The position numbers were made by a program, and so were the translations under genes. A model generated the notes under the pieces. It worked only from the letters and a program-made list of their open reading frames with translations, had not been told where the DNA came from and did not search any database. Positions 1 through 62,595 of a DNA stretch of 62,595 nucleotides are shown one piece after another (the stretch's first letter is position 1; each line of letters begins with the position of its first letter). The stretch is taken from the IMG/VR virus record IMGVR_UViG_3300021963_000130, positions 1-62,595 of that record. One strand, given 5' to 3'. This DNA is from a virus.

Positions 1-86
1 ACATTTGCTTCACGCAAATACTCTTTGTTGGGCTGGTTGTACACATCCACGGTCGGGATAGTTTTGGGTTGTTTGTATTCAGCCAT
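1..86 (-). CDS. N-terminal fragment of a late protein, cut by the window edge
   Basis: Only the first 28 codons are present, starting MAEYKQPKTIPTVDVYNQPN. The start is supported by a GGAGG site just upstream on the minus strand, and the gene follows the preceding small gene without a gap. It belongs to the late operon. The reading frame does not join directly to the partial gene at the right edge of the window, so the two fragments are not simply the halves of one gene. Function is not recognisable from so short a piece. Confidence 0.7.
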   Translation of the reverse strand, partial: MAEYKQPKTIPTVDVYNQPNKEYLREAN

Positions 87-87
87 T

Positions 88-285
88 TCAGCCTCCGCGA
101 CCAACAGAACGCTGATTCATGACCTTGGCCATGTTGCGTCCGTACTTGAGCATGTCGCCGTTGGTTTTACCGCCAGCCTTGAGCTTTGTCATTGGCTTGC
201 CGGGGTGCATGTTCTTCTCATGCTTGCCAATCGCGGACTTAATCATCTTCTTGTCCTGTGCCAAATCTTTCTTGTCTTCTGCCAT
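88..285 (-). CDS. Small basic late protein with a KAGGKT motif
   Basis: A 65-residue lysine-rich protein beginning MAEDKKDLAQ. The start at 285 is chosen over an upstream in-frame TTG because AAGGAGTCGATC immediately precedes this ATG and because the preceding gene ends at 296. It contains KAGGKTNG, one of several short double-glycine motifs that recur in the small late proteins of this phage. It resembles small conserved proteins encoded beside adaptor genes in aquatic podoviruses, but I know of no established function. A virion or assembly role is inferred from position only. Confidence 0.75.
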   Translation of the reverse strand: MAEDKKDLAQDKKMIKSAIGKHEKNMHPGKPMTKLKAGGKTNGDMLKYGRNMAKVMNQRSVGRGG

Positions 286-295
286 GATCGACTCC

Positions 296-724
296 TTATG
301 TCGTTGCAATCGTAACTGTACCAAGTTCCACCACTAAAACCAAGTTATTTGGTGTTAAAGCTGCGTCAAAGAACGCTGCTCCACCAACTGGGTTCCAGCC
401 CCACTGAAATATCCGGCTACCCCCACTGAGTATGCCTTGTGCGTCTTCAGCAGTGCTGTCTGTCTCAACCACTTGCAAACCTGTGCGCCCAGAAACTTGG
501 TAACTCAGGTCAGGACGCGGGTCACGCACCCCTTGCGGGTCATCCACTGGGTACATACCCAGCAACAACTGTGGCTGATCTGGTTCCCAGCACTCAGGGC
601 ACACTTTCAAGTCGTATGTCTTGGTTTTGACAACGAGCTTCTTGAGCGCCGTGAGCTTGAACCGGAAACCGCAACGGTCGCACTCGGCAATTGAGTTTTT
701 GCCACTGGCAAACCGATTTCCCAT
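296..724 (-). CDS. Late protein with a Cys4 zinc ribbon near its N-terminus
   Basis: A 142-residue protein with CDRC at residues 15-18 and CPEC at about 42-45, the pattern of a zinc ribbon. Conserved-looking segments follow (LLGMYPVDDPQ and FQWGWNPVGG). The start overlaps the stop of the adaptor gene, implying translational coupling. Proteins of this shape are common next to head-tail adaptor genes in podoviruses, so a structural or assembly role is likely. The actual function is unknown, and the zinc site is inferred from cysteine spacing. Confidence 0.8.
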   Translation of the reverse strand: MGNRFASGKNSIAECDRCGFRFKLTALKKLVVKTKTYDLKVCPECWEPDQPQLLLGMYPVDDPQGVRDPRPDLSYQVSGRTGLQVVETDSTAEDAQGILSGGSRIFQWGWNPVGGAAFFDAALTPNNLVLVVELGTVTIATT

Positions 725-1653
725 CAGCCGCCCCCAATGAACATCTGTCTGGGCACAAGCCGCAAGGCTGCACGTTCTTGATCCTCATCAGCCGCCGACA
801 TCCAAGCCTCGTCATACTGGGCTTTCAGCACTACCAGCCTGTCCATGCCACCCGGAACCTTCAAAGCGATGTAGTAGGCCAGTCCAGCCACCATGCAGGG
901 CACAAATCGGAAGGGCACATCCATGACATTTACACCGCTGCCAGCATCCTGCACCCGGCGCATGCGCCAGTACACAAATTGATAGGTCTGGGAGCCATCA
1001 GGAGTGGGCCAGACAGTGATTCGGGGGAGGTTGGGTACGTAGACAGCCACACCAGCGGTGTGGGCTGCGGCGGTCGTGTTGTTCTGGGCACGAAAACAGT
1101 CGCCCAAGTCGTTGCCATCCACGTAGGTGTAGTAGATTGTCTCGGTGCCCAACGTGATGTAGCCAGATGTGGCCAGCCCAGTGGTACTGGAAAGAGTAAT
1201 TGTGGTGTCTGTGGACGTGATGGTGGTCGCCAAAGTTACGCCAGAGGGGGCATTCTGGCCATCCAGCCGCTGATACCAGACTTGAATTGGTCGGGCTTGG
1301 GTCAGTTTGTTGGGGATGGTTGCGTAGGTGGACACGCTGATGCGTGTGATTGTCAAATCTGACTGGGTTGCGGCCACGTTTGCATTGGTTCGGATCACAT
1401 GATCCAGCAAATCCACCGTATCGGTGGGGATGGCGTAGGTATTTAACCCTTGCTCAAAGGTAATCGTGCCCTGCTCAAACGTCCACATGTTGATGCCACG
1501 GTTTGCCCAGTCAGCAAACAGTAAGTTCAGTGATCGCCGAGCCGTTTTCAGGTCATAGCCCGTACGCAACTCTGAACCAGCACGCTCAAAAGCTTCCTCT
1601 ACCAGTTCGGTGAGGTCTAAATTGAAGCCTGTTGACCCAGAGGTGTTCGCCAT
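724..1653 (-). CDS. Head-tail adaptor or tail accessory structural protein
   Basis: A 309-residue protein. The N-terminal helical part (LVEEAFERAGSE, then a stretch ending FADWANRGINMW) and the beta-rich remainder match the podovirus family that joins portal to tail (P22 gp4-like and SU10 adaptor-like proteins). It sits in the late operon downstream of capsid and small late genes and overlaps the preceding gene by one base (TAATG). A second, partial adaptor-like protein lies at the right window edge, so the connector may use two paralogous or successive adaptor rings. Assignment rests on family resemblance, not on a catalytic motif. Confidence 0.72.
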   Translation of the reverse strand: MANTSGSTGFNLDLTELVEEAFERAGSELRTGYDLKTARRSLNLLFADWANRGINMWTFEQGTITFEQGLNTYAIPTDTVDLLDHVIRTNANVAATQSDLTITRISVSTYATIPNKLTQARPIQVWYQRLDGQNAPSGVTLATTITSTDTTITLSSTTGLATSGYITLGTETIYYTYVDGNDLGDCFRAQNNTTAAAHTAGVAVYVPNLPRITVWPTPDGSQTYQFVYWRMRRVQDAGSGVNVMDVPFRFVPCMVAGLAYYIALKVPGGMDRLVVLKAQYDEAWMSAADEDQERAALRLVPRQMFIGGG

Positions 1654-1886
1654 TATCTAAATCCTGCCGTTTTCTTTGCTATGCCTTTAGGCTGAGCCAC
1701 AAACTGCTTACCTGCTGCCTTACCCTTACGCTTGGCCTTGGTTGTCGCAGCATACTCTGCTGGAGACAACGACTTGATAGCCGCTTCTGGCAAATACCGT
1801 TCACCGGTTTTGCTGGAAGGCTTTCCCGACTTGGTACGCCACTTTTGGTCGCCCCAGTTTTTTAAGGACTGTTGCGGCGCTTTCAA
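1653..1886 (-). CDS. Small basic protein of the DUF5872 type
   Basis: A 77-residue lysine-rich protein with WGDQKWRTKSGKPSSKTGER and a YLPEAAIKSLS segment, which I recognise as the DUF5872-like family found in viruses and some bacteria. No function is established. It lies between two other small basic late genes and overlaps both by a few bases, so it is made with the structural proteins. High positive charge would allow nucleic acid contact inside the capsid, which is inference. Confidence 0.75.
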   Translation of the reverse strand: MKAPQQSLKNWGDQKWRTKSGKPSSKTGERYLPEAAIKSLSPAEYAATTKAKRKGKAAGKQFVAQPKGIAKKTAGFR

Positions 1887-2158
1887 TCTTTGTAGCCCCC
1901 GCCTGCCGCCTTGTACTTCTTGGCAACAAGTTGTGCTTTACGGGCTGACCATTGACCTGCACCAGTACCGTGGGTAGCCGCTGCCTTGACCTGAGACACA
2001 ATCTTCTTGCGCAGGGTAGGCTTGGTGTAGTTACCCGCCGCGTTGACTTTGCCGCCTTCTTTGTACTGAGTGAAGTCGGTGTCATCGCGGCGTGCTTTCT
2101 TCACACCGTTGGGCATTTTGGAGGGGTTGATGTCCCCCATTCCACGGCTGGCTCTCAT
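1883..2158 (-). CDS. Small basic late protein, MRASRGMGDINPSKMP type
   Basis: A 91-residue protein opening MRASRGMGDINPSKMP, with a middle EGGKVNAAGNYTKPT motif and a C-terminal segment WSARKAQLVAKKYKAAGGGY. Similar proteins recur in aquatic podovirus late operons and have no known function. The EGGKV motif is a member of the double-glycine motif family shared by several late proteins here. Position suggests a virion or assembly role. Confidence 0.75.
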   Translation of the reverse strand: MRASRGMGDINPSKMPNGVKKARRDDTDFTQYKEGGKVNAAGNYTKPTLRKKIVSQVKAAATHGTGAGQWSARKAQLVAKKYKAAGGGYKD

Positions 2159-2159
2159 C

Positions 2160-2531
2160 TCAGCACATCTTTCCGCCGGATTTCATGGTAATCATTTTGC
2201 CTTTAGTTTTGCCTTTGGAAGCAATGCCGTCACGGCTGGGAGCAGCAGTTTTCACTGAGCCCATCTTGGCAGAAGTGATGCCGCCAGAGGCCATCTTCTT
2301 CATACCCATTTCTTTTTTGTCCATTGCTTTGTCTTTGGCAGATGCTTCAAACTTTGCAAACGGGTTCATTTTCTTTGTAGCCATATCACCACCTCTTTTA
2401 AAAGTTTTGCCTTTGTCGGCAGTTGAAAAATCCTTGCCCACAGACTGCGGGACTCCGACTTTCTTGGCAAACGATGGCGAGTGCGCAATCGCTTCCATGA
2501 AATTGTGTTGCTTCTTACTTGTGCTCGGCAT
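2160..2531 (-). CDS. DUF3008-like protein fused to a lysine/methionine-rich tail
   Basis: A 123-residue protein. Residues 1-49 (MPSTSKKQHNFMEAIAHSPS onward, with VGVPQSVGKDF) resemble DUF3008. The rest is a Lys/Met-rich tail with MASGGIT, DGIASKGKTKGK and MKSGGK. An internal ATG at 2384 (MATKKMNPF) has its own AGAGGTGGTG site upstream, so a second, shorter product is possible and the gene may be a fusion of two genes that are separate elsewhere. The KGKTKG motif is shared with the product of 2721-3068. Function is unknown. Confidence 0.72.
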   Translation of the reverse strand: MPSTSKKQHNFMEAIAHSPSFAKKVGVPQSVGKDFSTADKGKTFKRGGDMATKKMNPFAKFEASAKDKAMDKKEMGMKKMASGGITSAKMGSVKTAAPSRDGIASKGKTKGKMITMKSGGKMC

Positions 2532-2721
2532 CGTCTGCCTTCTTTTTACGAAGCAGCTTGTAAAAATCTTTACCTGTAGCCATTTCGTAAATGCGCATGG
2601 CTCCCACTACTGCGCCAATCAAGGCAAACAGTGGGTTAAACATTTCCAAGAACGCGCCAAACGTGCTGAAGATCGCCACGAAATCCAGTACATTTTTTAC
2701 GTTGTCTGTGTGTTCGGTCAT
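2515..2721 (-). CDS. Small membrane protein, holin candidate
   Basis: A 68-residue protein with two hydrophobic segments (about residues 12-28 and 29-45) separated by a short turn, and a strongly charged C-terminus (LLRKKKADDAEHK). This is the build of a small class II holin. It overlaps both neighbours by a few bases within the late operon. A second and better holin candidate of the 3TM family lies at 55816-56331, so this one may be an alternative holin, an antiholin or an unrelated membrane protein. Confidence 0.6.
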   Translation of the reverse strand: MTEHTDNVKNVLDFVAIFSTFGAFLEMFNPLFALIGAVVGAMRIYEMATGKDFYKLLRKKKADDAEHK

Positions 2722-3068
2722 TACAAGTACCTACCTTTTGTTTTGCCTTTGACAGCACAGCCATCTGCACGAGAAGAAGCGCTGGAGACTTTGCCGCCTT
2801 TGGCCATTTGAATTGGGTTATCCAAACTTGGAGACTGGCCCGGTTTCATTCCGCCCCCTAAACTACCTCCACGCAATTGCAGAGATCGTAGTTTTTTCTC
2901 GGTGTCGTACCGTGGGTTGTTTTTGTACTCTTCAGCACCTTTTTTAATCTCATCCGCAGTACGTTTACTACGTTCAGCTTGTTGTTTGGCAACGGACTCG
3001 TCCGAAGCTTTTGGTGGTGAAACCATTTTTGACTTTTTACCGTCTTTTTCAAAGTCTGTGTCATCCAT
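2721..3068 (-). CDS. Small charged late protein with a C-terminal KGKTKG tag
   Basis: A 115-residue hydrophilic protein, probably helical in its middle (residues about 25-65). The C-terminus reads MAKGGKVSSASSRADGCAVK followed by GKTKGRYL. The same A/SRxDGxAxKGKTKG pattern ends the DUF3008-like protein nearby, so the motif is a shared tail rather than chance. No enzyme motif is visible. It starts immediately upstream of the small membrane protein gene in the late operon. Confidence 0.7.
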   Translation of the reverse strand: MDDTDFEKDGKKSKMVSPPKASDESVAKQQAERSKRTADEIKKGAEEYKNNPRYDTEKKLRSLQLRGGSLGGGMKPGQSPSLDNPIQMAKGGKVSSASSRADGCAVKGKTKGRYL

Positions 3069-3075
3069 GTTTACC

Positions 3076-3330
3076 TCAACATTTCCAAGCCCGAAGGCTT
3101 TTGTTAATCCTCGAATCGGGGTCTTTTGCGGTCTTCGTACTTGTCAGCTTCTTCTTCATGCCTTCCATACGGGCGCAGAAAGAGTCTCGGCGTTTGCCGC
3201 CCTCTGGTTGAGGAGCTTTCAGGCCCGGCTTGCCGGGGTTCGCCTTGTTGTAGGAAGCCCGACCTTTGGCGTTCAAGCCGCCCTTCTCGGATTTCCCTTC
3301 CTTGCGTGTCCATGCTGGTGACTTAGCCAT
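3076..3330 (-). CDS. Small basic protein of the DUF6321 type
   Basis: An 84-residue protein opening MAKSPAWTRKEGKSEKGGLN, with GRASYNKANPGKPGLK and RRDSFCARM, a pattern I recognise as DUF6321-like and common in podovirus head operons. It overlaps the upstream gene by 8 bases, implying coupled translation. No catalytic residues are evident, and its function is unknown. Its strong positive charge is shared with the other small late proteins in this stretch. Confidence 0.78.
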   Translation of the reverse strand: MAKSPAWTRKEGKSEKGGLNAKGRASYNKANPGKPGLKAPQPEGGKRRDSFCARMEGMKKKLTSTKTAKDPDSRINKSLRAWKC

Positions 3331-3616
3331 AAAACGCCGTCACGCCAGTAATAGCCGCAGACGTGGCAAAGTAGATGTTTGTGCTGAACTTGACACCTTC
3401 TCCCGGAATAAGGATGTACACCGCATTTGGGTTGGTGTTGGACACAATATCAAACTCCACCAGTGTGGTGCCGCCAGAACCGCCGTCTTTGAAAGTAATG
3501 GCCGATGCCGTGCTTGCCGCACCAACAATGACAAAACCCTTCAACCGCGCAGGTTGGCCAAAGATCGAACCGGACGTATTTAAGTGCGTTGACTTAACGT
3601 CATATTGCATTGTCAT
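3323..3616 (-). CDS. Small beta-rich structural protein, possible capsid decoration
   Basis: A 97-residue protein rich in small and beta-forming residues (KGFVIVGAASTASAITFKDG). The start at 3616 is chosen because GGAG lies seven bases upstream of ATGACAATG; the in-frame TTG at 3622 lies inside that spacer. It follows two putative structural genes downstream of the capsid gene, which suits a decoration or minor head protein. That role is inferred from position and composition only. Confidence 0.65.
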   Translation of the reverse strand: MTMQYDVKSTHLNTSGSIFGQPARLKGFVIVGAASTASAITFKDGGSGGTTLVEFDIVSNTNPNAVYILIPGEGVKFSTNIYFATSAAITGVTAFYG

Positions 3617-3635
3617 AATCAAACTCCTGATTTAA

Positions 3636-3653
3636 CAGGGGCCGAAGCCCCGT
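3636..3653 (-). other. Stem-loop with UUCG tetraloop between head genes
   Basis: On the minus strand the sequence reads GGGGC TTCG GCCCC, a perfect five-pair stem closed by the very stable UUCG tetraloop. It sits just after the stop of the gene at 3662-4201 and before the next ribosome binding site. It lacks a U-run, so it is more likely an RNA-stabilising or processing element than a terminator. Confidence 0.6.
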
Positions 3654-3661
3654 TGGGTTGA

Positions 3662-4201
3662 TTAGGAAGTAGCGAACGGTGTGGCAACAGTGCCTGAACC
3701 CAACACAGTGCCTTTGACCATGTACTTCAGTGCAGCAATAGCAAAAACCTGAATCCAAGTACCTGCAATACCGCCAGTAGTGCTGCCGTTCAGGTTAATG
3801 AAGACATCACTTGCGCCAGCAACAAAACCACGGGCTGCGTCTGTTGAATCGGTATCAATAGACATGACCGCGCCAACATACTTGTCAGTACCATCAGTGC
3901 CGATTTTCACGGAGCTTGTGGCAACGGTTGTGGGAACCCAGATTGTGTACAGCACGCCTTGGTTGTTGGTGGTGCTTGGGTCTTGGCCGGGGCCAGAAGT
4001 TGTGGGATTAGTTGCAGCACTGATAGTGGGCAGAGTCAAAACAAGATTTGCTGCCAAAGTGCCGCCAACAGAAAGAATACGACCGCCGTGGTCGGTAGGG
4101 TTCAATGTGGTTGAAGCTGTGATTGCAACAACAGAGGCTGGGCCTTGTTGGTATGCGCCGCCCAATGAACGAACTGGGCCTTGAAACGTAGTGCGTGCCA
4201 T
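3662..4201 (-). CDS. Putative head decoration or minor capsid protein
   Basis: A 179-residue protein starting MARTTFQGPVRSLGGAYQQG and dominated by Thr, Ser, Ala, Gly and Val, with predicted beta strands and no charged helices. It directly follows the major capsid gene, separated by a terminator-like hairpin, as decoration proteins often do. The start has AAGGA upstream. No catalytic motif is present. The role is inferred from composition and position. Confidence 0.65.
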   Translation of the reverse strand: MARTTFQGPVRSLGGAYQQGPASVVAITASTTLNPTDHGGRILSVGGTLAANLVLTLPTISAATNPTTSGPGQDPSTTNNQGVLYTIWVPTTVATSSVKIGTDGTDKYVGAVMSIDTDSTDAARGFVAGASDVFINLNGSTTGGIAGTWIQVFAIAALKYMVKGTVLGSGTVATPFATS

Positions 4202-4299
4202 GATGATTCCTTACATGCAAGTAGCGCATCTGTCTGCATGTCGTCAGCCGGGACTGTCAGATGCACCGGAAACCCCGGAATGGTTTGAATATACCTCAA

Positions 4300-4326
4300 A
4301 AGAAAAAGGGGCGCTAGCCCCCTTTT
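4300..4326 (-). terminator. Intrinsic terminator after the major capsid gene
   Basis: On the minus strand AAAAGGGG and CCCCTTTT can pair around a seven-base loop (4304-4311 with 4319-4326), followed by TCTTTT. It lies immediately downstream of the capsid gene stop at 4337. Partial termination here would make capsid transcripts more abundant than those of the genes further downstream. Confidence 0.75.
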
Positions 4327-4336
4327 CAGCTTTCGC

Positions 4337-5266
4337 TTACGCGCCAGCAGAACCCCACATACCGAGGGGATCAGACCAGCCGAAGCTATAACGTTCACGA
4401 GCTTTGTAACGGACGTTGCCGGTATCAAAGTCGCCGTCCATTGAGTTAGCCAGAGGCATACGCTCAAAGTGCTTCATGCCGTTTGGAACGTCAGTAATCA
4501 AATACCAGCCGTTGACATCGGTCAAGAAGTGATTGACGGTGTAGCCTTCAGGGATTGCACCCATCTGCTTCAACGCGTTGATGTCGTTGTCAGCAGTAGA
4601 GACACGCAGTTCAGTATCAAGCAAACGCTTGGCAACGAACATCAGTGAAGGTGGAATAACCATCTTGCGAGGCTTGGCGGCGATCAACAGACCACGTTCA
4701 TCAGTCCACGCTGCGATTTGAATCACGGCGTTTTCCAATGAAGTTTCGTTCAGGTCAACACCAGTGGTGGGGCTGTTGTAGTTAACAGAACCGTTCACCA
4801 ATGGGTGGCCAACACGAGTGCTGGAGCTGTTGTTACCGAACAAGGTAACGCCGTCACCGCCCAAGTAGGAGCCGTTGAAACCGTTGTTGATAACGGAAGC
4901 GGCTTTAACTTGCTTGGTGTAGGACATGGCACGGGCCAGAGCTTTGGTGTAACGAGCAGACAGGCTGTCGTACAAGTTATCTTCGACCGCTTCTTCAGTG
5001 ATCGAGAAACCCAGAGCAATGGTTTCGTGGTTGTAACGTGCGGTGAAAGCTTCCTGCGCATTGTCATAAGAAATTGCAGAACCTTCATTCTTTACGGGAG
5101 CGGCACCGAAACCAGCAAGCTTGGTCTCTTCTTCAAAGCTACGCTCAGATTTCTCTGTTTCGTAGATTTCTTTGTGCTCTTCGCCGTAGCGTGCGTACTC
5201 CATACCAAACAATGCGTTCAGTCCGGGGAGCAACTCTTTCAGTAGTTGTGCGCGTGAAATTGTCAT
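4337..5266 (-). CDS. Major capsid protein (HK97 fold, Mu gpT-like)
   Basis: A 309-residue protein with features of Mu gpT-like major head proteins: an N-terminal MTISRAQLLKELLPGLNALF helix, then SERSFEEETKLAGFGAAPVK, the E-loop-like region EAFTARYNHETIALGFSITE, and later YNSPTTGVDLNETSL. It self-assembles into the icosahedral shell. Length fits the family. It is preceded on the minus strand by AAGGAGTAACTC and lies downstream of scaffold and two structural genes, the usual order. A terminator-like hairpin follows, which fits strong expression. Confidence 0.9.
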   Translation of the reverse strand: MTISRAQLLKELLPGLNALFGMEYARYGEEHKEIYETEKSERSFEEETKLAGFGAAPVKNEGSAISYDNAQEAFTARYNHETIALGFSITEEAVEDNLYDSLSARYTKALARAMSYTKQVKAASVINNGFNGSYLGGDGVTLFGNNSSSTRVGHPLVNGSVNYNSPTTGVDLNETSLENAVIQIAAWTDERGLLIAAKPRKMVIPPSLMFVAKRLLDTELRVSTADNDINALKQMGAIPEGYTVNHFLTDVNGWYLITDVPNGMKHFERMPLANSMDGDFDTGNVRYKARERYSFGWSDPLGMWGSAGA

Positions 5267-5279
5267 TTTGAGTTACTCC

Positions 5280-5906
5280 TTACAGGCCAACTGCGTTGGT
5301 AAATGAGTGATAGCCGGGGTTAATTTTGACAAGGATGTCGGTGTAAGCATCGCCTACAGTCGAGAAGCCTTGCATATTAACGAACCCAACAACACGGAAA
5401 GCTGCGGTGGTAGTCACAGCAGAGGAACCAACCACGACAGAAGCCGTAGAGTTACCTGTTGATGTGCTGCCTGTTGCCACAGCGCTGGTTGAGAAGAATA
5501 TGTTTGCGCCCAATGCAGTTTGTGCAACAGTACCAGCGGACTGGACTTGGAACACAACACCGGGATCATCCACAACGTAAGCGTTAATCACGCCAGTAAC
5601 ACCTGTGGGGTAGTACTGTGCATAGATCACTTGACCTTGCGTGTTGATGTACGAACAGCCAACGAACACACCCACGATACCGGTATTAGCGGTGCCAGTA
5701 GGGAAGCCATTGGTGGTCGCGTCAGCGCCGGTTGCGGTTGCCACAGCCAGATAGCCAGACGCATTCACATACACGGGCGAACCGTTGTAAATGCTTGAGG
5801 CAGTGCCTGCGGGGTCGATGAGATAAGAACGGGTCGCACCTGCATATGGTGTGCCGCCCAACTCATTTACGGGTTTTAGGCCGTAAGGGGATGCTACTGA
5901 TGCCAT
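5280..5906 (-). CDS. Structural protein upstream of the capsid gene
   Basis: A 208-residue protein opening MASVASPYGLKPVNELGGTP, low in charge and rich in Val, Thr, Gly and Ala, suggesting an all-beta virion protein. It has a strong AAGGAGTCC ribosome site and stops 14 bases before the major capsid gene. Proteins with the SPYGLKPVNxxGG opening are often annotated as head or decoration proteins in podoviruses. A decoration role is likely but inferred. Confidence 0.75.
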   Translation of the reverse strand: MASVASPYGLKPVNELGGTPYAGATRSYLIDPAGTASSIYNGSPVYVNASGYLAVATATGADATTNGFPTGTANTGIVGVFVGCSYINTQGQVIYAQYYPTGVTGVINAYVVDDPGVVFQVQSAGTVAQTALGANIFFSTSAVATGSTSTGNSTASVVVGSSAVTTTAAFRVVGFVNMQGFSTVGDAYTDILVKINPGYHSFTNAVGL

Positions 5907-5921
5907 TTAAGGACTCCTTGT

Positions 5922-6374
5922 TTATTTAGAACCTGAACCAAATCCGGCTCCGCGACTGACTGACGATTTTTTCTCGGCAAACAGCGGCATTATCGGATTG
6001 TTGTTTCGCATGAAGTGGTTGTCCACTGATTCCATCTGGTTCTGAGCTTGTTTGTCGTAGTACTCATTACGTGCATCCGCTTTATCGGAAGGCATCTTGC
6101 AAAGCATGAGGCCACCAATTTCAACGTTACCCGTTTTTTCACTACCAACAATCATTAACTCAGGATGATCTACTGCTTTCACCGGCTCCCAACCATCGCG
6201 GAACTTGCGTGACACGTTGGTCGGTTCGTGCTGACCCAAGACATGTGTAGCTACCCAACGGTAGATATATCCGGGTTCAGGTGTCGGATCGGGCAGTGCA
6301 GTCGGCGGTACGTATACAGCACGAGCTTGCTTTTCGCGTGACACATTGTCACGAGGGTTACGGTTTTCAGCCAT
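5922..6374 (-). CDS. Conserved head-operon protein between scaffold and capsid genes
   Basis: A 150-residue hydrophilic protein with a Pro-rich stretch (YVPPTALPDPTPEPGYIYRW), WVATHVLGQHEPTNVSRKFR and a Gly/Ser-rich C-terminus (RGAGFGSGSK). Its start overlaps the end of the scaffold-like gene by 8 bases. Related proteins occupy this place in aquatic podoviruses, but their function is not known to me. A head assembly or minor structural role is inferred from position. Confidence 0.7.
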   Translation of the reverse strand: MAENRNPRDNVSREKQARAVYVPPTALPDPTPEPGYIYRWVATHVLGQHEPTNVSRKFRDGWEPVKAVDHPELMIVGSEKTGNVEIGGLMLCKMPSDKADARNEYYDKQAQNQMESVDNHFMRNNNPIMPLFAEKKSSVSRGAGFGSGSK

Positions 6375-7317
6375 TTTGATTCTCCAGTTTTAAAACTTCT
6401 GCAACATATTTTTTCGGGTCGAGGTTGTACTTTTTAATTAACGCAGCTTGAGTCGGCGTTAACTGTATCTTCCTTGTCCCGGTTGAACGTGATGCAGGGG
6501 CCACCACGGATGATGGACGCCTCGGAGTCTCACTCGACCTAGGCCTTTCGTCGTTTCCACCGAAAACTTCAGGGAACTTCGACTTCACGCGAGCATCTAT
6601 TTGCTCGAAGTAATCATCGCTGCGGGGATCGACCCCGTTGTTGACTAGTTTCTGGTGCAGCCCTAGTGCAAAGCTGGTAACTTCTTCAAACCCGTCTGTG
6701 CCAAACCACTGGTTTTTTGCTTGCCAGCGCAAGGTTTTTTCGTCAGCACGCACCGGTTCGGGTGCTTGTTGTCGCTGTTGTACCTCATAATTTTCGTTCT
6801 GTAAAGGGGGTGGACGAAAATTCTGCGCATTTTGCACTTTTGTTTTGGCTTCAAACAACGCTTCTTGGGCGGCAAGGATGGCATCAGAGTCAAAAGACTC
6901 CTGTGCGGCCTTGTAATCCCGGCGTGCTTTGTCCAATTCAGCTTCGGCAGCAGACTTGGCCATTGCGCCATACTGTTCTGTGCCGTTGCTTACGTACTGC
7001 TTTAGTTTGTTGTTTTCGCTGACGTAGTGCTGTGCAAGACGCTCAAGCTCTTGCTTTTCCCTCAAAAGGGTTTCTTTGGCTCGACGTTCGTCGTGACGGG
7101 CATGGGTCAACTCTTTGATGCGTTTTTGGGCACCTTGGGTGTATGACTCAATCTCATCATCGGTTGGGTCTGCTACCTCTTTGTCAAGGGGGCGGCGACC
7201 ACGATCCTGTTCAGGCGTGTCGTCAACGATTTCAATTTCAACATCCTCTTCGGTTTGAATTTCAACCTTCTGATTCTTGTTGTCATCAAGTTCGTCGGGG
7301 AACTTGTATTCGGCCAT
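6367..7317 (-). CDS. Capsid scaffolding protein
   Basis: A 316-residue, highly charged protein. Residues 1-55 are acidic, residues about 55-165 form a long predicted coiled coil (RIKELTHARHDERRAKETLL onward), then a Pro/Gln linker, and the last 45 residues are basic with QAALIKKYNLDPKKYVAEVL. An acidic, coiled-coil protein with a basic C-terminal helix encoded between portal and capsid genes is typical of internal scaffolds, whose C-terminus binds the capsid subunit. The ribosome site is AAAGGAGTAG. No protease domain is visible. Confidence 0.82.
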   Translation of the reverse strand: MAEYKFPDELDDNKNQKVEIQTEEDVEIEIVDDTPEQDRGRRPLDKEVADPTDDEIESYTQGAQKRIKELTHARHDERRAKETLLREKQELERLAQHYVSENNKLKQYVSNGTEQYGAMAKSAAEAELDKARRDYKAAQESFDSDAILAAQEALFEAKTKVQNAQNFRPPPLQNENYEVQQRQQAPEPVRADEKTLRWQAKNQWFGTDGFEEVTSFALGLHQKLVNNGVDPRSDDYFEQIDARVKSKFPEVFGGNDERPRSSETPRRPSSVVAPASRSTGTRKIQLTPTQAALIKKYNLDPKKYVAEVLKLENQNG

Positions 7318-7328
7318 ATCTACTCCTT

Positions 7329-7763
7329 TTAAGCGCGGGTAAGCCCACGAGGGTCTTGCACAACAGCGTCCACTTGGTCATCATTGATGAGCCGGAACTC
7401 TTTTCCAAAAATCTTAAAGCGCGTACCTGAATATGTACGCACGAGCACAAAGTCACCTTTCTTGCACCACGCTCCTGCGGGAAACTTGGTCTGGTCTTTG
7501 TACGCGTCGGGGCCAACCTTAAGCACAAACAGAACAGTTGTTGCATGTTCTTCTTGACGCATGGAGGAGGTGGCTTTCACGAGATCAAGCTCAGTACCGT
7601 CAATCCTTTCGGAGATGTCGGGTACGGCACACAGCAGCTTCCATCCTGTCGGCTCTGGCAGCATGGTGGCTTTTTCATCGTCTGTTGCGTCTTGCGCTGG
7701 CGCTTCGACGGGTTGGATTTCAGGCAGGGCAAATTGCCCCGGTTCTAGAACGAGTTCACTCAT
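7329..7763 (-). CDS. GroES-like co-chaperonin
   Basis: A 144-residue protein whose C-terminal 100 residues fit the Cpn10/GroES fold. GWKLLCAVPDISERIDGTEL matches the first strand. A region corresponding to the mobile loop follows, then VLKVGPDAYKD, GAWCKKGDFVLVRTYSGTRF (the VKxGDxVLxxxYxGT signature), KIFGKEFRLINDDQVDAVVQ and a final DP. It would cap the host GroEL chamber, as T4 gp31 does, to fold phage proteins such as the capsid subunit. The N-terminal 40 residues are an extra Glu/Pro-rich extension. It overlaps the preceding small gene and lies between portal and scaffold genes, which supports a role in capsid folding. Confidence 0.82.
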   Translation of the reverse strand: MSELVLEPGQFALPEIQPVEAPAQDATDDEKATMLPEPTGWKLLCAVPDISERIDGTELDLVKATSSMRQEEHATTVLFVLKVGPDAYKDQTKFPAGAWCKKGDFVLVRTYSGTRFKIFGKEFRLINDDQVDAVVQDPRGLTRA

Positions 7764-7950
7764 CGGATTTTTCTACTTTCTCAGCAAGGTCAAGGAGATG
7801 GCGCTCTGCGATAGCTAGACCCTGAATAACACCGCAAAGTTTTTGATACTCTTCAAAAGTGCGACACCCACCACCAGCGCAGTCATCTGCGTAGTTGTTC
7901 ATGTCGGTACGTATTTTTTCGCGCAATACGCGTGCGAATTCGGAAATCAT
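7756..7950 (-). CDS. Small helical protein downstream of the portal gene
   Basis: A 64-residue protein, MISEFARVLREKIRTDMNNY onward, mostly helical and containing ADDCAGGGC with two cysteines. It overlaps the portal gene by 4 bases and the GroES-like gene by 8, so all three are translationally coupled. Small helical proteins of this shape often follow portal genes in podoviruses. Their role is not known. Confidence 0.75.
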   Translation of the reverse strand: MISEFARVLREKIRTDMNNYADDCAGGGCRTFEEYQKLCGVIQGLAIAERHLLDLAEKVEKSDE

Positions 7951-10430
7951 TGTTTAGGCGGCTCCTTTTGTTTGTTGGCCAGATCATGAATGCGCTGCAC
8001 GGACTGCTGGCGCTCGGTCATCTGCATCTGTTCACGCTTGGTCTTTATGTCCCCAGCCTTGCCCATTGCAGAAATGTTTGCCGCTGACTTCTGCTGTTGC
8101 AGTTGACCGGCTTTGTTCATGGCATCAATCTGAAGCCGCTTGTTGTCCAGCTCCAGCCGACCCTGCATCTCTTGCGCCTTGAGCTGCATGTCTTGCTGCT
8201 TGAGCTGGAGTTCTTGTTGCTTGATCTGCAACTCTTGCTGCTGCATCTGGATCATCGGGTCTTGCTGTTGTTGCTGAGCTTGCTTCTGAGCTTGCTGAGC
8301 TTGGCTCTGCTGGAGCACTTGCTGTGCAGCTTGGGCCATCATGCCGGACAACTGAATCTCCATCTCAGGCGGCAGCTTGTCGTCTTCCGGTGGCAGGGGC
8401 ATACCCATCTGCTGCTCAATCTTCTGGCGGTATGCGTACCCAACGTGCTCAGCAACGTGGGCCATCATTGCGCCTTGAATCTGCGGAGCTTTGGGGTTCT
8501 GGCCAATCAGTTCCATGACGATGGGGTCTTGCATCGCCATCATGTGCACCTTGATATGGGACTCATGGTCTTGGTAGAAGAACGCCTTCAGTGGCTCCAA
8601 GCGCAGCGCAGCCATGTTCTCAGACACAGGGTCTTTCGGTTTCTGGTCGTCCGGCAGGGGCACAAGCTTTTCAGCATCCTTGATACCCAACACGCCAAGC
8701 ATCTGCCTGTGAAGCTGGGGCAAGTCGTAAATATCCGGTGCCATTTGAGCCATTTGTATGACTGCTTGGTACTGAACCACTCGTTGACTCATGGTGGCTG
8801 CGTTTGGATCGCTCACGGGGATGATGTCTACGTGGTCGTAGTCAGCAGCCTTGGCCTTGCGTGGGGCATCAATCGGATCGTAGTCATAGTCTGGGTCGGT
8901 GTAGTCGCGGATGATCGCGGCCAGCAGACGCAGCTCTTGTTTGAATGTGTAGTGCAGCCGCGCTTGCACGGCGCTCATGACTTTAAGCTGGCGCTCCAGC
9001 AGAGCCAGTGTGGTGCCCACAGGTGCTTGGGCAGACATGTCCGACACTTTCATGTCGGCAGTGGCTGCAAACCTGCGGCCTTCTTCTACTATCTGGCCAA
9101 GCAGACCCATCAGAACTTGGCTTGGCTCCTTGTACGGCAACGGCAGGATACTGTCGCGCAGCGCACCAGAGCCAATATCTACGTCACGCCATTCTCCGGG
9201 AGCGATGGGGGTGTCGTCGCCTTTGATGCGCATGCCGCGAGATTTAAGACCTCCGGGTAGGTTAGACAGCGTGCCAGCATCAACAAGCTGTCGCATGAGG
9301 CTGGTGGCTGATTTGGCATATCCACCAATGAGATGGAAAAGGCCGAAGCCGTACGCTCCAAAACCCGGAATGTATTGATAGTGAACAAAGTGTTGTCGTT
9401 TGATTTCAAGGGGGTCTTCCTGTTCCCAGTTTCTGCGGATGGCCAGAACATCGTTCGAGCCTTTGATTAGGGTAACTACGTATGGACGTGTAATGCCGGT
9501 CGGTTTGCCGTCGTCATCCTTGTCTTCATCGCCCCTGAGCACCAAGTCAACATGCGACTCATACAGTGTGTAGCGGTCGTCATTTATATCAGAGAAGCCC
9601 GTTTCTTTGTCCTTGGCCTTCTTGATGTTGTCTTGTTCCTTGCTGGGGTCAGGCAACTCAATGTCGCGGTAAAAGCCTGCCTGCTGGAGCTTAACAATCT
9701 CGTTTTTTGTCTTGCGCATGACGTGCGTCAGGCGGTAGCAAGTGTCCAGATCGGATGTGCCATAGGGCAGTAGGATGTCTTCAGCCGGTACAAATATTGA
9801 AATCTGGCGGCCAATGTTGGGGTCGTAGTACACCTTCTTGAACGCCGAACCGGTGGCTGGCAAGCTCCACAGCATGCGCTCATGCTCAGGACGGAACTCG
9901 CGCATGACTTCTGTCAGCTCGTAGTTCATGTCTTCTTCAACGCGGATGGACGCTTCTTTCTTCTCGGGGGTCTCTTTGCCCAGAATCTTTGTACGTACCG
10001 GCCCTTGGGCGGGGAATGTCTCGGTGATGGTCTCTGACTGGAACCGAACCACCGCCTCTGTAATCATGGGGTGGAACACACCAGATGCGCCGTTCCACGG
10101 CTCCGTGCGATCTTCGTACTGCAAGCCCAACAGCTTGATGCCTTCTGTATATGCGCGTTCCCAGTCCTTGCGGGAACTCTTGTCTTGCTCAATGTCTCCA
10201 GCCAACTCAGAAGCCATCTCCATGATGTCATCTTCGGATAGCGTGTCGGCCAAGTTTTCGTCAAACTCGTCGTCCTCGCCTTTACCAATACTGATGTCCA
10301 AGTCCCCGGCGTGGATGTTGACCGCTTCTGGGTCAATGATTTCAATCTCAATGGCTTCTTCCTCTTGGGCAAGGTCATCCATGCTTTGGGGTTGCTGGTA
10401 CAGCGCTTTATCTATATTGGTGGCCATCAT
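7947..10430 (-). CDS. Portal protein (podovirus, large form)
   Basis: An 827-residue protein. The acidic N-terminus is followed by a portal core with DWERAYTEGIKLLGLQYEDR, WNGASGVFHPMITEAVVRFQ and FVHYQYIPGFGAYGFGLFHL. The C-terminal 130 residues are extremely Gln-rich and helical, with alternating QQQ and LQLKQQ units, and resemble the barrel or crown helices of P22-like portals. The portal forms the dodecameric DNA channel at one capsid vertex and binds terminase. It starts 6 bases after the large terminase gene. Two consecutive ATG codons follow AGGATAA, and either may be used. Confidence 0.92.
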   Translation of the reverse strand: MMATNIDKALYQQPQSMDDLAQEEEAIEIEIIDPEAVNIHAGDLDISIGKGEDDEFDENLADTLSEDDIMEMASELAGDIEQDKSSRKDWERAYTEGIKLLGLQYEDRTEPWNGASGVFHPMITEAVVRFQSETITETFPAQGPVRTKILGKETPEKKEASIRVEEDMNYELTEVMREFRPEHERMLWSLPATGSAFKKVYYDPNIGRQISIFVPAEDILLPYGTSDLDTCYRLTHVMRKTKNEIVKLQQAGFYRDIELPDPSKEQDNIKKAKDKETGFSDINDDRYTLYESHVDLVLRGDEDKDDDGKPTGITRPYVVTLIKGSNDVLAIRRNWEQEDPLEIKRQHFVHYQYIPGFGAYGFGLFHLIGGYAKSATSLMRQLVDAGTLSNLPGGLKSRGMRIKGDDTPIAPGEWRDVDIGSGALRDSILPLPYKEPSQVLMGLLGQIVEEGRRFAATADMKVSDMSAQAPVGTTLALLERQLKVMSAVQARLHYTFKQELRLLAAIIRDYTDPDYDYDPIDAPRKAKAADYDHVDIIPVSDPNAATMSQRVVQYQAVIQMAQMAPDIYDLPQLHRQMLGVLGIKDAEKLVPLPDDQKPKDPVSENMAALRLEPLKAFFYQDHESHIKVHMMAMQDPIVMELIGQNPKAPQIQGAMMAHVAEHVGYAYRQKIEQQMGMPLPPEDDKLPPEMEIQLSGMMAQAAQQVLQQSQAQQAQKQAQQQQQDPMIQMQQQELQIKQQELQLKQQDMQLKAQEMQGRLELDNKRLQIDAMNKAGQLQQQKSAANISAMGKAGDIKTKREQMQMTERQQSVQRIHDLANKQKEPPKQ

Positions 10431-10436
10431 TTATCC

Positions 10437-11975
10437 TCAGTAGTACGCCGCCACGCGGCGCTTGAAAAATTGGGGTTCGTCTGGCTCATCTATGTCAACT
10501 CTGATGAAGCCGCCTTGTCTGACGCGCATCAGTGCTTGGGAGGTTGTGTCCACAAAGTCATCGTTGTCTCCGTTGGGAAAAGACGCAACCTCTTCAATGA
10601 CTTCGCGTGCCCAGCGTGTGTCAGGTGCCCATACCAACCCAGACGAGAACATGTCGGCAATAGCGTTCAGACGCACTATCTTATCGTTTCCACGGCTCGG
10701 TGTAAATTCCTGCACTGGGATGCCCATGTTGCGCAGCTCTTGGATCAGGGGTGCGCCAGCGGCTTTCTTCTCCACGATGAACGCATCTGGTTCCCACTCC
10801 TTCCAGTGCTTCAGGGCGCAGGCCTTGAGTTCCGGGAACTGCATCCGTTCTTTGAACGCGTCCAGCAGTATCACCTGCGCCTTGTTGTTCTCTTCCTCGT
10901 TGTAGAACACGCCCCATGTTGTACACGCGCTGTAGTCAGATGTGTTCTTTGTCTCGTGCGCCGTGTCCCAACTCTGGACAATGTACTCACAGGACGGCGG
11001 GGTTTCACTTTCCCAGACGCGCCAGCTCTTTCTAGAGATGATTGCCGCAGTGTCGCTGGTAGGCTGCTGCATGTACTGCGCGTTCCAGTACTTGGGATCC
11101 ATTGAGGACTTGGCGCTCAGGAGCGACTCCAGTGGCCACTGCTCTGGCCAGAGGGACTTCTCGTTGTCCGTGCCTTCGTGCAGGATGGCCGGTAGCTCCA
11201 CGATCTCCCATGTGGGGGAGTCAGGATTCTTAACTTGATAATCAATCAGCCGTCCGGTCAAATCCAGCTTGCCCCAGCGCGTCATGATGACAATGATCGC
11301 CCCGCCCGGCATCAGTCGTTGTAGGGGGCCGGTCTGGAACCACGACCACGCCGTGTCGAAGGCGAGTCGGCTATTGGCTTTAACATCTTGTTCAGAATGC
11401 GGGTCATCAATAACAAACAGATCAGCTCCGCGACCAGCCAGAGCACCACCAACACCGGCAGCATAATACTGACCACCAGCAGCAGTAGACCACTTTCCAG
11501 CAGCCTTCTGATCGTCTGCCACAAGCGTTTGAGGAAAGAGTTCATGGTATTGCTCATCGTCCAGTAAGTTTCTGACTCTGCGTCCGAAGTCCTCGGATAG
11601 CGATGCGGTGTGCGTTCCCATGATAATTTTCTTATTAGGGAAATTACCTAGGAAGTATGCGGGGAACAAGTAGCTGGAAAACTCGGACTTACCCATCCGT
11701 GGCGCAATATTGATGATGACGCGCTTCTTTTTACCGTCGATCACGTCCTGAAATATCTTGGCCAGCTTCCTGTGGTGCGGCCCGACTTTGAATCCGGGGT
11801 AGACGTGCTTGGCAAACTCAAGCACGTTGGTGCGCCCAGCCACCAACTTGTACCGCTTCTCGCGCTCCTCCAGCATGTCCATGAGTTCAATCTTCTCTTT
11901 GAGGCTCATGGTAGGAAGAGCACGCTGAATAGCTTGGATCTCTGGTTTGTTTAACGTTAGACTTTCAAGATTCAT
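10437..11975 (-). CDS. Large terminase subunit (DNA packaging ATPase and nuclease)
   Basis: A 512-residue protein. The ATPase has a variant Walker A APRMGKS at 91-97 and Walker B LFVIDD at 187-192. A motif III-like MTRWGK lies near 232-237. The RNase H-like nuclease has D338 in SWDTA, E403 in VEKK, and the acidic DDFVD at 473-477. It pumps DNA into the prohead and cuts concatemers. It overlaps the small subunit gene by 11 bases and is followed by the portal gene, the standard order. All catalytic residues appear intact. Confidence 0.95.
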   Translation of the reverse strand: MNLESLTLNKPEIQAIQRALPTMSLKEKIELMDMLEEREKRYKLVAGRTNVLEFAKHVYPGFKVGPHHRKLAKIFQDVIDGKKKRVIINIAPRMGKSEFSSYLFPAYFLGNFPNKKIIMGTHTASLSEDFGRRVRNLLDDEQYHELFPQTLVADDQKAAGKWSTAAGGQYYAAGVGGALAGRGADLFVIDDPHSEQDVKANSRLAFDTAWSWFQTGPLQRLMPGGAIIVIMTRWGKLDLTGRLIDYQVKNPDSPTWEIVELPAILHEGTDNEKSLWPEQWPLESLLSAKSSMDPKYWNAQYMQQPTSDTAAIISRKSWRVWESETPPSCEYIVQSWDTAHETKNTSDYSACTTWGVFYNEEENNKAQVILLDAFKERMQFPELKACALKHWKEWEPDAFIVEKKAAGAPLIQELRNMGIPVQEFTPSRGNDKIVRLNAIADMFSSGLVWAPDTRWAREVIEEVASFPNGDNDDFVDTTSQALMRVRQGGFIRVDIDEPDEPQFFKRRVAAYY

Positions 11976-12564
11976 CGGTGGTTGCCGGTAAGGGAACGCT
12001 AACTTCTATGTCTTCTATTGGCTCTGCGTCTTGCACGCCCATGAACTTGGCCAGCTTCTCTTTGAGCTTGCGGTCGATCTCTTCGTCGGTCAGGTCGGTC
12101 TTCTTGACTTCAATCTTGTCGGTGAAGAGGCCCACTTCGGTGACCTTGCCCAGTAAGCCCAGCGCTTTCAAGCGGATGTTGGCGTTGGGGTTCTCGCATT
12201 CTTCAAGGAGCTTGGCCACGGTGTAGCCACGGAGTTCACGGGCTTGATGCACAAACTCCCAGTCGTAGGCTGTGAGCATACCGACCAAATGCTGCACCGC
12301 AGCAGGCGTTTTGATCTGGGTAAGATGTTCGTGGGTAATTTCTGCTGGCGCGGAAGAGATGAGGTTGGTGAAAGATGCGCGTGCTGCTTGGACTTCGGCT
12401 TGGTTAACCACTGTCTCTGTATCTGCCGCACCCAGACCCTTGAGCCACTCGACCGTGTTTACTTTAGCGTCGATCACATCCGCCGGATGTTCTTTCTCAA
12501 GCGGCGTAGGTTTACCAGAGTGATTGCTCACTTCCGGCTCAAAATCAATAAGGTGGTCTAACAT
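11965..12564 (-). CDS. Small terminase subunit (DNA recognition)
   Basis: A 199-residue, mostly helical protein immediately upstream of and overlapping the large terminase gene. The central segment FVHQARELRGYTVAKLLEEC followed by NPNANIRLKALGLLG is typical of podovirus small terminases, and the C-terminal third (LTDEEIDRKLKEKLAKFMG) would bind the large subunit. The upstream ribosome site (AAGGGA) is unusually far from the ATG, about 13 bases. This is the first gene of the late arm and the first downstream of the divergent promoter region. Confidence 0.8.
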   Translation of the reverse strand: MLDHLIDFEPEVSNHSGKPTPLEKEHPADVIDAKVNTVEWLKGLGAADTETVVNQAEVQAARASFTNLISSAPAEITHEHLTQIKTPAAVQHLVGMLTAYDWEFVHQARELRGYTVAKLLEECENPNANIRLKALGLLGKVTEVGLFTDKIEVKKTDLTDEEIDRKLKEKLAKFMGVQDAEPIEDIEVSVPLPATTDES

Positions 12565-12579
12565 CGGCGCATAAGTCCC

Positions 12580-12608
12580 TTGTACCTGCGATGCGCGGAG
12601 TGTATACT
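12580..12608 (+). promoter_or_regulatory. Sigma70-like promoter for the candidate small RNA
   Basis: On the plus strand TTGTAC (12580-12585) and TATACT (12603-12608) are separated by 17 bases, and TG precedes the -10 element. Transcription would start near 12615 and run straight into the structured segment that ends in a terminator. The -35 match is moderate (three of six), so the assignment rests mainly on the good -10 element and the downstream terminator. Confidence 0.5.
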
Positions 12609-12628
12609 AATTGTCAGCAGTTGCGCAA
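12601..12628 (-). promoter_or_regulatory. Promoter-like sequence for the late (terminase) operon
   Basis: On the minus strand TTGCGC (12628-12623) and TATACA (12606-12601) are 16 bases apart, placing a start about 30 bases ahead of the small terminase ATG. The -10 element overlaps the plus-strand -10 because GTATAC is symmetrical, making this a candidate bidirectional promoter. The -35 element lies inside the palindrome GTTGCGCAAC (12620-12629), a possible operator. Match quality is moderate. Confidence 0.45.
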
Positions 12629-12718
12629 CCGTGGGCCTTGGCCCTGTTGTTCAGATGCTTCTCCTCAGTTGTGCTCCAACTGTTTAATCCCCCGTCAGCA
12701 ATGCCGGGGGATTTTTTT
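12615..12718 (+). ncRNA. Candidate structured small RNA in the divergent control region
   Basis: No gene starts here on the plus strand, yet the segment lies between a promoter-like sequence and a strong intrinsic terminator. It contains in order the palindrome GTTGCGCAAC (12620-12629), a GGGC-CTTG-GCCC hairpin (12633-12644), an apparently single-stranded stretch with GCTTCTCCTC (12657-12666), a CAGTTG-TGCTC-CAACTG hairpin (12666-12682) and the terminator hairpin. GCTTCTCCTC is the exact complement of GAGGAGAAGC, the ribosome binding site of the gene at 29219, and most of it is complementary to many other early sites. A trans-acting regulator of early translation is hypothesised. No homologous RNA family is known to me. 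Confidence 0.5.
12686..12718 (+). terminator. Strong intrinsic terminator of the candidate small RNA
   Basis: AATCCCCCG (12686-12694) pairs with CGGGGGATT (12705-12713) around a ten-base loop, and seven T residues run from 12712 to 12718. The U-run makes it functional on the plus strand only. Since the nearest plus-strand gene starts at 13093, it must end a short transcript that begins in the upstream 100 bases. Confidence 0.85.
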
Positions 12719-13051
12719 ATGGCTGTATGTCTAGCGTTGGACATAGGGTTCTTCCAAATTTTTTAGAAATTTTTATGGTGGGTGTGATTATCTTCATAGG
12801 GGGGGTAGTGTCTGTGGAACTCAAACAGGGGGGTTTGAGGTATCTGCGGTATTAAGTATTACAGAAGTGCTGAGAATCGGTGGGGAATAGTGTTCATGTC
12901 AGGCACGACCCAGTTCTACATACAGGGGTGATGGGGGTACGGTGGGGTCTAAGGTATTCGATTATCTCCCATTTTCAGGGTCAGCTAGTACCTCCGTTTA
13001 CCCCCATCTTTACAATAGAGGCATCGGTTAGGGATTGGCTCTGATCGGTAC
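12719..13051. promoter_or_regulatory. Non-coding divergent control region upstream of the early arm
   Basis: About 330 bases without a convincing gene. It holds a perfect inverted repeat CTCAAAC-N6-GTTTGAG (12820-12839), a shorter imperfect dyad TGTCTA-N4-TGGACA near 12727, G-rich runs around 12799-12805 and a degenerate copy of the early leader motif (GGGGAATAGTGTTC from 12882). A -10-like TACAAT lies at 13011-13016 without a good -35 element. It probably carries the early promoter and operators, but none can be fixed by inspection. Confidence 0.5.
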
Positions 13052-13068
13052 GGGGAACTCACTTCCCC
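13052..13068 (+). repeat. Leader stem-loop repeat SL1, copy 1
   Basis: GGGGAA-CTCAC-TTCCCC, a perfect six-pair inverted repeat with a five-base loop, 24 bases before the start of the first early gene. The same element occurs five more times in the next 3.7 kb, always between genes. It has no U-run, so it could be an RNA stem-loop or a protein-binding operator. Confidence 0.8.
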
Positions 13069-13092
13069 ATTCGTTCTTGAAAGGAACACACC

Positions 13093-13518
13093 ATGAAACT
13101 CGCAACACGTACAACCATGATTCACGCTGCTCTTGACTCTGCATTCACCTATGCGGAGAAAGTCGCACTCTTACAGAAAGCATTCGAGGGTAAGGCTGTC
13201 GAAGATATTCGGAATGCAATTCGCCCTGATGTCGCAAGCTACACGAAATATCAGGTGCCGATGATTGACGGCAAGGGTAAGGCTGTCGGCACTAAGGTGC
13301 TGGATAAAGAGCACCCACAGTATGAGAACTGTCGCAAGGCCGTGACGAATCTGGCGAATGACATTGCAGGTAAGACCTCAGAGTCTGTCGAGGAAATCGA
13401 AGTCCCCGAGGAAGTCCTGAAAGCCGCCGAGCGTCTGGCTAAATTGTGCGCTCAGTATGAGGAGTCACGCAAGCTGGCTTCGACTGCTGTTGCTCAGGCA
13501 TTCGCTGCTGCTAAGTGA
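13093..13518 (+). CDS. First early protein, unknown function
   Basis: A 141-residue, mostly helical and charged protein (MKLATRTTMIHAALDSAFTY onward). No enzyme or DNA-binding motif is recognised. It has a clear AAAGGAAC site upstream, preceded by leader stem-loop SL1, and is followed by another SL1 copy. As the first gene of the early arm it is likely expressed immediately after infection. Many phages place host-takeover proteins here, but no such activity can be read from the sequence. Confidence 0.75.
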   Translation: MKLATRTTMIHAALDSAFTYAEKVALLQKAFEGKAVEDIRNAIRPDVASYTKYQVPMIDGKGKAVGTKVLDKEHPQYENCRKAVTNLANDIAGKTSESVEEIEVPEEVLKAAERLAKLCAQYEESRKLASTAVAQAFAAAK

Positions 13519-13520
13519 AT

Positions 13521-13578
13521 GGGGAAGTCAGTTCCCTGTTCTTTTTTATCGGGCGGCGTAGGCGCGATGCCTTGCCGC
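13521..13578 (+). repeat. Leader module: SL1 copy 2 plus a second hairpin
   Basis: GGGGAA-GTCAG-TTCCCT (13521-13537) is followed by CTTTTTTAT, so this copy could also act as a weak terminator. An imperfect hairpin GCGGC...GCCGC (13553-13578) follows and leads to the ribosome site of the next gene. The SL1-SL2-ribosome site order is repeated before other early genes. Confidence 0.7.
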
Positions 13579-13622
13579 TGTTTCTTTCCTTGTCCAACCA
13601 AAACCAATCGGAGATTATTCCC

Positions 13623-13862
13623 ATGAGTTACAAATCAAAAACCGAGCGTGAATACGCTTACTACCAGAAACAGTTTGGCTCTGCTCAGGCAGAGCTAGAC
13701 GCATTCGATGCGTGGGCAGGCTTTCCACGCACGGACAAAGCCCATGCAAAGGTCATGGAACGTCAACAGGCAAAGAACCGCCCATCATGGGCGCAACTCA
13801 AGGCTGAGTTCGGCACTGAAGTAGCTTGTGCCAAATACGAGCAAGCCATAGGCGCTAAGTAA
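13623..13862 (+). CDS. Small early protein, unknown function
   Basis: A 79-residue hydrophilic protein, MSYKSKTEREYAYYQKQFGS onward. The start at 13623 is chosen over upstream in-frame codons because the upstream part is the stem-loop leader; GGAGATTATTCCC precedes the ATG. Aromatic-rich and helical, with no recognised domain. It forms a set with the other small early genes that each carry their own leader. Confidence 0.7.
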   Translation: MSYKSKTEREYAYYQKQFGSAQAELDAFDAWAGFPRTDKAHAKVMERQQAKNRPSWAQLKAEFGTEVACAKYEQAIGAK

Positions 13863-13929
13863 GGAAACTCTGCAAGCTCATGCACTGCGTGGGTTTGCGG
13901 GGCAATCCTGCCCGATAAGGAGAAACATC

Positions 13930-14157
13930 ATGCGTTCAACACACTTCCCCCTGCTCAAAGACGTAGGCACACTGACAATCAAAGGCACAGAGTGGCGCTT
14001 GCAAGAGTACTACCCCAACCCATCCATGCGGAACTACAAGTTCATCACGGCGTACAGCATCAGGCTCAGCGAGAAGGCAACCTTCGTATCAGACGAGGCA
14101 TTCGAGGCATGGCTTGAGCAACAGCAAGCACCTGTGCAACAACGCTTTACGTACTAA
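13930..14157 (+). CDS. Small early protein, unknown function
   Basis: A 75-residue protein, MRSTHFPLLKDVGTLTIKGT onward, with predicted beta strands then an acidic helix (SDEAFEAWLEQQQ). It has a strong AAGGAGAAA ribosome site. Its 67-base leader contains a GGGCA-ATCC-TGCCC hairpin rather than the SL1 repeat. No known domain is recognised. Confidence 0.72.
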   Translation: MRSTHFPLLKDVGTLTIKGTEWRLQEYYPNPSMRNYKFITAYSIRLSEKATFVSDEAFEAWLEQQQAPVQQRFTY

Positions 14158-14159
14158 CA

Positions 14160-14174
14160 GGGAACTCAGTTCCC
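14160..14174 (+). repeat. Leader stem-loop repeat SL1, copy 3
   Basis: GGGAA-CTCAG-TTCCC with one extra possible C-G pair inside the loop. It directly follows the stop of the preceding gene and opens the 400-base non-coding region. Confidence 0.75.
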
Positions 14175-14233
14175 CGATGTCACAAAAAGTGGGTAAAATC
14201 TTCAGCTTCCATGATTTTACCAAGTATCCGACC

Positions 14234-14365
14234 CCAAAGTCAGCGATTACCCCAGTGAACACGGGCAGTCCACATTTTCTGTCCATACTATCTACTTTTC
14301 TATTTATATATTTATATATAGGAGTGTATGTATGTGCGTGCTCTCAAGTAATCGGCTGACTTTGG
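14234..14365. repeat. Long inverted repeat flanking an AT-rich loop
   Basis: CCAAAGTCAGCGATTAC (14234-14250) is complementary to GTAATCGGCTGACTTTGG (14348-14365) with a single unpaired C, giving 17 pairs. The 97 bases between contain the most AT-rich stretch of the early arm. The structure could be a replication origin, a recombination substrate or a large RNA stem. Confidence 0.7.
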
Positions 14366-14496
14366 TTTGTTTAAGTCCATCCTTTTTTGGATTTTCCCAC
14401 AGGGTACTTTTTATGGACGCAACTTGCCCAACCCCAGAGTGCATAAGGCGTAGCAACAGACTTCGCTTTTGGATACCACCCTCGAATCATGGATAG
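14332..14496 (+). CDS. Possible short protein in the non-coding region
   Basis: An open frame of 54 codons starting MCVLSSNRLTLVCL, with GGAG seven bases upstream of the ATG. It crosses one arm of the inverted repeat and the first GAATCATGGATA repeat. Composition is not convincing and no family is recognised. It is listed because of the good ribosome site, but chance is the more likely explanation. Confidence 0.2.
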   Translation: MCVLSSNRLTLVCLSPSFFGFSHRVLFMDATCPTPECIRRSNRLRFWIPPSNHG

Positions 14497-14565
14497 TACA
14501 AAAAGCACGGCTATCTTTTTACCGAATATTCGTGTAGAATCATGGATACTTTTAACGGAGGTCTT

Positions 14566-15291
14566 ATGTTTGAACGAATCAAGAACAAGAAACAGCTTGA
14601 GTGGAACCTGCTTGCCGCCGAGTACAAGAAGGGCACGCCCGAGGTAATCATTGAGGCCATGCGGCGTGATGGTCTGGATTACTTGGCCAAGCGCAAGTCA
14701 GATAACGCAAGGCAAAAGCAGCTTGCCCGAATGTGGAACGAGCACCTACTGCCACTGCAAGATGAGCGCAAGCGGGTATTGGCATCCCTTGCCTACACGG
14801 GGCACAACCGAAACAATGCCGACCCTAGGCAGATGGCACTCAAGGCATACAAGAAAGTTCTTGATGAACTGATGCGCCGAATGAAGCGGGAAGCAAGCAG
14901 CATCCCTATGGCCGACAGACCAACGATGTCCCCGATTGAATACGCCAAGCACAAGAACGCACCGAGTGGCGGCGAGCACTGGACAGACTACGTGCCCATC
15001 CATATCAAGCAGAGGGTGCTTGCACTGTTCGATGCCATACCGCACACACCCAAGGCCAAGCGCAAAGTCCCATTCGAGCGTGTTGTGGGCGTTGAACTAC
15101 ACGAGCTACAAAAAGAACGCCTCATCAGGCGTACTGAGAAAGAACTAATCAAATGCAAACAGGATGTCCTGCTCAACCCGACAGATGCGGCCATGCGTGA
15201 GCGTGTCCAACGGATTGAGGATGTACTGGCCAAGATAGAAAGCATCGAACCCCGTGAACACGTACCGACTACGTGGCAAGGGATGCGTTGA
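14566..15291 (+). CDS. Early protein of unknown function, helical and basic
   Basis: A 241-residue protein, MFERIKNKKQLEWNLLAAEY onward. The start at 14566 is chosen because ACGGAGG lies just upstream; an in-frame ATG at 14542 lies within the promoter-like direct repeat. The protein is Lys/Arg/Glu-rich and strongly helical, with a central MADRPTMSPIEYAKHKNAPS loop and a C-terminal coiled-coil-like segment. No catalytic motif is recognised. Because of charge it may bind nucleic acid or a host protein, which is speculation. Confidence 0.72.
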   Translation: MFERIKNKKQLEWNLLAAEYKKGTPEVIIEAMRRDGLDYLAKRKSDNARQKQLARMWNEHLLPLQDERKRVLASLAYTGHNRNNADPRQMALKAYKKVLDELMRRMKREASSIPMADRPTMSPIEYAKHKNAPSGGEHWTDYVPIHIKQRVLALFDAIPHTPKAKRKVPFERVVGVELHELQKERLIRRTEKELIKCKQDVLLNPTDAAMRERVQRIEDVLAKIESIEPREHVPTTWQGMR

Positions 15292-15295
15292 GAAC

Positions 15296-15342
15296 GGGGA
15301 ACCCAGTTCCCCATTGGTTAGCGGTGTGCCATCTCACACCGC
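15296..15342 (+). repeat. Leader module: SL1 copy 4 plus SL2 hairpin
   Basis: SL1 reads GGGGAA-CCCAG-TTCCCC (15296-15312). SL2 is a perfect eight-pair hairpin GCGGTGTG-CCATCT-CACACCGC (15321-15342). The whole module is nearly identical to the one at 16765-16814 and sits directly ahead of the ribosome site of the gene at 15363. Confidence 0.85.
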
Positions 15343-15362
15343 ACTCGCAAGGAGAAAGCAAC

Positions 15363-15599
15363 ATGAGCAAGTATTGGTTTTTGAGAATTGGTAGTGACGC
15401 AGTTGAGGAAGCCCTGCGCTTTTCCAACAAGCGCGACGCAGTCGCTGAGTACAGGCGTGTAGCCAACGAGTTGGCGCAGTACGGACAGGCGATAGAAGCA
15501 ACGATACACATAGCACCACGCCGCGCCGAGGTTGTCGAGTACCCCGACTTCGTGCTGTCTCTCAATGAGAACGGCAGGGTTGTGACCGAGCAAGCCTGA
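15363..15599 (+). CDS. Small early protein, unknown function
   Basis: A 78-residue protein, MSKYWFLRIGSDAVEEALRF onward. The start is set by AAGGAGAAAGCAAC upstream; the frame upstream of it is the duplicated stem-loop leader and is not coding. It has a beta-alpha-beta-like pattern and an acidic C-terminus. No family is recognised. A short terminator-like hairpin follows. Confidence 0.72.
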   Translation: MSKYWFLRIGSDAVEEALRFSNKRDAVAEYRRVANELAQYGQAIEATIHIAPRRAEVVEYPDFVLSLNENGRVVTEQA

Positions 15600-15615
15600 C
15601 GGGTGTCAACCCTTT
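15600..15615 (+). terminator. Short intrinsic terminator
   Basis: GGGT-GTCA-ACCC followed by TTTTT, at the stop codon of the gene at 15363-15599. The stem has only four pairs, so termination would be partial. Confidence 0.5.
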
Positions 15616-15624
15616 TTAAACATC

Positions 15625-15684
15625 GGGGAAGTCAGTTCCCCGTTCCCTGTGTGCAGCATTTCGTCAGGCGATGCCGCGCACTAT
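15625..15684 (+). repeat. Leader module: SL1 copy 5 plus an imperfect hairpin
   Basis: GGGGAA-GTCAG-TTCCCC (15625-15641) is followed by an imperfect hairpin in which GTGTGC pairs with GCGCAC and GCAT with ATGC (about 15650-15682). The sequence of this second hairpin differs from the other SL2 copies although its place and shape are the same. Confidence 0.7.
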
Positions 15685-15725
15685 CCCGAAACTAGCCTGA
15701 CTTTCGCAACCGAAGGAGAAGATAA

Positions 15726-16121
15726 ATGAGAACAAGTGAACTGACAGGAGCCGCCCTTGATTGGGCGGTGGCGAAGTGCGAAGGGCATAAAGTGTTTATT
15801 AAACACGCACCACTACAGGTTATGTACACGCCGGAACGTAAGCGAAGCTGGTACATATATCGCCCATCAACAAATTGGGCGCAAGGTGGCCCGATCATTG
15901 ACCGAGAAGCCATTGCCCTATCGCCCATGCCCGATGGGTTGTGTCGTGCATACGCCGCCGATGGAACGAGGTGGGCACCGAATGGTGATGAGGTGTTCAA
16001 CTGGAAGCACAAGCAACAGGGGTATCACCCACTCATCGCAGCCATGCGGTGCTATGTGGCAAGCAAGCTCGGCGATGAAGTCGAGATACCAACAGAGTTA
16101 ACACAAGGAGAGACAGCATGA
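15726..16121 (+). CDS. NinX-like / DUF2591 phage protein
   Basis: A 131-residue protein whose opening ELTGAALDWAVAKCEGH is the hallmark of the DUF2591 family, which includes lambdoid NinX. The middle YRPSTNWAQGGPIIDREAIA and the C-terminal HPLIAAMRCYVASKLGDEVE segments also fit. The molecular role of this family is not known; members lie in early or nin-like regions. The ribosome site is GAAGGAGAAGA. It overlaps the next gene by 4 bases. Confidence 0.88.
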   Translation: MRTSELTGAALDWAVAKCEGHKVFIKHAPLQVMYTPERKRSWYIYRPSTNWAQGGPIIDREAIALSPMPDGLCRAYAADGTRWAPNGDEVFNWKHKQQGYHPLIAAMRCYVASKLGDEVEIPTELTQGETA

Positions 16122-16339
16122 AATACAAACACCTGCACACATGGGACACCATGATGGGAAGCTATGACTACTGGAAAGAGTTCACGCAAGCACTCGCAGA
16201 GCACGACAACGCACCGCTGGACTGCATCTACAAACGAAGCGAGGACAAGGGCGGTGACTGGGAGTGCGCTAGTAGTTTGACAACTACGCACAGATTTTGG
16301 GATACACACAGAGCAATACACGGAGAGGAGACAGTATGA
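16118..16339 (+). CDS. Small early protein, unknown function
   Basis: A 73-residue protein, MKYKHLHTWDTMMGSYDYWK onward, rich in aromatic residues, His and Asp. It is coupled by 4-base overlaps to both neighbours. No domain is recognised. Confidence 0.7.
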   Translation: MKYKHLHTWDTMMGSYDYWKEFTQALAEHDNAPLDCIYKRSEDKGGDWECASSLTTTHRFWDTHRAIHGEETV

Positions 16340-16518
16340 ACGACACACACGACTGCGCACACGCAGGACAGTATTCATGGTGGGAACACGATGCACAGGG
16401 CATACCGCTGTGCCGAGTATGTGACCTGTGCGTTGAGATAAAGCTCAGCAAGTACCGCCCTGAGATTCTGACGGGATACACACAGGCAGATATTGATGAA
16501 CCGATAGAGGAGGAATGA
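16336..16518 (+). CDS. Small Cys/His protein, probable zinc ribbon
   Basis: A 60-residue protein with CAH near the N-terminus and CRVCDLC at about residues 26-32, suggesting a small zinc-binding fold. The start at 16336 follows GAGAGGAGACAGT and overlaps the preceding gene by 4 bases. An acidic tail (DEPIEEE) ends it. No specific family is recognised. Confidence 0.68.
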   Translation: MNDTHDCAHAGQYSWWEHDAQGIPLCRVCDLCVEIKLSKYRPEILTGYTQADIDEPIEEE

Positions 16519-16519
16519 A

Positions 16520-16759
16520 ATGAAACACCAATGGAAAACAGGCCGTCAGTATGACGAGCATGGGCAACGCATGGTTGCACTGGTGGAGGGAGACTGCATC
16601 AGGTTTAGCGACCTGTCACGCAACATAGATGGGGTTGTGCCCCTTGGCAACTACCTGCAAAACCATAGGCTTGACGCCTACACGCTGGAGGCTTTGGTCA
16701 TGGCTAACTATGACTTCGGCAACTACAGCGGAAGCAACACCACACTTAACTGGGAGTAA
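16520..16759 (+). CDS. Small early protein, unknown function
   Basis: A 79-residue protein, MKHQWKTGRQYDEHGQRMVA onward, with predicted beta strands followed by a short helix (DAYTLEALVMANYD). It has the strong ribosome site GAGGAGGAATGAA and starts just after the preceding stop. No known domain is recognised. Confidence 0.7.
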   Translation: MKHQWKTGRQYDEHGQRMVALVEGDCIRFSDLSRNIDGVVPLGNYLQNHRLDAYTLEALVMANYDFGNYSGSNTTLNWE

Positions 16760-16764
16760 TGAAC

Positions 16765-16814
16765 GGGGAACTCACTTCCCCATTGAGGGTTAGCGGTGTG
16801 CCCACTCACACCGC
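16765..16814 (+). repeat. Leader module: SL1 copy 6 plus SL2 hairpin
   Basis: GGGGAA-CTCAC-TTCCCC (16765-16781) then GCGGTGTG-CCCACT-CACACCGC (16793-16814). Compared with the copy at 15296, the SL2 stem is identical while its loop changes, as expected for a conserved structure. Confidence 0.85.
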
Positions 16815-16838
16815 ATTCGTAACTGAGGAGTATTAAAA

Positions 16839-18194
16839 ATGAAGACAAACTTCATAGAGTTAGTTGGACAGCTTTCAGACATCTTGGCTGGTAGGACATA
16901 CCATCGTGTGCCTGACATCTATGGTGGCTATGACCTTGTGCGACAGACTGCACCTGCTCGTGACTGGCACGCCAGAGAGCAGATGAAGTACCCGATGCAC
17001 CCCGCCGTGTTGAAAGCACTTGAGCTTGCACCTGAGCATCGTCCCGATGACTGGCACTTGCTCACGCTTGAGTGGCCGCACGTAGCAGCGACAGATACCA
17101 CACGCTTAGCCTACACACGGGACGAGCGTGCTGGCGAGGGCGACCGACAGGTCGTGACTACCGTGGGCAAGTATCTGACGCGGCACTTCAAGACTTTGCC
17201 TGACCATGTGATACGCAACCTCGTTGCGTTGTATGCCGCTGGTGAGTCGTGTAAGTTTGTGCATACGATGGCCGAGATGCTGCACCACCTGCATCGTGGG
17301 CCGCACTCGTGCATGGTCAGTGTGCATGAGGTACGCTGTCGTGACGGTGAGGTACGCCATCCGTATCAGGCATACGATCCGAAGTTCGGCTGGCACATGG
17401 CTGTGCGTATCGAGAACGATGCGACTGTTGGCCGTGCGCTGTGTATCGACAACGGTGTGCATGAGAAGTACTTCGTGCGTACCTATGCCAAGACGGGCGG
17501 GTACTCATACGCTGACGAGAAGCTGCACGCTTGGCTACTTGAGCAAGGGTATAAGCATCGCAACGGTTACATGGACGGCACGAAGATGGCGTACTTCGAG
17601 ACATCGGATGACTTCCTTGCACCGTACATAGACGGCAACCAGCAGCACGTAGAAATCTACAACGATGAGCTACGCATCGACAGCAACGGTGAGTACGAGT
17701 GTGGCAACACCTGCGGTGCACCATCGGGCGGTAATCGCATCGACTGCGAGGACTGCGGTAATCGCTTCGAGGATGGCGATGGGTTCTGGGTCGGTGCGTA
17801 TGAGGACAGCCATGTGTGCGAGTCGTGCGGCAATGACGACTACACCTATGCGTACAGCAGACGTGGGCATCAGCACTACATACGCAACGACAACACTGTT
17901 GCGGTTAACGGTGAGTACTACGATGAGGACTTTCTGTCAGACAACGAGATCGTGTGCTTAGAGAACGGCGAATACGCTTCGCTCGGTGACTGCGTAGAGA
18001 TAGACGGGGACTGGTATGTCAGTGATGACCCTGACGTGTGCTATGCCGAGGATGTCGAGGAGTACCGCTTGAAAGATGACTGCTGGCAGTGCGAGGAGTC
18101 TGGCAACTGGTACAACGATGACAGCAAGCAGGTAATGGTAGATTGCAAGTTCTATCACGAAGACCATGCACCTGAACAAACAACTGAGGAGTAA
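16839..18194 (+). CDS. Large Cys-rich early protein with several zinc-binding clusters
   Basis: A 451-residue protein. The N-terminal half has no recognised domain. Residues about 285-345 contain paired cysteines typical of zinc ribbons (CGNTCG, CEDCGNRFEDGDGFW, CESCGNDD), and a late CWQCEESGNWYNDD repeats the pattern. The C-terminal 130 residues are strongly acidic and Tyr-rich with recurring NGEYY and DGDWYVSDD units. The clusters suggest several small metal-binding modules in tandem. It is preceded by the SL1-SL2 leader module and followed 3 bases later by the exopeptidase gene. Function is unknown. Confidence 0.75.
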   Translation: MKTNFIELVGQLSDILAGRTYHRVPDIYGGYDLVRQTAPARDWHAREQMKYPMHPAVLKALELAPEHRPDDWHLLTLEWPHVAATDTTRLAYTRDERAGEGDRQVVTTVGKYLTRHFKTLPDHVIRNLVALYAAGESCKFVHTMAEMLHHLHRGPHSCMVSVHEVRCRDGEVRHPYQAYDPKFGWHMAVRIENDATVGRALCIDNGVHEKYFVRTYAKTGGYSYADEKLHAWLLEQGYKHRNGYMDGTKMAYFETSDDFLAPYIDGNQQHVEIYNDELRIDSNGEYECGNTCGAPSGGNRIDCEDCGNRFEDGDGFWVGAYEDSHVCESCGNDDYTYAYSRRGHQHYIRNDNTVAVNGEYYDEDFLSDNEIVCLENGEYASLGDCVEIDGDWYVSDDPDVCYAEDVEEYRLKDDCWQCEESGNWYNDDSKQVMVDCKFYHEDHAPEQTTEE

Positions 18195-18197
18195 TCA

Positions 18198-19313
18198 ATG
18201 AATAAGAAATCAATTCTGTACAAGACCCTGACCCGTGCGCTGTCAGTCAAGCGGCCACACAATGGCAAGGGCGTAGCGATGTTTACGACATGGCTTGAAG
18301 CACACATACCTGAGCACCTGCATGAGTGGTATGGCTATGACGAGGCAGGTAACCTGCACGTTGATGCTCGTGTCGATGCCACTCACCGCACGCTGTTCGT
18401 AGCGCACGTTGATACTGTGCACCGTGAGGATGGCGCGAACAAGATCAGGAAGACTGCGGGTAAGTGGTACGCAGACGGTGCTGTACTCGGTGCCGATGAT
18501 GGTGCTGGTGTTGCCCTGCTCATGCACTTGCTGTGCGGCGGTGTACCCGCATACTATGTGTTCACACAAGGCGAGGAGTGTGGTGGTATCGGTGCTCGTG
18601 CGTTAGCTAAAGATGAGCTGTTGTTGTCCGAGTTTGATCGTGCCATTGCGTTCGACAGACGTGGGCTTGACAGTGTCATCACACACCAAGGGTATGGGCG
18701 TTGTTGTTCGGACGAGTTCGCGCAAGCCTTGGCCGATGAGCTGTGCTCGGGCAACGTGCTCATGTATCTGGGTGACGACACAGGTGTGTATACAGACACC
18801 GCTGAGTTTGTTGACGTTATCCCTGAGTGCACAAACATCAGTGTCGGATATAACTACGAGCACAGTGTGCAGGAGGAACTCAACATCCACCACTTCACTG
18901 CGTTGGCCGATGCTGTGCTGACTGTGCCGTGGGATAGCTTGCCGACAACCCGTGACCCCAAGGTCACCGAGAGTAAGTGGGACAGCATGGGCTACGGTGC
19001 GCCATCAGGTGCGTGGTCTAAGAACTGGTGGGCTGACTACAAGGACGATCTACCAGCGCCAGCGGTTAACGACACCTACGAGCAGGCAGTCGAGGATGCC
19101 CTGTATGACGCGATGCTAGGTATCTACACAGGGCTTGTTGACATCATCGCTGAGTGTGTGTACCCAGAAGACCCGACCTTGGCCAAGCGCAGCATACGTA
19201 GGTCATCGCTGACCGATGAGCTGTTGGCCGATGCCATGATGTCACTGCGTGAGGGAGAAGACCCAGAGAACATCTTGCTGTGGCTGTATGACGAGGCGTA
19301 CTGCGAGATTTGA
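18198..19313 (+). CDS. Di-zinc exopeptidase-like protein (M20/M28/M42 superfamily)
   Basis: A 371-residue protein with the co-catalytic zinc motifs of the peptidase T / aminopeptidase fold in order: HVD at 70-72, GADDGAG at 98-104, GEECGG at 125-130, FDRRG at 152-156, and EHSVQE at 221-226 or HH at 231-232. These would bind two zinc ions and supply the catalytic glutamate, allowing removal of N-terminal amino acids or cleavage of small peptides or amides. The C-terminal 120 residues are an extra acidic domain. It is coupled to the preceding Cys-rich gene and followed by a terminator hairpin. Substrate is unknown. Confidence 0.8.
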   Translation: MNKKSILYKTLTRALSVKRPHNGKGVAMFTTWLEAHIPEHLHEWYGYDEAGNLHVDARVDATHRTLFVAHVDTVHREDGANKIRKTAGKWYADGAVLGADDGAGVALLMHLLCGGVPAYYVFTQGEECGGIGARALAKDELLLSEFDRAIAFDRRGLDSVITHQGYGRCCSDEFAQALADELCSGNVLMYLGDDTGVYTDTAEFVDVIPECTNISVGYNYEHSVQEELNIHHFTALADAVLTVPWDSLPTTRDPKVTESKWDSMGYGAPSGAWSKNWWADYKDDLPAPAVNDTYEQAVEDALYDAMLGIYTGLVDIIAECVYPEDPTLAKRSIRRSSLTDELLADAMMSLREGEDPENILLWLYDEAYCEI

Positions 19314-19325
19314 CGGGTGTATTTT

Positions 19326-19352
19326 GCAGGGGTGGAATTCCCCTGCATTTTT
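19326..19352 (+). terminator. Intrinsic terminator after the exopeptidase gene
   Basis: GCAGGGG (19326-19332) pairs with CCCCTGC (19340-19346) around a seven-base loop, followed by ATTTTT. It separates the 13-19 kb early block from the dense small-gene run that follows. Confidence 0.8.
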
Positions 19353-19368
19353 AAAGAAAGGAATGCGT

Positions 19369-20103
19369 ATGACTCCTGCTATTTCAGAGATGGTTAAGCG
19401 AGTAGGGTTTGACCCTGCTTCGTATACATGGATGGACTTGTCTGTTCTGCCTGAAGGCTTCAACGCAGCAAAGCTGCTAACAGAATACGGCGTGTTGGAT
19501 CAGAAGATTTATCTTGATACGCTGCACTTTCCCTTTCCAAACACGGTGCTGGTATCCAACAAAGTTGAAGAAACAGTAATAACAATATCAACACGCAACA
19601 CAGGAGAAATAGTGGTTGAAATATGGGGAAAAGAAGCAGTACCAGTCGGTGCTTGGACACCTGAAGACGGGTTCAAGATGCACCCTGCATGGGTAGAGTT
19701 TGCAAAGGATAACCCGCATTTGTTTGACACACCTGAAGTGATAGGGGAAATAATTACATCCCGCATATCGGTCTTAGAAGCATTGATGTTGTACGCCGCT
19801 AAGAAAGGTTCTGTGGTGCAAGGCCATAAGTGTTTGAGTACCAGAGCAAGCAACATGAAGCGCATAAAGAAAGGCAAGAAGCTGGTGTATGAATGGAGCA
19901 CGATAGAAATCAAACCAGCAATGCACGTTGACAAAGCAACAGAAACAGGGAGGACACACGAGACACCGCGCCTACATGAAGTCAGGGGACACTGGGCGGT
20001 TAGAAAGAAATCAGGTAAGAGGTATTGGGTTAAATCCCATAAACGTGGCGACCCTACCAAAGGCGCTGTATTCCATGACTACACAACAGGAGAAGCACAA
20101 TGA
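19369..20103 (+). CDS. Conserved phage early protein with a HETPRLHEVRGHW tail
   Basis: A 244-residue protein. The start at 19369 is chosen because AAAGG lies seven bases upstream, while the ATG at 19363 abuts that site. The C-terminal 50 residues (HETPRLHEVRGHW, then KRYWVKSHKRGDPTKGAVFH) are a pattern I have seen in many phage proteins of unknown function. That segment is basic and could bind nucleic acid. The N-terminal part has no recognised domain. It overlaps the next gene by 4 bases. Confidence 0.75.
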   Translation: MTPAISEMVKRVGFDPASYTWMDLSVLPEGFNAAKLLTEYGVLDQKIYLDTLHFPFPNTVLVSNKVEETVITISTRNTGEIVVEIWGKEAVPVGAWTPEDGFKMHPAWVEFAKDNPHLFDTPEVIGEIITSRISVLEALMLYAAKKGSVVQGHKCLSTRASNMKRIKKGKKLVYEWSTIEIKPAMHVDKATETGRTHETPRLHEVRGHWAVRKKSGKRYWVKSHKRGDPTKGAVFHDYTTGEAQ

Positions 20104-20336
20104 AACACATGACAGAGGCATACGACTTGCTGGTCGATGAGCTAAAACAAACAATTGATAGAAACCATAGGGAAATGAACGCCCAATCTCATGAGGCAAC
20201 CATGATTAGAGTACTGCTTACAAAGCAACTTGTAAAACACGCTGGAAAAAAAATAGTGCTGGAAGTTGCCTATGAAATTGACAAACAATTTGACGTAGGA
20301 TTTGCAGAATGGGTTGACGAAGATTTTCCAGATTAA
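20100..20336 (+). CDS. Small helical early protein
   Basis: A 78-residue helical protein, MKHMTEAYDLLVDELKQTID onward, with an acidic end (WVDEDFPD). It overlaps the preceding gene by 4 bases (ATGA) and has a GGAGAAGC ribosome site. No domain is recognised. Confidence 0.72.
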   Translation: MKHMTEAYDLLVDELKQTIDRNHREMNAQSHEATMIRVLLTKQLVKHAGKKIVLEVAYEIDKQFDVGFAEWVDEDFPD

Positions 20337-20364
20337 AAACAATAACATTTTAAAAGGAACATTC

Positions 20365-20619
20365 ATGAAAAACTTAGACGCGCACTATGACGCACTGTTG
20401 GCCAAGCACTTGGCCGATGAGGATGTGCAGTGGAACGTGGTATGTAACGATGATGGCGAGGATGGATACCTTGTCATTGATGAGGATGGTGAGAGTGACG
20501 GTGGTGTGTACTCATCGTGGGATGAGGCACAAGAGCAAGCAGACAAACTTAACACGGAGGTGGATGATGACTTTGAAGAATCTGATTTACCTGTTGGCAA
20601 TCCTCACGATAACACTTGA
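20365..20619 (+). CDS. Small very acidic early protein
   Basis: An 84-residue protein with many Asp and Glu residues (NDDGEDGYLVIDEDGESDGG). The start at 20365 is set by AAAAGGAAC. Such an acidic protein could mimic DNA or sequester a basic host protein, but that is only suggested by composition. A second frame overlapping its 3' end could encode a small membrane protein. Confidence 0.68.
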   Translation: MKNLDAHYDALLAKHLADEDVQWNVVCNDDGEDGYLVIDEDGESDGGVYSSWDEAQEQADKLNTEVDDDFEESDLPVGNPHDNT

Positions 20620-20881
20620 CCTTTTTGTATGGAGACCAGACTATGAACCAGAACAACTACGACCTGCAAACCCCAGAGGGTATGGAGAACTCAAAGCTAT
20701 GGCTATCGCACGCTCTGACGCTGATTGGAGACAACGGCATCTGGGGCATCCCTCGATCAAGCACCGTCGTGCGTATCGACAAGCCGAGCAAGACTGCGAC
20801 AGTCATAGCCCAAGGCTCACCAGACGTGAGTATCGAGCTTGTCTTCGAGGCACTCGGCTGGACGGTGGAGTACGCCGATAG
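20567..20881 (+). CDS. Possible overlapping small membrane protein
   Basis: An open frame of 104 codons starting at the second of two ATG codons behind a strong GGAGG site (20557-20561). The first 20 residues (MTLKNLIYLLAILTITLDLF) form a clear membrane segment, followed by a polar, Arg-rich stretch. It overlaps the 3' end of the acidic gene and most of the next gene in another frame. Hydrophobic segments often arise by chance opposite acidic codons, so this is tentative. Confidence 0.3.
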   Translation: MTLKNLIYLLAILTITLDLFVWRPDYEPEQLRPANPRGYGELKAMAIARSDADWRQRHLGHPSIKHRRAYRQAEQDCDSHSPRLTRREYRACLRGTRLDGGVRR

Positions 20882-20891
20882 TGGACACTAA
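20643..20891 (+). CDS. Small early protein, unknown function
   Basis: An 82-residue protein, MNQNNYDLQTPEGMENSKLW onward, with alternating strands and helices. The ATG at 20643 is preferred because GGAG lies about nine bases upstream; an in-frame ATG at 20616 overlaps the preceding gene and lacks a good site. No family is recognised. Confidence 0.65.
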   Translation: MNQNNYDLQTPEGMENSKLWLSHALTLIGDNGIWGIPRSSTVVRIDKPSKTATVIAQGSPDVSIELVFEALGWTVEYADSGH

Positions 20892-20910
20892 CATTGTCCA
20901 ACAGTTGACA

Positions 20911-20937
20911 ACCTCGGGAAACCGAGGTACATTTTTT
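20911..20937 (+). terminator. GNRA-capped intrinsic terminator
   Basis: ACCTCGG-GAAA-CCGAGGT is a perfect seven-pair hairpin with a GAAA tetraloop, followed by ACATTTTTT. It lies between the gene ending at 20891 and the one starting at 20954. Confidence 0.75.
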
Positions 20938-20953
20938 ATTCAAGGAGAAAGCA

Positions 20954-21490
20954 ATGCCAGACTTAAAGAGTGAGATGAGTAAGGTTCTCGAAGCATGGGA
21001 ACAAGACGATCAACAAACACAGGAGAAGCAAGTGCAAAACACATCACCGCAGCTATTCAAACCAACTAACAACGTAACGCTTGAGACATTCAACTACGTG
21101 CGTGACAACCCGAACAAACTCAGCGGCGAGATACGTGCCGCAATGACAGCGCGAGGGTTCAACACAGGGTCAGTGGGTTCGCTCATCACGCAGTTCACAA
21201 AGCAAGGACAGTTTGCAAAAGACCACAACGGCAGGTATAGCGTCATCGTGCCCGAGTACACACCACTGAAGTCAACCAAGAATTTCAGAGCAGAGGGCAA
21301 GCGCACGAACAAGATCGTGCAGATCAAGAGCAAGCCAAAGAGTGCAGGCATCGCCGCTTTGCAGGTCGATACTACGCCAGTGAGTTTGTCGGTGTCGTGG
21401 GTAAAGAGAGAAGTAGAAATCATAAACAGTTTGAGTGTGATGCAAGCACGATCACTGTACGATGCCCTCAAGAAAATCTTTGGAGGTTGA
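20954..21490 (+). CDS. Probable winged-helix DNA-binding protein
   Basis: A 178-residue protein. Residues about 40-95 (TLETFNYVRDNPNKLSGEIR, then a segment ending QGQFAKDHNGRYSV) have the helix-helix-helix-wing pattern of small winged-helix domains. A basic linker and a C-terminal helix follow. It starts a new block after a terminator, with ribosome site AAGGAGAAA. A regulatory role is likely, but the target is unknown. Confidence 0.65.
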   Translation: MPDLKSEMSKVLEAWEQDDQQTQEKQVQNTSPQLFKPTNNVTLETFNYVRDNPNKLSGEIRAAMTARGFNTGSVGSLITQFTKQGQFAKDHNGRYSVIVPEYTPLKSTKNFRAEGKRTNKIVQIKSKPKSAGIAALQVDTTPVSLSVSWVKREVEIINSLSVMQARSLYDALKKIFGG

Positions 21491-21491
21491 T

Positions 21492-21611
21492 ATGTGGGAC
21501 GTACTTGTAACGATAACGTTGATGGGCTTCGGCGCAGTCGCGCTGATTGCTATCTGTGCCCTGATCGGATGGGCTGTATTCTGGATGCAAGAAGGGGGGC
21601 GAGATGAGTAA
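21492..21611 (+). CDS. 39-residue single-pass membrane protein
   Basis: A very short gene encoding MWDVLVTITLMGFGAVALIA followed by further hydrophobic residues and a polar end (MQEGGRDE). One long membrane segment spans residues about 4-32. The ribosome site TTGGAGGTTGAT immediately precedes it, and it overlaps the next gene by 8 bases. Function is unknown; small early membrane proteins can affect the host envelope or superinfection. Confidence 0.65.
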   Translation: MWDVLVTITLMGFGAVALIAICALIGWAVFWMQEGGRDE

Positions 21612-21810
21612 ATACAAAATCACATACAGCGATGGTTGCTTTGCCGATTGGGATGCTATGCAGAAAGACCTTGCATGGGGGTACAGGTGGGGCATCTTCT
21701 TGTATGCAATCCGTTTAAACATTGGCGCATGGAGAGCAGGACACAAGTCATTCAAGTATTGGCTGTACGTCCTACGCAGGAAGCCAAAGATTACAAAGGA
21801 GAAAGCATGA
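21604..21810 (+). CDS. Small basic aromatic-rich early protein
   Basis: A 68-residue protein, MSKYKITYSDGCFADWDAMQ onward, rich in Trp, Tyr, Arg and Lys, with a moderately hydrophobic middle (YRWGIFLYAIRLNIGAW). It overlaps both neighbours and may associate with membranes. No domain is recognised. Confidence 0.68.
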   Translation: MSKYKITYSDGCFADWDAMQKDLAWGYRWGIFLYAIRLNIGAWRAGHKSFKYWLYVLRRKPKITKEKA

Positions 21811-22025
21811 CTGAGTTCAACAGACCAACACCAGAAGACGAAGCGTTCAATGACATTGAGCGCATCAGCAAGATCAGGCAGGAGATTATCAAGCGGCAGA
21901 TGGAGCCACCGCAGACACGCAACAACATCATCGAAGAAGTGGCGCTGCACGTTGAGAAGCTCAAAGGCTTTGGCAAGGACACGACTGATTCGTTGGCCGT
22001 TTACATCAGGGAGATGAAGAAATGA
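21807..22025 (+). CDS. Small charged helical early protein
   Basis: A 72-residue protein, MTEFNRPTPEDEAFNDIERI onward, helical and charged. The start is set by AAAGGAGAAAGC and a 4-base overlap with the preceding gene. No domain is recognised. Confidence 0.72.
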   Translation: MTEFNRPTPEDEAFNDIERISKIRQEIIKRQMEPPQTRNNIIEEVALHVEKLKGFGKDTTDSLAVYIREMKK

Positions 22026-22387
22026 AAACAGAAAAAGAATGGACAACAGAAGCAGGGCTGAAGGCTCAGGTGATTGCAACACCGATGGGTCACCGCTGTG
22101 GGTATGTGGGTGTGCCAGAAGGACATCCGATGTATGGCAAACACTATGACGAAGTTAATGTTTACGTGCATGGTGGATTGACATTTTCACACGATGAGGA
22201 TGGGTTGTGGTGGTTTGGTTATGACTGCGCTCATTCGGATGATGCCAAAGACCCCGAGTTGATGAGTGCTGAATACAAGAAAGTGTTTAACGACTGGCCT
22301 CGGTTCAATGAAGGCACCATCAAGACGCTGGAGTTCTGCGTTGCTGAGTGTGAGTCATTGGCGAAACAACTTGAGGAGATGAAATGA
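22022..22387 (+). CDS. Conserved phage protein with GYVGVPEGHPMYG motif
   Basis: A 121-residue protein with MGHRCGYVGVPEGHPMYGKH, then VYVHGGLTFSHDEDGLWWFG, YDCAHSDDAKDP, and a C-terminal helix ending TLEFCVAECESLAKQL. This set of motifs is found in many phage and prophage proteins with no assigned function. Conserved Gly, His, Asp and Trp suggest a small enzyme or binding domain. It is linked by ATGA overlaps on both sides. Confidence 0.78.
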   Translation: MKTEKEWTTEAGLKAQVIATPMGHRCGYVGVPEGHPMYGKHYDEVNVYVHGGLTFSHDEDGLWWFGYDCAHSDDAKDPELMSAEYKKVFNDWPRFNEGTIKTLEFCVAECESLAKQLEEMK

Positions 22388-22668
22388 ACATTGATGAACA
22401 CAAGTTTTTACTTGAAGTAGAACACCGTGCAAAAGACCCAGAGACAGCAAGAGCCATCATTAACTTTGCCATCACTGGTATGCACAACAAGGCAGTGGAA
22501 AACCGTGAACACGCTATTGACATGGAAACAGTGGCTTGCGTTGCGCTAAACCATCGGCTGTTTAAAGACGGCAGCAGACTCATAGTTGACAAGCTGGAGA
22601 AATGGAAACACAGGAACGGCTTGCGCTGGGACGATCAGATCAAAGCATTACGGGAGAAAGCAAAATGA
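22384..22668 (+). CDS. Small early protein, unknown function
   Basis: A 94-residue mostly helical protein, MNIDEHKFLLEVEHRAKDPE onward. It starts within the stop of the preceding gene (ATGA) behind GAGGAGATGAA. No domain is recognised. Confidence 0.7.
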   Translation: MNIDEHKFLLEVEHRAKDPETARAIINFAITGMHNKAVENREHAIDMETVACVALNHRLFKDGSRLIVDKLEKWKHRNGLRWDDQIKALREKAK

Positions 22669-22886
22669 ACAACCCACCAGCATACCCAACAAACAACTGG
22701 ACGCAGATAGCACCGTACTCTAGCGGTTACAGCGAGGGCATGACCTTGCGTGATTACTTTGCGGCAAAAGCTATGCAAGGAATGCTTGCAGGGTTACTTG
22801 CTTACGGTCACGACATTATGTGGAATGAAATAGCCAAAGATGCGTACAGAGAAGCAGACGCAATGTTGAAAGCGAGGAATGAATGA
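22665..22886 (+). CDS. Conserved phage protein with GMTLRDYFAAKAMQG motif
   Basis: A 73-residue protein containing GMTLRDYFAAKAMQGMLAGL and a C-terminal IAKDAYREADAMLKAR helix. This pattern occurs in many small phage and prophage proteins of unknown function, often in runs of small early genes as here. The start at 22665 is set by the ATGA overlap and GGGAGAAAGC. Confidence 0.78.
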   Translation: MNNPPAYPTNNWTQIAPYSSGYSEGMTLRDYFAAKAMQGMLAGLLAYGHDIMWNEIAKDAYREADAMLKARNE

Positions 22887-23098
22887 GAGACACGGTAAGT
22901 AAATTCATCCGTGAGATTCTGCGCTCCCGTACTCTGCGGGAGATCATTGCCAAGGAACTGCGTGAAGCACACCAGAAGAAGCTTGAAGCTGAGTCTGCTG
23001 TGGAGTATGCAGTGTCCATTGTTAGCTACAACGAGAAGCGAATCAAGCGCCTTGAGAACAGACTGACAGAACATACACAAGAAGGGGATTACGTATGA
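22883..23098 (+). CDS. Small coiled-coil early protein
   Basis: A 71-residue protein, MRDTVSKFIREILRSRTLRE onward, with a long charged helix likely to form a coiled coil. It overlaps both neighbours by 4 bases. No specific family is recognised. Confidence 0.7.
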   Translation: MRDTVSKFIREILRSRTLREIIAKELREAHQKKLEAESAVEYAVSIVSYNEKRIKRLENRLTEHTQEGDYV

Positions 23099-23316
23099 CA
23101 CAAGATGAAATTATTGATATGGCAAGACAGGCTGGTTTCAAAATGGAAAACTCAGCCGCAATTCAAGCCGCAGAAATCTTTGCCAATCTTGTAGCCGCCA
23201 AAGAACGTGAAGCATGTGCAAAGATTGTTGAAGAAAGTAGTTTGCCAGATGCTTACAGTGAAGACTGTTTGCCTGTAATTGCAAACGACATCAGAGCCAG
23301 AGGAAAACAAGCATGA
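23095..23316 (+). CDS. Small conserved early protein
   Basis: A 73-residue protein, MTQDEIIDMARQAGFKMENS onward, with FANLVAAKEREACAKIVEES, a helical pattern common in small phage proteins that lack an assigned function. ATGA overlaps couple it to both neighbours. Confidence 0.72.
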   Translation: MTQDEIIDMARQAGFKMENSAAIQAAEIFANLVAAKEREACAKIVEESSLPDAYSEDCLPVIANDIRARGKQA

Positions 23317-23942
23317 CACAAGAAGCATTGAAGCTGGCGCTTACCGCATTGGAGATTAACCTAACATTGCTGGAAAAAATAACTCCTTACAAAGGGCAAG
23401 AAGATTTTTTATCTGATGCCATCGCCATAACGCAGAACACCACCACTTTCATTAAAAAAGCCTTGGCACAAGAGCAAGAGCCTGTGGCGTGGCGCACGTT
23501 TGACGGTGAAGGTGGTTACGACTACCGCTCGTATGAGGATAACGAAAGTTATGCGGACGATTGGAATAAAAGAAATCCAAAACATGTTGGATGGGTTGAT
23601 GAGCTTTACACCCACTCACCACAGCCAGAGCAAGAGCCTTGGTGCATGAAGATGAACGGCTGCAAAACGAAGTGCAAAGACTGCCCCGATGAGCCGCCAG
23701 ATATTTGCTGTCAGCAATACGATACTTGTTTAAAGCCTTGTACACCAAGAGGTGTGCATCTTGCACAGCGCACATGGGTAGGGCTGACGGATGATGAAAT
23801 GGAAGCGACATTTATAGAGTGCGGAGGCAAGTGGAACGGTGACTTTTGGAAAATTGAAGATGCTGACTTTCACCCATTTTTAAGAACAATTGAAGCCAAA
23901 CTCAAGCAAAAGAACGGCTTTGCCGAGGAGAAGAACACATGA
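23313..23942 (+). CDS. Conserved phage early protein with a cysteine-rich insert
   Basis: A 209-residue protein opening MTQEALKLALTALEINLTLL, with EQEPVAWRTFDGEGG in the middle, a combination common in modular phage proteins. A Cys cluster at about residues 110-143 (CMKMNGCKTKCKDC, CCQQYDTCLKPC) is unusual and could bind metal. The C-terminal GLTDDEMEATFIECGGKW segment is another recurrent phage module. It looks like a mosaic of short shared modules. Function is unknown. Confidence 0.72.
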   Translation: MTQEALKLALTALEINLTLLEKITPYKGQEDFLSDAIAITQNTTTFIKKALAQEQEPVAWRTFDGEGGYDYRSYEDNESYADDWNKRNPKHVGWVDELYTHSPQPEQEPWCMKMNGCKTKCKDCPDEPPDICCQQYDTCLKPCTPRGVHLAQRTWVGLTDDEMEATFIECGGKWNGDFWKIEDADFHPFLRTIEAKLKQKNGFAEEKNT

Positions 23943-24181
23943 GCTTTACAGAAAAACAATTGAAGTTAATTAAGCGTTGCAAAGAAACAGGTTATGGCTG
24001 GAAAGAATTTGCTGTGAGTGTTGAAAGTCAAGGAAGATGCTCACCCAAACAAGAAGAAGTGCTTGTTAGGATGGTGAAAAGAATTAGGAAATATGAAAAA
24101 TGGGTATACAGCATAGGGCCTCGTAGGCATAGTTACAGTATTAGCGATTGCGAAATCATGTCTTTTGGGTTGCACATTTAA
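23939..24181 (+). CDS. Small basic early protein
   Basis: An 80-residue Lys/Arg-rich protein, MSFTEKQLKLIKRCKETGYG onward. It has ribosome site GAGGAGAAG and a 4-base overlap with the preceding gene. No domain is recognised; charge would suit nucleic acid binding. Confidence 0.7.
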   Translation: MSFTEKQLKLIKRCKETGYGWKEFAVSVESQGRCSPKQEEVLVRMVKRIRKYEKWVYSIGPRRHSYSISDCEIMSFGLHI

Positions 24182-24198
24182 TTCAAGGAGAAGAACAC

Positions 24199-24411
24199 AT
24201 GAGACATCTACGAGTACACATAAATGCGACTGGGTGGCGAGCCAAACTGGTAGAAGAGTATGACATTGATGATGAACACCACAAGGCGGCTATGGCGGCA
24301 TTGATAGAGGACATCAAACAAGCGGCGGTTGTACGTAACTACTTCATTGACCATTCAGCAATTTTGGAAATGTACGACAGACACATGGCATACAAGGAGA
24401 AGACCACATGA
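24199..24411 (+). CDS. Small early protein, unknown function
   Basis: A 70-residue protein, MRHLRVHINATGWRAKLVEE onward, with one strand then helices. The start at 24199 is chosen for the AAGGAGAAG site; the upstream in-frame ATG lies within the preceding gene. No domain is recognised. Confidence 0.7.
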   Translation: MRHLRVHINATGWRAKLVEEYDIDDEHHKAAMAALIEDIKQAAVVRNYFIDHSAILEMYDRHMAYKEKTT

Positions 24412-24590
24412 AAACCAAACAAGAAATCAAAGACGAAATCATTGAACTGTACGGGGCTACGCAAGCCTTGGGCGATGCAATGAACATACTACATGCACAG
24501 CGCATGGAGAAAAGCAAACAAATGATGGCGCTGAACCACATGCTCAAAGAGATGGATGGCGACGAATCTGAGGAGAAGATCAATGCTTGA
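24408..24590 (+). CDS. Small helical early protein
   Basis: A 60-residue helical protein, MKTKQEIKDEIIELYGATQA onward, ending in an acidic tail. Ribosome site AAGGAGAAG; ATGA overlap upstream and 8-base overlap downstream. No domain is recognised. Confidence 0.7.
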   Translation: MKTKQEIKDEIIELYGATQALGDAMNILHAQRMEKSKQMMALNHMLKEMDGDESEEKINA

Positions 24591-24750
24591 AGCAATCAGA
24601 ACATTTTGGGGTAAGCTGCGCGGCCAACATGGAGAGCGCAGCACAATCGTAGAGCAGGGGTTTGTGTACAGATGTACCAAGTGCCAGCTTATTTTCTTAA
24701 CACGAACAGCGGGGGAGGATCACAAGTGCCAAGACCAACGAGTGACCTGA
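24583..24750 (+). CDS. Small C2HC zinc-finger protein
   Basis: A 55-residue protein, MLEAIRTFWGKLRGQHGERS onward, with CTKC at 33-36 and HKC near 48-50, the spacing of a compact C2HC zinc finger. The start at 24583 follows GAGGAGAAGATCA. It overlaps the next gene, which starts with GTG. It may bind DNA or RNA; the target is unknown. Confidence 0.65.
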   Translation: MLEAIRTFWGKLRGQHGERSTIVEQGFVYRCTKCQLIFLTRTAGEDHKCQDQRVT

Positions 24751-24923
24751 CGCGATCAGGCAAAGCAATAGGCGTTCGTTTAACAGAATGGGAGTATCAA
24801 GAATGGATGAAACTTGGGGGGACAAAATGGCTGAGGGCCGCGCTAAGAGAAAGCAAACAAAAGACCGTCCAGTCTACGATGGGGTACGGGAGTACAGCGA
24901 CTGGAACCCATTCGAGCGCGTAG
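24726..24923 (+). CDS. Small basic protein (GTG start) with a GGTKWLRAAL helix
   Basis: A 65-residue protein read from a GTG at 24726, seven bases after GGGGAGG. It opens MPRPTSDLTRSGKAIGVRLT and has LGGTKWLRAALRESKQK. This arrangement (MPRP, then GIRLT and LGGxKWLR) is shared by many short phage and plasmid proteins thought to be ribbon-helix-helix-like DNA binders. It overlaps both the zinc-finger gene and the next gene in other frames. Confidence 0.62.
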   Translation: MPRPTSDLTRSGKAIGVRLTEWEYQEWMKLGGTKWLRAALRESKQKTVQSTMGYGSTATGTHSSA

Positions 24924-25015
24924 ACCCACTGGTCATTGAAGACATACACAAACGCCACGATCACAACAAGATCGTTCACACACTAGAAGACACAGAGGAG
25001 GAAGAACATGGATAA
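24827..25015 (+). CDS. Small charged early protein
   Basis: A 62-residue protein, MAEGRAKRKQTKDRPVYDGV onward, basic at the N-terminus and acidic at the C-terminus. The start at 24827 has GGGGGG upstream. It overlaps the preceding gene by about 97 bases in another frame and the next gene by 8 bases. No domain is recognised. Confidence 0.6.
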   Translation: MAEGRAKRKQTKDRPVYDGVREYSDWNPFERVDPLVIEDIHKRHDHNKIVHTLEDTEEEEHG

Positions 25016-25247
25016 ACATTTCAACGGCACACGGGCTGATGACTTACAGATCAGCGGCAATCACTACAAGGAGATGGCGGTACAACCGTGGGAACTGATG
25101 GAGTCAGTGCTGACACACGAGGAGTTTGTCGGCTATCTGAAAGGCAACGTTATCAAGTACGCATTGCGTGCTGGACGTAAAGAGGGGAGTGATGACTTGG
25201 GTAAGTGTAGACATTACATGATGAAACTAAAGGAGATAACAGCATGA
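25008..25247 (+). CDS. DUF3310 family protein
   Basis: A 79-residue protein with HYKEMAVQPWELMESVL, GYLKGNVIKYALRAGRKEGS and DDLGKCRHYMMKL, which match the DUF3310 family of phage proteins (sometimes labelled nucleotide kinase-like or SaV-like). Biochemical function is not settled. It lies just upstream of the replication genes, as in many phages. Starts behind GAGGAGGAAGAAC. Confidence 0.88.
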   Translation: MDKHFNGTRADDLQISGNHYKEMAVQPWELMESVLTHEEFVGYLKGNVIKYALRAGRKEGSDDLGKCRHYMMKLKEITA

Positions 25248-25435
25248 AGAGCATAACTGAACTGAACAACCACTTGACTGACCTGTACACGGCACTCAAA
25301 AATGGCACGATTGATGTGAAGACAGCGGCGGAGATGAACAACACCGCAGGTAAGATCATCAACGTGCAGAAGGTGCAGCTTGAGTACGCCGAACTTCGGG
25401 ACGAGAAACCCAACATAAACTTTTTGGAGGGCTGA
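25244..25435 (+). CDS. Small helical early protein
   Basis: A 63-residue helical protein, MKSITELNNHLTDLYTALKN onward, with an AAEMNNTAGKIINVQKVQLE helix. It overlaps DUF3310 by 4 bases and abuts the next gene. This helical pattern is common in small phage proteins next to replication genes; function unknown. Confidence 0.72.
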   Translation: MKSITELNNHLTDLYTALKNGTIDVKTAAEMNNTAGKIINVQKVQLEYAELRDEKPNINFLEG

Positions 25436-25884
25436 TGATGGAGGCAACTAAACAATGTTGCCGATGCTTGGAGACAAAGCCGCTTGCTGCATTCAATTTG
25501 AAACCGCAAGCGGCTTGCAAATCTTGTATAAATTTATATCAAGTTGTCTACCGCGAACGCAACCGTGAACTCATAAGAGAAAAAGCAAAAGCGTACAGCC
25601 GTGCAAAACAAGAAGAACGCCGTGAATACCTTACCACTTACAGAAACACCCACCGCAAAAAGTTAAACGCTAACCAGCGTGTGTACTCAAGTAGCGAAGA
25701 ACGAAAAATAAAAGACAAGGAGTATTTTGTAAAGCGAAATGAGTTGCTGACGGATGGGGATGTTCGTCACGCATTGAGCAGAGGCACAGGGCTTAAGAAA
25801 GAAGCTATTCCGCCTGAACTGGTTGAAGCCAAACGTTTACAAATAAAAATTAGGAGGGCATTATTAAATGGCATTAACACCTGA
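25435..25884 (+). CDS. Zinc-finger protein related to phage HNH proteins but lacking the HNH core
   Basis: A 149-residue basic protein. The N-terminus has CCRCLETKPLAAF and CKSC, the same Cys4 module found at the start of the HNH endonuclease at 55322-55819. A long Arg/Lys/Glu helix follows. The C-terminus (DVRHALSRGTGLKKEAIPPE) has no HNH histidines. It may be a DNA-binding remnant or a regulator. Two ATG codons (25435, 25438) follow GGAGGGCTG. It overlaps the VRR-NUC gene by 17 bases. Confidence 0.7.
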   Translation: MMEATKQCCRCLETKPLAAFNLKPQAACKSCINLYQVVYRERNRELIREKAKAYSRAKQEERREYLTTYRNTHRKKLNANQRVYSSSEERKIKDKEYFVKRNELLTDGDVRHALSRGTGLKKEAIPPELVEAKRLQIKIRRALLNGINT

Positions 25885-26170
25885 AGCGAAAGTGAAGAAG
25901 AAGGTCAAGGAGATACTTGACCAGATGGGGGTGTACCATTTCTCACCTATGCAAAACGGCATGGGTAGGGCTGGCATACCTGACATCATTGGATGCCTTG
26001 ACGGGTGTTTCATCGCAATCGAATGCAAAGCAGGAAAGGGGAAGACAACGGCCTTGCAAGAACGTGAACTTAACCGGATACTGAACGCTGGGGGCTACTC
26101 CCTTGTCGTCAACGAAGAAAACATTAACCAACTATGGGAGATCAAAGAATGGATACAGAACAAAACTTAG
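25868..26170 (+). CDS. VRR-NUC domain nuclease
   Basis: A 100-residue protein that is essentially one VRR-NUC (PD-(D/E)XK) domain: GMGRAGIPDIIG supplies D39, IECKAGKGKTTALQ supplies E52, K54 and Q64. Such stand-alone domains cut branched or structured DNA and are common in phage replication regions, where they may resolve Holliday-like junctions. All catalytic residues look intact. The gene is coupled to its neighbours by overlaps. Confidence 0.88.
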   Translation: MALTPEAKVKKKVKEILDQMGVYHFSPMQNGMGRAGIPDIIGCLDGCFIAIECKAGKGKTTALQERELNRILNAGGYSLVVNEENINQLWEIKEWIQNKT

Positions 26171-26418
26171 AAGCGCGACTGGCGCTGATGTCAGACGAAG
26201 AGAAGCAGCACTTCAAGATGGTGGTGCTGGAACTCATCCAGTGCTACGGGCATGATGCAAAGCAAGCGGTCATCCTGTTCCACGGCAGCGACAAGCTGGG
26301 CGGTATCGTCACGCTTAACTGCAACGAGATGGAGGCGGCAGAACTTATGCTGGAAGCCAACGATTTTTTCGGCTTCTTGAACGTTATTGGCGCACCCCCA
26401 AAGGAGGCATTTAATTGA
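26149..26418 (+). CDS. Small early protein upstream of DNA polymerase
   Basis: An 89-residue acidic, helical protein, MDTEQNLEARLALMSDEEKQ onward. The ATG at 26149 has GGGAG eight bases upstream; the one at 26134 lacks a site. No domain is recognised. A good -10 hexamer TATAAT follows its stop (26421-26426). Confidence 0.65.
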   Translation: MDTEQNLEARLALMSDEEKQHFKMVVLELIQCYGHDAKQAVILFHGSDKLGGIVTLNCNEMEAAELMLEANDFFGFLNVIGAPPKEAFN

Positions 26419-26455
26419 GCTATAATAGATTTTCCAATATACTGGGAAATCAAAA

Positions 26456-26929
26456 ATGAAAAAGTCACACGGCGAGGTAACGCTAGTGAACGGTAAGCGG
26501 GTGGCATCTCTTGAATACCGTTCATGGCAGATGATGAAAAACCGTTGCTTAAACCCAAAGGCAAAAGACTATGCGTACTACGGTGGGCGAGGCATAACCG
26601 TTTGTAAAAAATGGCGGGATTCTTTTGAATCTTTTTTAGCTGACATGGGGCGACGCACATCACCTTTACACACGCTTGATAGAAAGGACGTAAACAAAAA
26701 CTATACCCCCAGCAACTGCCGTTGGGCAACTCGGCAAGAGCAATCACGTAACCGCTCGTATGCGTCAGTCAAGGCATGGCTGTTGGCAGAACGTCTTGGG
26801 GTTAAAGTTTCAACAGCGCGGCACATGATTGGGCAAGTACGCGCAAAAGACAAAGGCGACACTAGCTGGTTCGAGTTGTCCGCATTACGTGAAGCAGAAG
26901 TTCGTAAATTTATAAAGGAGAAGAAATGA
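26456..26929 (+). CDS. HNH/AP2-type homing endonuclease-like protein
   Basis: A 157-residue protein whose first 100 residues match a widespread phage endonuclease-like family: YRSWQMMKNRCLNP, YYGGRGITVCKKW, FLADMG, HTLDRKDVNKNYTPSNCRWA, TRQEQSRN. The C-terminal part adds a helix-turn-helix-like segment (LLAERLGVKVSTARHMIG). These proteins often behave as selfish genes beside replication genes. A -10-like TATAAT lies 30 bases upstream. It overlaps the polymerase gene by 4 bases, so it is integrated into the operon. Confidence 0.8.
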   Translation: MKKSHGEVTLVNGKRVASLEYRSWQMMKNRCLNPKAKDYAYYGGRGITVCKKWRDSFESFLADMGRRTSPLHTLDRKDVNKNYTPSNCRWATRQEQSRNRSYASVKAWLLAERLGVKVSTARHMIGQVRAKDKGDTSWFELSALREAEVRKFIKEKK

Positions 26930-28893
26930 CAAAACCATTTGATCGGATATTAACGATTGATCTAGAGACTCGGTGGGACAAAAAAGAATATACGTTATCA
27001 AAGATGACGACAGAGGAGTACATACGTGACAAGAGATTCAAAGCATTTGGAGTATGCGTACATGAATTCGGAACCGATGATCCTATTGAATGGATTGGAG
27101 GAGATGGACTATCTGAATACTTTTCTGGAGTCGACTGGGGACGAACCGCAGTGCTTGCGCATAACGCACAGTTCGATGTCTCAATTATGGAATGGGTATA
27201 TGCCGCTAAACCCGCCTTCATCTTCGATACATTATCAATGGCACGAGCTTTACGTGGCGTGGAAGTTGGTAATTCCCTCGCCAAACTTGCAGCAGATTTT
27301 GGACTGCCTGCTAAAGGAACCGCTGTCAACAGCACAAACGGTTTACTACAGTTGGGACTGGACATTGAACAAGAACTTGCCGAGTACTGTGCGCATGACG
27401 TGTACCTGTGCGAAGAAATCTTCAAGCGACTCTCAGCAGGTTATCCCAAATCCGAACTGCGTCTGATAGACATGACGCTCAAGATGTACACACGACCACA
27501 GCTTGAGCTTGACAGCAAGATGCTCATCAAAGCATTAACAGAAGAAGGAGAACTACGTGAAGGATTACTTCAACGACTCGGCATACAAGAGGCTGAGCTT
27601 GCATCGAACCCGAAGTTTGCTGACGTACTTCAAAAACTCGGGGTTACTCCCCCGACTAAGGTCAGTAAAACTACCGGCAAAGAAGCGTTCGCTTTCGCCA
27701 AGAATGATGCCATGTTCCAAGCGTTGCTCAACAGTGAACGTGAAGATGTTGCCCTCCTTTGTGAAGCACGCCTTAAAGTTAAATCCACGACAGAACGAAC
27801 AAGGGCACAGCGATTTCTTGACATCAGTCAGCGCGGCAAACTACCGGTTCCGCTATCGTATTACGGTGCTCTCTCGGGCCGCTGGACGGCAGCAAAGGGT
27901 AGTGCCATCAACATGCAAAACCTCAAGCGCGGAAGTTTCTTACGCAAAGCAATTATGGCTCCCGATGGCTACCAACTCGTCGTCGGTGATCTTTCGCAAA
28001 TTGAGCCGCGAGTCCTCGCGTGGCTCGCAGACTATGCAGATATGCTTGACATCTTCCGCGCTGGTGGTGACCCTTATGCGGCATTCGGTAGCCAGATGTT
28101 CAACATACCCGATCTCACCAAAGAGTCTCACCCCGATCTCCGTCAATCGGCGAAGAGCGCACTGCTTGGCTGCGGCTATGGATTGGGTTGGGCTTCGTTC
28201 GCGTCGCAACTTCTCGTAGGGTTCCTTGGTGCGCCGCCGGTACGGTACGACAAAGCGTTTGCCAAGAAGCTGGGGGTCGATCAGGCGTACGCCGAACGCT
28301 TCCTTGACTGGGATGACAACGTGACCAAGATGCTGGAGATACCGCACACCTGTACACAGCAGGAGCTGTTGACCCACTGCCTTGCGGCTAAACGGATCAT
28401 CGACATCTACCGCGCCACTGCCCACCCCGTTACTACCTTCTGGGACATGTGCTCACAGCTTATCGAGGACAGTTTGTATGGGGGTAAGGTGTACCAGTAC
28501 AAGTGTTTGACATTCAGCAAGGAACGTATAGAATTACCAAACGGGATGAGCTTGCTCTACCCCGAACTCAGACGCACAAAAGATGACAAAGGTAGGAGCC
28601 AGTGGGTATACGGGCCAAACGCTACCAAGCTGTATGCAGGAAAGTTGACCAATAACGTTACGCAGGCCGTAGCGCGTATTGTCATGACCGATGGAATGTT
28701 GAGGGTATCGAAGAAGTACCCCGTGGTAGGCACAGTGCACGATGAACAGATCGTGTTGGTGCCTGATGCAGAAGTCGTTGAAGCCAAGCCTTGGGTCTTG
28801 GGCCAGATGACATTGGAGCCAAAGTACTTGCCGGGGATACCTCTGGCCGCTGACGGTGGTGCACACCGTAGATATGGAGAAGCAAAACAATGA
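26926..28893 (+). CDS. Family A DNA polymerase with 3'-5' exonuclease domain
   Basis: A 655-residue replicative polymerase. The exonuclease has IDLE (D12, E14), LAHNAQFD and EYCAHDVYLCE. The polymerase has motif A VVGDLSQIEPRVLAWL, motif B RQSAKSALLGCGYG (R406, K410), and motif C GTVHDEQIVL. In the O-helix, the position equal to E. coli Pol I Phe762 is Leu414, a substitution studied as a marker of phage lifestyle. No 5' nuclease domain is present. Ribosome site AAAGGAGAAG. Confidence 0.95.
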   Translation: MTKPFDRILTIDLETRWDKKEYTLSKMTTEEYIRDKRFKAFGVCVHEFGTDDPIEWIGGDGLSEYFSGVDWGRTAVLAHNAQFDVSIMEWVYAAKPAFIFDTLSMARALRGVEVGNSLAKLAADFGLPAKGTAVNSTNGLLQLGLDIEQELAEYCAHDVYLCEEIFKRLSAGYPKSELRLIDMTLKMYTRPQLELDSKMLIKALTEEGELREGLLQRLGIQEAELASNPKFADVLQKLGVTPPTKVSKTTGKEAFAFAKNDAMFQALLNSEREDVALLCEARLKVKSTTERTRAQRFLDISQRGKLPVPLSYYGALSGRWTAAKGSAINMQNLKRGSFLRKAIMAPDGYQLVVGDLSQIEPRVLAWLADYADMLDIFRAGGDPYAAFGSQMFNIPDLTKESHPDLRQSAKSALLGCGYGLGWASFASQLLVGFLGAPPVRYDKAFAKKLGVDQAYAERFLDWDDNVTKMLEIPHTCTQQELLTHCLAAKRIIDIYRATAHPVTTFWDMCSQLIEDSLYGGKVYQYKCLTFSKERIELPNGMSLLYPELRRTKDDKGRSQWVYGPNATKLYAGKLTNNVTQAVARIVMTDGMLRVSKKYPVVGTVHDEQIVLVPDAEVVEAKPWVLGQMTLEPKYLPGIPLAADGGAHRRYGEAKQ

Positions 28894-29222
28894 CAACACT
28901 ACATGAAGGGCTTGCAATAGGCCACGCAAGGGCAAACGATGCGGCACTGCACGCAGGAGATAGCTGGGTCTCAACGGCTGTCGAGGCATTTAGGGCACAC
29001 GCGCTTACCAACCAGTGGTTTACAACAGAACAAGTTAGGCAAGCGTACCCCGATCTGCCTGAACCACCTGACAAACGTGCATGGGGCGCAGTGCCTCGGC
29101 TTGCACAGCGAGAAGGAATTGTCACGCCACATGGTTGGGTACGCGCCAGCAGCCCGACAGTGCACGGCATGGTAGTGACGCTGTGGAAATCAAGTACATA
29201 CAGAGGAGAAGCAAAACAATGA
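28890..29222 (+). CDS. Small protein downstream of the polymerase, possible wHTH
   Basis: A 110-residue protein with AHALTNQWFTTEQVRQAYPD and a segment with GAVPRLAQREGIV, which together read like a small winged-helix fold. It overlaps the polymerase gene by 4 bases. Similar proteins occur next to phage polymerases. Function is not established. Confidence 0.68.
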   Translation: MTTLHEGLAIGHARANDAALHAGDSWVSTAVEAFRAHALTNQWFTTEQVRQAYPDLPEPPDKRAWGAVPRLAQREGIVTPHGWVRASSPTVHGMVVTLWKSSTYRGEAKQ

Positions 29223-29539
29223 AGACAAAAATAAAAACACCGCTACCAAGCCGCATACGTGTGGGCGCTAAGCAGTACTCAATCGACATCGTGGAGACCA
29301 TGCTGCGCAAGCGGTGCATGGCGCGTATCTACTACGACCACAGCAAGATTGAGATCGGACAGTTCAGCAACGTGACAGGTAAGCAGTTCGATGACGACAA
29401 GGTGCAGGAGAACTTCTGGCATGAAGTAACGCATGCCATCCTGCACGACATGGGCGAGAACAGACTCAACGGCAACGAGAAGTTTGTGGTCGAGTTCTCA
29501 AAGCGTTTATCACAAGCAATCAAGTCTGCGAGGTTTTAA
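29219..29539 (+). CDS. Small HExxH zinc metalloprotease-like protein
   Basis: A 106-residue protein with WHEVTHAILHDMGE; H68, E69 and H72 form HExxH, and a downstream Glu may be the third ligand. This compact zincin type occurs in phage early regions and in ImmA-like and SprT-like proteins. Protease activity is plausible but unproven. It has the ribosome site GAGGAGAAGC, the exact complement of the motif in the candidate small RNA. It overlaps the preceding gene by 4 bases. Confidence 0.75.
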   Translation: MKTKIKTPLPSRIRVGAKQYSIDIVETMLRKRCMARIYYDHSKIEIGQFSNVTGKQFDDDKVQENFWHEVTHAILHDMGENRLNGNEKFVVEFSKRLSQAIKSARF

Positions 29540-29719
29540 ATGATAGTAGAAATTTTTGACGACGGTGAAGAGTTAACACCAAAAGAGAAAAAAATGATGG
29601 AAGCATTCATGCACGGCGGCATGCTCAAGTACAAATACACAAAAGACGGGCAGGTAGAACTGGATGTCATTCCAGTTCACGACCTTTATCCCGACGCGCC
29701 AAAGGATGACATTCAATGA
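29540..29719 (+). CDS. Small acidic protein, unknown function
   Basis: A 59-residue acidic protein, MIVEIFDDGEELTPKEKKMM onward, encoded between the metalloprotease-like gene (its ATG shares the preceding TAA) and the Cas4-like nuclease gene (4-base overlap). No domain is recognised. The perfect packing between neighbours supports it as a real gene. Confidence 0.7.
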   Translation: MIVEIFDDGEELTPKEKKMMEAFMHGGMLKYKYTKDGQVELDVIPVHDLYPDAPKDDIQ

Positions 29720-30381
29720 AACAAGTAACGTGGAGCCACAGTGCCCTGAAAGATTTTGAAGGATGCCCACGCAGGTATCACGAAGTCAAGGTGCTTAACA
29801 AATACCCGTTTCAGGAAACTGAGGCTACGCATTACGGCAAGGAGTTTCACACCGCTGCTGAACTGTATATCCGTGACGGCACACCACTGCCCAAGCAGTT
29901 CTCATACGCGCAGGAAGTTCTTGATGCACTGTTGGCCAAGCCGGGCAGGAAGCTGTGCGAGTACGAGATGGGCATCATGCCTGATCTTCAGCCGTGCAGT
30001 TTCAATGAGAAGAAACGCTGGGTGCGCGGTATTGCTGACTTGCTCATCATTGATGACGACAACCTGACCGCCACTGTCGTGGACTACAAGACGGGCAACA
30101 ACCGCTACCCTGACCTTGACCAGTTAAAGCTGATGTCGATGATGGTGTTCAAGCACTTCCCGCACATCCGCAGGGTCAAGTCAGCGTTGCTGTTCGTGGT
30201 CAAGAATGATATGGTTAAGTTCAGCATGGCGCTGGACGATGCCGATGCTGAGTGGTGGAAGTACCGCGAGCGTGTGGCTAAGTTAGAGCAGTGCTTTGAT
30301 ACAGGCGTGTGGAACCCGAAGTCCTCCGCGCTATGCCCGTGGTGCCCAGTTAAATCATGTGAGTACAACCCAAAACATTAG
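29716..30381 (+). CDS. Cas4/RecB-like PD-(D/E)XK nuclease with a cysteine cluster
   Basis: A 221-residue protein. The opening SHSALKDFEGCPRRYHEVKV is typical of PDDEXK_1 nucleases. RGIADLLIID and TVVDYKTG provide the catalytic D...DxK core. C17 together with C207, C210 and C215 (CPWCPVKSC) would hold an iron-sulphur cluster as in Cas4 and AddB. It probably acts as a 5'-3' or end-processing exonuclease in recombination. There is no CRISPR context. Confidence 0.85.
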   Translation: MKQVTWSHSALKDFEGCPRRYHEVKVLNKYPFQETEATHYGKEFHTAAELYIRDGTPLPKQFSYAQEVLDALLAKPGRKLCEYEMGIMPDLQPCSFNEKKRWVRGIADLLIIDDDNLTATVVDYKTGNNRYPDLDQLKLMSMMVFKHFPHIRRVKSALLFVVKNDMVKFSMALDDADAEWWKYRERVAKLEQCFDTGVWNPKSSALCPWCPVKSCEYNPKH

Positions 30382-30390
30382 GAGTGAATC

Positions 30391-30633
30391 ATGGCAACAA
30401 AGAGAGTAAGAGATTACAAGGCGGAATACAAACGTGACTTGGAGACCGGTAAGTCCGGCCCCGGCTCCGACCAATCAGAGCGCCAGCGTGCGCGGCAGGC
30501 ATACGACAAGAAGGGCATTGACCGTGCTGGTAAAGACATTGACCACATCACACCGCTTCGCAAAGGCGGTAAGTCAACGACAGGTAATTTGAGACTACGT
30601 GCGAAGAAAGCCAATCAAGGCGACAACAAATAA
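30391..30633 (+). CDS. Small HNH endonuclease-like protein
   Basis: An 80-residue basic protein with DIDHITPLRKGGKSTTGNLR followed by KANQGDNK, a compact HNH motif. The N-terminal 45 residues are charged and Arg-rich. It may nick DNA during replication or recombination or be a selfish element. It lies in the replication operon between nuclease and helicase genes. Confidence 0.78.
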   Translation: MATKRVRDYKAEYKRDLETGKSGPGSDQSERQRARQAYDKKGIDRAGKDIDHITPLRKGGKSTTGNLRLRAKKANQGDNK

Positions 30634-30651
30634 AACAATCGGAGAAGCATT

Positions 30652-32211
30652 TTGGAAATCCTTGAAGACAAGGCACTAATATTCAGAACCAGAAACCCAG
30701 ACAAGTACAGCATCATTCCAAAGCACAAAGTCATTGAACGTGATGACGGTGGGTTCGATGTCGCTGTCTACTGGGGACTGGACGAATGCAGAGTGCTACG
30801 CAACCTCGGGGTGAAGGACGTACCTTCACCAATCACACGCCGCTATAAGTGGCCGGGCAGGTACAAGCCTATGCAGCATCAGATCGAGACGGCAGCGTTC
30901 TTGACGATGCACCGCAAAGCGTTTGTGTTCTCAGAACCCGGCACAGGTAAGACGCTTGCTGCACTGTGGGCGGCTGACTACCTGATAAGCATTAAACACG
31001 TACGCCGTGTTTTGATCTTGTGCCCACTATCCATCATGCAGTCTGCATGGCTGGCTGACCTGAGCAACAGTATCATCCATCGCTCTGCCATCGTCGCGCA
31101 CCACCCCCAAGCTAGTCGCAGGATTGAAATGATCCAGCAGGACTACGAGTTCGTCATCGCTAACTACGAAGGACTGAACCTAGTAGCTGATGAGATCAAC
31201 GCTGATGGGCGCTTTGATCTGGTGATCGTGGATGAAGCCAACGCATACAAGACGGTGACAACCAAACGCTGGAAGGCACTGAAGTCAATCATCAAGCCAA
31301 GCACGCACGTATGGATGATGACCGGTACTCCAGCATCGCAGTCGCCAGCAGATGCGTACGGCTTGGCCAAGATCGTGAACCCTGAAGGTGTGCCCAACTT
31401 CTACACGTCATGGCGCGACAAAGTGATGAACAAGATTACGCTGTACAAGTGGGCACCGAAAGCCAACGCAGCCGATCTGGTACACGAAGCACTGCAACCA
31501 GCGATACGGTTCAGTAAAGCGCAGTGCCTTGACTTGCCGCCCGTGCTGACCACAACACGCGAAGTACCACTGACACCACAACAAGCCAAGTACTACAACT
31601 TGTTGAAAGATCGTATGCTGGTGCAGGCCGCTGGCGAGACGATCAGCGCAGTCAACGCTGCCGCTGGTGTAAGTAAGCTCTTGCAGATCAGTTGCGGTGC
31701 TGTGTACACAGACGACAAAGAGGTTGTCGAGTTCGATGCTGGCCCACGGCTTGGCGTGCTGGAAGAAATACTGGATGAGACAGATCGCAAGGTAATCATC
31801 TTCGCGTTGTTTCGTTCAAGCATCGACACCATACAAACGCATCTGACAAAGAAGAACATCCCCAACGAGTGCATACACGGCGGCGTAGCTGCCAACAAAC
31901 GCGCTGACATCATTCACAGGTTCCAGCATGAAAAAGAACCAAGGGTGCTGGTGATGCAGCCACAAGCAACGGCACACGGGATTACCCTGACTGCTGCCGA
32001 CACGGTGGTGTTCTTTGGGCCGCTGATGAGCGTGGAGCAGTACATCCAGTGCATAGCAAGGGCTGACCGCAAGGGACAGAACTCAGACAAAGTTACTGTT
32101 ATTCACATCCAAGGCTCACCAATTGAAAAGAAAATGTTCAAAGCACTGGAAGGGAAAGTGAGCGATAACTTACTTTTGACCCAGATGTTTGAGATAGAAA
32201 TAAATTCTTGA
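30652..32211 (+). CDS. SNF2-type DEAD/H helicase (TTG start)
   Basis: A 519-residue superfamily 2 helicase. Walker A is SEPGTGKT (K100), motif II VDEANAYK, motif III MMTGTPAS, motif V/VI includes AQATAHGITLTAAD-like residues and QYIQCIARADRKGQ. The start codon is TTG at 30652, with CGGAGAAGC eight bases upstream. It likely unwinds or translocates on DNA during replication or recombination, as in other phages where it neighbours polymerase and primase. Family resemblance is to SNF2-like DEAD/DEAH box proteins. Confidence 0.92.
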   Translation: MEILEDKALIFRTRNPDKYSIIPKHKVIERDDGGFDVAVYWGLDECRVLRNLGVKDVPSPITRRYKWPGRYKPMQHQIETAAFLTMHRKAFVFSEPGTGKTLAALWAADYLISIKHVRRVLILCPLSIMQSAWLADLSNSIIHRSAIVAHHPQASRRIEMIQQDYEFVIANYEGLNLVADEINADGRFDLVIVDEANAYKTVTTKRWKALKSIIKPSTHVWMMTGTPASQSPADAYGLAKIVNPEGVPNFYTSWRDKVMNKITLYKWAPKANAADLVHEALQPAIRFSKAQCLDLPPVLTTTREVPLTPQQAKYYNLLKDRMLVQAAGETISAVNAAAGVSKLLQISCGAVYTDDKEVVEFDAGPRLGVLEEILDETDRKVIIFALFRSSIDTIQTHLTKKNIPNECIHGGVAANKRADIIHRFQHEKEPRVLVMQPQATAHGITLTAADTVVFFGPLMSVEQYIQCIARADRKGQNSDKVTVIHIQGSPIEKKMFKALEGKVSDNLLLTQMFEIEINS

Positions 32212-32279
32212 AAGGAGTTGCAAACCAGAATTTACTGTGTACACTGTCCAACCTTAGACAAACAAAACAGGAGAAGCAA

Positions 32280-32684
32280 ATGGACGAACAACAAGTCCCG
32301 TTCGATAAACTGGTGAAGGTCTACCGCAAGATGAAGCTGGAGATCGACACGCTGACACAAGAGTACGACACCAAGGTGGAGTTACTCAAAGCGCAACAAG
32401 ATGAAATCAAGTTCGCTATCAAAGACCAGATGAAGGCACTCGGTGTCTCATCTGTAAAGAGTCCCTTTGGGACGGTATCCATGATGACGAAGACGCGTTA
32501 CAACACGCAGGACTGGTCGTCGTTCAAGGAGTTCATCCTTGAGCACGGCGTAGTTGATCTGCTGGAGAAGCGCATCGCTCAAACCAACATGGCTACCTTC
32601 CTTGAAGAGAATCCGGGGGTTGTACCTCCGGGATTGAATTCAAACACTGAGTTTGAAATCCGTATCACCAAACCAACCAAGTGA
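32280..32684 (+). CDS. Conserved coiled-coil protein next to the SSB-like gene
   Basis: A 134-residue protein opening MDEQQVPFDKLVKVYRKMKL. A coiled coil covers residues 15-60 and the C-terminal part has TKTRYNTQDWSSFKEFILEH and ENPGVVPPGLN. Similar proteins lie beside single-stranded DNA binding genes in many phages, without a known role. The start at 32280 has AGGAGAAGC upstream. Confidence 0.78.
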   Translation: MDEQQVPFDKLVKVYRKMKLEIDTLTQEYDTKVELLKAQQDEIKFAIKDQMKALGVSSVKSPFGTVSMMTKTRYNTQDWSSFKEFILEHGVVDLLEKRIAQTNMATFLEENPGVVPPGLNSNTEFEIRITKPTK

Positions 32685-32691
32685 GTTTTAT

Positions 32692-33666
32692 ATGTCAAAC
32701 ATAACGCTTTTTTCCCCCTCAAACGTACCTGCATTCGCTCGTAACAACGAACTGTCCGACACAGCCAAAGCCCTCACAGGCGGCGGTGTATCCAACACCA
32801 AGCGCATCTCTATCAAAGGCGGCGTGTTCCGTCTGGTAGCTGGTGGCAAGGAAGTTGCCGCGATTGATGACCGCCATCTGGAGATCATCATTGTGAAAGC
32901 TGCCCCCAAGGTCAGCCGCATCTTCTACATTGCCAAGTACGATGCCGACAACATCACCGGCCCTGACTGCTGGAGCAACGATGGCGAACGCCCTGACGCT
33001 TCTGCACAGAACAAGCAAGCCGACACCTGCATGAGCTGCCCACAAAACATTGCGGGTTCTGGTCAGAACAACAGTCGTGCTTGCCGCTACCAACAGCGCC
33101 TTGCTGTTGTGCTGGCCAACAACCCATCAGGGGATGTGATGCAGTTGACCCTGCCAGCCACTTCGGTGTTCGGTAAGGAAGAAGGTGATAAGCGTCCGTT
33201 ACAAGCCTATGCACGCTACTTGGCGGTGCAGAACCCTCCGGTCAATCCTGAGCAGATCGTCACTGAGATGCGCTTCGATACCAAGGCCGAGTCTCCCAAG
33301 CTGTTCTTCAAACCTACACGCTGGTTGACTGACGACGAGTACGAGATCATCAAGGAGCAAGCCGAGTCCGATGATGCCAAGCGTGCTGTTGTTATGACCG
33401 TGGCGCAGAGCGATGGTGTGAAGACCAACGCTCCCAAGATGGATATTCCCGGCAAGCCTGTCAAAGCAGCAACAGCGCCTGTTGTTGACGAAGATGCAGC
33501 AGAGGAAGTACCGGCCAAGCCTGCCGCAAAGAAAGCCAAAGCCGAACCTGTGGCCGAGGACGATGGTGCTGAACCTGAAGTTCGCAAGGAAGCTGCCAAG
33601 GGTTCTGCCGTGCCTGCCAAGAAGGGCAAGCTGGCTGATCTGGTGTCCGATTGGGACGATGAATAA
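32692..33666 (+). CDS. Single-stranded DNA binding-like protein with an acidic tail
   Basis: A 324-residue protein. The core (residues about 35-245) includes four cysteines at 93, 113, 116 and 131, able to bind zinc as in T4 gp32. The region from about 255 is Ala/Pro/Lys-rich and flexible. The C-terminus LADLVSDWDDE is an acidic tip typical of phage SSB proteins that recruit replication partners. Its place between helicase and primase genes supports this. Sequence match to a named SSB family is not certain. Confidence 0.72.
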   Translation: MSNITLFSPSNVPAFARNNELSDTAKALTGGGVSNTKRISIKGGVFRLVAGGKEVAAIDDRHLEIIIVKAAPKVSRIFYIAKYDADNITGPDCWSNDGERPDASAQNKQADTCMSCPQNIAGSGQNNSRACRYQQRLAVVLANNPSGDVMQLTLPATSVFGKEEGDKRPLQAYARYLAVQNPPVNPEQIVTEMRFDTKAESPKLFFKPTRWLTDDEYEIIKEQAESDDAKRAVVMTVAQSDGVKTNAPKMDIPGKPVKAATAPVVDEDAAEEVPAKPAAKKAKAEPVAEDDGAEPEVRKEAAKGSAVPAKKGKLADLVSDWDDE

Positions 33667-33691
33667 ATAAGGAGTTTCGGGGGGAAAGCGG

Positions 33692-33721
33692 ATGCTGTGG
33701 TTTAAAACAATTGAGTCTTGA
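33692..33721 (+). other. Possible nine-codon leader minicistron
   Basis: ATG at 33692, seven bases after GGGGGGAAAGCGG begins, opens MLWFKTIES and then stops. It lies between the SSB-like gene and the HTH regulator gene, whose own ATG has no ribosome site. It may be a translated leader, or chance. Confidence 0.25.
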
Positions 33722-33765
33722 ACCCATGCGGCCCACAGTGCAGCGAGTACCCCCACCCAAACAAT

Positions 33766-34044
33766 ATGGCCTACTCACAAAAAACAATCGACGCAATCAT
33801 GCGTGCACCAAAAACCCCGGGCAATCAGCTTGGGCGCTGGGCAGTGCATCTCAACTTTTCAGTTGTGCGTATTGCAAAAGCATTGGGCGTGTCACGGCAG
33901 ACTGTTTACAACTGGTTTGAAGGCGGTGAAATTTTTGTTGCCTACGAACACCGAGTTGAAACAATGCTCACGTTCTTGAAGAATTCCAAAACAGCAGATG
34001 AAGCATGGAGAAAAATATGTCAACACTACGACCTCGCACCCTGA
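33766..34044 (+). CDS. Helix-turn-helix transcriptional regulator
   Basis: A 92-residue protein with a clear helix-turn-helix at residues 31-53 (FSVVRIAKALGVSRQTVYNW). It is the only classical repressor-like protein in the window and could bind the repeated inverted repeats in the 13-17 kb leaders or those in the divergent region. There is no Shine-Dalgarno sequence before the ATG at 33766 nor before an in-frame TTG at 33718, which is unusual among the early genes. It overlaps the next gene by 28 bases. Confidence 0.75.
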   Translation: MAYSQKTIDAIMRAPKTPGNQLGRWAVHLNFSVVRIAKALGVSRQTVYNWFEGGEIFVAYEHRVETMLTFLKNSKTADEAWRKICQHYDLAP

Positions 34045-34205
34045 GCAACACAGAACTCATCAAGTACTTCGCCATGTACGTTGATGACAATCCTGAAGGC
34101 GCACCCATTGACTGGCAGATCGAATTGCTGCGCCGCTTCACTGCCGTAGCCCCAGAGAAAGAGTTCCCTCTGCACGACGAACGCCAGCTCGACCTGTTTA
34201 AATAA
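34017..34205 (+). CDS. Small protein upstream of the primase gene
   Basis: A 62-residue protein, MSTLRPRTLSNTELIKYFAM onward, helical with an acidic middle and a QLDLFK C-terminus. The start at 34017 is chosen for the GGAG site six bases upstream. The QLDLF end resembles the QxxL[F] clamp-binding motif, which is noted as a possibility only. Function is unknown. Confidence 0.65.
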   Translation: MSTLRPRTLSNTELIKYFAMYVDDNPEGAPIDWQIELLRRFTAVAPEKEFPLHDERQLDLFK

Positions 34206-34222
34206 CCCAACCGAGGATACAC

Positions 34223-37114
34223 ATGAACCCGCTTGAATTTCTAGCGGTTGTTTTGCCGTCCCCGGATAATGGGTTGTACTGTGCGGCAGAGCTAACTACA
34301 AAAAAGAAGGAGCACAATTTTGTTGAACATCTGGAGGAACTATCCGCTACCGTAGCTAAGTGGGGCGACAAGAAGGACATCTACTTCGCGCTGTCCACGT
34401 TTGAGAACAAAGGCAAGCGCACAGCCGAGAACGCACGCTTCATCCGGTCGCTGTTCATTGACATGGACGGCTATGACACCAAGAAGTCAGCGGCACTGTC
34501 GCTCAACGATTTCATGGTCAAGACGGGTCTGGACTTGCTTGGCACCCCGTACATCGTGGACTCAGGCGGTGGCTTGCATTGCTACTGGCCGTTCACCAAA
34601 GACGTGGCTGTTGAAGAGTGGAAGCCTATTGCTGAGAACCTGAAGCGCCTGTGCAAGCAAGAAGGCTTGAGCATTGACATGACGGTGACCGCCGACTCTG
34701 CCCGAGTACTGCGCTTTCCCGGCACGTACAACAACAAGGCCAAGTACGCTACGCCGCGCCCAGTGCGCATACTGGCCGAGGGCGACACGTTTGACTTTGA
34801 AGACTTGGCCCAGCACATTGAGAGCCAGCTCAGGTCGATGCCGATGCTGCCGCGCCAGCAGAGTACAACCCTTGCACTGCCCGGCCAGCGCCCTGACGCA
34901 CCCCACACCCCCACCACGGTCAAGTTGTTTGAGAACAGTGTCACGCTGTTCAAGAACATCTACAAGAAAACCCGCGATGGCACAGGCTGTGAACAACTCA
35001 GGCACTATGCCGAGAACGCAACCGATGATGGTATGGAACCGTTGTGGCGTGGCTGGTTGAGCATTGCGCAGAAGTGCAACGATGGCGAGAAGGCTGTGAT
35101 CTGGTTGTCTGACCTGCACCCATACCCACACGAGCGCATGCACCAGAAACTGGCAGAGATCAGGGGGCCATACCCATGCGTGAAGTTTGACTCAGAGAAT
35201 CCCGGAGTCTGTGACGGGTGTATGCACAGAGGCAATATCACAAACCCATTGGCACTTGGACGTGAGACCGCCGTGGTCACCGCCGAGACTACGCTGGAGT
35301 TACCCACTACGGAGGGCAAGCCAGCAAAAAAAGTCATCCGCCCTGAAGCACCCAAGGGTTATGCGTACGGTGTTCGGGGCGGCGTGTTCATGGAGAAGGA
35401 AGACACTGACGCTACAGGTAACGTGACAAAACGACAGATCATGTTGCTACCCTACGACTTGTTTCCTGTGGACATCTTGAACCATAACGGTGAACATCTT
35501 GTGCATATGTTGGCGGTGCGTGAATATAGGATTGTGGACATTTCCTTTCCACAGAAAGCCGTGGTCAGCAGGGACGAAACAATCAAGGCGCTGGCGCAAC
35601 AAAACATCATGGCCAGCTTTGGCTCCGGCAACGACAAGAACCTGTATGACTACGTGCGTGCCTGTGCTGAAAAGATGAGCAGCGAGAAGCGACCGATTGA
35701 CGTGCCAGACAACTGCGGCTGGCAACCCAACGACACCTACGTATGGGGTGGCAAGATTTACGCACCCAACAAAGAAGCAATCGAAGTGCCCATGCCCGGC
35801 CTTGAGAACATCACAATGAATTCCAAGCCTGTGGGTACGTTGGAAGATTGGCGCAAGTTCATTGAACTGCTGGTGCGAAGAAAGTTGTGGGATCACTTGG
35901 CCATCGTCCTGATTGGCGCTGGCTCACCGCTGATGCGCTTTACAGGGCTGCATGGTTTGACCATTCACTGCGCTTCGACCGACTCTGGTACTGGCAAGTC
36001 GCTGGCGCTTGAGGGTGCTGCATCAATCTGGGGTCATCCGGTTCACTACCGCACTGGTGCGGGTACGTCACCTGTTGCCATGCAACAGCGCCTTGGTTTA
36101 CTGCACAGCAACCCACTCATCACGGACGAGATCACCAGCAAGAATCGTGAGGAGTTTGAGTGGTTCCCTGCATTCCTGCTCAGTATGACCGAGGGTCGCG
36201 GCAAAGAACGCATGGAGTCTGGTGCCAACAAAGAACGCCTGAACCTGTCCACATGGGCGGCAATGGCGATCATGTCATCGAACACACACGCGGTTGACTC
36301 ACTTACTGGTACGCGCAAGCATGCTGCCGAGGGCGAGCTTCGCCGCCTGATTGAGTACATCATGGATGACAAGCTGGAGTGGGATGCGGATGAGATTGAA
36401 GTCATTAAGTCTTTGCGCAACAACTACGCTGTAGCTGGCGCTGTACTGTGCCAGTACATGGTGGACAACATTCAGATGCTTGAGACGCTGGTGAAACAGA
36501 CTGTGCGCCAGATGTACACCGAGTACCGTGCGCCCAACGATGAACGGTTCTGGATGGCTGGTGTTGGCTGCGCTATAGCTGCTGGCATTTTGATGAACAA
36601 CGAACACGCTAAGATTGCCGAGTTTCCACTGGTTGAAGTAATTGAGAGTTTCCGTAAGCGCATCAATCACCAGCGCGGTTGTATCAAGGGCAGTTACCGC
36701 ACAGCCGAAGACGTACTCAACGCATTTGTGCAGGAGTATCAGGGCAAGTTTGTGGTGGTCAAGTACGGCGCTCAAGCTGGCCCACTGGCGCATCTGGGAG
36801 ACGGCTCAATGGTGGACAGGAACACGACACGATCCGAAGTCATGGGGCGCGTGGAGCACGGTGTCACGCTAGGGCATGTAGACTTCTTCATTGAAGAGCG
36901 CCTACTCAAATCGTTCTGCTCGAACATGAGCTTTGGCTACGCCAACTTGGTGCGGCAGTTGAAAGACATATTCACTGTGTCCTATGTCCAGAAGAAGGAC
37001 ATGATGTCCAAGACCAGTGCACCGCCGATGAGAGTGTCGGCCATACACATCAGCCGAAAGATAACGGAGACCGATGAAGCAATTATCAATCCGCTATCCG
37101 TGGAAGGGTCTTGA
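34223..37114 (+). CDS. Primase-helicase (AEP primase, DUF927-like and P-loop ATPase)
   Basis: A 963-residue replication protein. The N-terminal archaeo-eukaryotic-type primase has FIDMDGYD (D80, D82), SGGGLHCYW (H119) and ADSARVLRFPGTYN. A Cys motif (CVKFDSENPGVCDGC) follows near residue 330. A DUF927-like segment (GYAGVRG-like start, NCGWQPNDTYVWGGKIYAPN) leads to a helicase ATPase with Walker A DSGTGKS (K592) and Walker B LITDEIT. It would prime and unwind DNA at the fork. Length and order match phage and plasmid primase-helicases. Confidence 0.88.
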   Translation: MNPLEFLAVVLPSPDNGLYCAAELTTKKKEHNFVEHLEELSATVAKWGDKKDIYFALSTFENKGKRTAENARFIRSLFIDMDGYDTKKSAALSLNDFMVKTGLDLLGTPYIVDSGGGLHCYWPFTKDVAVEEWKPIAENLKRLCKQEGLSIDMTVTADSARVLRFPGTYNNKAKYATPRPVRILAEGDTFDFEDLAQHIESQLRSMPMLPRQQSTTLALPGQRPDAPHTPTTVKLFENSVTLFKNIYKKTRDGTGCEQLRHYAENATDDGMEPLWRGWLSIAQKCNDGEKAVIWLSDLHPYPHERMHQKLAEIRGPYPCVKFDSENPGVCDGCMHRGNITNPLALGRETAVVTAETTLELPTTEGKPAKKVIRPEAPKGYAYGVRGGVFMEKEDTDATGNVTKRQIMLLPYDLFPVDILNHNGEHLVHMLAVREYRIVDISFPQKAVVSRDETIKALAQQNIMASFGSGNDKNLYDYVRACAEKMSSEKRPIDVPDNCGWQPNDTYVWGGKIYAPNKEAIEVPMPGLENITMNSKPVGTLEDWRKFIELLVRRKLWDHLAIVLIGAGSPLMRFTGLHGLTIHCASTDSGTGKSLALEGAASIWGHPVHYRTGAGTSPVAMQQRLGLLHSNPLITDEITSKNREEFEWFPAFLLSMTEGRGKERMESGANKERLNLSTWAAMAIMSSNTHAVDSLTGTRKHAAEGELRRLIEYIMDDKLEWDADEIEVIKSLRNNYAVAGAVLCQYMVDNIQMLETLVKQTVRQMYTEYRAPNDERFWMAGVGCAIAAGILMNNEHAKIAEFPLVEVIESFRKRINHQRGCIKGSYRTAEDVLNAFVQEYQGKFVVVKYGAQAGPLAHLGDGSMVDRNTTRSEVMGRVEHGVTLGHVDFFIEERLLKSFCSNMSFGYANLVRQLKDIFTVSYVQKKDMMSKTSAPPMRVSAIHISRKITETDEAIINPLSVEGS

Positions 37115-37262
37115 ACGGGGGCAGGGGTTCTTTGTACCCTGCCTCGACACGGAGGCAATCAAACGTGAAGGCTTGAACAAGGCGCTATCTCTGCGCCTGT
37201 TCGATGCCCGAGCCATACCGTGCGTTCGAGGTGGCCTTATCGGGGTATGGTTCTATCGGTAG
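37074..37262 (+). CDS. Small conserved protein at the end of the early arm
   Basis: A 62-residue protein with YPWKGLERGQGFFVPCLDTE and FDARAIPCVRGGLIGVWFYR, a pattern seen in small phage proteins encoded after primase genes. It overlaps the primase gene end by 41 bases. Its 3' end overlaps the 3' end of the convergent giant late gene by 26 bases, so the two arms share coding sequence. Function is unknown. Confidence 0.78.
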   Translation: MKQLSIRYPWKGLERGQGFFVPCLDTEAIKREGLNKALSLRLFDARAIPCVRGGLIGVWFYR

Positions 37263-40200
37263 CTTTTTCGACCGATGCAGCAAACTGGGTTTTCATCTGT
37301 CGAATTTTTGTAAGCTGCGCACGTTTTTCTTCAGGAGATATGTTTGAAGCACGGATGGCGTTTTCGTACTGCGTCAACTCTCGCATGGTGCTTGTGTAGT
37401 AGTCCGCAACTTCGGCCATTGCATACTCAGTACCGCGCTTGTTAAGCAACTCAATCGCATCCGCTTTATACCCACGGCTCATCAAGTCGTCAACCGACTT
37501 TTCAACTTGCTTAAATTCCGTCATTCGGTCGTAGACACGAGTGCTGATTGCGCCAGCATCGTTGGGCTGGAACGCAGAACCAATAACCGGCATATCAGAC
37601 AAACGCTTGACTGCTGCCTCTGGGCCTTCGCGTTTGGTAACGCCCATACTAACGGCCTGAACAAACGCCAGACCCATAGTACCTGTGTAGCCTTGCACCA
37701 ACTGGTCAAGAATGATTGGAGACACACCTGCTACACGGCCAATAGATTTGGATACTTCAGAAGTTTTTTCACGGAACTGGTGTTCTGGAAGCAGCTCTTT
37801 CTCATGCGCAGACAAAATGTCGCGGCCTGTGTAGAACGATTTACCCAGACCAGCTTCAATAGCGGGGCGCATGGCTTGAGGAATGCCATAGGACGAACCG
37901 CCGGGGATAACTTGCTTAAGGATGCTGGTAAATGCTTTAACCGCTTCTTCCTTGCCGTGCTCGTTGACCATTGAGTTGTACAAAGCTTCAGGCAATGCTT
38001 TGAAAAAATAACCAACTTCAAAAGGAATAGGCAAACGCACAGGCTCGTCAAAGCCGGGAACACGAAGGAACCAGTTACCGTACTTTTCTTCAGGGCGTGC
38101 ATTCTTGTAGGCTTCATCGTCCTGCATCATGCCTGCATACGCTAACGTACCCGCAGCAAGCATGCCGCCACGCAGCAGCAACTTCTGTTGAATCTTCAAC
38201 TTTTCATTAAACGGCAGCTTACCTGTCAGTGCTTTGTACAACACGTTGAGTGACTGAATTTGCGCGTTGAAGAACGGAATCAACGAGTTGGCCATGTGGA
38301 TGCTGGGGGACGCGCCGCGCTTGTTAAAGTTCATTGACTCCAACGACATCAGGGTAGCTTCCATTTCTGACAAGCCTTGGTTGATGTAGCTGTTGTACTG
38401 AGCGCGGCGGGTAGTAGCATCCGCTTCCATGTTGATGGCTTCCAGCTTACCCAGCGCCTGTTTCCAGCCAACCTTGTCGCTGGCGATGTCGTGCAGAATG
38501 CGGCTAAGGTCTTCGCTTGTGCCAGTAAAAATTTGACCGCCAGTGATACCACGGCGCTCCAGCACATCTTTGGTTGTGGACTTACCCAACTGACGCAAGG
38601 CTCCAGTAACGGGCATGAAGTCGGCACCGACAAGAATGGGCGCTGCCAAAGAGTCACGGAACAACTGTTTGGCCGCGTACAACGGCGATGCTGTGACAGC
38701 CTTACGCAAAAACGTAGCTGGCATACCCATCAAGCGCATAGCTACAGGCATCTGGGTGGGGATACCTTCCATGCCTTTAACCAGAATGTCAGCAGGAACG
38801 CCTGCATCATCCGTGTTGATGATTGCGTAGCGGTCTTCGCCGTCTATCTTGAAACGCACAACGTCCGTACCTTGGATGGGTTTGGGTGTGATCTTGGCCA
38901 AGTTCAAGTTGGCCAGCTCAATGACGGCGTTCTTGGTAGACAAGTTGCGCAGACCCATATCGGTCAACATATTTGTGTTCTGCACAGAACTGGTCATAAA
39001 GTCAAGGATAGGGCGCTCACCACCGACCAACTCATGCAAGTACGGCTGTTCGGTAATATTGCCGATACGAATGGGAGACTCAGCACCGATCACCATTTCG
39101 GCAAAGCCGTTGCGCTCACGATACCAAGGGATGTAGTCGTTGTTCTTTGTCAGGTCAGCAGCCACTTGCTTAGAGATAGCGCCAGTCTGTGCAAGGAAGT
39201 TCATCATGTCCTTGTTGTACTGGTTGTATTCAGCACGGGCTGCATCAAAAGTATTCTTAACCTCTGGATATGAATCAACCGTAGCCTTTGCAGCTTTCAA
39301 GTCCGCTTCTGTCAAGTCAGTACCGAAGTGCAGCGCGGCAAAGCCTTTGTCCTCGGCACGGATGGCAGACATGTACATCGTAAACAACCTGTTTACAGCT
39401 TCGCCGTTGCCGACAATGGGTGTAGCCTGCTTCAGAATATTTACCACGTTCTTGATACTGGCTCCGCCACCAGCTTCAATTACACGCTCAATGCGGCCAT
39501 CAGCGCGTTCTTTTTCAATAATCTTAAGTGCGCCATTGGTAACAGACTGTGCCACAAAGTTCATGCGCTGGTCATACATGCGCAGGTAGTACATCATCTG
39601 GGTGCCGACCAACGGCTCCATCAGTTTCTTTAAACGCTCAAACCCAGCAAACCTATCAACCAGCATGGTCTCAAACGTCAGGCCAGAACCTTCGGCTCGG
39701 ACTTTTTCAGCAAATGTTTTTTGCTTGGCCACAAACTTGTCGGTTGTACGGCCAGCAGCGGCAAAGTCTGCGTTGGCGTAAGTAGCTCTGGTGCTGTACA
39801 TAATTTTTCCAGAACCAATAGATACCGACTCGACGTTAGGGCGTTTGCCTTCCATCACGTACTTGCGTGCGTTGGCTACTAGTTCCTTGACTTCGTTGTC
39901 TGAAACCTTAAACCCATTACCAGCAAACCAGTTCTTGATTGCGTCAATGATCTTGCGCAAGGCGCTACGTGTATCCGGGTCAGGGGACACCCCCTGCTCG
40001 GCCATCTCAGCCAACACTTCTTCAACCGCAGTGTTGCGGTCAAGGTTTTTTTCAGTACGCAACTTAGCGTCTGCCTGTTTACGGACGGTCTCGTTGCCGT
40101 TGTACAGGTTGTCCATAGTCTCAGCATAGTTTCTGCCAAGGAGTTGCTGCAAACCAAAGTGACCGGCAATTTCGTGCGCCAACGTAAAGGCGACATCGTC

Positions 40201-43200
40201 GCCGTCTTTTAAGTTTTCTGCAACCAGATACACCGTACGTGTGCTCGGATCGTACAAGCCGGGGATGCGGCCAGTCTTCTCGTCTTTGGCAGCTTGCTCT
40301 TGAATCCGTCCGGGCAAATCCTTTTCAGTAGCAACAATTTTAATGTTGGGTTTGATCGTCCAGTCTTTTGTAATGCGATCAACACCTTCCTGAATGTTGT
40401 TAATCTTAAGACCGGGGCCAGTCTTCTCAACTGTGCGGTACTTAACTGGAGCGCCTTCCAAGTCTTCCTCTTCGCCAACACGGTTGCGCACACGTTCTTG
40501 CTGTTCAGCAATTTGCGCAGCGGTCATGCTCTTGGTTGGCTTGGGGACATACGACATTGTTTTTTCAAGTTCGTCGTATTGCTTATCCAGTTTTGCTTCC
40601 AACGCGTTCAAGTTTTTCAAACGTTCAGCGTCGTTTTCAGCTTCAGCTTTTTCAATGGCCACAGCAATCTTAGGACGCATGGCATCAATTTCATCCATGC
40701 GCTTTTCAGCTTGTTGTTTGGCCACGTCCTTGGCAGCGCCGCGTTGAGCCTGCAAACTAGTAATCGGTCGTGCTTGTCCGGCTTGCGTTGGTTTATTTTT
40801 GGTGGAGAGCATGCGCTCCCCCAAAGTGCTGGTTTCGCCTGTACGAATATTGCCAGCGGTAACGGTCTTTACAACTACAGGGCCAATCTTACGTGCGGCC
40901 AAATATGAACGCACATCTTCAATGGCGTAGGTGCGACCTTTGTATTCAACCTCTGTAGCATCGTCCTTGACTGCGGCTTCGTAAGCTTCGCGCAACTTTT
41001 TGGTAGCTCCAATTTCTGGGGCTGCGCCTTCTTTGCGGTCAATAGGCACAAGCGTTCTGGCTTTGCCTTCAGCAATGTCTTCCACGTAACGCTGAGTACC
41101 AACTTCTTGGCGCTCGATGCCGCGCTTAACGTCGCGCTTGGTTTTAAGTTCTGCCAACTCACGCTTGTATTTGTTGAGTTCTTTGACGCGCCCATCCTTA
41201 AGCTTTTTCTTACTTGCAACAGCCGCTTCACGATCTGCTTTGGATAAGCGTTTCTTTTCAAGGATGGTGTCGTATTTGTCAGGCGACTGCAAACGCTGCG
41301 TAATATTCTTGATGTTCTCTTCAATTTTGTTGATTCGATCATTAAGCAAACCAGTAATAGTTTTAGCCACTTCAGGATCATTGGACAGCAGTTTGCCAAT
41401 CTCATCTGCCTTGGCTTCCAATCGCGTCTTAGCACTGGTGGCTTCTGCTACATCTTTGGCTGGCGACTCCTCATCATTGATGATGGAGTCCAACTCAGAC
41501 AAACGCTCAGGCGTTGCGTCCAACGTTTCAATCAGTTTGCGACGGCCTTCAAAAGAAACCTGTTCTCCGGGTATAGCTTTTAATCTGGCGGTCTGTTCGT
41601 TTTCAAGACGCTTTTGCACCTTGTCACGTTCTTCGCGTTGGGCTTGGGTTTCTTGGCCAAGCGACTGCGCTCTTTCACGACGAGCAATAAACGCTTGCAG
41701 TGCGCGAGACGGTACATTGGTGCCTTCAGAAATCTGGGTGCGGATTGCAGCCAGTTGGTCTTCAAGTTCTTTGGTGTTGGTAAGCGCATCAAAGATTACA
41801 AGCTCAGACGCGTCATCCGTCATGCGGTGACGGATTGTTTTGCGCTCAATACCAAGCTCTCGTTCCAACTGGTCAACAGCTTCGGCACGGCCTTCTGTTC
41901 GTTTTTGTACTTCAGAAACAATTTCTTTGGCGGTGCTAATTTCTGTGTAGGCTTGTTTTAGATTTGTTTTATCTTGTTTTTGTTTGGCCAAGTTGAGTGC
42001 AGTACCGGCGTTCAACAAATTCTTAGCAAGCGTATCCATTTCTGCCGCTTCTTCTTGAAGCTGCATTTGAAAATTTAAATCTTGATCCAAGAACTTGACT
42101 ATGCGGTTCTCAGATTGATTCAAGTTAAAGTTGGCACGCCAACGTCGTGTGGCTGCAAGGACTTCATTTTGCAACTCCAACACTTCTGGACGATTTTTAA
42201 AAGAAGAAAGACGTGTAGCCCAGTCGGTGTTAGGGCCGACTTCTGCAAACCCTTTGTTGCGACCGCCGGGGTAGTCATCTGACTTAAGCTTTTCAAATAA
42301 GTCAGTTAGATTTTTCTTAGCCTTAAGCACATCGGCTATTGCGGCCATTTCAGCTTTTGTAAAGTCTGATGTGTTGGCTGCAATAGCTTTGGTAATGTCT
42401 TCAGACACTTGCACGGAATAACTGAACGCTTGTTCGGCTTCAAGATAAGCTGTTTGTAATTCACGCAGTTCTTCCGCCAACGTTGCTTTGGCATCTTTAA
42501 CTTTAGCTTCTGCTTCCTTGAGCATTTCCTCCGCAAGAAGTAGCTCTTTCTTTTCTTGCGCGGCTTCTTCACCTGTCAACTTTTCCAACTCAGCAAACTG
42601 TCCTTTGCGTTTGTCCAAGATAGCGTCATACTGACCTTGCAAGTCATCGACTTTTGTTTGTAAGTCGGCGGCACGTTTCAAGAACGGGGCCATACGCGCC
42701 ACCAAACGAGACAACGTAGGCGCGGTCATACCTATGGTCGAACGCATCTGCTGCAAAGCATCGCTGGCCAAGTATTGCTCAAACGCTTCGGGGGTATCAA
42801 ACACACGACCGCGCAAAACTTCATCACCAAACAATTCTTTTTGAATTGCAGACGTTACTCTTGTGGCAACACCTGTTTGTGATGGAATTTCTTTTTCTGG
42901 CACTAAACTGCGCTGTTTTTCTTCTTCAGTAAGTTTTACTTTAGTGCGAGGAGCAAAACCGCTGGGGGTGGTCTCTATTTGTGTTTCAGAACGTTTGCCC
43001 TGTTCCATAGCGGCCAACATGTCTTTGACATCTTTGGTAATGGCAGGGTCGATTTGCAAACCGTTGCTGGCGCGGTACGTGTATTCAGCAACAAGGTTGC
43101 GCTTTTCAGGGTTGAGGTTGATGGCCTTTAAGTTGTCAGCCACTTGCTCCAACAGATTGCGTTGTTCTGCGGACAAAGCATCGGGGCCTTTGGCAAACGC

Positions 43201-46200
43201 ACGATCAAGCTCAGTACGCAAAGCTTCAGGTGTGGTTTGTTCAGGGGTAATCGTGCGGTCAACCGTAGTAGCGGCTTTGGCCACGGCTTTGTTGCGTATG
43301 TCGTCCAAACCTTCTTTGATGGCCAGCGCAGCAGCATGTGGATTGGCAAACGTTTGCCGTCCGGGAGCGCGAGACTCCACGGTGGGGTACTGCGCTTCGC
43401 TTGTAAAGTTTCCTTGGGAATCTTGCGCAGGAATAAATAACGGGCGCTTTTCTGTACCTTTTTGGGTCAGGTTGCGGGTATCCCCAAAGCGGGTAACCAA
43501 GTCATACAGCATTGCGTTTGCGTCACGGCGAATCTGATCCGCTTCTTCTTTCTCAACAGGTGCGCCGCGTGTAGCTTCAATGTCACCAATCAAATTCTCA
43601 ACTAGCGTGCCCCGTGCAGTTTCCAGCTCAGAAAGCTTGGCTTTGCCTTGGTTGTACTTGGAAACAATCGCCACCATGTCGGCGTATGCTTTGGCACGTG
43701 CATCGGCGTAGGCTTGTTGCTGTTGTGTGCGTAATGGTTGCTGTCCGGGCATAGCCGGTTTTGCAAACGGCACCGTAGGCTGCGTAAGCCCTTTGGTGTC
43801 CATTGTTTTGCGGTCACCTGTGGTTTCGGTGGTTTTAGCTGCGCCTTTTATTTCATTGGCCATGCCCCTACGGGTTACTGGCTCAGCGTTGAATTCGTAA
43901 AAAGCATCGGTGTAGGCTTTTTCAGCGGCTTCTAATTTAGGCAGCAGCTTTTCACGCGCATCCGCAGTCTTTGCCGCTTTGTATCTGCTGTCCAATTTGT
44001 CGCGTGCATCCCGCAAAGCAGTCAACTTTTGCATGCGTGCTTCGTTAGAAGCTTTTTGCGTTTCTTGTGCGGTTTTCGCTGTGGTAATTGCTTCGGTTGT
44101 TTTTGTTTGGTTTGCAGAACCTTTGTAGCCTACAGTTTCGGCATCAAGATTGCGAAGTTGTTCAATGAGGTCAGCAGCGGCTGCACGGTTACTTGTGGTT
44201 CGGGCAATACGCAACTCAGCTACCAACTCAGCACGGGACTTGGGCGCTGCTGTTTTCTCCCCCGTTACTACCCCGCCAGCCAATGGATAACCAAACATAT
44301 CCAATTGTTCCGTAGCGCCTGTTGGGATACGCTTCTTTTCCATTGCGTCAATCTCAGCCTGTGTACGGCCTTCTTTACGCATCTTGTCCAGTTGTTCTTG
44401 ATCGCTTAAATACCCAGCATACGGTTGTTCCAACAAAGAAGTTTGCTGGTCTTCGGCGTAGCCTTGAGGCGCATACGTGCGCTGGTTAAAGTCTTTTGCT
44501 GACTCCGACACTTGTTCTTTGGTAGCTTTACCAAAGTCAAGCCCAGCTTGACCGGGCTTAGCTGTCTTGGCTTTTTCTTCCAGCGCACGGATGGTGTTGA
44601 TTATCTTGTCGGCTTTTACAGGATCGTAGCCTTCGCCGCCCAAACTTTGAAGCTGCGCTTTTTGTTTGTCAATCTTGGCACGGATAGCGTCCAAAGAGTC
44701 TTCCGCAGGTTCCGCACCCATCTCACCTAACTGTTTGGCAAGGTACTCCTGCTCATTAAGCAGCATCTGGCGCTGAGGGCGCAGTTTGTCAATTGCGTCT
44801 ATGTCACCTTTGGCGGCAGCGTCAGATTCTTTCCGCTGATGGGCTTCCATCAGTTGCGCCAGCTCTTGCTGTTTCTGCATGAATTCTGACCGCTTGGCAG
44901 TCAAGTCTCCTGCTGGCTTGGGCGCAACGTTCTCTGTCTCCATTGGCGCAAGGCCGGGGATGGTTTGTTGGAAGCCCCGTACTTGCTTCATTCCAGCAAG
45001 CTCGTCCTGTATTGCTTTTTGTCTGTCTGCTTCAGCTTTTTGTTTGTCAGCTTCGACTTGTTTTCGTGCTTGTTCTTCGCGTTGCTGTTTCAGCTTAGCG
45101 CGTGCGCCAGAAGTTTGCTGGTAGTCGTCCATGACAGACTTGTACTCGTCCGTCTTTTTAAAATTTCTAAAAGTAGCTTTGGCAGCATTCTGTGCTTCAA
45201 CAGCCGCAAGATCATTGGGGTCAACTTTGGTGCTGACTTGTTTGCGCAAAGCAGCATACTGCGTTTGCATTGCAAGGTATTTGTCTTCTGCTTGCTGGGC
45301 AAACTCAGGATCATTGAGCTGTTCTTGACGGCGCTGGGCAGCTTTTGCTGTTTCAGCTTCCTGTGCAACGCGGTTTTGTTCTTCCTGATCCAACTGTTCC
45401 ATGCGCTTTTGGCGCATGTCAAGGGCAGATTCTTTCTCGACTTGCTGACGTGCACCACCAACTTCAGACATGCGACCGACCGCACCCAAGGGGCCAAGCA
45501 AACTGACCTGATACGCTGTCTCGCCGTATTCTTTCAGTGCATCTGGAGTTGTTAGGGGTAACCCTGCTTGCGCACGTTCCAGCATTTGCTGGGCAACTTC
45601 CGTGGGAATCTCAGTTATCACACCAGTAGCGGTGCCTTTAGCTAGTGTGGCCAATAAACGTTCTTCGGCCAACTTTGCAGCCTGTGCGGATGTGCGACCA
45701 AGAAGTGCTTGAACAGGGAGTCCAGTCAGTTTACTGACCAGTCTGCCGCCCAAGGGGATGAAGCTGCCAGCGACATCCAACCCGCCTTGCAGTGCTGCTG
45801 CTGGCAGTGCGTTGCCAACATTTACTTTTTGACCCAAAGCTGCTTGGCGCTCGACGTTACCGCCCAGTGCTTGAATTACTGAAGGCGCAACAAGACCTGC
45901 GCCCCCACCGATAACTGAACCCACAGGCCCAAATGGTGAGCCTGCCAAAGCGCCAAGACGTGCACTTCCAATATTGGCGGCTAAATTAGGGAACTGTTCA
46001 GCAAGTGCGTAAGGAGCTTGGCTGATGGCTTCGCCAGCGGCGGACAGCAAACCCTTATCGTTATACGCTTGTTTGACTTTTTCAAGGCTTACTTGTTCAG
46101 CGTACCGCTTGTTGATGTCTTCGCCGCGTGCAAGTCCGGCCCTAGCCGCTTCGTCACCTGAACCAAATATGGAGCCAATACCAGAACGTAGCTGGGAAAG

Positions 46201-46374
46201 GGTTGACTCTGCACCTTTTTCAAGTCCAGCAATCAAACCCTCTTTGGGTTTCTGTTCTGGCTGTTCAGCAAGATGCTGTTGAAGAAAAGCAATGACTTGC
46301 TCATCAGAAGCGCCAGCAGGCCCCTCTACGTCATAAATGCGACCGTCGGGGCCTTTAACGCTGTATATGGGCAT
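37237..46374 (-). CDS. Giant polyvalent virion protein with metallopeptidase and LPD38-like domains
   Basis: A 3045-residue protein. Residues 1-25 form a short N-terminal module (MPIYSVKGPDGRIYDVEGPA). Gly/Ala-rich, membrane-active-looking segments lie at about 115-230. Long coiled-coil, Lys/Glu/Gln-rich stretches cover about 310-1900. A zinc peptidase domain has LAHEIAGHFG (H2067, E2068, H2072) and VEEVLAEMAEQG (E2119). The last 800 residues resemble large polyvalent protein domain 38. Such proteins are carried in the virion and injected into the host, where the peptidase may act on host proteins. It is the last gene of the late arm. Confidence 0.85.
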   Translation of the reverse strand: MPIYSVKGPDGRIYDVEGPAGASDEQVIAFLQQHLAEQPEQKPKEGLIAGLEKGAESTLSQLRSGIGSIFGSGDEAARAGLARGEDINKRYAEQVSLEKVKQAYNDKGLLSAAGEAISQAPYALAEQFPNLAANIGSARLGALAGSPFGPVGSVIGGGAGLVAPSVIQALGGNVERQAALGQKVNVGNALPAAALQGGLDVAGSFIPLGGRLVSKLTGLPVQALLGRTSAQAAKLAEERLLATLAKGTATGVITEIPTEVAQQMLERAQAGLPLTTPDALKEYGETAYQVSLLGPLGAVGRMSEVGGARQQVEKESALDMRQKRMEQLDQEEQNRVAQEAETAKAAQRRQEQLNDPEFAQQAEDKYLAMQTQYAALRKQVSTKVDPNDLAAVEAQNAAKATFRNFKKTDEYKSVMDDYQQTSGARAKLKQQREEQARKQVEADKQKAEADRQKAIQDELAGMKQVRGFQQTIPGLAPMETENVAPKPAGDLTAKRSEFMQKQQELAQLMEAHQRKESDAAAKGDIDAIDKLRPQRQMLLNEQEYLAKQLGEMGAEPAEDSLDAIRAKIDKQKAQLQSLGGEGYDPVKADKIINTIRALEEKAKTAKPGQAGLDFGKATKEQVSESAKDFNQRTYAPQGYAEDQQTSLLEQPYAGYLSDQEQLDKMRKEGRTQAEIDAMEKKRIPTGATEQLDMFGYPLAGGVVTGEKTAAPKSRAELVAELRIARTTSNRAAAADLIEQLRNLDAETVGYKGSANQTKTTEAITTAKTAQETQKASNEARMQKLTALRDARDKLDSRYKAAKTADAREKLLPKLEAAEKAYTDAFYEFNAEPVTRRGMANEIKGAAKTTETTGDRKTMDTKGLTQPTVPFAKPAMPGQQPLRTQQQQAYADARAKAYADMVAIVSKYNQGKAKLSELETARGTLVENLIGDIEATRGAPVEKEEADQIRRDANAMLYDLVTRFGDTRNLTQKGTEKRPLFIPAQDSQGNFTSEAQYPTVESRAPGRQTFANPHAAALAIKEGLDDIRNKAVAKAATTVDRTITPEQTTPEALRTELDRAFAKGPDALSAEQRNLLEQVADNLKAINLNPEKRNLVAEYTYRASNGLQIDPAITKDVKDMLAAMEQGKRSETQIETTPSGFAPRTKVKLTEEEKQRSLVPEKEIPSQTGVATRVTSAIQKELFGDEVLRGRVFDTPEAFEQYLASDALQQMRSTIGMTAPTLSRLVARMAPFLKRAADLQTKVDDLQGQYDAILDKRKGQFAELEKLTGEEAAQEKKELLLAEEMLKEAEAKVKDAKATLAEELRELQTAYLEAEQAFSYSVQVSEDITKAIAANTSDFTKAEMAAIADVLKAKKNLTDLFEKLKSDDYPGGRNKGFAEVGPNTDWATRLSSFKNRPEVLELQNEVLAATRRWRANFNLNQSENRIVKFLDQDLNFQMQLQEEAAEMDTLAKNLLNAGTALNLAKQKQDKTNLKQAYTEISTAKEIVSEVQKRTEGRAEAVDQLERELGIERKTIRHRMTDDASELVIFDALTNTKELEDQLAAIRTQISEGTNVPSRALQAFIARRERAQSLGQETQAQREERDKVQKRLENEQTARLKAIPGEQVSFEGRRKLIETLDATPERLSELDSIINDEESPAKDVAEATSAKTRLEAKADEIGKLLSNDPEVAKTITGLLNDRINKIEENIKNITQRLQSPDKYDTILEKKRLSKADREAAVASKKKLKDGRVKELNKYKRELAELKTKRDVKRGIERQEVGTQRYVEDIAEGKARTLVPIDRKEGAAPEIGATKKLREAYEAAVKDDATEVEYKGRTYAIEDVRSYLAARKIGPVVVKTVTAGNIRTGETSTLGERMLSTKNKPTQAGQARPITSLQAQRGAAKDVAKQQAEKRMDEIDAMRPKIAVAIEKAEAENDAERLKNLNALEAKLDKQYDELEKTMSYVPKPTKSMTAAQIAEQQERVRNRVGEEEDLEGAPVKYRTVEKTGPGLKINNIQEGVDRITKDWTIKPNIKIVATEKDLPGRIQEQAAKDEKTGRIPGLYDPSTRTVYLVAENLKDGDDVAFTLAHEIAGHFGLQQLLGRNYAETMDNLYNGNETVRKQADAKLRTEKNLDRNTAVEEVLAEMAEQGVSPDPDTRSALRKIIDAIKNWFAGNGFKVSDNEVKELVANARKYVMEGKRPNVESVSIGSGKIMYSTRATYANADFAAAGRTTDKFVAKQKTFAEKVRAEGSGLTFETMLVDRFAGFERLKKLMEPLVGTQMMYYLRMYDQRMNFVAQSVTNGALKIIEKERADGRIERVIEAGGGASIKNVVNILKQATPIVGNGEAVNRLFTMYMSAIRAEDKGFAALHFGTDLTEADLKAAKATVDSYPEVKNTFDAARAEYNQYNKDMMNFLAQTGAISKQVAADLTKNNDYIPWYRERNGFAEMVIGAESPIRIGNITEQPYLHELVGGERPILDFMTSSVQNTNMLTDMGLRNLSTKNAVIELANLNLAKITPKPIQGTDVVRFKIDGEDRYAIINTDDAGVPADILVKGMEGIPTQMPVAMRLMGMPATFLRKAVTASPLYAAKQLFRDSLAAPILVGADFMPVTGALRQLGKSTTKDVLERRGITGGQIFTGTSEDLSRILHDIASDKVGWKQALGKLEAINMEADATTRRAQYNSYINQGLSEMEATLMSLESMNFNKRGASPSIHMANSLIPFFNAQIQSLNVLYKALTGKLPFNEKLKIQQKLLLRGGMLAAGTLAYAGMMQDDEAYKNARPEEKYGNWFLRVPGFDEPVRLPIPFEVGYFFKALPEALYNSMVNEHGKEEAVKAFTSILKQVIPGGSSYGIPQAMRPAIEAGLGKSFYTGRDILSAHEKELLPEHQFREKTSEVSKSIGRVAGVSPIILDQLVQGYTGTMGLAFVQAVSMGVTKREGPEAAVKRLSDMPVIGSAFQPNDAGAISTRVYDRMTEFKQVEKSVDDLMSRGYKADAIELLNKRGTEYAMAEVADYYTSTMRELTQYENAIRASNISPEEKRAQLTKIRQMKTQFAASVEKATDRTIPR

Positions 46375-46392
46375 TGCTGCGCATCCTAATTT

Positions 46393-49017
46393 TTAACTGG
46401 GGCGTGACCCCACAACTGAAAATCCTCCAGCCGGAGCTGGAGCACCTGCCGCCATTGTAGGCGTAATCCCAAGTTGTTGGTAGATTGCTTTTCTCACCCG
46501 ATCTTCTTCTCTGGCAGTTTCGCCCTTTGAAATTGTTTCTGCAAATTTGCCGGGGCCAGAAAGCCATTTTTCCATGCGCTGTTGCACAAGCGTTTCGGCT
46601 TGCAACTGCAAGTTCTTATCCTTGGCCCCACGGTCAAGGTAATCCGCTTCGGCAAGCGCTTTCTTGGATGCTGCTTGTTTGTAGCCGATATCGGACAAGT
46701 TAAGTGCTTGAACTTGCTTGGCTTTTTGTTCGGCTAGTTGCGCATCCAGAGCGCCAAGTCCTGCTTTGCCTACGTTTACTGAAGCGTACTGTGACTCCCC
46801 CGCCATCAAACCTAAACCAAAACGAACCAAGAAACTGTTCCAGTCCATGCCCATGTCGTCGGCTTGCTTTTTAAGTTCCTCAGAAGATTTACCGGTTTTG
46901 TCTTCCAGCTTGTCCACAATAACTTTTTCAGGTAAAGGCAGCTTTCCACCGTAGGTAGGATCAAAAACACTTTCATCAATGTTTTCGTTGGGTGCCAAAC
47001 CCTGCGCTTTGTCTTCAACAGGCTGGGCAGGAAGTGCCTGAGCTGCTCCGGGCAGTCCTGCTTGTACCGCCGTTTGTCTATTACGAATGACGTTTGCTTT
47101 TTCCTGTTGTAGTTCATACGCCCGAGCACGGTCAAGCTGTTCGGCTACGGACATGGTTGGTTCTTTTGCAACTTCGGGGGGAATACCTTCTTTGGGCTTA
47201 GTGGCTTCTTCCGCCAAACGCGCGGCATCTGCTGCTTGGTTTTTGGCAATTCGATCTTGTGCTACTGCGGCAAGACCCGTATCTTGCGGGTTTATATCGC
47301 CGCGTTCTACTCCGGGTCGTACACCGCCTACGTCTTCAGGAATTGCATCCGGTTTAATTTCTGCCCCACGTGCTGCTTCTTGTTTGGCTGCTACATCCGC
47401 CGCTTGTTCTAAGGCAATTTTATTCCGGGCTGCTGCTTGTTTTGCTGCAAAGTCGGCGAAGGATGCTTCGGACAGGGGCAACGGATTGAATGCCGGGGCG
47501 GGAGCCGCTGCTGGCGCAGTCTGAGCTGTTTCTAATTCAGGGAACAACGGTAGTTGATCCCCCACTTTTGGTTCTACTTTTGCAGTCTGCGCTTCTTTCA
47601 AACCGGGCAAGCCGGGTTTGACCTGTTTGGGATTTTTGCCGGTAAATGGAGCCGCTTTAATTGATGTAGGACGGCCAGACACCATGTGTCCCACGTATGG
47701 TGATATACCGCTGAGAAACTTGTCTTTTTGTTCGTTGTAATACTGACCTTCAGGCGTGCGTGGATCGTATATGGCTTCTTTTTGACGATCCGTCATTCCC
47801 TTATAAAAAGCAGCGCCTTCTGGTTTATTTTGTATAGCTGCGGCTGCGGCTGAAGGGTTGTCAATTACAGACGCTATAGCCGCAGTGGGGTATGTCGTTA
47901 ACTGTCCAGCTAAATTTAAACCAGCTTCGCCCAAGCCCAAAAGACCTCTTCCAACGCGTTTGGTTTTATCTACAAAGCCTTCTTTTTGCAGTTGTTTAAC
48001 TTCGGCATCGTAAACCGCTTGTTGGGCTGCTTGTTCTTCTTTGTATCCAGCAGGGGTTGAACGGTCTACGGTTTGTGCGGCTGGCTCAACCGTTTCTCCC
48101 GGCGCAAGAGCTGCGCTATCTGGAACTTTTGTGGTTGCTAATCTGTTTAAGTAGTTAACAGGCTCCGCCGCACGTTTTGCAATTTGTGCGTCAGTCAAAC
48201 CGCCTTTATCTTTAAGTTTTGCTGCAATCTCTTGTGACAGCTTTTCAGGAACAAGTTTGCCCTTGTTGTTGCGTAAATGCGCATCCAGCGTTGGCTCGCC
48301 TTGGTTATACGCCACGGCTATCAATTGCTCATTGCCTTTGTATTTTTTGTTTAAGTCCACCAAATGCGCCAGTGAAGCGTCAATGTTCATGATGGGGTTC
48401 CAACGCTCATCACGAGTTGCGTCATTTGTTTTTACATTTTTTGGCGGGACTTTAAGCCCGTAGTGACTGGCGGTACTTTTTATCAACTGACCGACGCCGG
48501 TAGAACCCGAATCTGATTTTGCAAGCGGATCATATCCAGATTCAATTTTAAAAATTTTGTCAACAAGGGTGGGGTTTAATCCCAGCTTTGCTGCTTTTTG
48601 CAACGCGTATGCGCGGTAATCTTCAGACGTTCCGGGGCCAGTAAATGTACCGCCAGCATAGCCCGGCACACTGCCGCCGTCATCAAACGCAACGATACCG
48701 CCTTCAGCCATGTGCTGCATGTTGGGTGCAGGAAGCTGGCCAATGCCTTGATCTTCTGGCAGGGCTTGTTGCGGTGCAGCAGCCATCCCTTGCTGTGGGT
48801 GCGGGGCCATCTGTGACAGCTCTTGGTCAACCACTTTAGGCTGCGGCTGCATTCCCGCTTGGCCCTCTTGTCCGGCCTTCATCTGTTTTTTCTGGTTTGC
48901 AATAGACAGCGCCAGCGTCACAATGTAAGGATCATTCTTGTGCAAAGTCGCATACTGCTGCAACTCAGGCAACGGCATGCGGGACAACGTATCGGTAATT
49001 GTTTTTACATTAAGCAT
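46393..49017 (-). CDS. Internal virion protein with lytic transglycosylase domain
   Basis: An 874-residue protein. Residues 135-255 form an SLT-type lytic transglycosylase: IFKIESGYDP with catalytic E159, STGVGQLIKSTASHYGL, and IAVAYNQGEP. It would open peptidoglycan during DNA ejection. A double-glycine motif MAEGGIVAFDDGG lies at 103-115. The C-terminal half is Ala/Glu/Gln-rich and probably helical. It sits between the Q-rich internal protein gene and the giant protein gene, as T7 gp16-like proteins do. Confidence 0.88.
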   Translation of the reverse strand: MLNVKTITDTLSRMPLPELQQYATLHKNDPYIVTLALSIANQKKQMKAGQEGQAGMQPQPKVVDQELSQMAPHPQQGMAAAPQQALPEDQGIGQLPAPNMQHMAEGGIVAFDDGGSVPGYAGGTFTGPGTSEDYRAYALQKAAKLGLNPTLVDKIFKIESGYDPLAKSDSGSTGVGQLIKSTASHYGLKVPPKNVKTNDATRDERWNPIMNIDASLAHLVDLNKKYKGNEQLIAVAYNQGEPTLDAHLRNNKGKLVPEKLSQEIAAKLKDKGGLTDAQIAKRAAEPVNYLNRLATTKVPDSAALAPGETVEPAAQTVDRSTPAGYKEEQAAQQAVYDAEVKQLQKEGFVDKTKRVGRGLLGLGEAGLNLAGQLTTYPTAAIASVIDNPSAAAAAIQNKPEGAAFYKGMTDRQKEAIYDPRTPEGQYYNEQKDKFLSGISPYVGHMVSGRPTSIKAAPFTGKNPKQVKPGLPGLKEAQTAKVEPKVGDQLPLFPELETAQTAPAAAPAPAFNPLPLSEASFADFAAKQAAARNKIALEQAADVAAKQEAARGAEIKPDAIPEDVGGVRPGVERGDINPQDTGLAAVAQDRIAKNQAADAARLAEEATKPKEGIPPEVAKEPTMSVAEQLDRARAYELQQEKANVIRNRQTAVQAGLPGAAQALPAQPVEDKAQGLAPNENIDESVFDPTYGGKLPLPEKVIVDKLEDKTGKSSEELKKQADDMGMDWNSFLVRFGLGLMAGESQYASVNVGKAGLGALDAQLAEQKAKQVQALNLSDIGYKQAASKKALAEADYLDRGAKDKNLQLQAETLVQQRMEKWLSGPGKFAETISKGETAREEDRVRKAIYQQLGITPTMAAGAPAPAGGFSVVGSRPS

Positions 49018-49026
49018 GAATGTTCC

Positions 49027-50181
49027 TTACTGCATTTTCATCAGTGCCAGCTCAGCCAAACCTGCTGGGCGTTTCTTTTCTTTGACAGAGCCGCCCTTGG
49101 CTTTTGCCGTTGCTGCTGGAGCGCCCATCTGGGACAGGCCGTAGGCTGCGGTGCCAAGACCCGCCAGTTGAGAAGCCATGCTTGGTGCTGCTTGGTACAT
49201 CTGCGTAGTGCCGGACTGCATTGGTAAACCACGGGTCAAGGCGCTCATATTGGCCAACTGCAACATGGGGTACTGTTGCGCCGTAGCGTAATCTTGAATC
49301 TGCTGGTTAATCTTGGATTGCTCCATTGCTTGCTGCTGTGCGCCGTATTGGTTTTGCAACTGGTTGATGCCCATTTGCTGGCCGTAGACATTTTGGCCAA
49401 GCTGACCCAACTGGCCTGCGGCGGATAAACCAGTCTGAAGCCCTTGCATACCGAGGTTAGCGCCAAACTGTTGTTGGCCAATATTGGCTTGCTGTGCTTG
49501 CATTCGTTGCTGTTGGTCAGCATTAAACTGCTGTTGGGCTTGGCCAAAGGCTGTGTTCAGACCCTGCGCTTGGATAGCGTTCTTTTGGTCAGCCAACGCC
49601 CGGTTAGCTTCGGCATCGGTAATTGCTTGGCGAGCGCCGCCAAAAGCACCTACTTGCGTGGCTTGTGCATTGCGTCCTGTTGTTGCAATGTCCGCTTGGC
49701 GTTGAGCGGCTTGTTGCTGTACGTTCACCACATTCTGCATGTAGGGATTCATGTACTGGTCGGCTTGCTGTTGGCCAAACTGTTGGGAGTACGCGCCCAT
49801 CGGGTTGTATTGTGTACCCAAAGCACCCATGCCAGCGCCAAGAGTCATGCCAGCAGCCATACCCGTTTCAGGAGTGACCTGCATGTTTTGCGCTTGTTGT
49901 TGCGCTTGCCGCTGCATAGGTGAGAACCCAGCAAAGTAGGCGTTGGGGTCGTTGCTAAACGGTTGGTATGGTTTTATGCTTGTGGGGTTGCCGGAAGCAT
50001 CTTTGTTATAAATCTCCCCTTGCGCAGAACCAAGCATTTGCTCAACGTACGGCTGCGCATACTCAGGGATGTTGGAAGTCTGGGAGTATGTGGTGTTTGG
50101 CTGGCCACCACCACCACCGCCCATGTACAAGGTGAACTGCTGACCTGTCAGCCAGTGAAATAGGTTCTTGACGATATTCAT
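49027..50181 (-). CDS. Gln/Ala-rich internal virion protein
   Basis: A 384-residue protein with more than 70 glutamines in helical repeats (QQQADQYMNPYMQNVVNVQQ and similar). Low complexity and position match T7 gp14-like internal core proteins that enter the cell envelope during ejection. The C-terminus carries AKGGSVKEKKRPAGLAELAL, another copy of the double-glycine motif. It overlaps the upstream gene by 4 bases. Confidence 0.75.
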   Translation of the reverse strand: MNIVKNLFHWLTGQQFTLYMGGGGGGQPNTTYSQTSNIPEYAQPYVEQMLGSAQGEIYNKDASGNPTSIKPYQPFSNDPNAYFAGFSPMQRQAQQQAQNMQVTPETGMAAGMTLGAGMGALGTQYNPMGAYSQQFGQQQADQYMNPYMQNVVNVQQQAAQRQADIATTGRNAQATQVGAFGGARQAITDAEANRALADQKNAIQAQGLNTAFGQAQQQFNADQQQRMQAQQANIGQQQFGANLGMQGLQTGLSAAGQLGQLGQNVYGQQMGINQLQNQYGAQQQAMEQSKINQQIQDYATAQQYPMLQLANMSALTRGLPMQSGTTQMYQAAPSMASQLAGLGTAAYGLSQMGAPAATAKAKGGSVKEKKRPAGLAELALMKMQ

Positions 50182-50585
50182 ATCTTCATCCTCATTACAT
50201 GATGGGTTTCTTCCATGCCCATCTTTTTATACATGGGAACCAATTCGTCACGACACCAGCACTGGGCTACCGTAGCACCGTGAGTTTTCATCCAAGCCAG
50301 CAACTCTGCAAGTACATGTGGCTTTACTACACTTTTTCCGCCAAGCAAAGTTCCGTGGCCAACACGATAGCGTGGGTAATCAATAAACTCAATTACTGCT
50401 GCGCCAGTAATGCCCTCATCCGGCTCATCCCAAACCATCAAGAACATTTTGCCTGTACGTATGGAGAACTCCACCTGCTCAAGCGTCATAAAGTCAGGTT
50501 CAGTATCAATACTTTTTTGCAAAAGCGGAGCAGCTTTATCCCACACAAGTGGGAGTTGGTTTGGGGGGATGTGGTAAAGCGGCAT
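50178..50585 (-). CDS. GNAT-fold internal virion protein or acetyltransferase
   Basis: A 135-residue protein. The layout (PLLQKSIDTEPDFMTLEQV, MFLMVWDEPDEGITGAAVIE, LLAWMKTHGATVAQCWCRDE, YKKMGMEETHHVMRM) follows the GNAT acetyltransferase fold. In T7-like phages a GNAT-like protein of this type (gp13-like) helps internal virion assembly. No strong acetyl-CoA loop is visible, so activity is doubtful. Confidence 0.65.
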   Translation of the reverse strand: MPLYHIPPNQLPLVWDKAAPLLQKSIDTEPDFMTLEQVEFSIRTGKMFLMVWDEPDEGITGAAVIEFIDYPRYRVGHGTLLGGKSVVKPHVLAELLAWMKTHGATVAQCWCRDELVPMYKKMGMEETHHVMRMKI

Positions 50586-50587
50586 GT

Positions 50588-51778
50588 TTAAGCGAGGTAC
50601 TTCTCAGGGTTGATCTGCTTGCCTTGTTTCTTGTTGCCAGTACGGGCTTGACGAACTCTGTCCATCATCTTGTACAGCACTTTGGCCCCAGCTTCAGAGG
50701 AGCCATTACCAAGGTGGGACACGACATCGGCGGGTACTACAAACTCTTCGTTGGCCAAACGTGCTGGTTGCTTGTTGGCGATTGTCGCAGGAATGTCGTC
50801 AGACATACCGTCTCCCGGCCCTTTGAGCATGCGCCCACCATCTGAGTAGCCGCCCAGATCAGCCAGACCGCCTTGCGCATAGTTTGGCTTATACGGGGTT
50901 GGTTGTACTGGTTGATAGCCTGAATACAAACCGGGCTTAAAAGTGGACTTGTAACTTGGCTTTTCATACGGTTTTTTTGTCAACGTATCGTACGCACTGG
51001 AAGCTGCCATGCCTGTCAGCAGTTTATTTGGTACCGACATGCCTTTGAAATCTTGCCACAGTCCTTGCAAAAAGTTTGGTTCTGCTGCGGGAGCACCTGT
51101 GGTTGAACTCCCGTACGCAGTGTTGTTTACATACTCATACGGTTCGGGCTGGCCACCACTAACGTTGCGCATTTGCTCACCGCCGGGAGTAGCGTTGGTG
51201 GGGGGCGATAAATCAGGAGTAGCTGGGGTTTGCGCAAGCAGTCTGTCTGCGCCTCCGGGTTCAATTGGTTGTGGAAGGTTTGAACCCATGCTAGCTAAAT
51301 CTGTTTGCAATCCGGGCAGTCCGGGGACAGTTGGGGCAGGTGGGATAGCGGGGGGTAAAGCTGACGGCAACGCTGAAGACTCAAGCGCACCGGGAGCGTA
51401 CTGTGTCAGCGTAGGTGCAGTATTAAACGCACTTGTTGCGCCAACTTCATTTGCCAACGCTTGAATACCTGAGCCACTACCAAGAACCGTACCAGCAGGT
51501 GCTCCACCCAAACCCACAGTAGCTGGGCCTGCGGCCATTGGAGTAGCGGCTGCTGGTAAAGCACTGGCAGCAGTAGTAGCCGCAGTAGTGGCCGCAGGAG
51601 CACCGGCTGGCGCTATGGCGCTAAGAACGGATGCGTTTGTTGCTGCTTGAGCTGCGGCTGCTGCTTGAGCTGCTTGGGTAGCGGCAAGGGCTTGGGCTGC
51701 GGCTTGGGCTGATGCAATCTCTGCGGCTGTTAAGCCCACTGCACCTTCTGCCGCTATGGGTACTACTGCTTCTGGCAT
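50588..51778 (-). CDS. Ala/Pro-rich internal virion protein with conserved C-terminal domain
   Basis: A 396-residue protein. The first 240 residues are low-complexity Ala/Pro/Thr. The last 90 residues are conserved-looking: YAQGGLADLGGYSDGGRMLK, DDIPATIANKQPARLANEEF, VVPADVVSHLGNGSSEAGAK. This domain recurs in aquatic phage virion proteins. It is flanked by GNAT-fold genes in the ejection-protein region. The ribosome site is GAGGAGTTTG. Function is unknown. Confidence 0.72.
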   Translation of the reverse strand: MPEAVVPIAAEGAVGLTAAEIASAQAAAQALAATQAAQAAAAAQAATNASVLSAIAPAGAPAATTAATTAASALPAAATPMAAGPATVGLGGAPAGTVLGSGSGIQALANEVGATSAFNTAPTLTQYAPGALESSALPSALPPAIPPAPTVPGLPGLQTDLASMGSNLPQPIEPGGADRLLAQTPATPDLSPPTNATPGGEQMRNVSGGQPEPYEYVNNTAYGSSTTGAPAAEPNFLQGLWQDFKGMSVPNKLLTGMAASSAYDTLTKKPYEKPSYKSTFKPGLYSGYQPVQPTPYKPNYAQGGLADLGGYSDGGRMLKGPGDGMSDDIPATIANKQPARLANEEFVVPADVVSHLGNGSSEAGAKVLYKMMDRVRQARTGNKKQGKQINPEKYLA

Positions 51779-51779
51779 A

Positions 51780-52091
51780 TCAAACTCCTCGTTTCATCAC
51801 AACAAGCCCTTGCTTGCGACTAAGTTCTTTAAAGCCAAACATGGCTATCAGTTTCTGTGCTTTGACATCGTTCTCAAAGGGTGTAGCATACACTTCCTTG
51901 TAACTTTTGTCTCTCAAAAATGGCAGGATTTGCTCGGCAAAGATGCCTTTGTACCGCTTGAATTTACTGGGAGTCCATGCCCCCGCGTTAAGGTGCAAGT
52001 GCAAAGTTGCCGTTGTCCGATCCAGTATGTGGTCACAGCAGACACGCGCATCCGCATCTTCGTATATCTTTTCTCTTACTGGCGGCATCAT
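51780..52091 (-). CDS. Second GNAT-like small protein
   Basis: A 103-residue protein, MMPPVREKIYEDADARVCCD onward, with IFAEQILPFLRDKSYKEVYA and KAQKLIAMFGFKELSRKQGL, the C-terminal pattern of GNAT domains. The N-terminal half is short for a full enzyme. It overlaps the structural gene upstream by 4 bases. It may pair with the other GNAT-like protein in the virion. Confidence 0.62.
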   Translation of the reverse strand: MMPPVREKIYEDADARVCCDHILDRTTATLHLHLNAGAWTPSKFKRYKGIFAEQILPFLRDKSYKEVYATPFENDVKAQKLIAMFGFKELSRKQGLVVMKRGV

Positions 52092-52726
52092 GTTGGAAGC
52101 GCCGATACAAAAGTTGCGGTCAGAATGGCAGAGGGAATGGCTGGCACAGGTGCAGCGGCTGCAACAGCTTTAAGCTGGATATTGGTGTCATCTACGCTCC
52201 ACATGAGCTGAAAATAGTCCAAGGCGTTCATGGACAACACAAAATTCCAAGCAGGAATGGCTTCCGCCGTAGTTCCTTGGATAGCCACTTCGCTGGCTGA
52301 ATTGGCGACATCTACCCCGTTTACCCGCGCCCAGATGTATGTGTGGCCTGCTGCGCCTGAAGATTTGTCCAGTTGTAGAGAAAACTGGAAGTTATAGATG
52401 CCCGCGTTAGCTACAACAATTTTAGATGTTGGAGACCCTATGCTTACATCGTTGCTCAAGTCTGTGGAGTTAAACGTAACTGCATACGCTGTGCCGGTTG
52501 CCGCTGCTGTCTGAGTCGTGGTGTCATGGAACGCCCCATAAGGGAACCGCACATATCTGCCACCAGACTCCCCCAGCAATGCTCCGGTCAGGCTATCCAG
52601 TTGGTTGAAATACAGGCGCAGAATGTTGGAGTACTGCTCAATGAACTGAGCGTCATACTGAATGGGGGCCGCAGGCAGGCGCGGCGCAACCACCGGCCTG
52701 TAACGATTGATGATTGTTGTTGCCAT
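52088..52726 (-). CDS. Beta-rich minor structural protein (C1q/jelly-roll-like)
   Basis: A 212-residue protein. The N-terminus has FIEQYSNILRLYFNQLDSLT, a helical motif common in aquatic phage virion proteins. The rest is beta-rich (YNFQFSLQLDKSSGAAGHTY, DYFQLMWSVDDTNIQL), like C1q/TNF-type jelly rolls. It lies between the tail hub and ejection genes. A tail or fibre attachment role is likely but inferred. Confidence 0.72.
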   Translation of the reverse strand: MATTIINRYRPVVAPRLPAAPIQYDAQFIEQYSNILRLYFNQLDSLTGALLGESGGRYVRFPYGAFHDTTTQTAAATGTAYAVTFNSTDLSNDVSIGSPTSKIVVANAGIYNFQFSLQLDKSSGAAGHTYIWARVNGVDVANSASEVAIQGTTAEAIPAWNFVLSMNALDYFQLMWSVDDTNIQLKAVAAAAPVPAIPSAILTATFVSALPT

Positions 52727-52737
52727 AAGGGTTTACC

Positions 52738-54981
52738 CTACCTACGCCCATCAGGGCGAAGGTCAATACGAGGGATGCCCAACTGCCACTGCACCCCCAA
52801 CGTGTCTGAGCTTACTTGGAACGCCATCTGACGACCGCGAATCCTGACATACACCTGCTGAGTAAACTGCTGGATGGCATAGGTTCTTTGGCCTTGGTAG
52901 TTCTGCGTGCTGATGACAGACGGATCGTTGGATGGGCCGTAGTTTGCACCGGGATTGGCGCGGGGCAGCACGGTAAACATACATGATGGTAGATTCACGC
53001 TTGAGCCATCAAACGACAAGTCAGGTATCAGTCTCCAGACAAAGCCAAAGTTATGCCCGTCCCCAATATCGAAGTCAGACGATGTAACAGTAGAGGCAAT
53101 AGGAACTGAAGGGTTTACTGTACCGTCATCAACACCGCTTTCATGGTAAACAAGCAATGTATTTGCACTTCCGCCAGCTACACCATAGGTTGCTGCCACT
53201 GGGTATGCGCGAAGCGCACTGTCCAACCAAGCTGTACGACCTTGAGGTGAGCCTAGATAGTTATTCCAATCACCGTAGTACCAAACATTATCCACATGGT
53301 TGTAGATCACATAGCGGTCGATCACGGTCGAATTAGCAGAACAGTACTGCCACCAGACTTCGTTGTAACCTTCGTTCGTTCCCGCCATAAATTGATATGA
53401 CTGAGTAAGGTTGATGTCACTATAAACATATTCACGCAAGGTAGACACTAGCGTCTGAACTCGACCTGAGTACATATAGAACTTATCCGTACCCATCCAA
53501 TAGGTAATATTGTTGGCGGTCGCTATTGCATTTGGCCCAGCAATAGATATGTTGTCGCCCATGATCTGGAAGCCCCAGACATACGGTGGGCCAAGGTACT
53601 GCATGGAATAAATAGCTGAATCAGTCAGCACCAAAATCTCTTGGCGGGTCTGGATGGCAGTCACAATGGTAGAGCCGTGGCTCAATCGGTAGCTACCTGC
53701 TTGGTTTGTAACAGCCGGATACCACGTAATAAAACTTTCTTGGTTCGACCAGTAAATTAACAGCGGGTCTTGAACTAAGCTGCTGGCTACAGAGTCGTTG
53801 CACCCAAAGGCAATAACAAAGCGTGAGGCATCAGATACCATCACAAAGTTGGCTACTGTTGGGCAGTAAGCATCCGCAGTAACAGTTCCTGCTTTGGTAA
53901 CTATAGAAGCACTTGGGCCAAGTAACTGACCCCGGTTGAATGTGCTGGCTGACGCAGAGTTTGCCCAGTAGTACAACGCGCCACCACGGGCGTTAAAAAT
54001 TAAATCTTCACCAAAGTTTGAATGGCTCCACAGGCGAAGCTGTACGCCAATGCCCACTGTAGCAGGCGAACCCCAGCCAATAAAGTTTGTAGATTGAACA
54101 ACAGATGTTCCGTTTGTATGGGTAGTAGCTGCGCCTGAGCCTGTACCGCTTAAACCGCGAGTACAGCCCGTGAATGTTGTAGCAGTTACGCCGGTATAAC
54201 TAATAGTCTCTGAGTCAATTAAAATCCTGCCAGTGGTCGTAAAGCCCGTGGTCGATGTCACCGTCACTGTAGTGTTTGAGTTAGATAGTGTGCCGCCAGA
54301 AACTACCGTTGTCACAGCACCTGTGATGATGCCGCCCCAAGTACCAGCGCCCCAGCCTACGTTCTGTGAAAAAACATCCTGACCTGATGTAAGCTGGTAT
54401 GCGCCTACAACCGAAGCGCCGCCAGTACCTGTATCACTTGCATTAGCAGCAACTGAAGACTGGATCGTGTATTGGTTGGAGCTTACATAGGTAATCTGAA
54501 ACTCAGCATTGAGTATGGTGGCTGTAATAGTTCCACCCAAAGATACCGCGCCGCTAAAAGTCACAAAGTCGTTGGTCTGTGCGCCGTGGCCTGCGTCAGT
54601 TACTGTGATTGTTGTTGACCCGTTAGAAGCAGCAAAGGTCACCTCACCTGCGGTGGTGGTGCTGCGCAATGGTGTTACGTCATACGACAAACCATTTGTG
54701 CCGTTTTGAATGTAGTACTTTAAGTTTGTGCCTACAGCCAGCAGGTTATATCCCGCTAAGTTAAGCCAGTTCCACATGCCTCGGGCAACACCCCACAGCG
54801 TGCCAGTTGTTGGTTTTAGCGTAGAGTTGTTTGTACCAGTGTCGGCCGTCCAGCCGCCAATCTTTTCTGCCTGACCAGAACGAAAACGGATTTTGTTGGA
54901 CGCATAGTACCCGCCCTCATTGGCGTAAGAGGTGCTTTCTCTGTTTACACCGGGACGAAGGGCAAGTTTCTGGATTGGCAT
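52738..54981 (-). CDS. Tail hub / nozzle protein (P22 gp10 or phage-stabilisation-like)
   Basis: A 747-residue protein opening MPIQKLALRPGVNRESTSYA, with GGYYASNKIRFRSGQAEKIG, the hallmark of podovirus tail hub or stabilisation proteins. Beta-rich inserts at about 110-300 contain an immunoglobulin-like TVVSGGTLSNSNTTVTVTS segment. The C-terminal part has ITYWMGTDKFYMYSGRV and VWWQYCSANSTVIDRYVIYN, as in the T7 gp12/P22 gp10 group. It forms the hexameric tip below the adaptors. Confidence 0.85.
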   Translation of the reverse strand: MPIQKLALRPGVNRESTSYANEGGYYASNKIRFRSGQAEKIGGWTADTGTNNSTLKPTTGTLWGVARGMWNWLNLAGYNLLAVGTNLKYYIQNGTNGLSYDVTPLRSTTTAGEVTFAASNGSTTITVTDAGHGAQTNDFVTFSGAVSLGGTITATILNAEFQITYVSSNQYTIQSSVAANASDTGTGGASVVGAYQLTSGQDVFSQNVGWGAGTWGGIITGAVTTVVSGGTLSNSNTTVTVTSTTGFTTTGRILIDSETISYTGVTATTFTGCTRGLSGTGSGAATTHTNGTSVVQSTNFIGWGSPATVGIGVQLRLWSHSNFGEDLIFNARGGALYYWANSASASTFNRGQLLGPSASIVTKAGTVTADAYCPTVANFVMVSDASRFVIAFGCNDSVASSLVQDPLLIYWSNQESFITWYPAVTNQAGSYRLSHGSTIVTAIQTRQEILVLTDSAIYSMQYLGPPYVWGFQIMGDNISIAGPNAIATANNITYWMGTDKFYMYSGRVQTLVSTLREYVYSDINLTQSYQFMAGTNEGYNEVWWQYCSANSTVIDRYVIYNHVDNVWYYGDWNNYLGSPQGRTAWLDSALRAYPVAATYGVAGGSANTLLVYHESGVDDGTVNPSVPIASTVTSSDFDIGDGHNFGFVWRLIPDLSFDGSSVNLPSCMFTVLPRANPGANYGPSNDPSVISTQNYQGQRTYAIQQFTQQVYVRIRGRQMAFQVSSDTLGVQWQLGIPRIDLRPDGRR

Positions 54982-54983
54982 TT

Positions 54984-55325
54984 TTAACCCACGTTACGCT
55001 CAAAATGAGGGCAGTCCACAAGATTGGAAAAGTTTCCGCCCCAGCGGTTTTTGATGTTCAATGACTCCCAGTATGCGCCCAGCGGAGCAATGGTCGCCTT
55101 GTCCCAGATTATCTTCCCATCCGCAAAGAAGTTCAAGTCTATGGCGCACCGCTTGAGGTGGATGGACTTCATGGTCTTAGACCGGCCTGTCTTAACATAG
55201 ATAGCTTGCTGTTCTGGGGTACGAGCAAGTTCACCACCTGTGACTTTAAAACCTAACGCAGTGGCGTAGGTAATGAGTTTGCAAGCATCCAGTAGGAATG
55301 CGGCTTGTTCGTCAGATAGGCTCAT
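54984..55325 (-). CDS. M15-type endolysin (peptidoglycan peptidase)
   Basis: A 113-residue protein. SIHLKRCAIDLNFF gives zinc ligands H56 and D63, and VDCPHFER gives H107. APLGAYWESLN and NRWGGNF complete the family pattern. It cleaves peptide cross-links of peptidoglycan (VanY / L-Ala-D-Glu peptidase type) to lyse the host. It lacks a signal peptide and so depends on the holin encoded upstream. A 4-base overlap links it to the HNH gene that interrupts the lysis cassette. Confidence 0.9.
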   Translation of the reverse strand: MSLSDEQAAFLLDACKLITYATALGFKVTGGELARTPEQQAIYVKTGRSKTMKSIHLKRCAIDLNFFADGKIIWDKATIAPLGAYWESLNIKNRWGGNFSNLVDCPHFERNVG

Positions 55326-55819
55326 TTATTACCCTTTCGCAAATTGTCTACTGCTGGAATTACTCTCAGGTTTTCATAAACATGGAACCCGCCACGACTC
55401 AAAGGAATTATGTGGTCAACATGAAAACGCTCTCCCAAAGACATCGCTTGATAGAAATCTCTTAAAACATACAGCTGTCGTATTTCAGCAGAAGTTTCTC
55501 CAGCAAGCAAAGTTCTGCGTTTTGCGCAATTGGCAAGGATTCTTGCTTTGTTTTCTGTTCTATCTTTCTTTTTCCACTGCTGTACTTTTTCAGGGTTGTT
55601 TGCTCTATAAAGGTTGTTTCTTTCTAATTTTGCTTTGTAATTCTTTTTTGTGCTTTTTTCTACCGCTTGTCTATGGGCTTCTGGATTTTTTGCTCTTCGC
55701 TCACGCATTATTTGAGCAAAGCACATTTTGCAGCGTGACTGCACTCCTGATGGCTCTCGTTTGTCGGGGCTAAAATCTGTAAAAAGTTTTTGTACTTTAC
55801 ACAAAGAGCAAATTTTCAT
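55322..55819 (-). CDS. HNH endonuclease inserted in the lysis cassette
   Basis: A 165-residue basic protein. An N-terminal Cys4 zinc knuckle (CSLCKVQKLFTDF, CKMC), a long Arg/Lys/Gln helix and a C-terminal HNH motif with HVDHIIPLSRGGFHVYENLR. The typical free-standing homing endonuclease layout. It overlaps holin and endolysin genes by exactly 4 bases on each side, so it is translated with them and does not disrupt lysis. The N-terminal module is shared with the protein at 25435-25884. Confidence 0.88.
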   Translation of the reverse strand: MKICSLCKVQKLFTDFSPDKREPSGVQSRCKMCFAQIMRERRAKNPEAHRQAVEKSTKKNYKAKLERNNLYRANNPEKVQQWKKKDRTENKARILANCAKRRTLLAGETSAEIRQLYVLRDFYQAMSLGERFHVDHIIPLSRGGFHVYENLRVIPAVDNLRKGNK

Positions 55820-56331
55820 CGGGCTTTACTCCGAATTTCTGTAATTTTTTCAACTGTTCTTGAGCCAAAATAAGCGCCAAACACAAGCATACCCCAGTTT
55901 CCAAGCAAGGTGACGTAGGACTCATTTGCGTTTAGACCGTAGGCAGACATCATGGCAAACAGGAAATATCCCAAAAAAATGGCAATTAAACTCATAGGGC
56001 GTATGTTTTTGGACAGCCAAGAGTCGGATGCCATATCGGCCTGCCAGCGATCTGTGATGTTGTCAGCATCGTTTTGCGCAGCCTTAGCCAGTAAATCGAT
56101 CTCAGCTAATTCCAGCTTGGCTTTTTCAATGCCCAGTTCAAGGAGTTTTTCTTCGTGGTCAAACTGAAGCTGGCGCAGCTTGGAGACATCTTCCGGCGTT
56201 GGATTATCTGGAATCTTCACGCCCAGCGTGTTCTCAACGACTTCTTTGCCTTTGGCTTGAATGGCAGATGACAACAGGCCAAGCCCGTTTTCAGCGAGGC
56301 TACCAAGGAGGGATGCAATTAAAGGCAACAT
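55816..56331 (-). CDS. Holin of the 3TM (gene transfer release) family
   Basis: A 171-residue protein. The N-terminal segment (MLPLIASLLGSLAENGLGLL) is hydrophobic, a charged helix covers 60-105, then WQADMASDSWLSKNIRPMSL precedes two membrane segments (SLIAIFLGYFLFAMMSAYGL and VTLLGNWGMLVFGAYFG). The WQADMxSDSWLSKNIRP pattern is the signature of the Holin_3TM family. It would permeabilise the inner membrane and release the M15 endolysin. Confidence 0.85.
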   Translation of the reverse strand: MLPLIASLLGSLAENGLGLLSSAIQAKGKEVVENTLGVKIPDNPTPEDVSKLRQLQFDHEEKLLELGIEKAKLELAEIDLLAKAAQNDADNITDRWQADMASDSWLSKNIRPMSLIAIFLGYFLFAMMSAYGLNANESYVTLLGNWGMLVFGAYFGSRTVEKITEIRSKAR

Positions 56332-56489
56332 TATTTTTCCCGTTCTTTCTGTTCAAGCTTTTGCCTGAGTTTTTCTATCTTCTCCACCTGCGCTTTGACC
56401 TCATGCTTGGCTTCTAGTATGTCCATGTATAACATTCCAAGCAGTGGCAGCATCAGCCCAACCAAAACCAAAGCAGCGATCCAGCCCAT
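56331..56489 (-). CDS. Small N-terminal membrane-anchored coiled-coil protein
   Basis: A 52-residue protein, MGWIAALVLVGLMLPLLGML then a charged coiled coil to the end. The start at 56489 overlaps the preceding TAA and has GGGAG eight bases upstream. A longer frame to 56612 is rejected because it overlaps the upstream gene. One N-terminal anchor with a periplasmic coiled coil resembles a short i-spanin, in keeping with the lysis context, but the partner o-spanin was not seen. Confidence 0.6.
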   Translation of the reverse strand: MGWIAALVLVGLMLPLLGMLYMDILEAKHEVKAQVEKIEKLRQKLEQKEREK

Positions 56490-57196
56490 TATGTCTTCTC
56501 CCACCGATTCAGCAGGAGGAGCCACGCCCAGAGATACAGGAGGAATATAGTAGTCGCTATCAGGTACGCGGACTTTGCTTGGAGGCTTCTTTGCTTTTCC
56601 CGCCGTAGCCATAGCTTGTACCTCTGCTGTGCTTCCTGTTTCAGCCTTGCCTGTTCCTGCTCCTGACCAATGATCTCCCGCATCTCAAACACTTTGCTGT
56701 ACAACGCGCCCATCTCAGGCGGGGATTGGTACACCATCGTTTCCCTGACCGTCACTATCAATGCTGCCATCTGCTGCTGCGCCATCACTCTTTGCAACGC
56801 AGCCTCCATCAAGTTGGCATCGGGGTCGTAGACGTTTCTGAACTTCTCTTCTTCCTCCCGGATGTGCGTTGCTAGCTGTTCTTCAAGCCTGAATAGCTTT
56901 GTAAGCTGACTGACAATGTCCGCCATGACTTGGGTTTCGTCAACGGCAACGAACTTCTCCGTCTTTTTCGCCACAGGCTGGGGCGATTTTCCCTGTGGGA
57001 CAGGTGCAGCACTTGCACCAAACATTTCTGCCAACTTTGCCCAGAAACCCCTAACCTCTTTTGCGATTCCAATGACTTCGTTAACAGTGCTTTTGACCTC
57101 CATAAAGGAAGTCTTAGCTTGCTTGTACAGACTGCATCCCTGCTTGATAGCAGCAACACAGGCATTTGCGGCAAGAAGAAGGCTGATCGGATCAAT
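56489..57196 (-). CDS. C-terminal membrane protein in the lysis region, probable ATT start
   Basis: A protein of about 235 residues if started at ATT (57196), or 204 if started at ATG (57103). The ATT codon has GGAG seven bases upstream, and the extra 31 codons (DPISLLLAANACVAAIKQGC onward) read as a natural amphipathic start, whereas the ATG lacks a ribosome site. The middle is a long helical, charged region. Residues near the C-terminus (SAYLIATTIFLLYLWAWLLL) form one membrane anchor. Role in lysis is inferred from position. Confidence 0.6.
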   Translation of the reverse strand: MDPISLLLAANACVAAIKQGCSLYKQAKTSFMEVKSTVNEVIGIAKEVRGFWAKLAEMFGASAAPVPQGKSPQPVAKKTEKFVAVDETQVMADIVSQLTKLFRLEEQLATHIREEEEKFRNVYDPDANLMEAALQRVMAQQQMAALIVTVRETMVYQSPPEMGALYSKVFEMREIIGQEQEQARLKQEAQQRYKLWLRREKQRSLQAKSAYLIATTIFLLYLWAWLLLLNRWEKT

Positions 57197-57208
57197 TTCA
57201 TATCTCCG

Positions 57209-58300
57209 TTATGCCGTACGTTCCCACATATACACAACGATATATGGTTGCAGGTTTGCGTTTGTTCCGCTGACACCTGTTGTGGAGTTTGCGACTGTAA
57301 CGCCTGTTGTGGCGGCATTCATATCACCAAGGAAATAGTTTGGGCTTCCACCAGCAAAAATAGTAGGGGTAGCCGTTCCGTATGGGCCTAATACACCTTT
57401 ACCACCATTTGCATTTTGGTGCTGGTGGCCCGGATCAGTTACTGTTGCAGTATGGGTGTGAGATACAACAACTGCATCTGCACTACCACCAGTAGCTCCA
57501 GCAGTAAATCCGCCGCCATTACCAACCATTACCTTGCCTGCGCCAAAGGCCGTCCATGTGCCAAAGCCTAAAGATGTGCCGGGGTTGGTAGCGGCTGTGC
57601 TGGAATAAAGAGCGCCAATGGGGAACAGTAAGTTACCAACCAAAATAGTCAGTGCCGCTGCTGTTGTTCCGCCTGTACCACCATTTGCCAGTGGCAGAGT
57701 ACCTGTAACGTCTGTGGTCAGCACTGCCTGAGCAAACGAAGTGTTTGTACCGTCTGATTTAAGCAGTCGGTTAGCTGTTTGCGCCGGGGCTAAAGCGTTA
57801 AATGCTGCGTTAGCTGTGGTTTGTCCTGTACCACCATTTGCAATAGCCAAAGTTCCAGTTAAGCCTTGCGCCTTTACATCGTATACGTTTGTACCATCTG
57901 ACCAGACCATGATCTTGTCTGCGGCGGCAAGAGATATTCCTGTTCCAGCAGCCGTGGTATTACCAATGACCGTAGAGTTGTAGATCGTAATAGCATAGCT
58001 GGTGTTGTTCCAGACAATGTACTGTTTAGATGAAGGCGGGATGTAAACGCTTGTTGCCGCAGAAGCGCCGGTGAACTTCAGCATGGCGTACACCGCTTGG
58101 TTTAGGTTGGCGGTGGATGATGGCCCGTTGACATAAGTCAGGGCTTGGCTGGTGGACGTAATTGGCACAGCCTGATACCCAGCGATTGCCGTGTCCAGAA
58201 TGTAGGCGAGGTTGCTGTCTGTGGTTGCACCCCATGCACCGGCTTGGTCGCCAGAGCCGATCAGTTCGATCCGCAGATTTGAGGAATAGGTACTACTCAT
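57209..58300 (-). CDS. Tail fibre protein with a collar-like receptor-binding tip
   Basis: A 363-residue protein. The N-terminus (RIELIGSGDQAGAWGATTDS) is a common fibre start. Two short GTLxxxNGGTGxTT repeats near 147-165 and 200-215 are typical of trimeric fibres. The C-terminus has GFGTWTAFGAGKVMVGNGGG, SHTHTATVTDPGHQH and NLQPYIVVYMWER, as in phage tail collar domains. It likely binds the host surface. Confidence 0.85.
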   Translation of the reverse strand: MSSTYSSNLRIELIGSGDQAGAWGATTDSNLAYILDTAIAGYQAVPITSTSQALTYVNGPSSTANLNQAVYAMLKFTGASAATSVYIPPSSKQYIVWNNTSYAITIYNSTVIGNTTAAGTGISLAAADKIMVWSDGTNVYDVKAQGLTGTLAIANGGTGQTTANAAFNALAPAQTANRLLKSDGTNTSFAQAVLTTDVTGTLPLANGGTGGTTAAALTILVGNLLFPIGALYSSTAATNPGTSLGFGTWTAFGAGKVMVGNGGGFTAGATGGSADAVVVSHTHTATVTDPGHQHQNANGGKGVLGPYGTATPTIFAGGSPNYFLGDMNAATTGVTVANSTTGVSGTNANLQPYIVVYMWERTA

Positions 58301-58309
58301 GGTGTTTCC

Positions 58310-60844
58310 TTAGTTTACTGTTGGAATAACCGACCAGCCTGTGTCAGGGTCAGTATCAATTGGCGACCAAGTTGTTCCGGGGCTACTGTTTATATTTTGC
58401 CATGTAACAGACTGGCTGTCATCTATCAGATTCCACAAGTACGCGCCTAAAACCAAATCAGAAATTGTTGCAGTTTCGGATACAGGGGCGTTGTAAATAC
58501 TACCGGGCGGGGATACGGCGTCTGTGGCTGTAGCTGTTTCTTCTACTGGGGCGTTGAATGTGGATGGCGCTACAAGTGGGGAGTCGGTGGCTGTGGTGGC
58601 CTCGGACAAGGCGGCGGAGAAATCTGCAAAACTCAAGACAGCATCTGTGGCTGTAGCGGTTTCAGCCAAGGCGGCGGAGAAATCTGCAAAACTCAAGACA
58701 GCATCTGTGGCTGTAGCGGTTTCAGCCAAGGCGGCGGAGAAATCTGCAAAACTTATAACGGAATCTGTGGCTGTCGCGGTCTCAAACAGGGTGGCATAGA
58801 AATCCGCGAAACTCAAGACAGAATCCGTGGCAGTGATGGTCTCGGACAGGGCGGCGTAGAAATCCGCAAAACTTAAGACAGCATCTGTGGCTGTAGCTGT
58901 TTCAGCTACAGGGGCATTGAACGTGGATGCGGCTACGCTTGGGGAGTCCGTAACTGTAGCCGTTTCAATTACTGGGGCATTAAATGTAGATGCCGCCACG
59001 CTTGGGGAATCAATGGCTGTAGCAGTTTCTGCTATTGCCGCCGCATATACTACAGCACCAAAATCCCAGCCTGTGTTGTTCCCACCATTTACGTTGCCAT
59101 TGGTTGTAAGTGCTTGCCACGTTGCCCCGCCAGTAGCTGATGATTGGCTGATTGAGCAAAAAGAAACGGAGACAGTGCCGCTTGCCTTGGATAACGTGTG
59201 GCTTGCCGCAGTTGTAGAGCCAATGGTTATCAAGTTTCCTGCTGTGCCTGACAAACTGAAATTGCTGAATGTGTTGGTTGTTCCTGCTACAAACAGGATA
59301 GATGCTGGTTGAACAGTATTGGTGATGTTGCTAAATGTGTTTGAGCCTGTAATAGTCAAATCACCAGCACCACCTTGATTAAGTGTGCAGTTGAATGTAG
59401 AACCACCACCCACAAACCTCTTGGCGGTTGCGGCAGTCATGGAGATCGTGCCAGTGCCTGTACCTGCTGTGGTAGTGAAGTTAGTAGCGGAGCTGTTGTT
59501 AAACGCATTTACATTGGGGTCAGGACAAACTAATGTGCCACCATTGAAGGTCAAATTCTTTGTTCCTGCGTTGGTTGTAAATCCTGTGCCAACAGTTAAT
59601 GTTTTCCCAAACAGATCAATAGTGCCGTTGATTAGAGTGGCGGTTCTTGTAGAACCCATCGTCAGCGCATCTTGAAGTTGAAATGTTCCACCAACTCCAT
59701 TAAAGATAATTGGTCTATCTAATGTCTTTGCGTTAGTGGTAATTGTTTTTGTTCCGCTAGTAGTTCCAAATGTCCATGTACCTGTTCCAGCAGTCAGCGT
59801 CATCCCCGAAGATATTTTTAAATTTCCATAAATAAATACGTTTGTGCCAGATGTGTCATTCCATGTTCCAGCATAGCCTGTAAAGTCAATATTTCTTGCG
59901 GAATGAGTTCCAACTGATAAAAATGTTAACGCATAAGTGCCGCCAGTAAAGTTATAACTTATGGAGTTTGCTTCTGATAATGCACCAGCGTTAATTTGCA
60001 TAGCACTAGAACCTGCTGACGTAACATTAACTACTTGAGTACCTGTTGTTGTTAAATTTGTAGCTGTTAACGTATTCCATACATTACCTGTACCAGTACA
60101 AGTAATATTTCCTGTGCCAAAAGCAATAGTTCTACTGTTTGAGTTGGTAGAGTTAAATCCACCTGTGCTTAGTGTGTATGACTGAAGGTCTAATGTGCCA
60201 TTGGTTAGCGCTGTATTAGATGTTAAGCCTGCTGTAAAAGCGCTTCCTAAAGTCCATTCTCCACCAACGCCATCAAAAGTTATTGCGCCACCAAATGCAA
60301 CCCCATTGGTAGTTACTGTTTTACCTGTTGTCGTAGCGTTAAATGTAGTAGTGCCTGTATATGTGCGAGTAAAGTTTGTGGCTTGAAATGTAAGACTGCC
60401 AGATACTGTCAATCCAATACTTGCACCCGCAAGCGTCATCGTTCCATCAAGACCTGACGCTGTAAAGTCATTACAGACCCTTGGCGTGTTTGCCATAGTG
60501 CAAGTAAATGCCGTTGTTCCACTATTTGAGTTAGCATCAAAAAATACGTTATCTGCCGCAGTAGGGACAGATGCGCCAACAGTAGCCGCACTCATGGCTT
60601 GAGAACCGTAAGTTCCCCCAATAGTTACAACCCATGTATTGACAGCGCCACTAACAATTGTTCCAAGCGACGTATGGTTGTTTGCATATACAGTCATGCC
60701 AGCTACAAGTGCTGGTGATCCAACAGTCGTTAATGTAGTACCTGTACAACTAGCGGTAAAAGATAAACCAGTGGCCGCAGACCAATTGGTTGTTTGAGTG
60801 CTACCCCAAGTACCTGTACCACCTACCCAATAGCGATTAGCCAT
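58310..60844 (-). CDS. Long tail fibre or adhesin with C-terminal tandem repeats
   Basis: An 844-residue protein. MANRYWVGGTGTWGSTQTTN opens a large Thr/Gly/Asn-rich region (to about residue 605) that reads like a right-handed beta-helix or beta-solenoid. About ten repeats of 20-21 residues follow (ETATATDAVLSFADFSAALA and ETATATDSPSVAASTFNAPV types). A short C-terminal tip contains several Trp residues. It probably contacts the host surface. Repeat number may vary between strains. Confidence 0.8.
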   Translation of the reverse strand: MANRYWVGGTGTWGSTQTTNWSAATGLSFTASCTGTTLTTVGSPALVAGMTVYANNHTSLGTIVSGAVNTWVVTIGGTYGSQAMSAATVGASVPTAADNVFFDANSNSGTTAFTCTMANTPRVCNDFTASGLDGTMTLAGASIGLTVSGSLTFQATNFTRTYTGTTTFNATTTGKTVTTNGVAFGGAITFDGVGGEWTLGSAFTAGLTSNTALTNGTLDLQSYTLSTGGFNSTNSNSRTIAFGTGNITCTGTGNVWNTLTATNLTTTGTQVVNVTSAGSSAMQINAGALSEANSISYNFTGGTYALTFLSVGTHSARNIDFTGYAGTWNDTSGTNVFIYGNLKISSGMTLTAGTGTWTFGTTSGTKTITTNAKTLDRPIIFNGVGGTFQLQDALTMGSTRTATLINGTIDLFGKTLTVGTGFTTNAGTKNLTFNGGTLVCPDPNVNAFNNSSATNFTTTAGTGTGTISMTAATAKRFVGGGSTFNCTLNQGGAGDLTITGSNTFSNITNTVQPASILFVAGTTNTFSNFSLSGTAGNLITIGSTTAASHTLSKASGTVSVSFCSISQSSATGGATWQALTTNGNVNGGNNTGWDFGAVVYAAAIAETATAIDSPSVAASTFNAPVIETATVTDSPSVAASTFNAPVAETATATDAVLSFADFYAALSETITATDSVLSFADFYATLFETATATDSVISFADFSAALAETATATDAVLSFADFSAALAETATATDAVLSFADFSAALSEATTATDSPLVAPSTFNAPVEETATATDAVSPPGSIYNAPVSETATISDLVLGAYLWNLIDDSQSVTWQNINSSPGTTWSPIDTDPDTGWSVIPTVN
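58450..59035 (-). repeat. Tandem 60/63-base repeats in the fibre gene
   Basis: About ten in-frame repeats. The central five are exactly 60 bases, and two neighbouring units (58621-58680 and 58681-58740) are identical over all 60 bases. Flanking units are 63 bases with a different second half. Perfect identity between adjacent copies points to recent slippage or recombination. Confidence 0.95.
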
Positions 60845-61023
60845 TAGACTTCCTCAGTAGGAGTTTCTTCAGATGGAGGAGCAGTAATCACAGCAATCCA
60901 GTTATCAAACCTTTGCTGTTTCATGGCTTCAATCTGCTCATCAGACAATCCATGATCGTCAGGCAAATGCAAAGCATCTGAAAATGTTCCGTGCTGAGAT
61001 GGAAAAGAGAAATCAATTTTCAT
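60844..61023 (-). CDS. Small acidic late protein
   Basis: A 59-residue protein, MKIDFSFPSQHGTFSDALHL onward, with a helix of DEQIEAMKQQRFDNW type and an acidic end. The start at 61023 has GCGGAG upstream; an in-frame TTG at 61044 is rejected. It is coupled to the fibre gene by TAATG. Possibly a fibre chaperone by position; not established. Confidence 0.62.
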   Translation of the reverse strand: MKIDFSFPSQHGTFSDALHLPDDHGLSDEQIEAMKQQRFDNWIAVITAPPSEETPTEEV

Positions 61024-61040
61024 GGACGGCTCCGCAACAA

Positions 61041-61619
61041 TCAACCAGCAAGGCTCAAGGTGTAAGTCACGTTCAGGGTGTCGCCAGAAACAACAGAACG
61101 GTCTCCGGGGGAAGAAAAGTCAGCAGCCGAAAACAAAGTTCCAGTAGTACCAGACTTGGCACTACCGCTAGTCAGAAACGCACCACCAACAGTTGAAGTT
61201 GCATTGATGGTAAATGCCGCCACTGAAGCAGAGTTTGTTGCAACCGAGGGGTTAGCTGTCGTAGCCGTGGCAAACGTACAGGCTACGCGCGTGGCGTTAC
61301 TATACGGAACAACTTCAGTCCAGCCAGCATGGGAAGCCATAGTGTCGCCAGCCGCAGGGGTGTTAGAAGCACCAGCGCCATACAGACCAATATACCAAGT
61401 GGTTATTGCCGTAACGCTAGTCAGCGCAGAACCGGCCATATAAGCCAAACCCGTGTTAACCACAAGATTGTCTTCTTCGGCTTCCCACTTTAACGCGCCA
61501 TCTTTGTCATAGCACGCCATTTTAAATCTGCCAAGCGCAAGTGCGTTATCGCCAGAACGTGTTCCTGCAACTAAACCGCTTGTAACAGTGTCAGTGCTTT
61601 TTACTTTTTCGTTAAACAT
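61041..61619 (-). CDS. Beta-rich structural protein, fibre or tail associated
   Basis: A 192-residue protein. The start at 61619 is set by AAGGAGTACTC. GRFKMACYDKDGALKWEAEE and NLVVNTGLAYMAGSALTS, then GGAFLTSGSAKSGTTGTLFS, are typical of a family of phage virion proteins common in aquatic genomes. It lies among fibre genes. No enzymatic motif is present. Confidence 0.75.
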   Translation of the reverse strand: MFNEKVKSTDTVTSGLVAGTRSGDNALALGRFKMACYDKDGALKWEAEEDNLVVNTGLAYMAGSALTSVTAITTWYIGLYGAGASNTPAAGDTMASHAGWTEVVPYSNATRVACTFATATTANPSVATNSASVAAFTINATSTVGGAFLTSGSAKSGTTGTLFSAADFSSPGDRSVVSGDTLNVTYTLSLAG

Positions 61620-61630
61620 GAGAGTACTCC

Positions 61631-62056
61631 TTAAATGATGCGAATAATTGCTGATGTGTTTGACACAGCCGGAAACTGTACCGTGAATGTTGTTGTCGAA
61701 GTCTTGTTGGAGCCAAAGTCTAGCACGCATACGGCATCATTGGCCCCGGCTTTGTAGATCAAAGCTCCACGCGCAGTGAGTGCGCCTGTCCACGATGTGT
61801 TTGCAAAAGAAATGTATGCAGTCGTGTTGGGTGAGTTCCCTGTTGTGGGGGTCTGACTTATCGTAAGCACATTGCCCCCAGCCGTATACCCAGTGCCCAC
61901 AACCTCGCCCGTAGTCGTATAAGCCGTGGTAGCGGCATCAAGCGTGGCTGCATTAGTGTACAGAGCCATGTAAAACGTACCGGACGTAAAGTCGAACGTG
62001 CCGTTCAGCAGGCCCGTACGGAACGTATTGCAGGTGTAATTTCCCGTGAACGCCAT
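61631..62056 (-). CDS. Beta-rich virion protein of the FRTGLLNGTFDF type
   Basis: A 141-residue protein with NTFRTGLLNGTFDFTSGTFY, VGTGYTAGGNVLTIS and TSWTGALTARGALIYKAG. The family is widespread in aquatic phages as a tail or capsid-associated structural protein. Ribosome site GGAGTCC. It starts at the stop of the adaptor-like gene. Confidence 0.78.
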   Translation of the reverse strand: MAFTGNYTCNTFRTGLLNGTFDFTSGTFYMALYTNAATLDAATTAYTTTGEVVGTGYTAGGNVLTISQTPTTGNSPNTTAYISFANTSWTGALTARGALIYKAGANDAVCVLDFGSNKTSTTTFTVQFPAVSNTSAIIRII

Positions 62057-62595
62057 TAACGGACTCCATTATTCTGAGGTAACGGAGCTTGACGGTACTG
62101 GCCGCTACGGTACGCATCGCTGCGTTCCATGCCGTCGCCCAGACGTTTTGCAAGAGCCAAGGCTTCTTTGTACTTGGCATCGTAACCAGTAATGATGTCC
62201 ACTTCACCCTTCATGAAGGTGTATGCTTCCACCAAGGAACCGTAGAGCAGTACTGAATCAAAGTTATCGCCAAGCCATGTTTGACCTGAAGATGCAGTAG
62301 TGATTGACTCTGGGTAATAGTAGTAGTGCAGCTCAACGTTGTACACCGCATCGGGTGTTGGGCCAAGAATAAAGCTCAACTCGTTTGAGATAGTTACACC
62401 GCTTACTGTTGGGCCAAACAATGCGTAATACTTGGGGATGGCTGTATCTGTTGGGGTTGGGTATGCCTGCCGGATAAAATTTACATCTTTATTTAACAAG
62501 TACTCGTAAGCGCCCGTAGCATCAATCACAGCCATTGAATAGGTAGCTAAGAAGTCAGATGGGCATGACAAATACTTGTTGCTGCTAGTTGTTGT
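62056..62595 (-). CDS. Head-tail adaptor-like protein, N-terminus cut by the window edge
   Basis: The reading frame is open to the last base, so the gene starts beyond the window; 179 residues are present. YLLNKDVNFIRQAYPTPTDT, IPKYYALFGPT, ISNELSFILGPTPDAVYNVE and LHYYYYPESI are typical of SU10-adaptor-like proteins, as is the ending KRLGDGMERSDAYRSGQYRQ. About 100 N-terminal residues are missing by family length. It would form a ring below the portal. It is distinct from the adaptor at 724-1653. Confidence 0.82.
   Translation of the reverse strand, partial: TTTSSNKYLSCPSDFLATYSMAVIDATGAYEYLLNKDVNFIRQAYPTPTDTAIPKYYALFGPTVSGVTISNELSFILGPTPDAVYNVELHYYYYPESITTASSGQTWLGDNFDSVLLYGSLVEAYTFMKGEVDIITGYDAKYKEALALAKRLGDGMERSDAYRSGQYRQAPLPQNNGVR

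Follow-up and report, generated by a model that had tools for sequence, protein, structure and literature searches.

A predicted small RNA gene of uncultured freshwater phages with a conserved seed complementary to ribosome sites of their own early genes

What lies between the two divergent gene blocks of a 62.6-kb virus, in about 104 nt between a promoter and a terminator that hold no plausible gene? We analyzed the record IMGVR_UViG_3300021963_000130 over its whole length (62,595 nt; hereafter the window). Its late block runs leftward and includes genes for the terminase large subunit (10437-11975) and the portal (7947-10430). Its early block runs rightward from 13093 and includes genes for a DNA polymerase (26926), an exonuclease-like protein (29716), a SNF2-type helicase (30652), a Mu Gam-like protein (32280), and a primase-like protein (34223). 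"Early" and "late" denote the two strands and their gene content, with no expression data behind them. The locus at 12580-12718 (+) sits between the blocks. Gene anatomy, conservation, structure, the enrichment of sites on the early strand, and seed-site co-variation were computed directly. We propose that the locus encodes a trans-acting phage RNA that pairs with ribosome sites in the same genome and so represses several early genes, a reading that we consider probable, with transcription, repression, and timing inferred.

Read along the + strand, the locus opens with a sigma-70-like promoter and a 5' stem; single-stranded UCUCCU comes next, and a second hairpin and a terminator complete it. 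The promoter (12580-12608) has a -35 element TTGTAC (12580-12585), a 17-nt spacer, and a -10 element TATACT (12603-12608) enclosed by the palindrome-like AGTGTATACT (12599-12608). The small RNA (12614-12718, ~104 nt) has a 5' end inferred from this promoter. Its 5' stem-loop (12616-12659) has a 3' arm, AUGCU/UUGCU, that forms the first half of the pairing motif. The seed UGCUUCUCCUC (12656-12666), within which GCTTCTCCTC occupies 12657-12666, is the complement of GAGGAGAAGCA, and its UCUCCU (12660-12665) is predicted to be single-stranded. Directly 3' of the seed is the second hairpin (12666-12682), which is variable in sequence with compensatory changes, and then a strong intrinsic terminator (12686-12718) with the stem CCCCCG...CGGGGG and a run of seven T residues (12712-12718). 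The fold of 12614-12719 has an energy of -40.7 kcal/mol (z = -4.5), and no shuffle was as good. The initial annotation had placed the promoter, motif, and terminator, all of them correctly on re-checking. It had also described the motif between the hairpins as unpaired; this holds for UCUCCU, but GCUU and the preceding U close the 5' stem.

Other elements lie around the locus. In the window (12729-12745) and in relatives, a conserved dyad, TGTCyAnCGTTnGACA, lies just 3' of the terminator and is followed by AT-rich DNA; it resembles an operator that overlaps an early promoter, for which relatives have TTGACA ... TATAAA. Near-copy hairpins, GGGGAACTCACTTCCCC and GGGGAAGTCAGTTCCCT, occur at 13052-13068 and 13517-13541, one in the first early leader and the other close to where the next gene starts. 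An AT-only leader, TATATATTTATATATAGGAGTGT (14300-14331), lies 5' of a small early gene and is conserved even in the distant relatives G022 and G023. Directly past the small-RNA terminator, some relatives have a tRNA gene (Asn, Met) on the opposite strand (L038, 5172-5247; L115, 5283-5357); the window itself has no tRNA genes.

The small RNA gene belongs to a family of abundant, uncultured freshwater phages and had previously gone unnoticed. Relatives were gathered via their terminase proteins, an approach blind to the RNA. Almost all of them have this element at the corresponding position, even where identity of the neighboring terminase-associated protein falls to ~46%. They share a layout of promoter, variable stem(s), nearly invariant TTGCTTCTCCT, variable hairpin, and terminator. 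The (U)UGCUUCUCCU block is nearly fixed while both hairpins vary by compensatory substitutions. The RNA is 73-134 nt long in relatives (~70-135 nt overall, 104 nt in the window) and single-copy in the genomes checked. When viral contigs were scanned for promoter plus seed, ~108 of 117 among the matches listed lay divergently upstream of the same terminase genes. Structural conservation in relatives, named as a check in the initial annotation, is borne out: both structure and seed are kept in more than 100 of them.

We found no close DNA relatives of the window among sequenced phages, and the isolates nearest by terminase have a different gene layout upstream of that gene. Bacterial copies were sought by the promoter-to-seed pattern. 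The 68 matches are attributed to chance, since they are scattered and none occurs with terminase or portal genes. A model built from an alignment of these RNAs gave no convincing bacterial copy. One bacterial sequence (L552) contains an exact UUGCUUCUCCU, without adjacent homologues of the window's proteins, and was rejected.

A consensus promoter scan of the window did not list the TTGTAC-N17-TATACT promoter, which was recognized from the strong conservation of TTG and AGTGTAYACT in relatives. Conservation of the -35 TTG is 95-99% across 139 distinct promoters, in which the spacer measures 17 nt and AGTGTAYACT is nearly fixed. The scan pattern itself required part of this, though neither the -35 element nor the A and G that precede TGTAYACT. 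The motif occurs essentially once per genome, which indicates a promoter dedicated to the RNA. Palindromic in its -10 region (AGTGTACACT in many relatives), this promoter could also drive the leftward operon. TGTGTACACT (32236-32245), one base off the promoter palindrome, lies upstream of the Gam-like gene; its occurrence is within the chance expectation for the window.

The MAFFT alignment placed the second hairpin wrongly, and RNAalifold recovered the terminator only. Because of this misplacement, pairs were counted on per-sequence folds and on a gap-free subset. Exactly two hairpins lie 3' of the pyrimidine motif in all 150 of 150 distinct cores, and the first begins 0-2 nt past the motif in 147 of the 150. 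In the shuffled control, 33 of 150 had two hairpins with the first ≤3 nt from the motif. There are 50 different outer stems, and every outer pair of the second hairpin is represented by several pair types. Outer pairs are formed in 98.5% of cases, as opposed to 25-59% when one side is slid, and the covariation score on 12 gap-free sequences exceeds those of all 500 shuffles and all slides. Among 148 full RNAs of relatives, the mean unpaired probability of UCUCCU is ~0.8-0.98, and UUGCU is mostly paired inside the 5' stem. This predicted arrangement amounts to an exposed toehold, next to which an extension can enter a target duplex by strand exchange. A coding explanation is ruled out: the hairpins change while the seed stays fixed, and lengths vary by numbers of nucleotides not divisible by three.

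Where might such a seed pair? Gene starts were taken from a simple caller that rewards GGAG and not the tail that follows it. We find five candidate targets on the + strand of the window: AGGAGAAGCA (20088-20097), before the gene at 20100 (78 amino acids, unknown); GGAGAAGCAA (28876-28885), before the gene at 28890 (110 amino acids, unknown); GAGGAGAAGCAA (29203-29214), before the gene at 29219 (106 amino acids), whose orthologues have a site type that follows the seed variant; GGAGAAGCA (30641-30649), before the SNF2-type helicase gene at 30652; and AGGAGAAGCAA (32269-32279), immediately before the Mu Gam-like gene at 32280. The called ribosome sites agree with those listed in the initial annotation, namely GAGGAGAAGC before 29219, GGAGAAGC before 20100, 28890, 30652, and 32280, and GGAGAAG before 15726, 23939, 24199, 24408, 24583, and 26926. 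Its further remark that late genes mostly use GGAGT also held, with the base after GGAG being T in 40% of late-strand genes and A in 66% of early-strand genes.

The matches are concentrated on the early strand. In 20 genomes, the full 11-nt complement AGGAGAAGCAA precedes 28 of the 798 genes on the early strand and none of the 624 on the late strand. The commonest early-strand 5-mer after GGAG in these genomes is AAGCA, found at 63-64 early genes and no late ones (best permutation, 21). By duplex energy, early starts outscore late ones in the window (p = 7e-6), and the same holds for 15 standard-seed genomes (p = 1e-34). Compared with permuted seeds, which retain the anti-Shine-Dalgarno core, the real seed ranks 1 of 60 in the window and 1 of 20 in the 15 genomes. 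It has 54 strong early targets in those genomes, versus 19 for the best permuted seed and a permuted median of 1.5. The proposed target-prediction check thus came out as foreseen, with early starts ahead of late ones and the real seed ahead of permuted controls. Recurrent targets are the SNF2-type helicase, the Mu Gam-like protein, and a small protein adjoining the DNA polymerase. Long matches are present in only a subset of early genes.

Some phages carry alternative seeds, TTGCTTTCTCCT or TTACTTCTCCT, and their sites mostly differ in kind as well. Standard-seed genomes have 55 GGAGAAGC versus 16 GGAGAAAGC sites, whereas GCUUUCUCC genomes, with GCTTTCTCC, have 4 versus 34 (Fisher 9e-12; label permutation 0/100,000). 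Several variant-seed records are partial contigs, which partly helped this first strong contrast, and the comparison was therefore repeated inside orthologous genes. Stratified in this way, the co-variation remains (z = 4.39). Ratios of GGAGAAGC to GGAGAAAGC types under standard and variant seeds are 4:0 and 0:3 for the helicase, 7:1 and 0:2 for the 106-amino acid protein, and 8:0 and 1:2 for the Gam-like protein. Genomes with the TTACTTCTCC seed have few sites, of the expected kind (GGAGAAGT 5, GGAGAAGC 0), including AGGAGAAGTAA in G031.

The genes counted here are not independent units. The T-rich variant seed needs four label changes on the terminase tree. Its confinement to a single clade is rejected at p = 0.0002, a value that a long branch may influence. 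Only three independent lineage pairs with different seeds occur on the tree; all three are concordant, too few for a sign test. Some observations run against co-variation. Slipped-seed genomes G001, G002, and G011 (GCUCUCUCC, GCUUCUCUCC) retain GGAGAAGC sites. Under the standard seed, GGAGAAAGC is found in some gene families (0:6 in two of them), and across all short contigs the standard group has 75 GGAGAAGC versus 51 GGAGAAAGC sites. In a GC-richer clade, G008 (L344-L346, L403) and G036 (L535), where the seed is diverged or variant, early sites share the non-matching AGGAGAACCA. Another pairing partner may exist for the AGGAGAACCA sites of this clade. Judged from these sequence comparisons, the pattern suggests that matching sites tend to change when the seed changes, with about three phylogenetically independent switches in support.

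We find no description of the phage RNA in the literature searched, and an Rfam search at the gathering threshold gave no match. The only close Rfam resemblance is to RF02278, Betaproteobacteria toxic sRNA (26.3 bits over the full model, E = 0.0014 to 0.02), which falls short of membership by score (cut-off, 50 bits). The invariant 27-nt 5' region of RF02278, with two CU-rich sites at the 5' end and in the first loop, is also not met. The first site reads UUGCUUCUCCU in the phage versus UUGUCUCCUCC in RF02278, and the phage hairpin loop is variable and not CU-rich. The double hairpin, in which the second is an intrinsic terminator and the CU-rich part is unpaired, is met. Burkholderiales copies of RF02278 read UUGUCUCCUCC-hairpin-terminator. 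Copy number of the host RNA varies widely, with at least nine copies in one Burkholderiales genome (G044).

RF02278 is conserved in S17 of Bordetella and in the double-hairpin RNAs (ncS27/bdhR) of Burkholderia, and represses via ribosome sites (PMC11722255, PMC5688073). RNAs of this type slow growth when overexpressed (PMC5688073, PMC11722255), and S17 arises by processing of a longer RNA that carries a 5' stem-loop (PMC11722255, PMC5688073). The phage RNA shares with them a CU-rich single-stranded 5' part directly before a hairpin, followed by a terminator with a long U-tail, and, as predicted, pairing with the ribosome sites of many genes. It differs in being phage-encoded and single-copy, with its own promoter, the seed UUGCUUCUCCU, and the phage's early genes as proposed targets, and in lacking the second CU-rich site in the hairpin loop. 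The phage RNA would work like RF02278, yet the tested criteria place it outside the family; it may share an origin with those RNAs or imitate them. The NmsR sRNAs of Neisseria also cover ribosome sites with unpaired CU-rich stretches (PMC5688073), but they are tandem host genes with TCA-cycle targets and no phage targets. Known phage sRNAs, as far as the available part of one review goes (PMC12197685), include the trans-acting VpdS (VP882), PreS (lambda), and DicF (Qin) and the cis-antisense lambda OOP. On the same partial basis, these too are short phage RNAs acting by base pairing, although their targets are mostly host mRNAs or a single gene in cis. That part of the review yielded none that controls a set of its own early genes via a seed shared by ribosome sites.

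This likeness to host RNAs raises the possibility that the RNA acts mainly on host mRNAs, where Shine-Dalgarno pairing would shut down host translation in mimicry of the host double-hairpin RNAs, and that the phage sites are decoys or side effects. Its seed is an anti-Shine-Dalgarno sequence, and its anatomy resembles that of RF02278 RNAs, which are common in Burkholderiales (98/150 genomes). We consider this unlikely, though still in contention: the seed co-varies with the tails of phage sites, also inside orthologues, which would be unexpected if host mRNAs were the sole selected targets. It is less plausible still that early sites share AGGAGAAGCAA for other reasons, such as inherited or recombined leader cassettes or preferred spacing, with the RNA matching by chance and through the Shine-Dalgarno core. 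That core does make up part of the match, the lineages are related, and only about three seed switches are independent. However, permuted tails and permuted seeds perform far worse, the tail switches with the seed inside orthologues, and some helicase sites (G009, G018, G007) hold GAGAAGCAA even though GGAG has been lost. We give very little credence to a structural RNA, whether of the packaging machinery, like phi29 pRNA, or of another kind, kept beside the terminase genes, which the RNA nearly always adjoins; its own promoter and terminator indicate a free RNA, its hairpins are free to vary in sequence and length with only the seed fixed, and seed-site co-variation would go unexplained. A cis element, whether a leader or attenuator or an antisense to the leader of the leftward terminase operon, would suit the position between divergent operons and a -10 palindrome that makes a bidirectional promoter possible, but is just as hard to sustain, as the RNA ends before the early genes, does not overlap the terminase reading frame, and has strong complementarity in trans.

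We therefore return to the reading in which the RNA acts in trans to repress some of the phage's early genes. As a free-standing unit with a conserved promoter and terminator and no reading frame, it meets one criterion for a trans-acting sRNA; a conserved unpaired seed complementary to, and co-varying with, several mRNAs is another, also met, with few independent switches. In the proposed mechanism, a host-type promoter would start the RNA and the intrinsic terminator would end it. The 5' stem and second hairpin would keep the pyrimidine seed UCUCCU open, and pairing would extend into UUGCU by strand exchange. The seed would then pair with AGGAGAAGCAA at the ribosome sites of several early genes, chiefly those for replication and recombination, and block translation of the SNF2-type helicase, the Mu Gam-like protein, and the small DNA polymerase-adjacent protein. 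Such repression might dampen early genes once their product suffices, or act at the switch to late genes. Hfq dependence is likewise an inference, hinted at only by the long U-tail (U7). The initial annotation had the RNA blocking early translation. Early-strand complementarity and seed-site co-variation uphold the direction of that idea, but because long matches are present in only a subset of early genes, "represses some early genes" is the appropriate wording. It is not excluded that the sites instead soak up the RNA, as decoys, or that host mRNAs are acted upon.

Phage gene timing is usually ascribed to transcription. Here, the sequences themselves suggest that a phage-encoded small RNA controls the translation of a group of genes in its own genome. 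A broader interpretation, for and against which we see even odds, is that a lytic phage lineage has its own RNA-defined translational regulon, in which one seed and several replication-gene sites have co-evolved through several seed changes and serve as a brake or an early-to-late switch. The natural seed variants make the proposed mechanism directly testable. Our results also suggest that phages may share a design with, or imitate, the anti-Shine-Dalgarno RNAs of their hosts.
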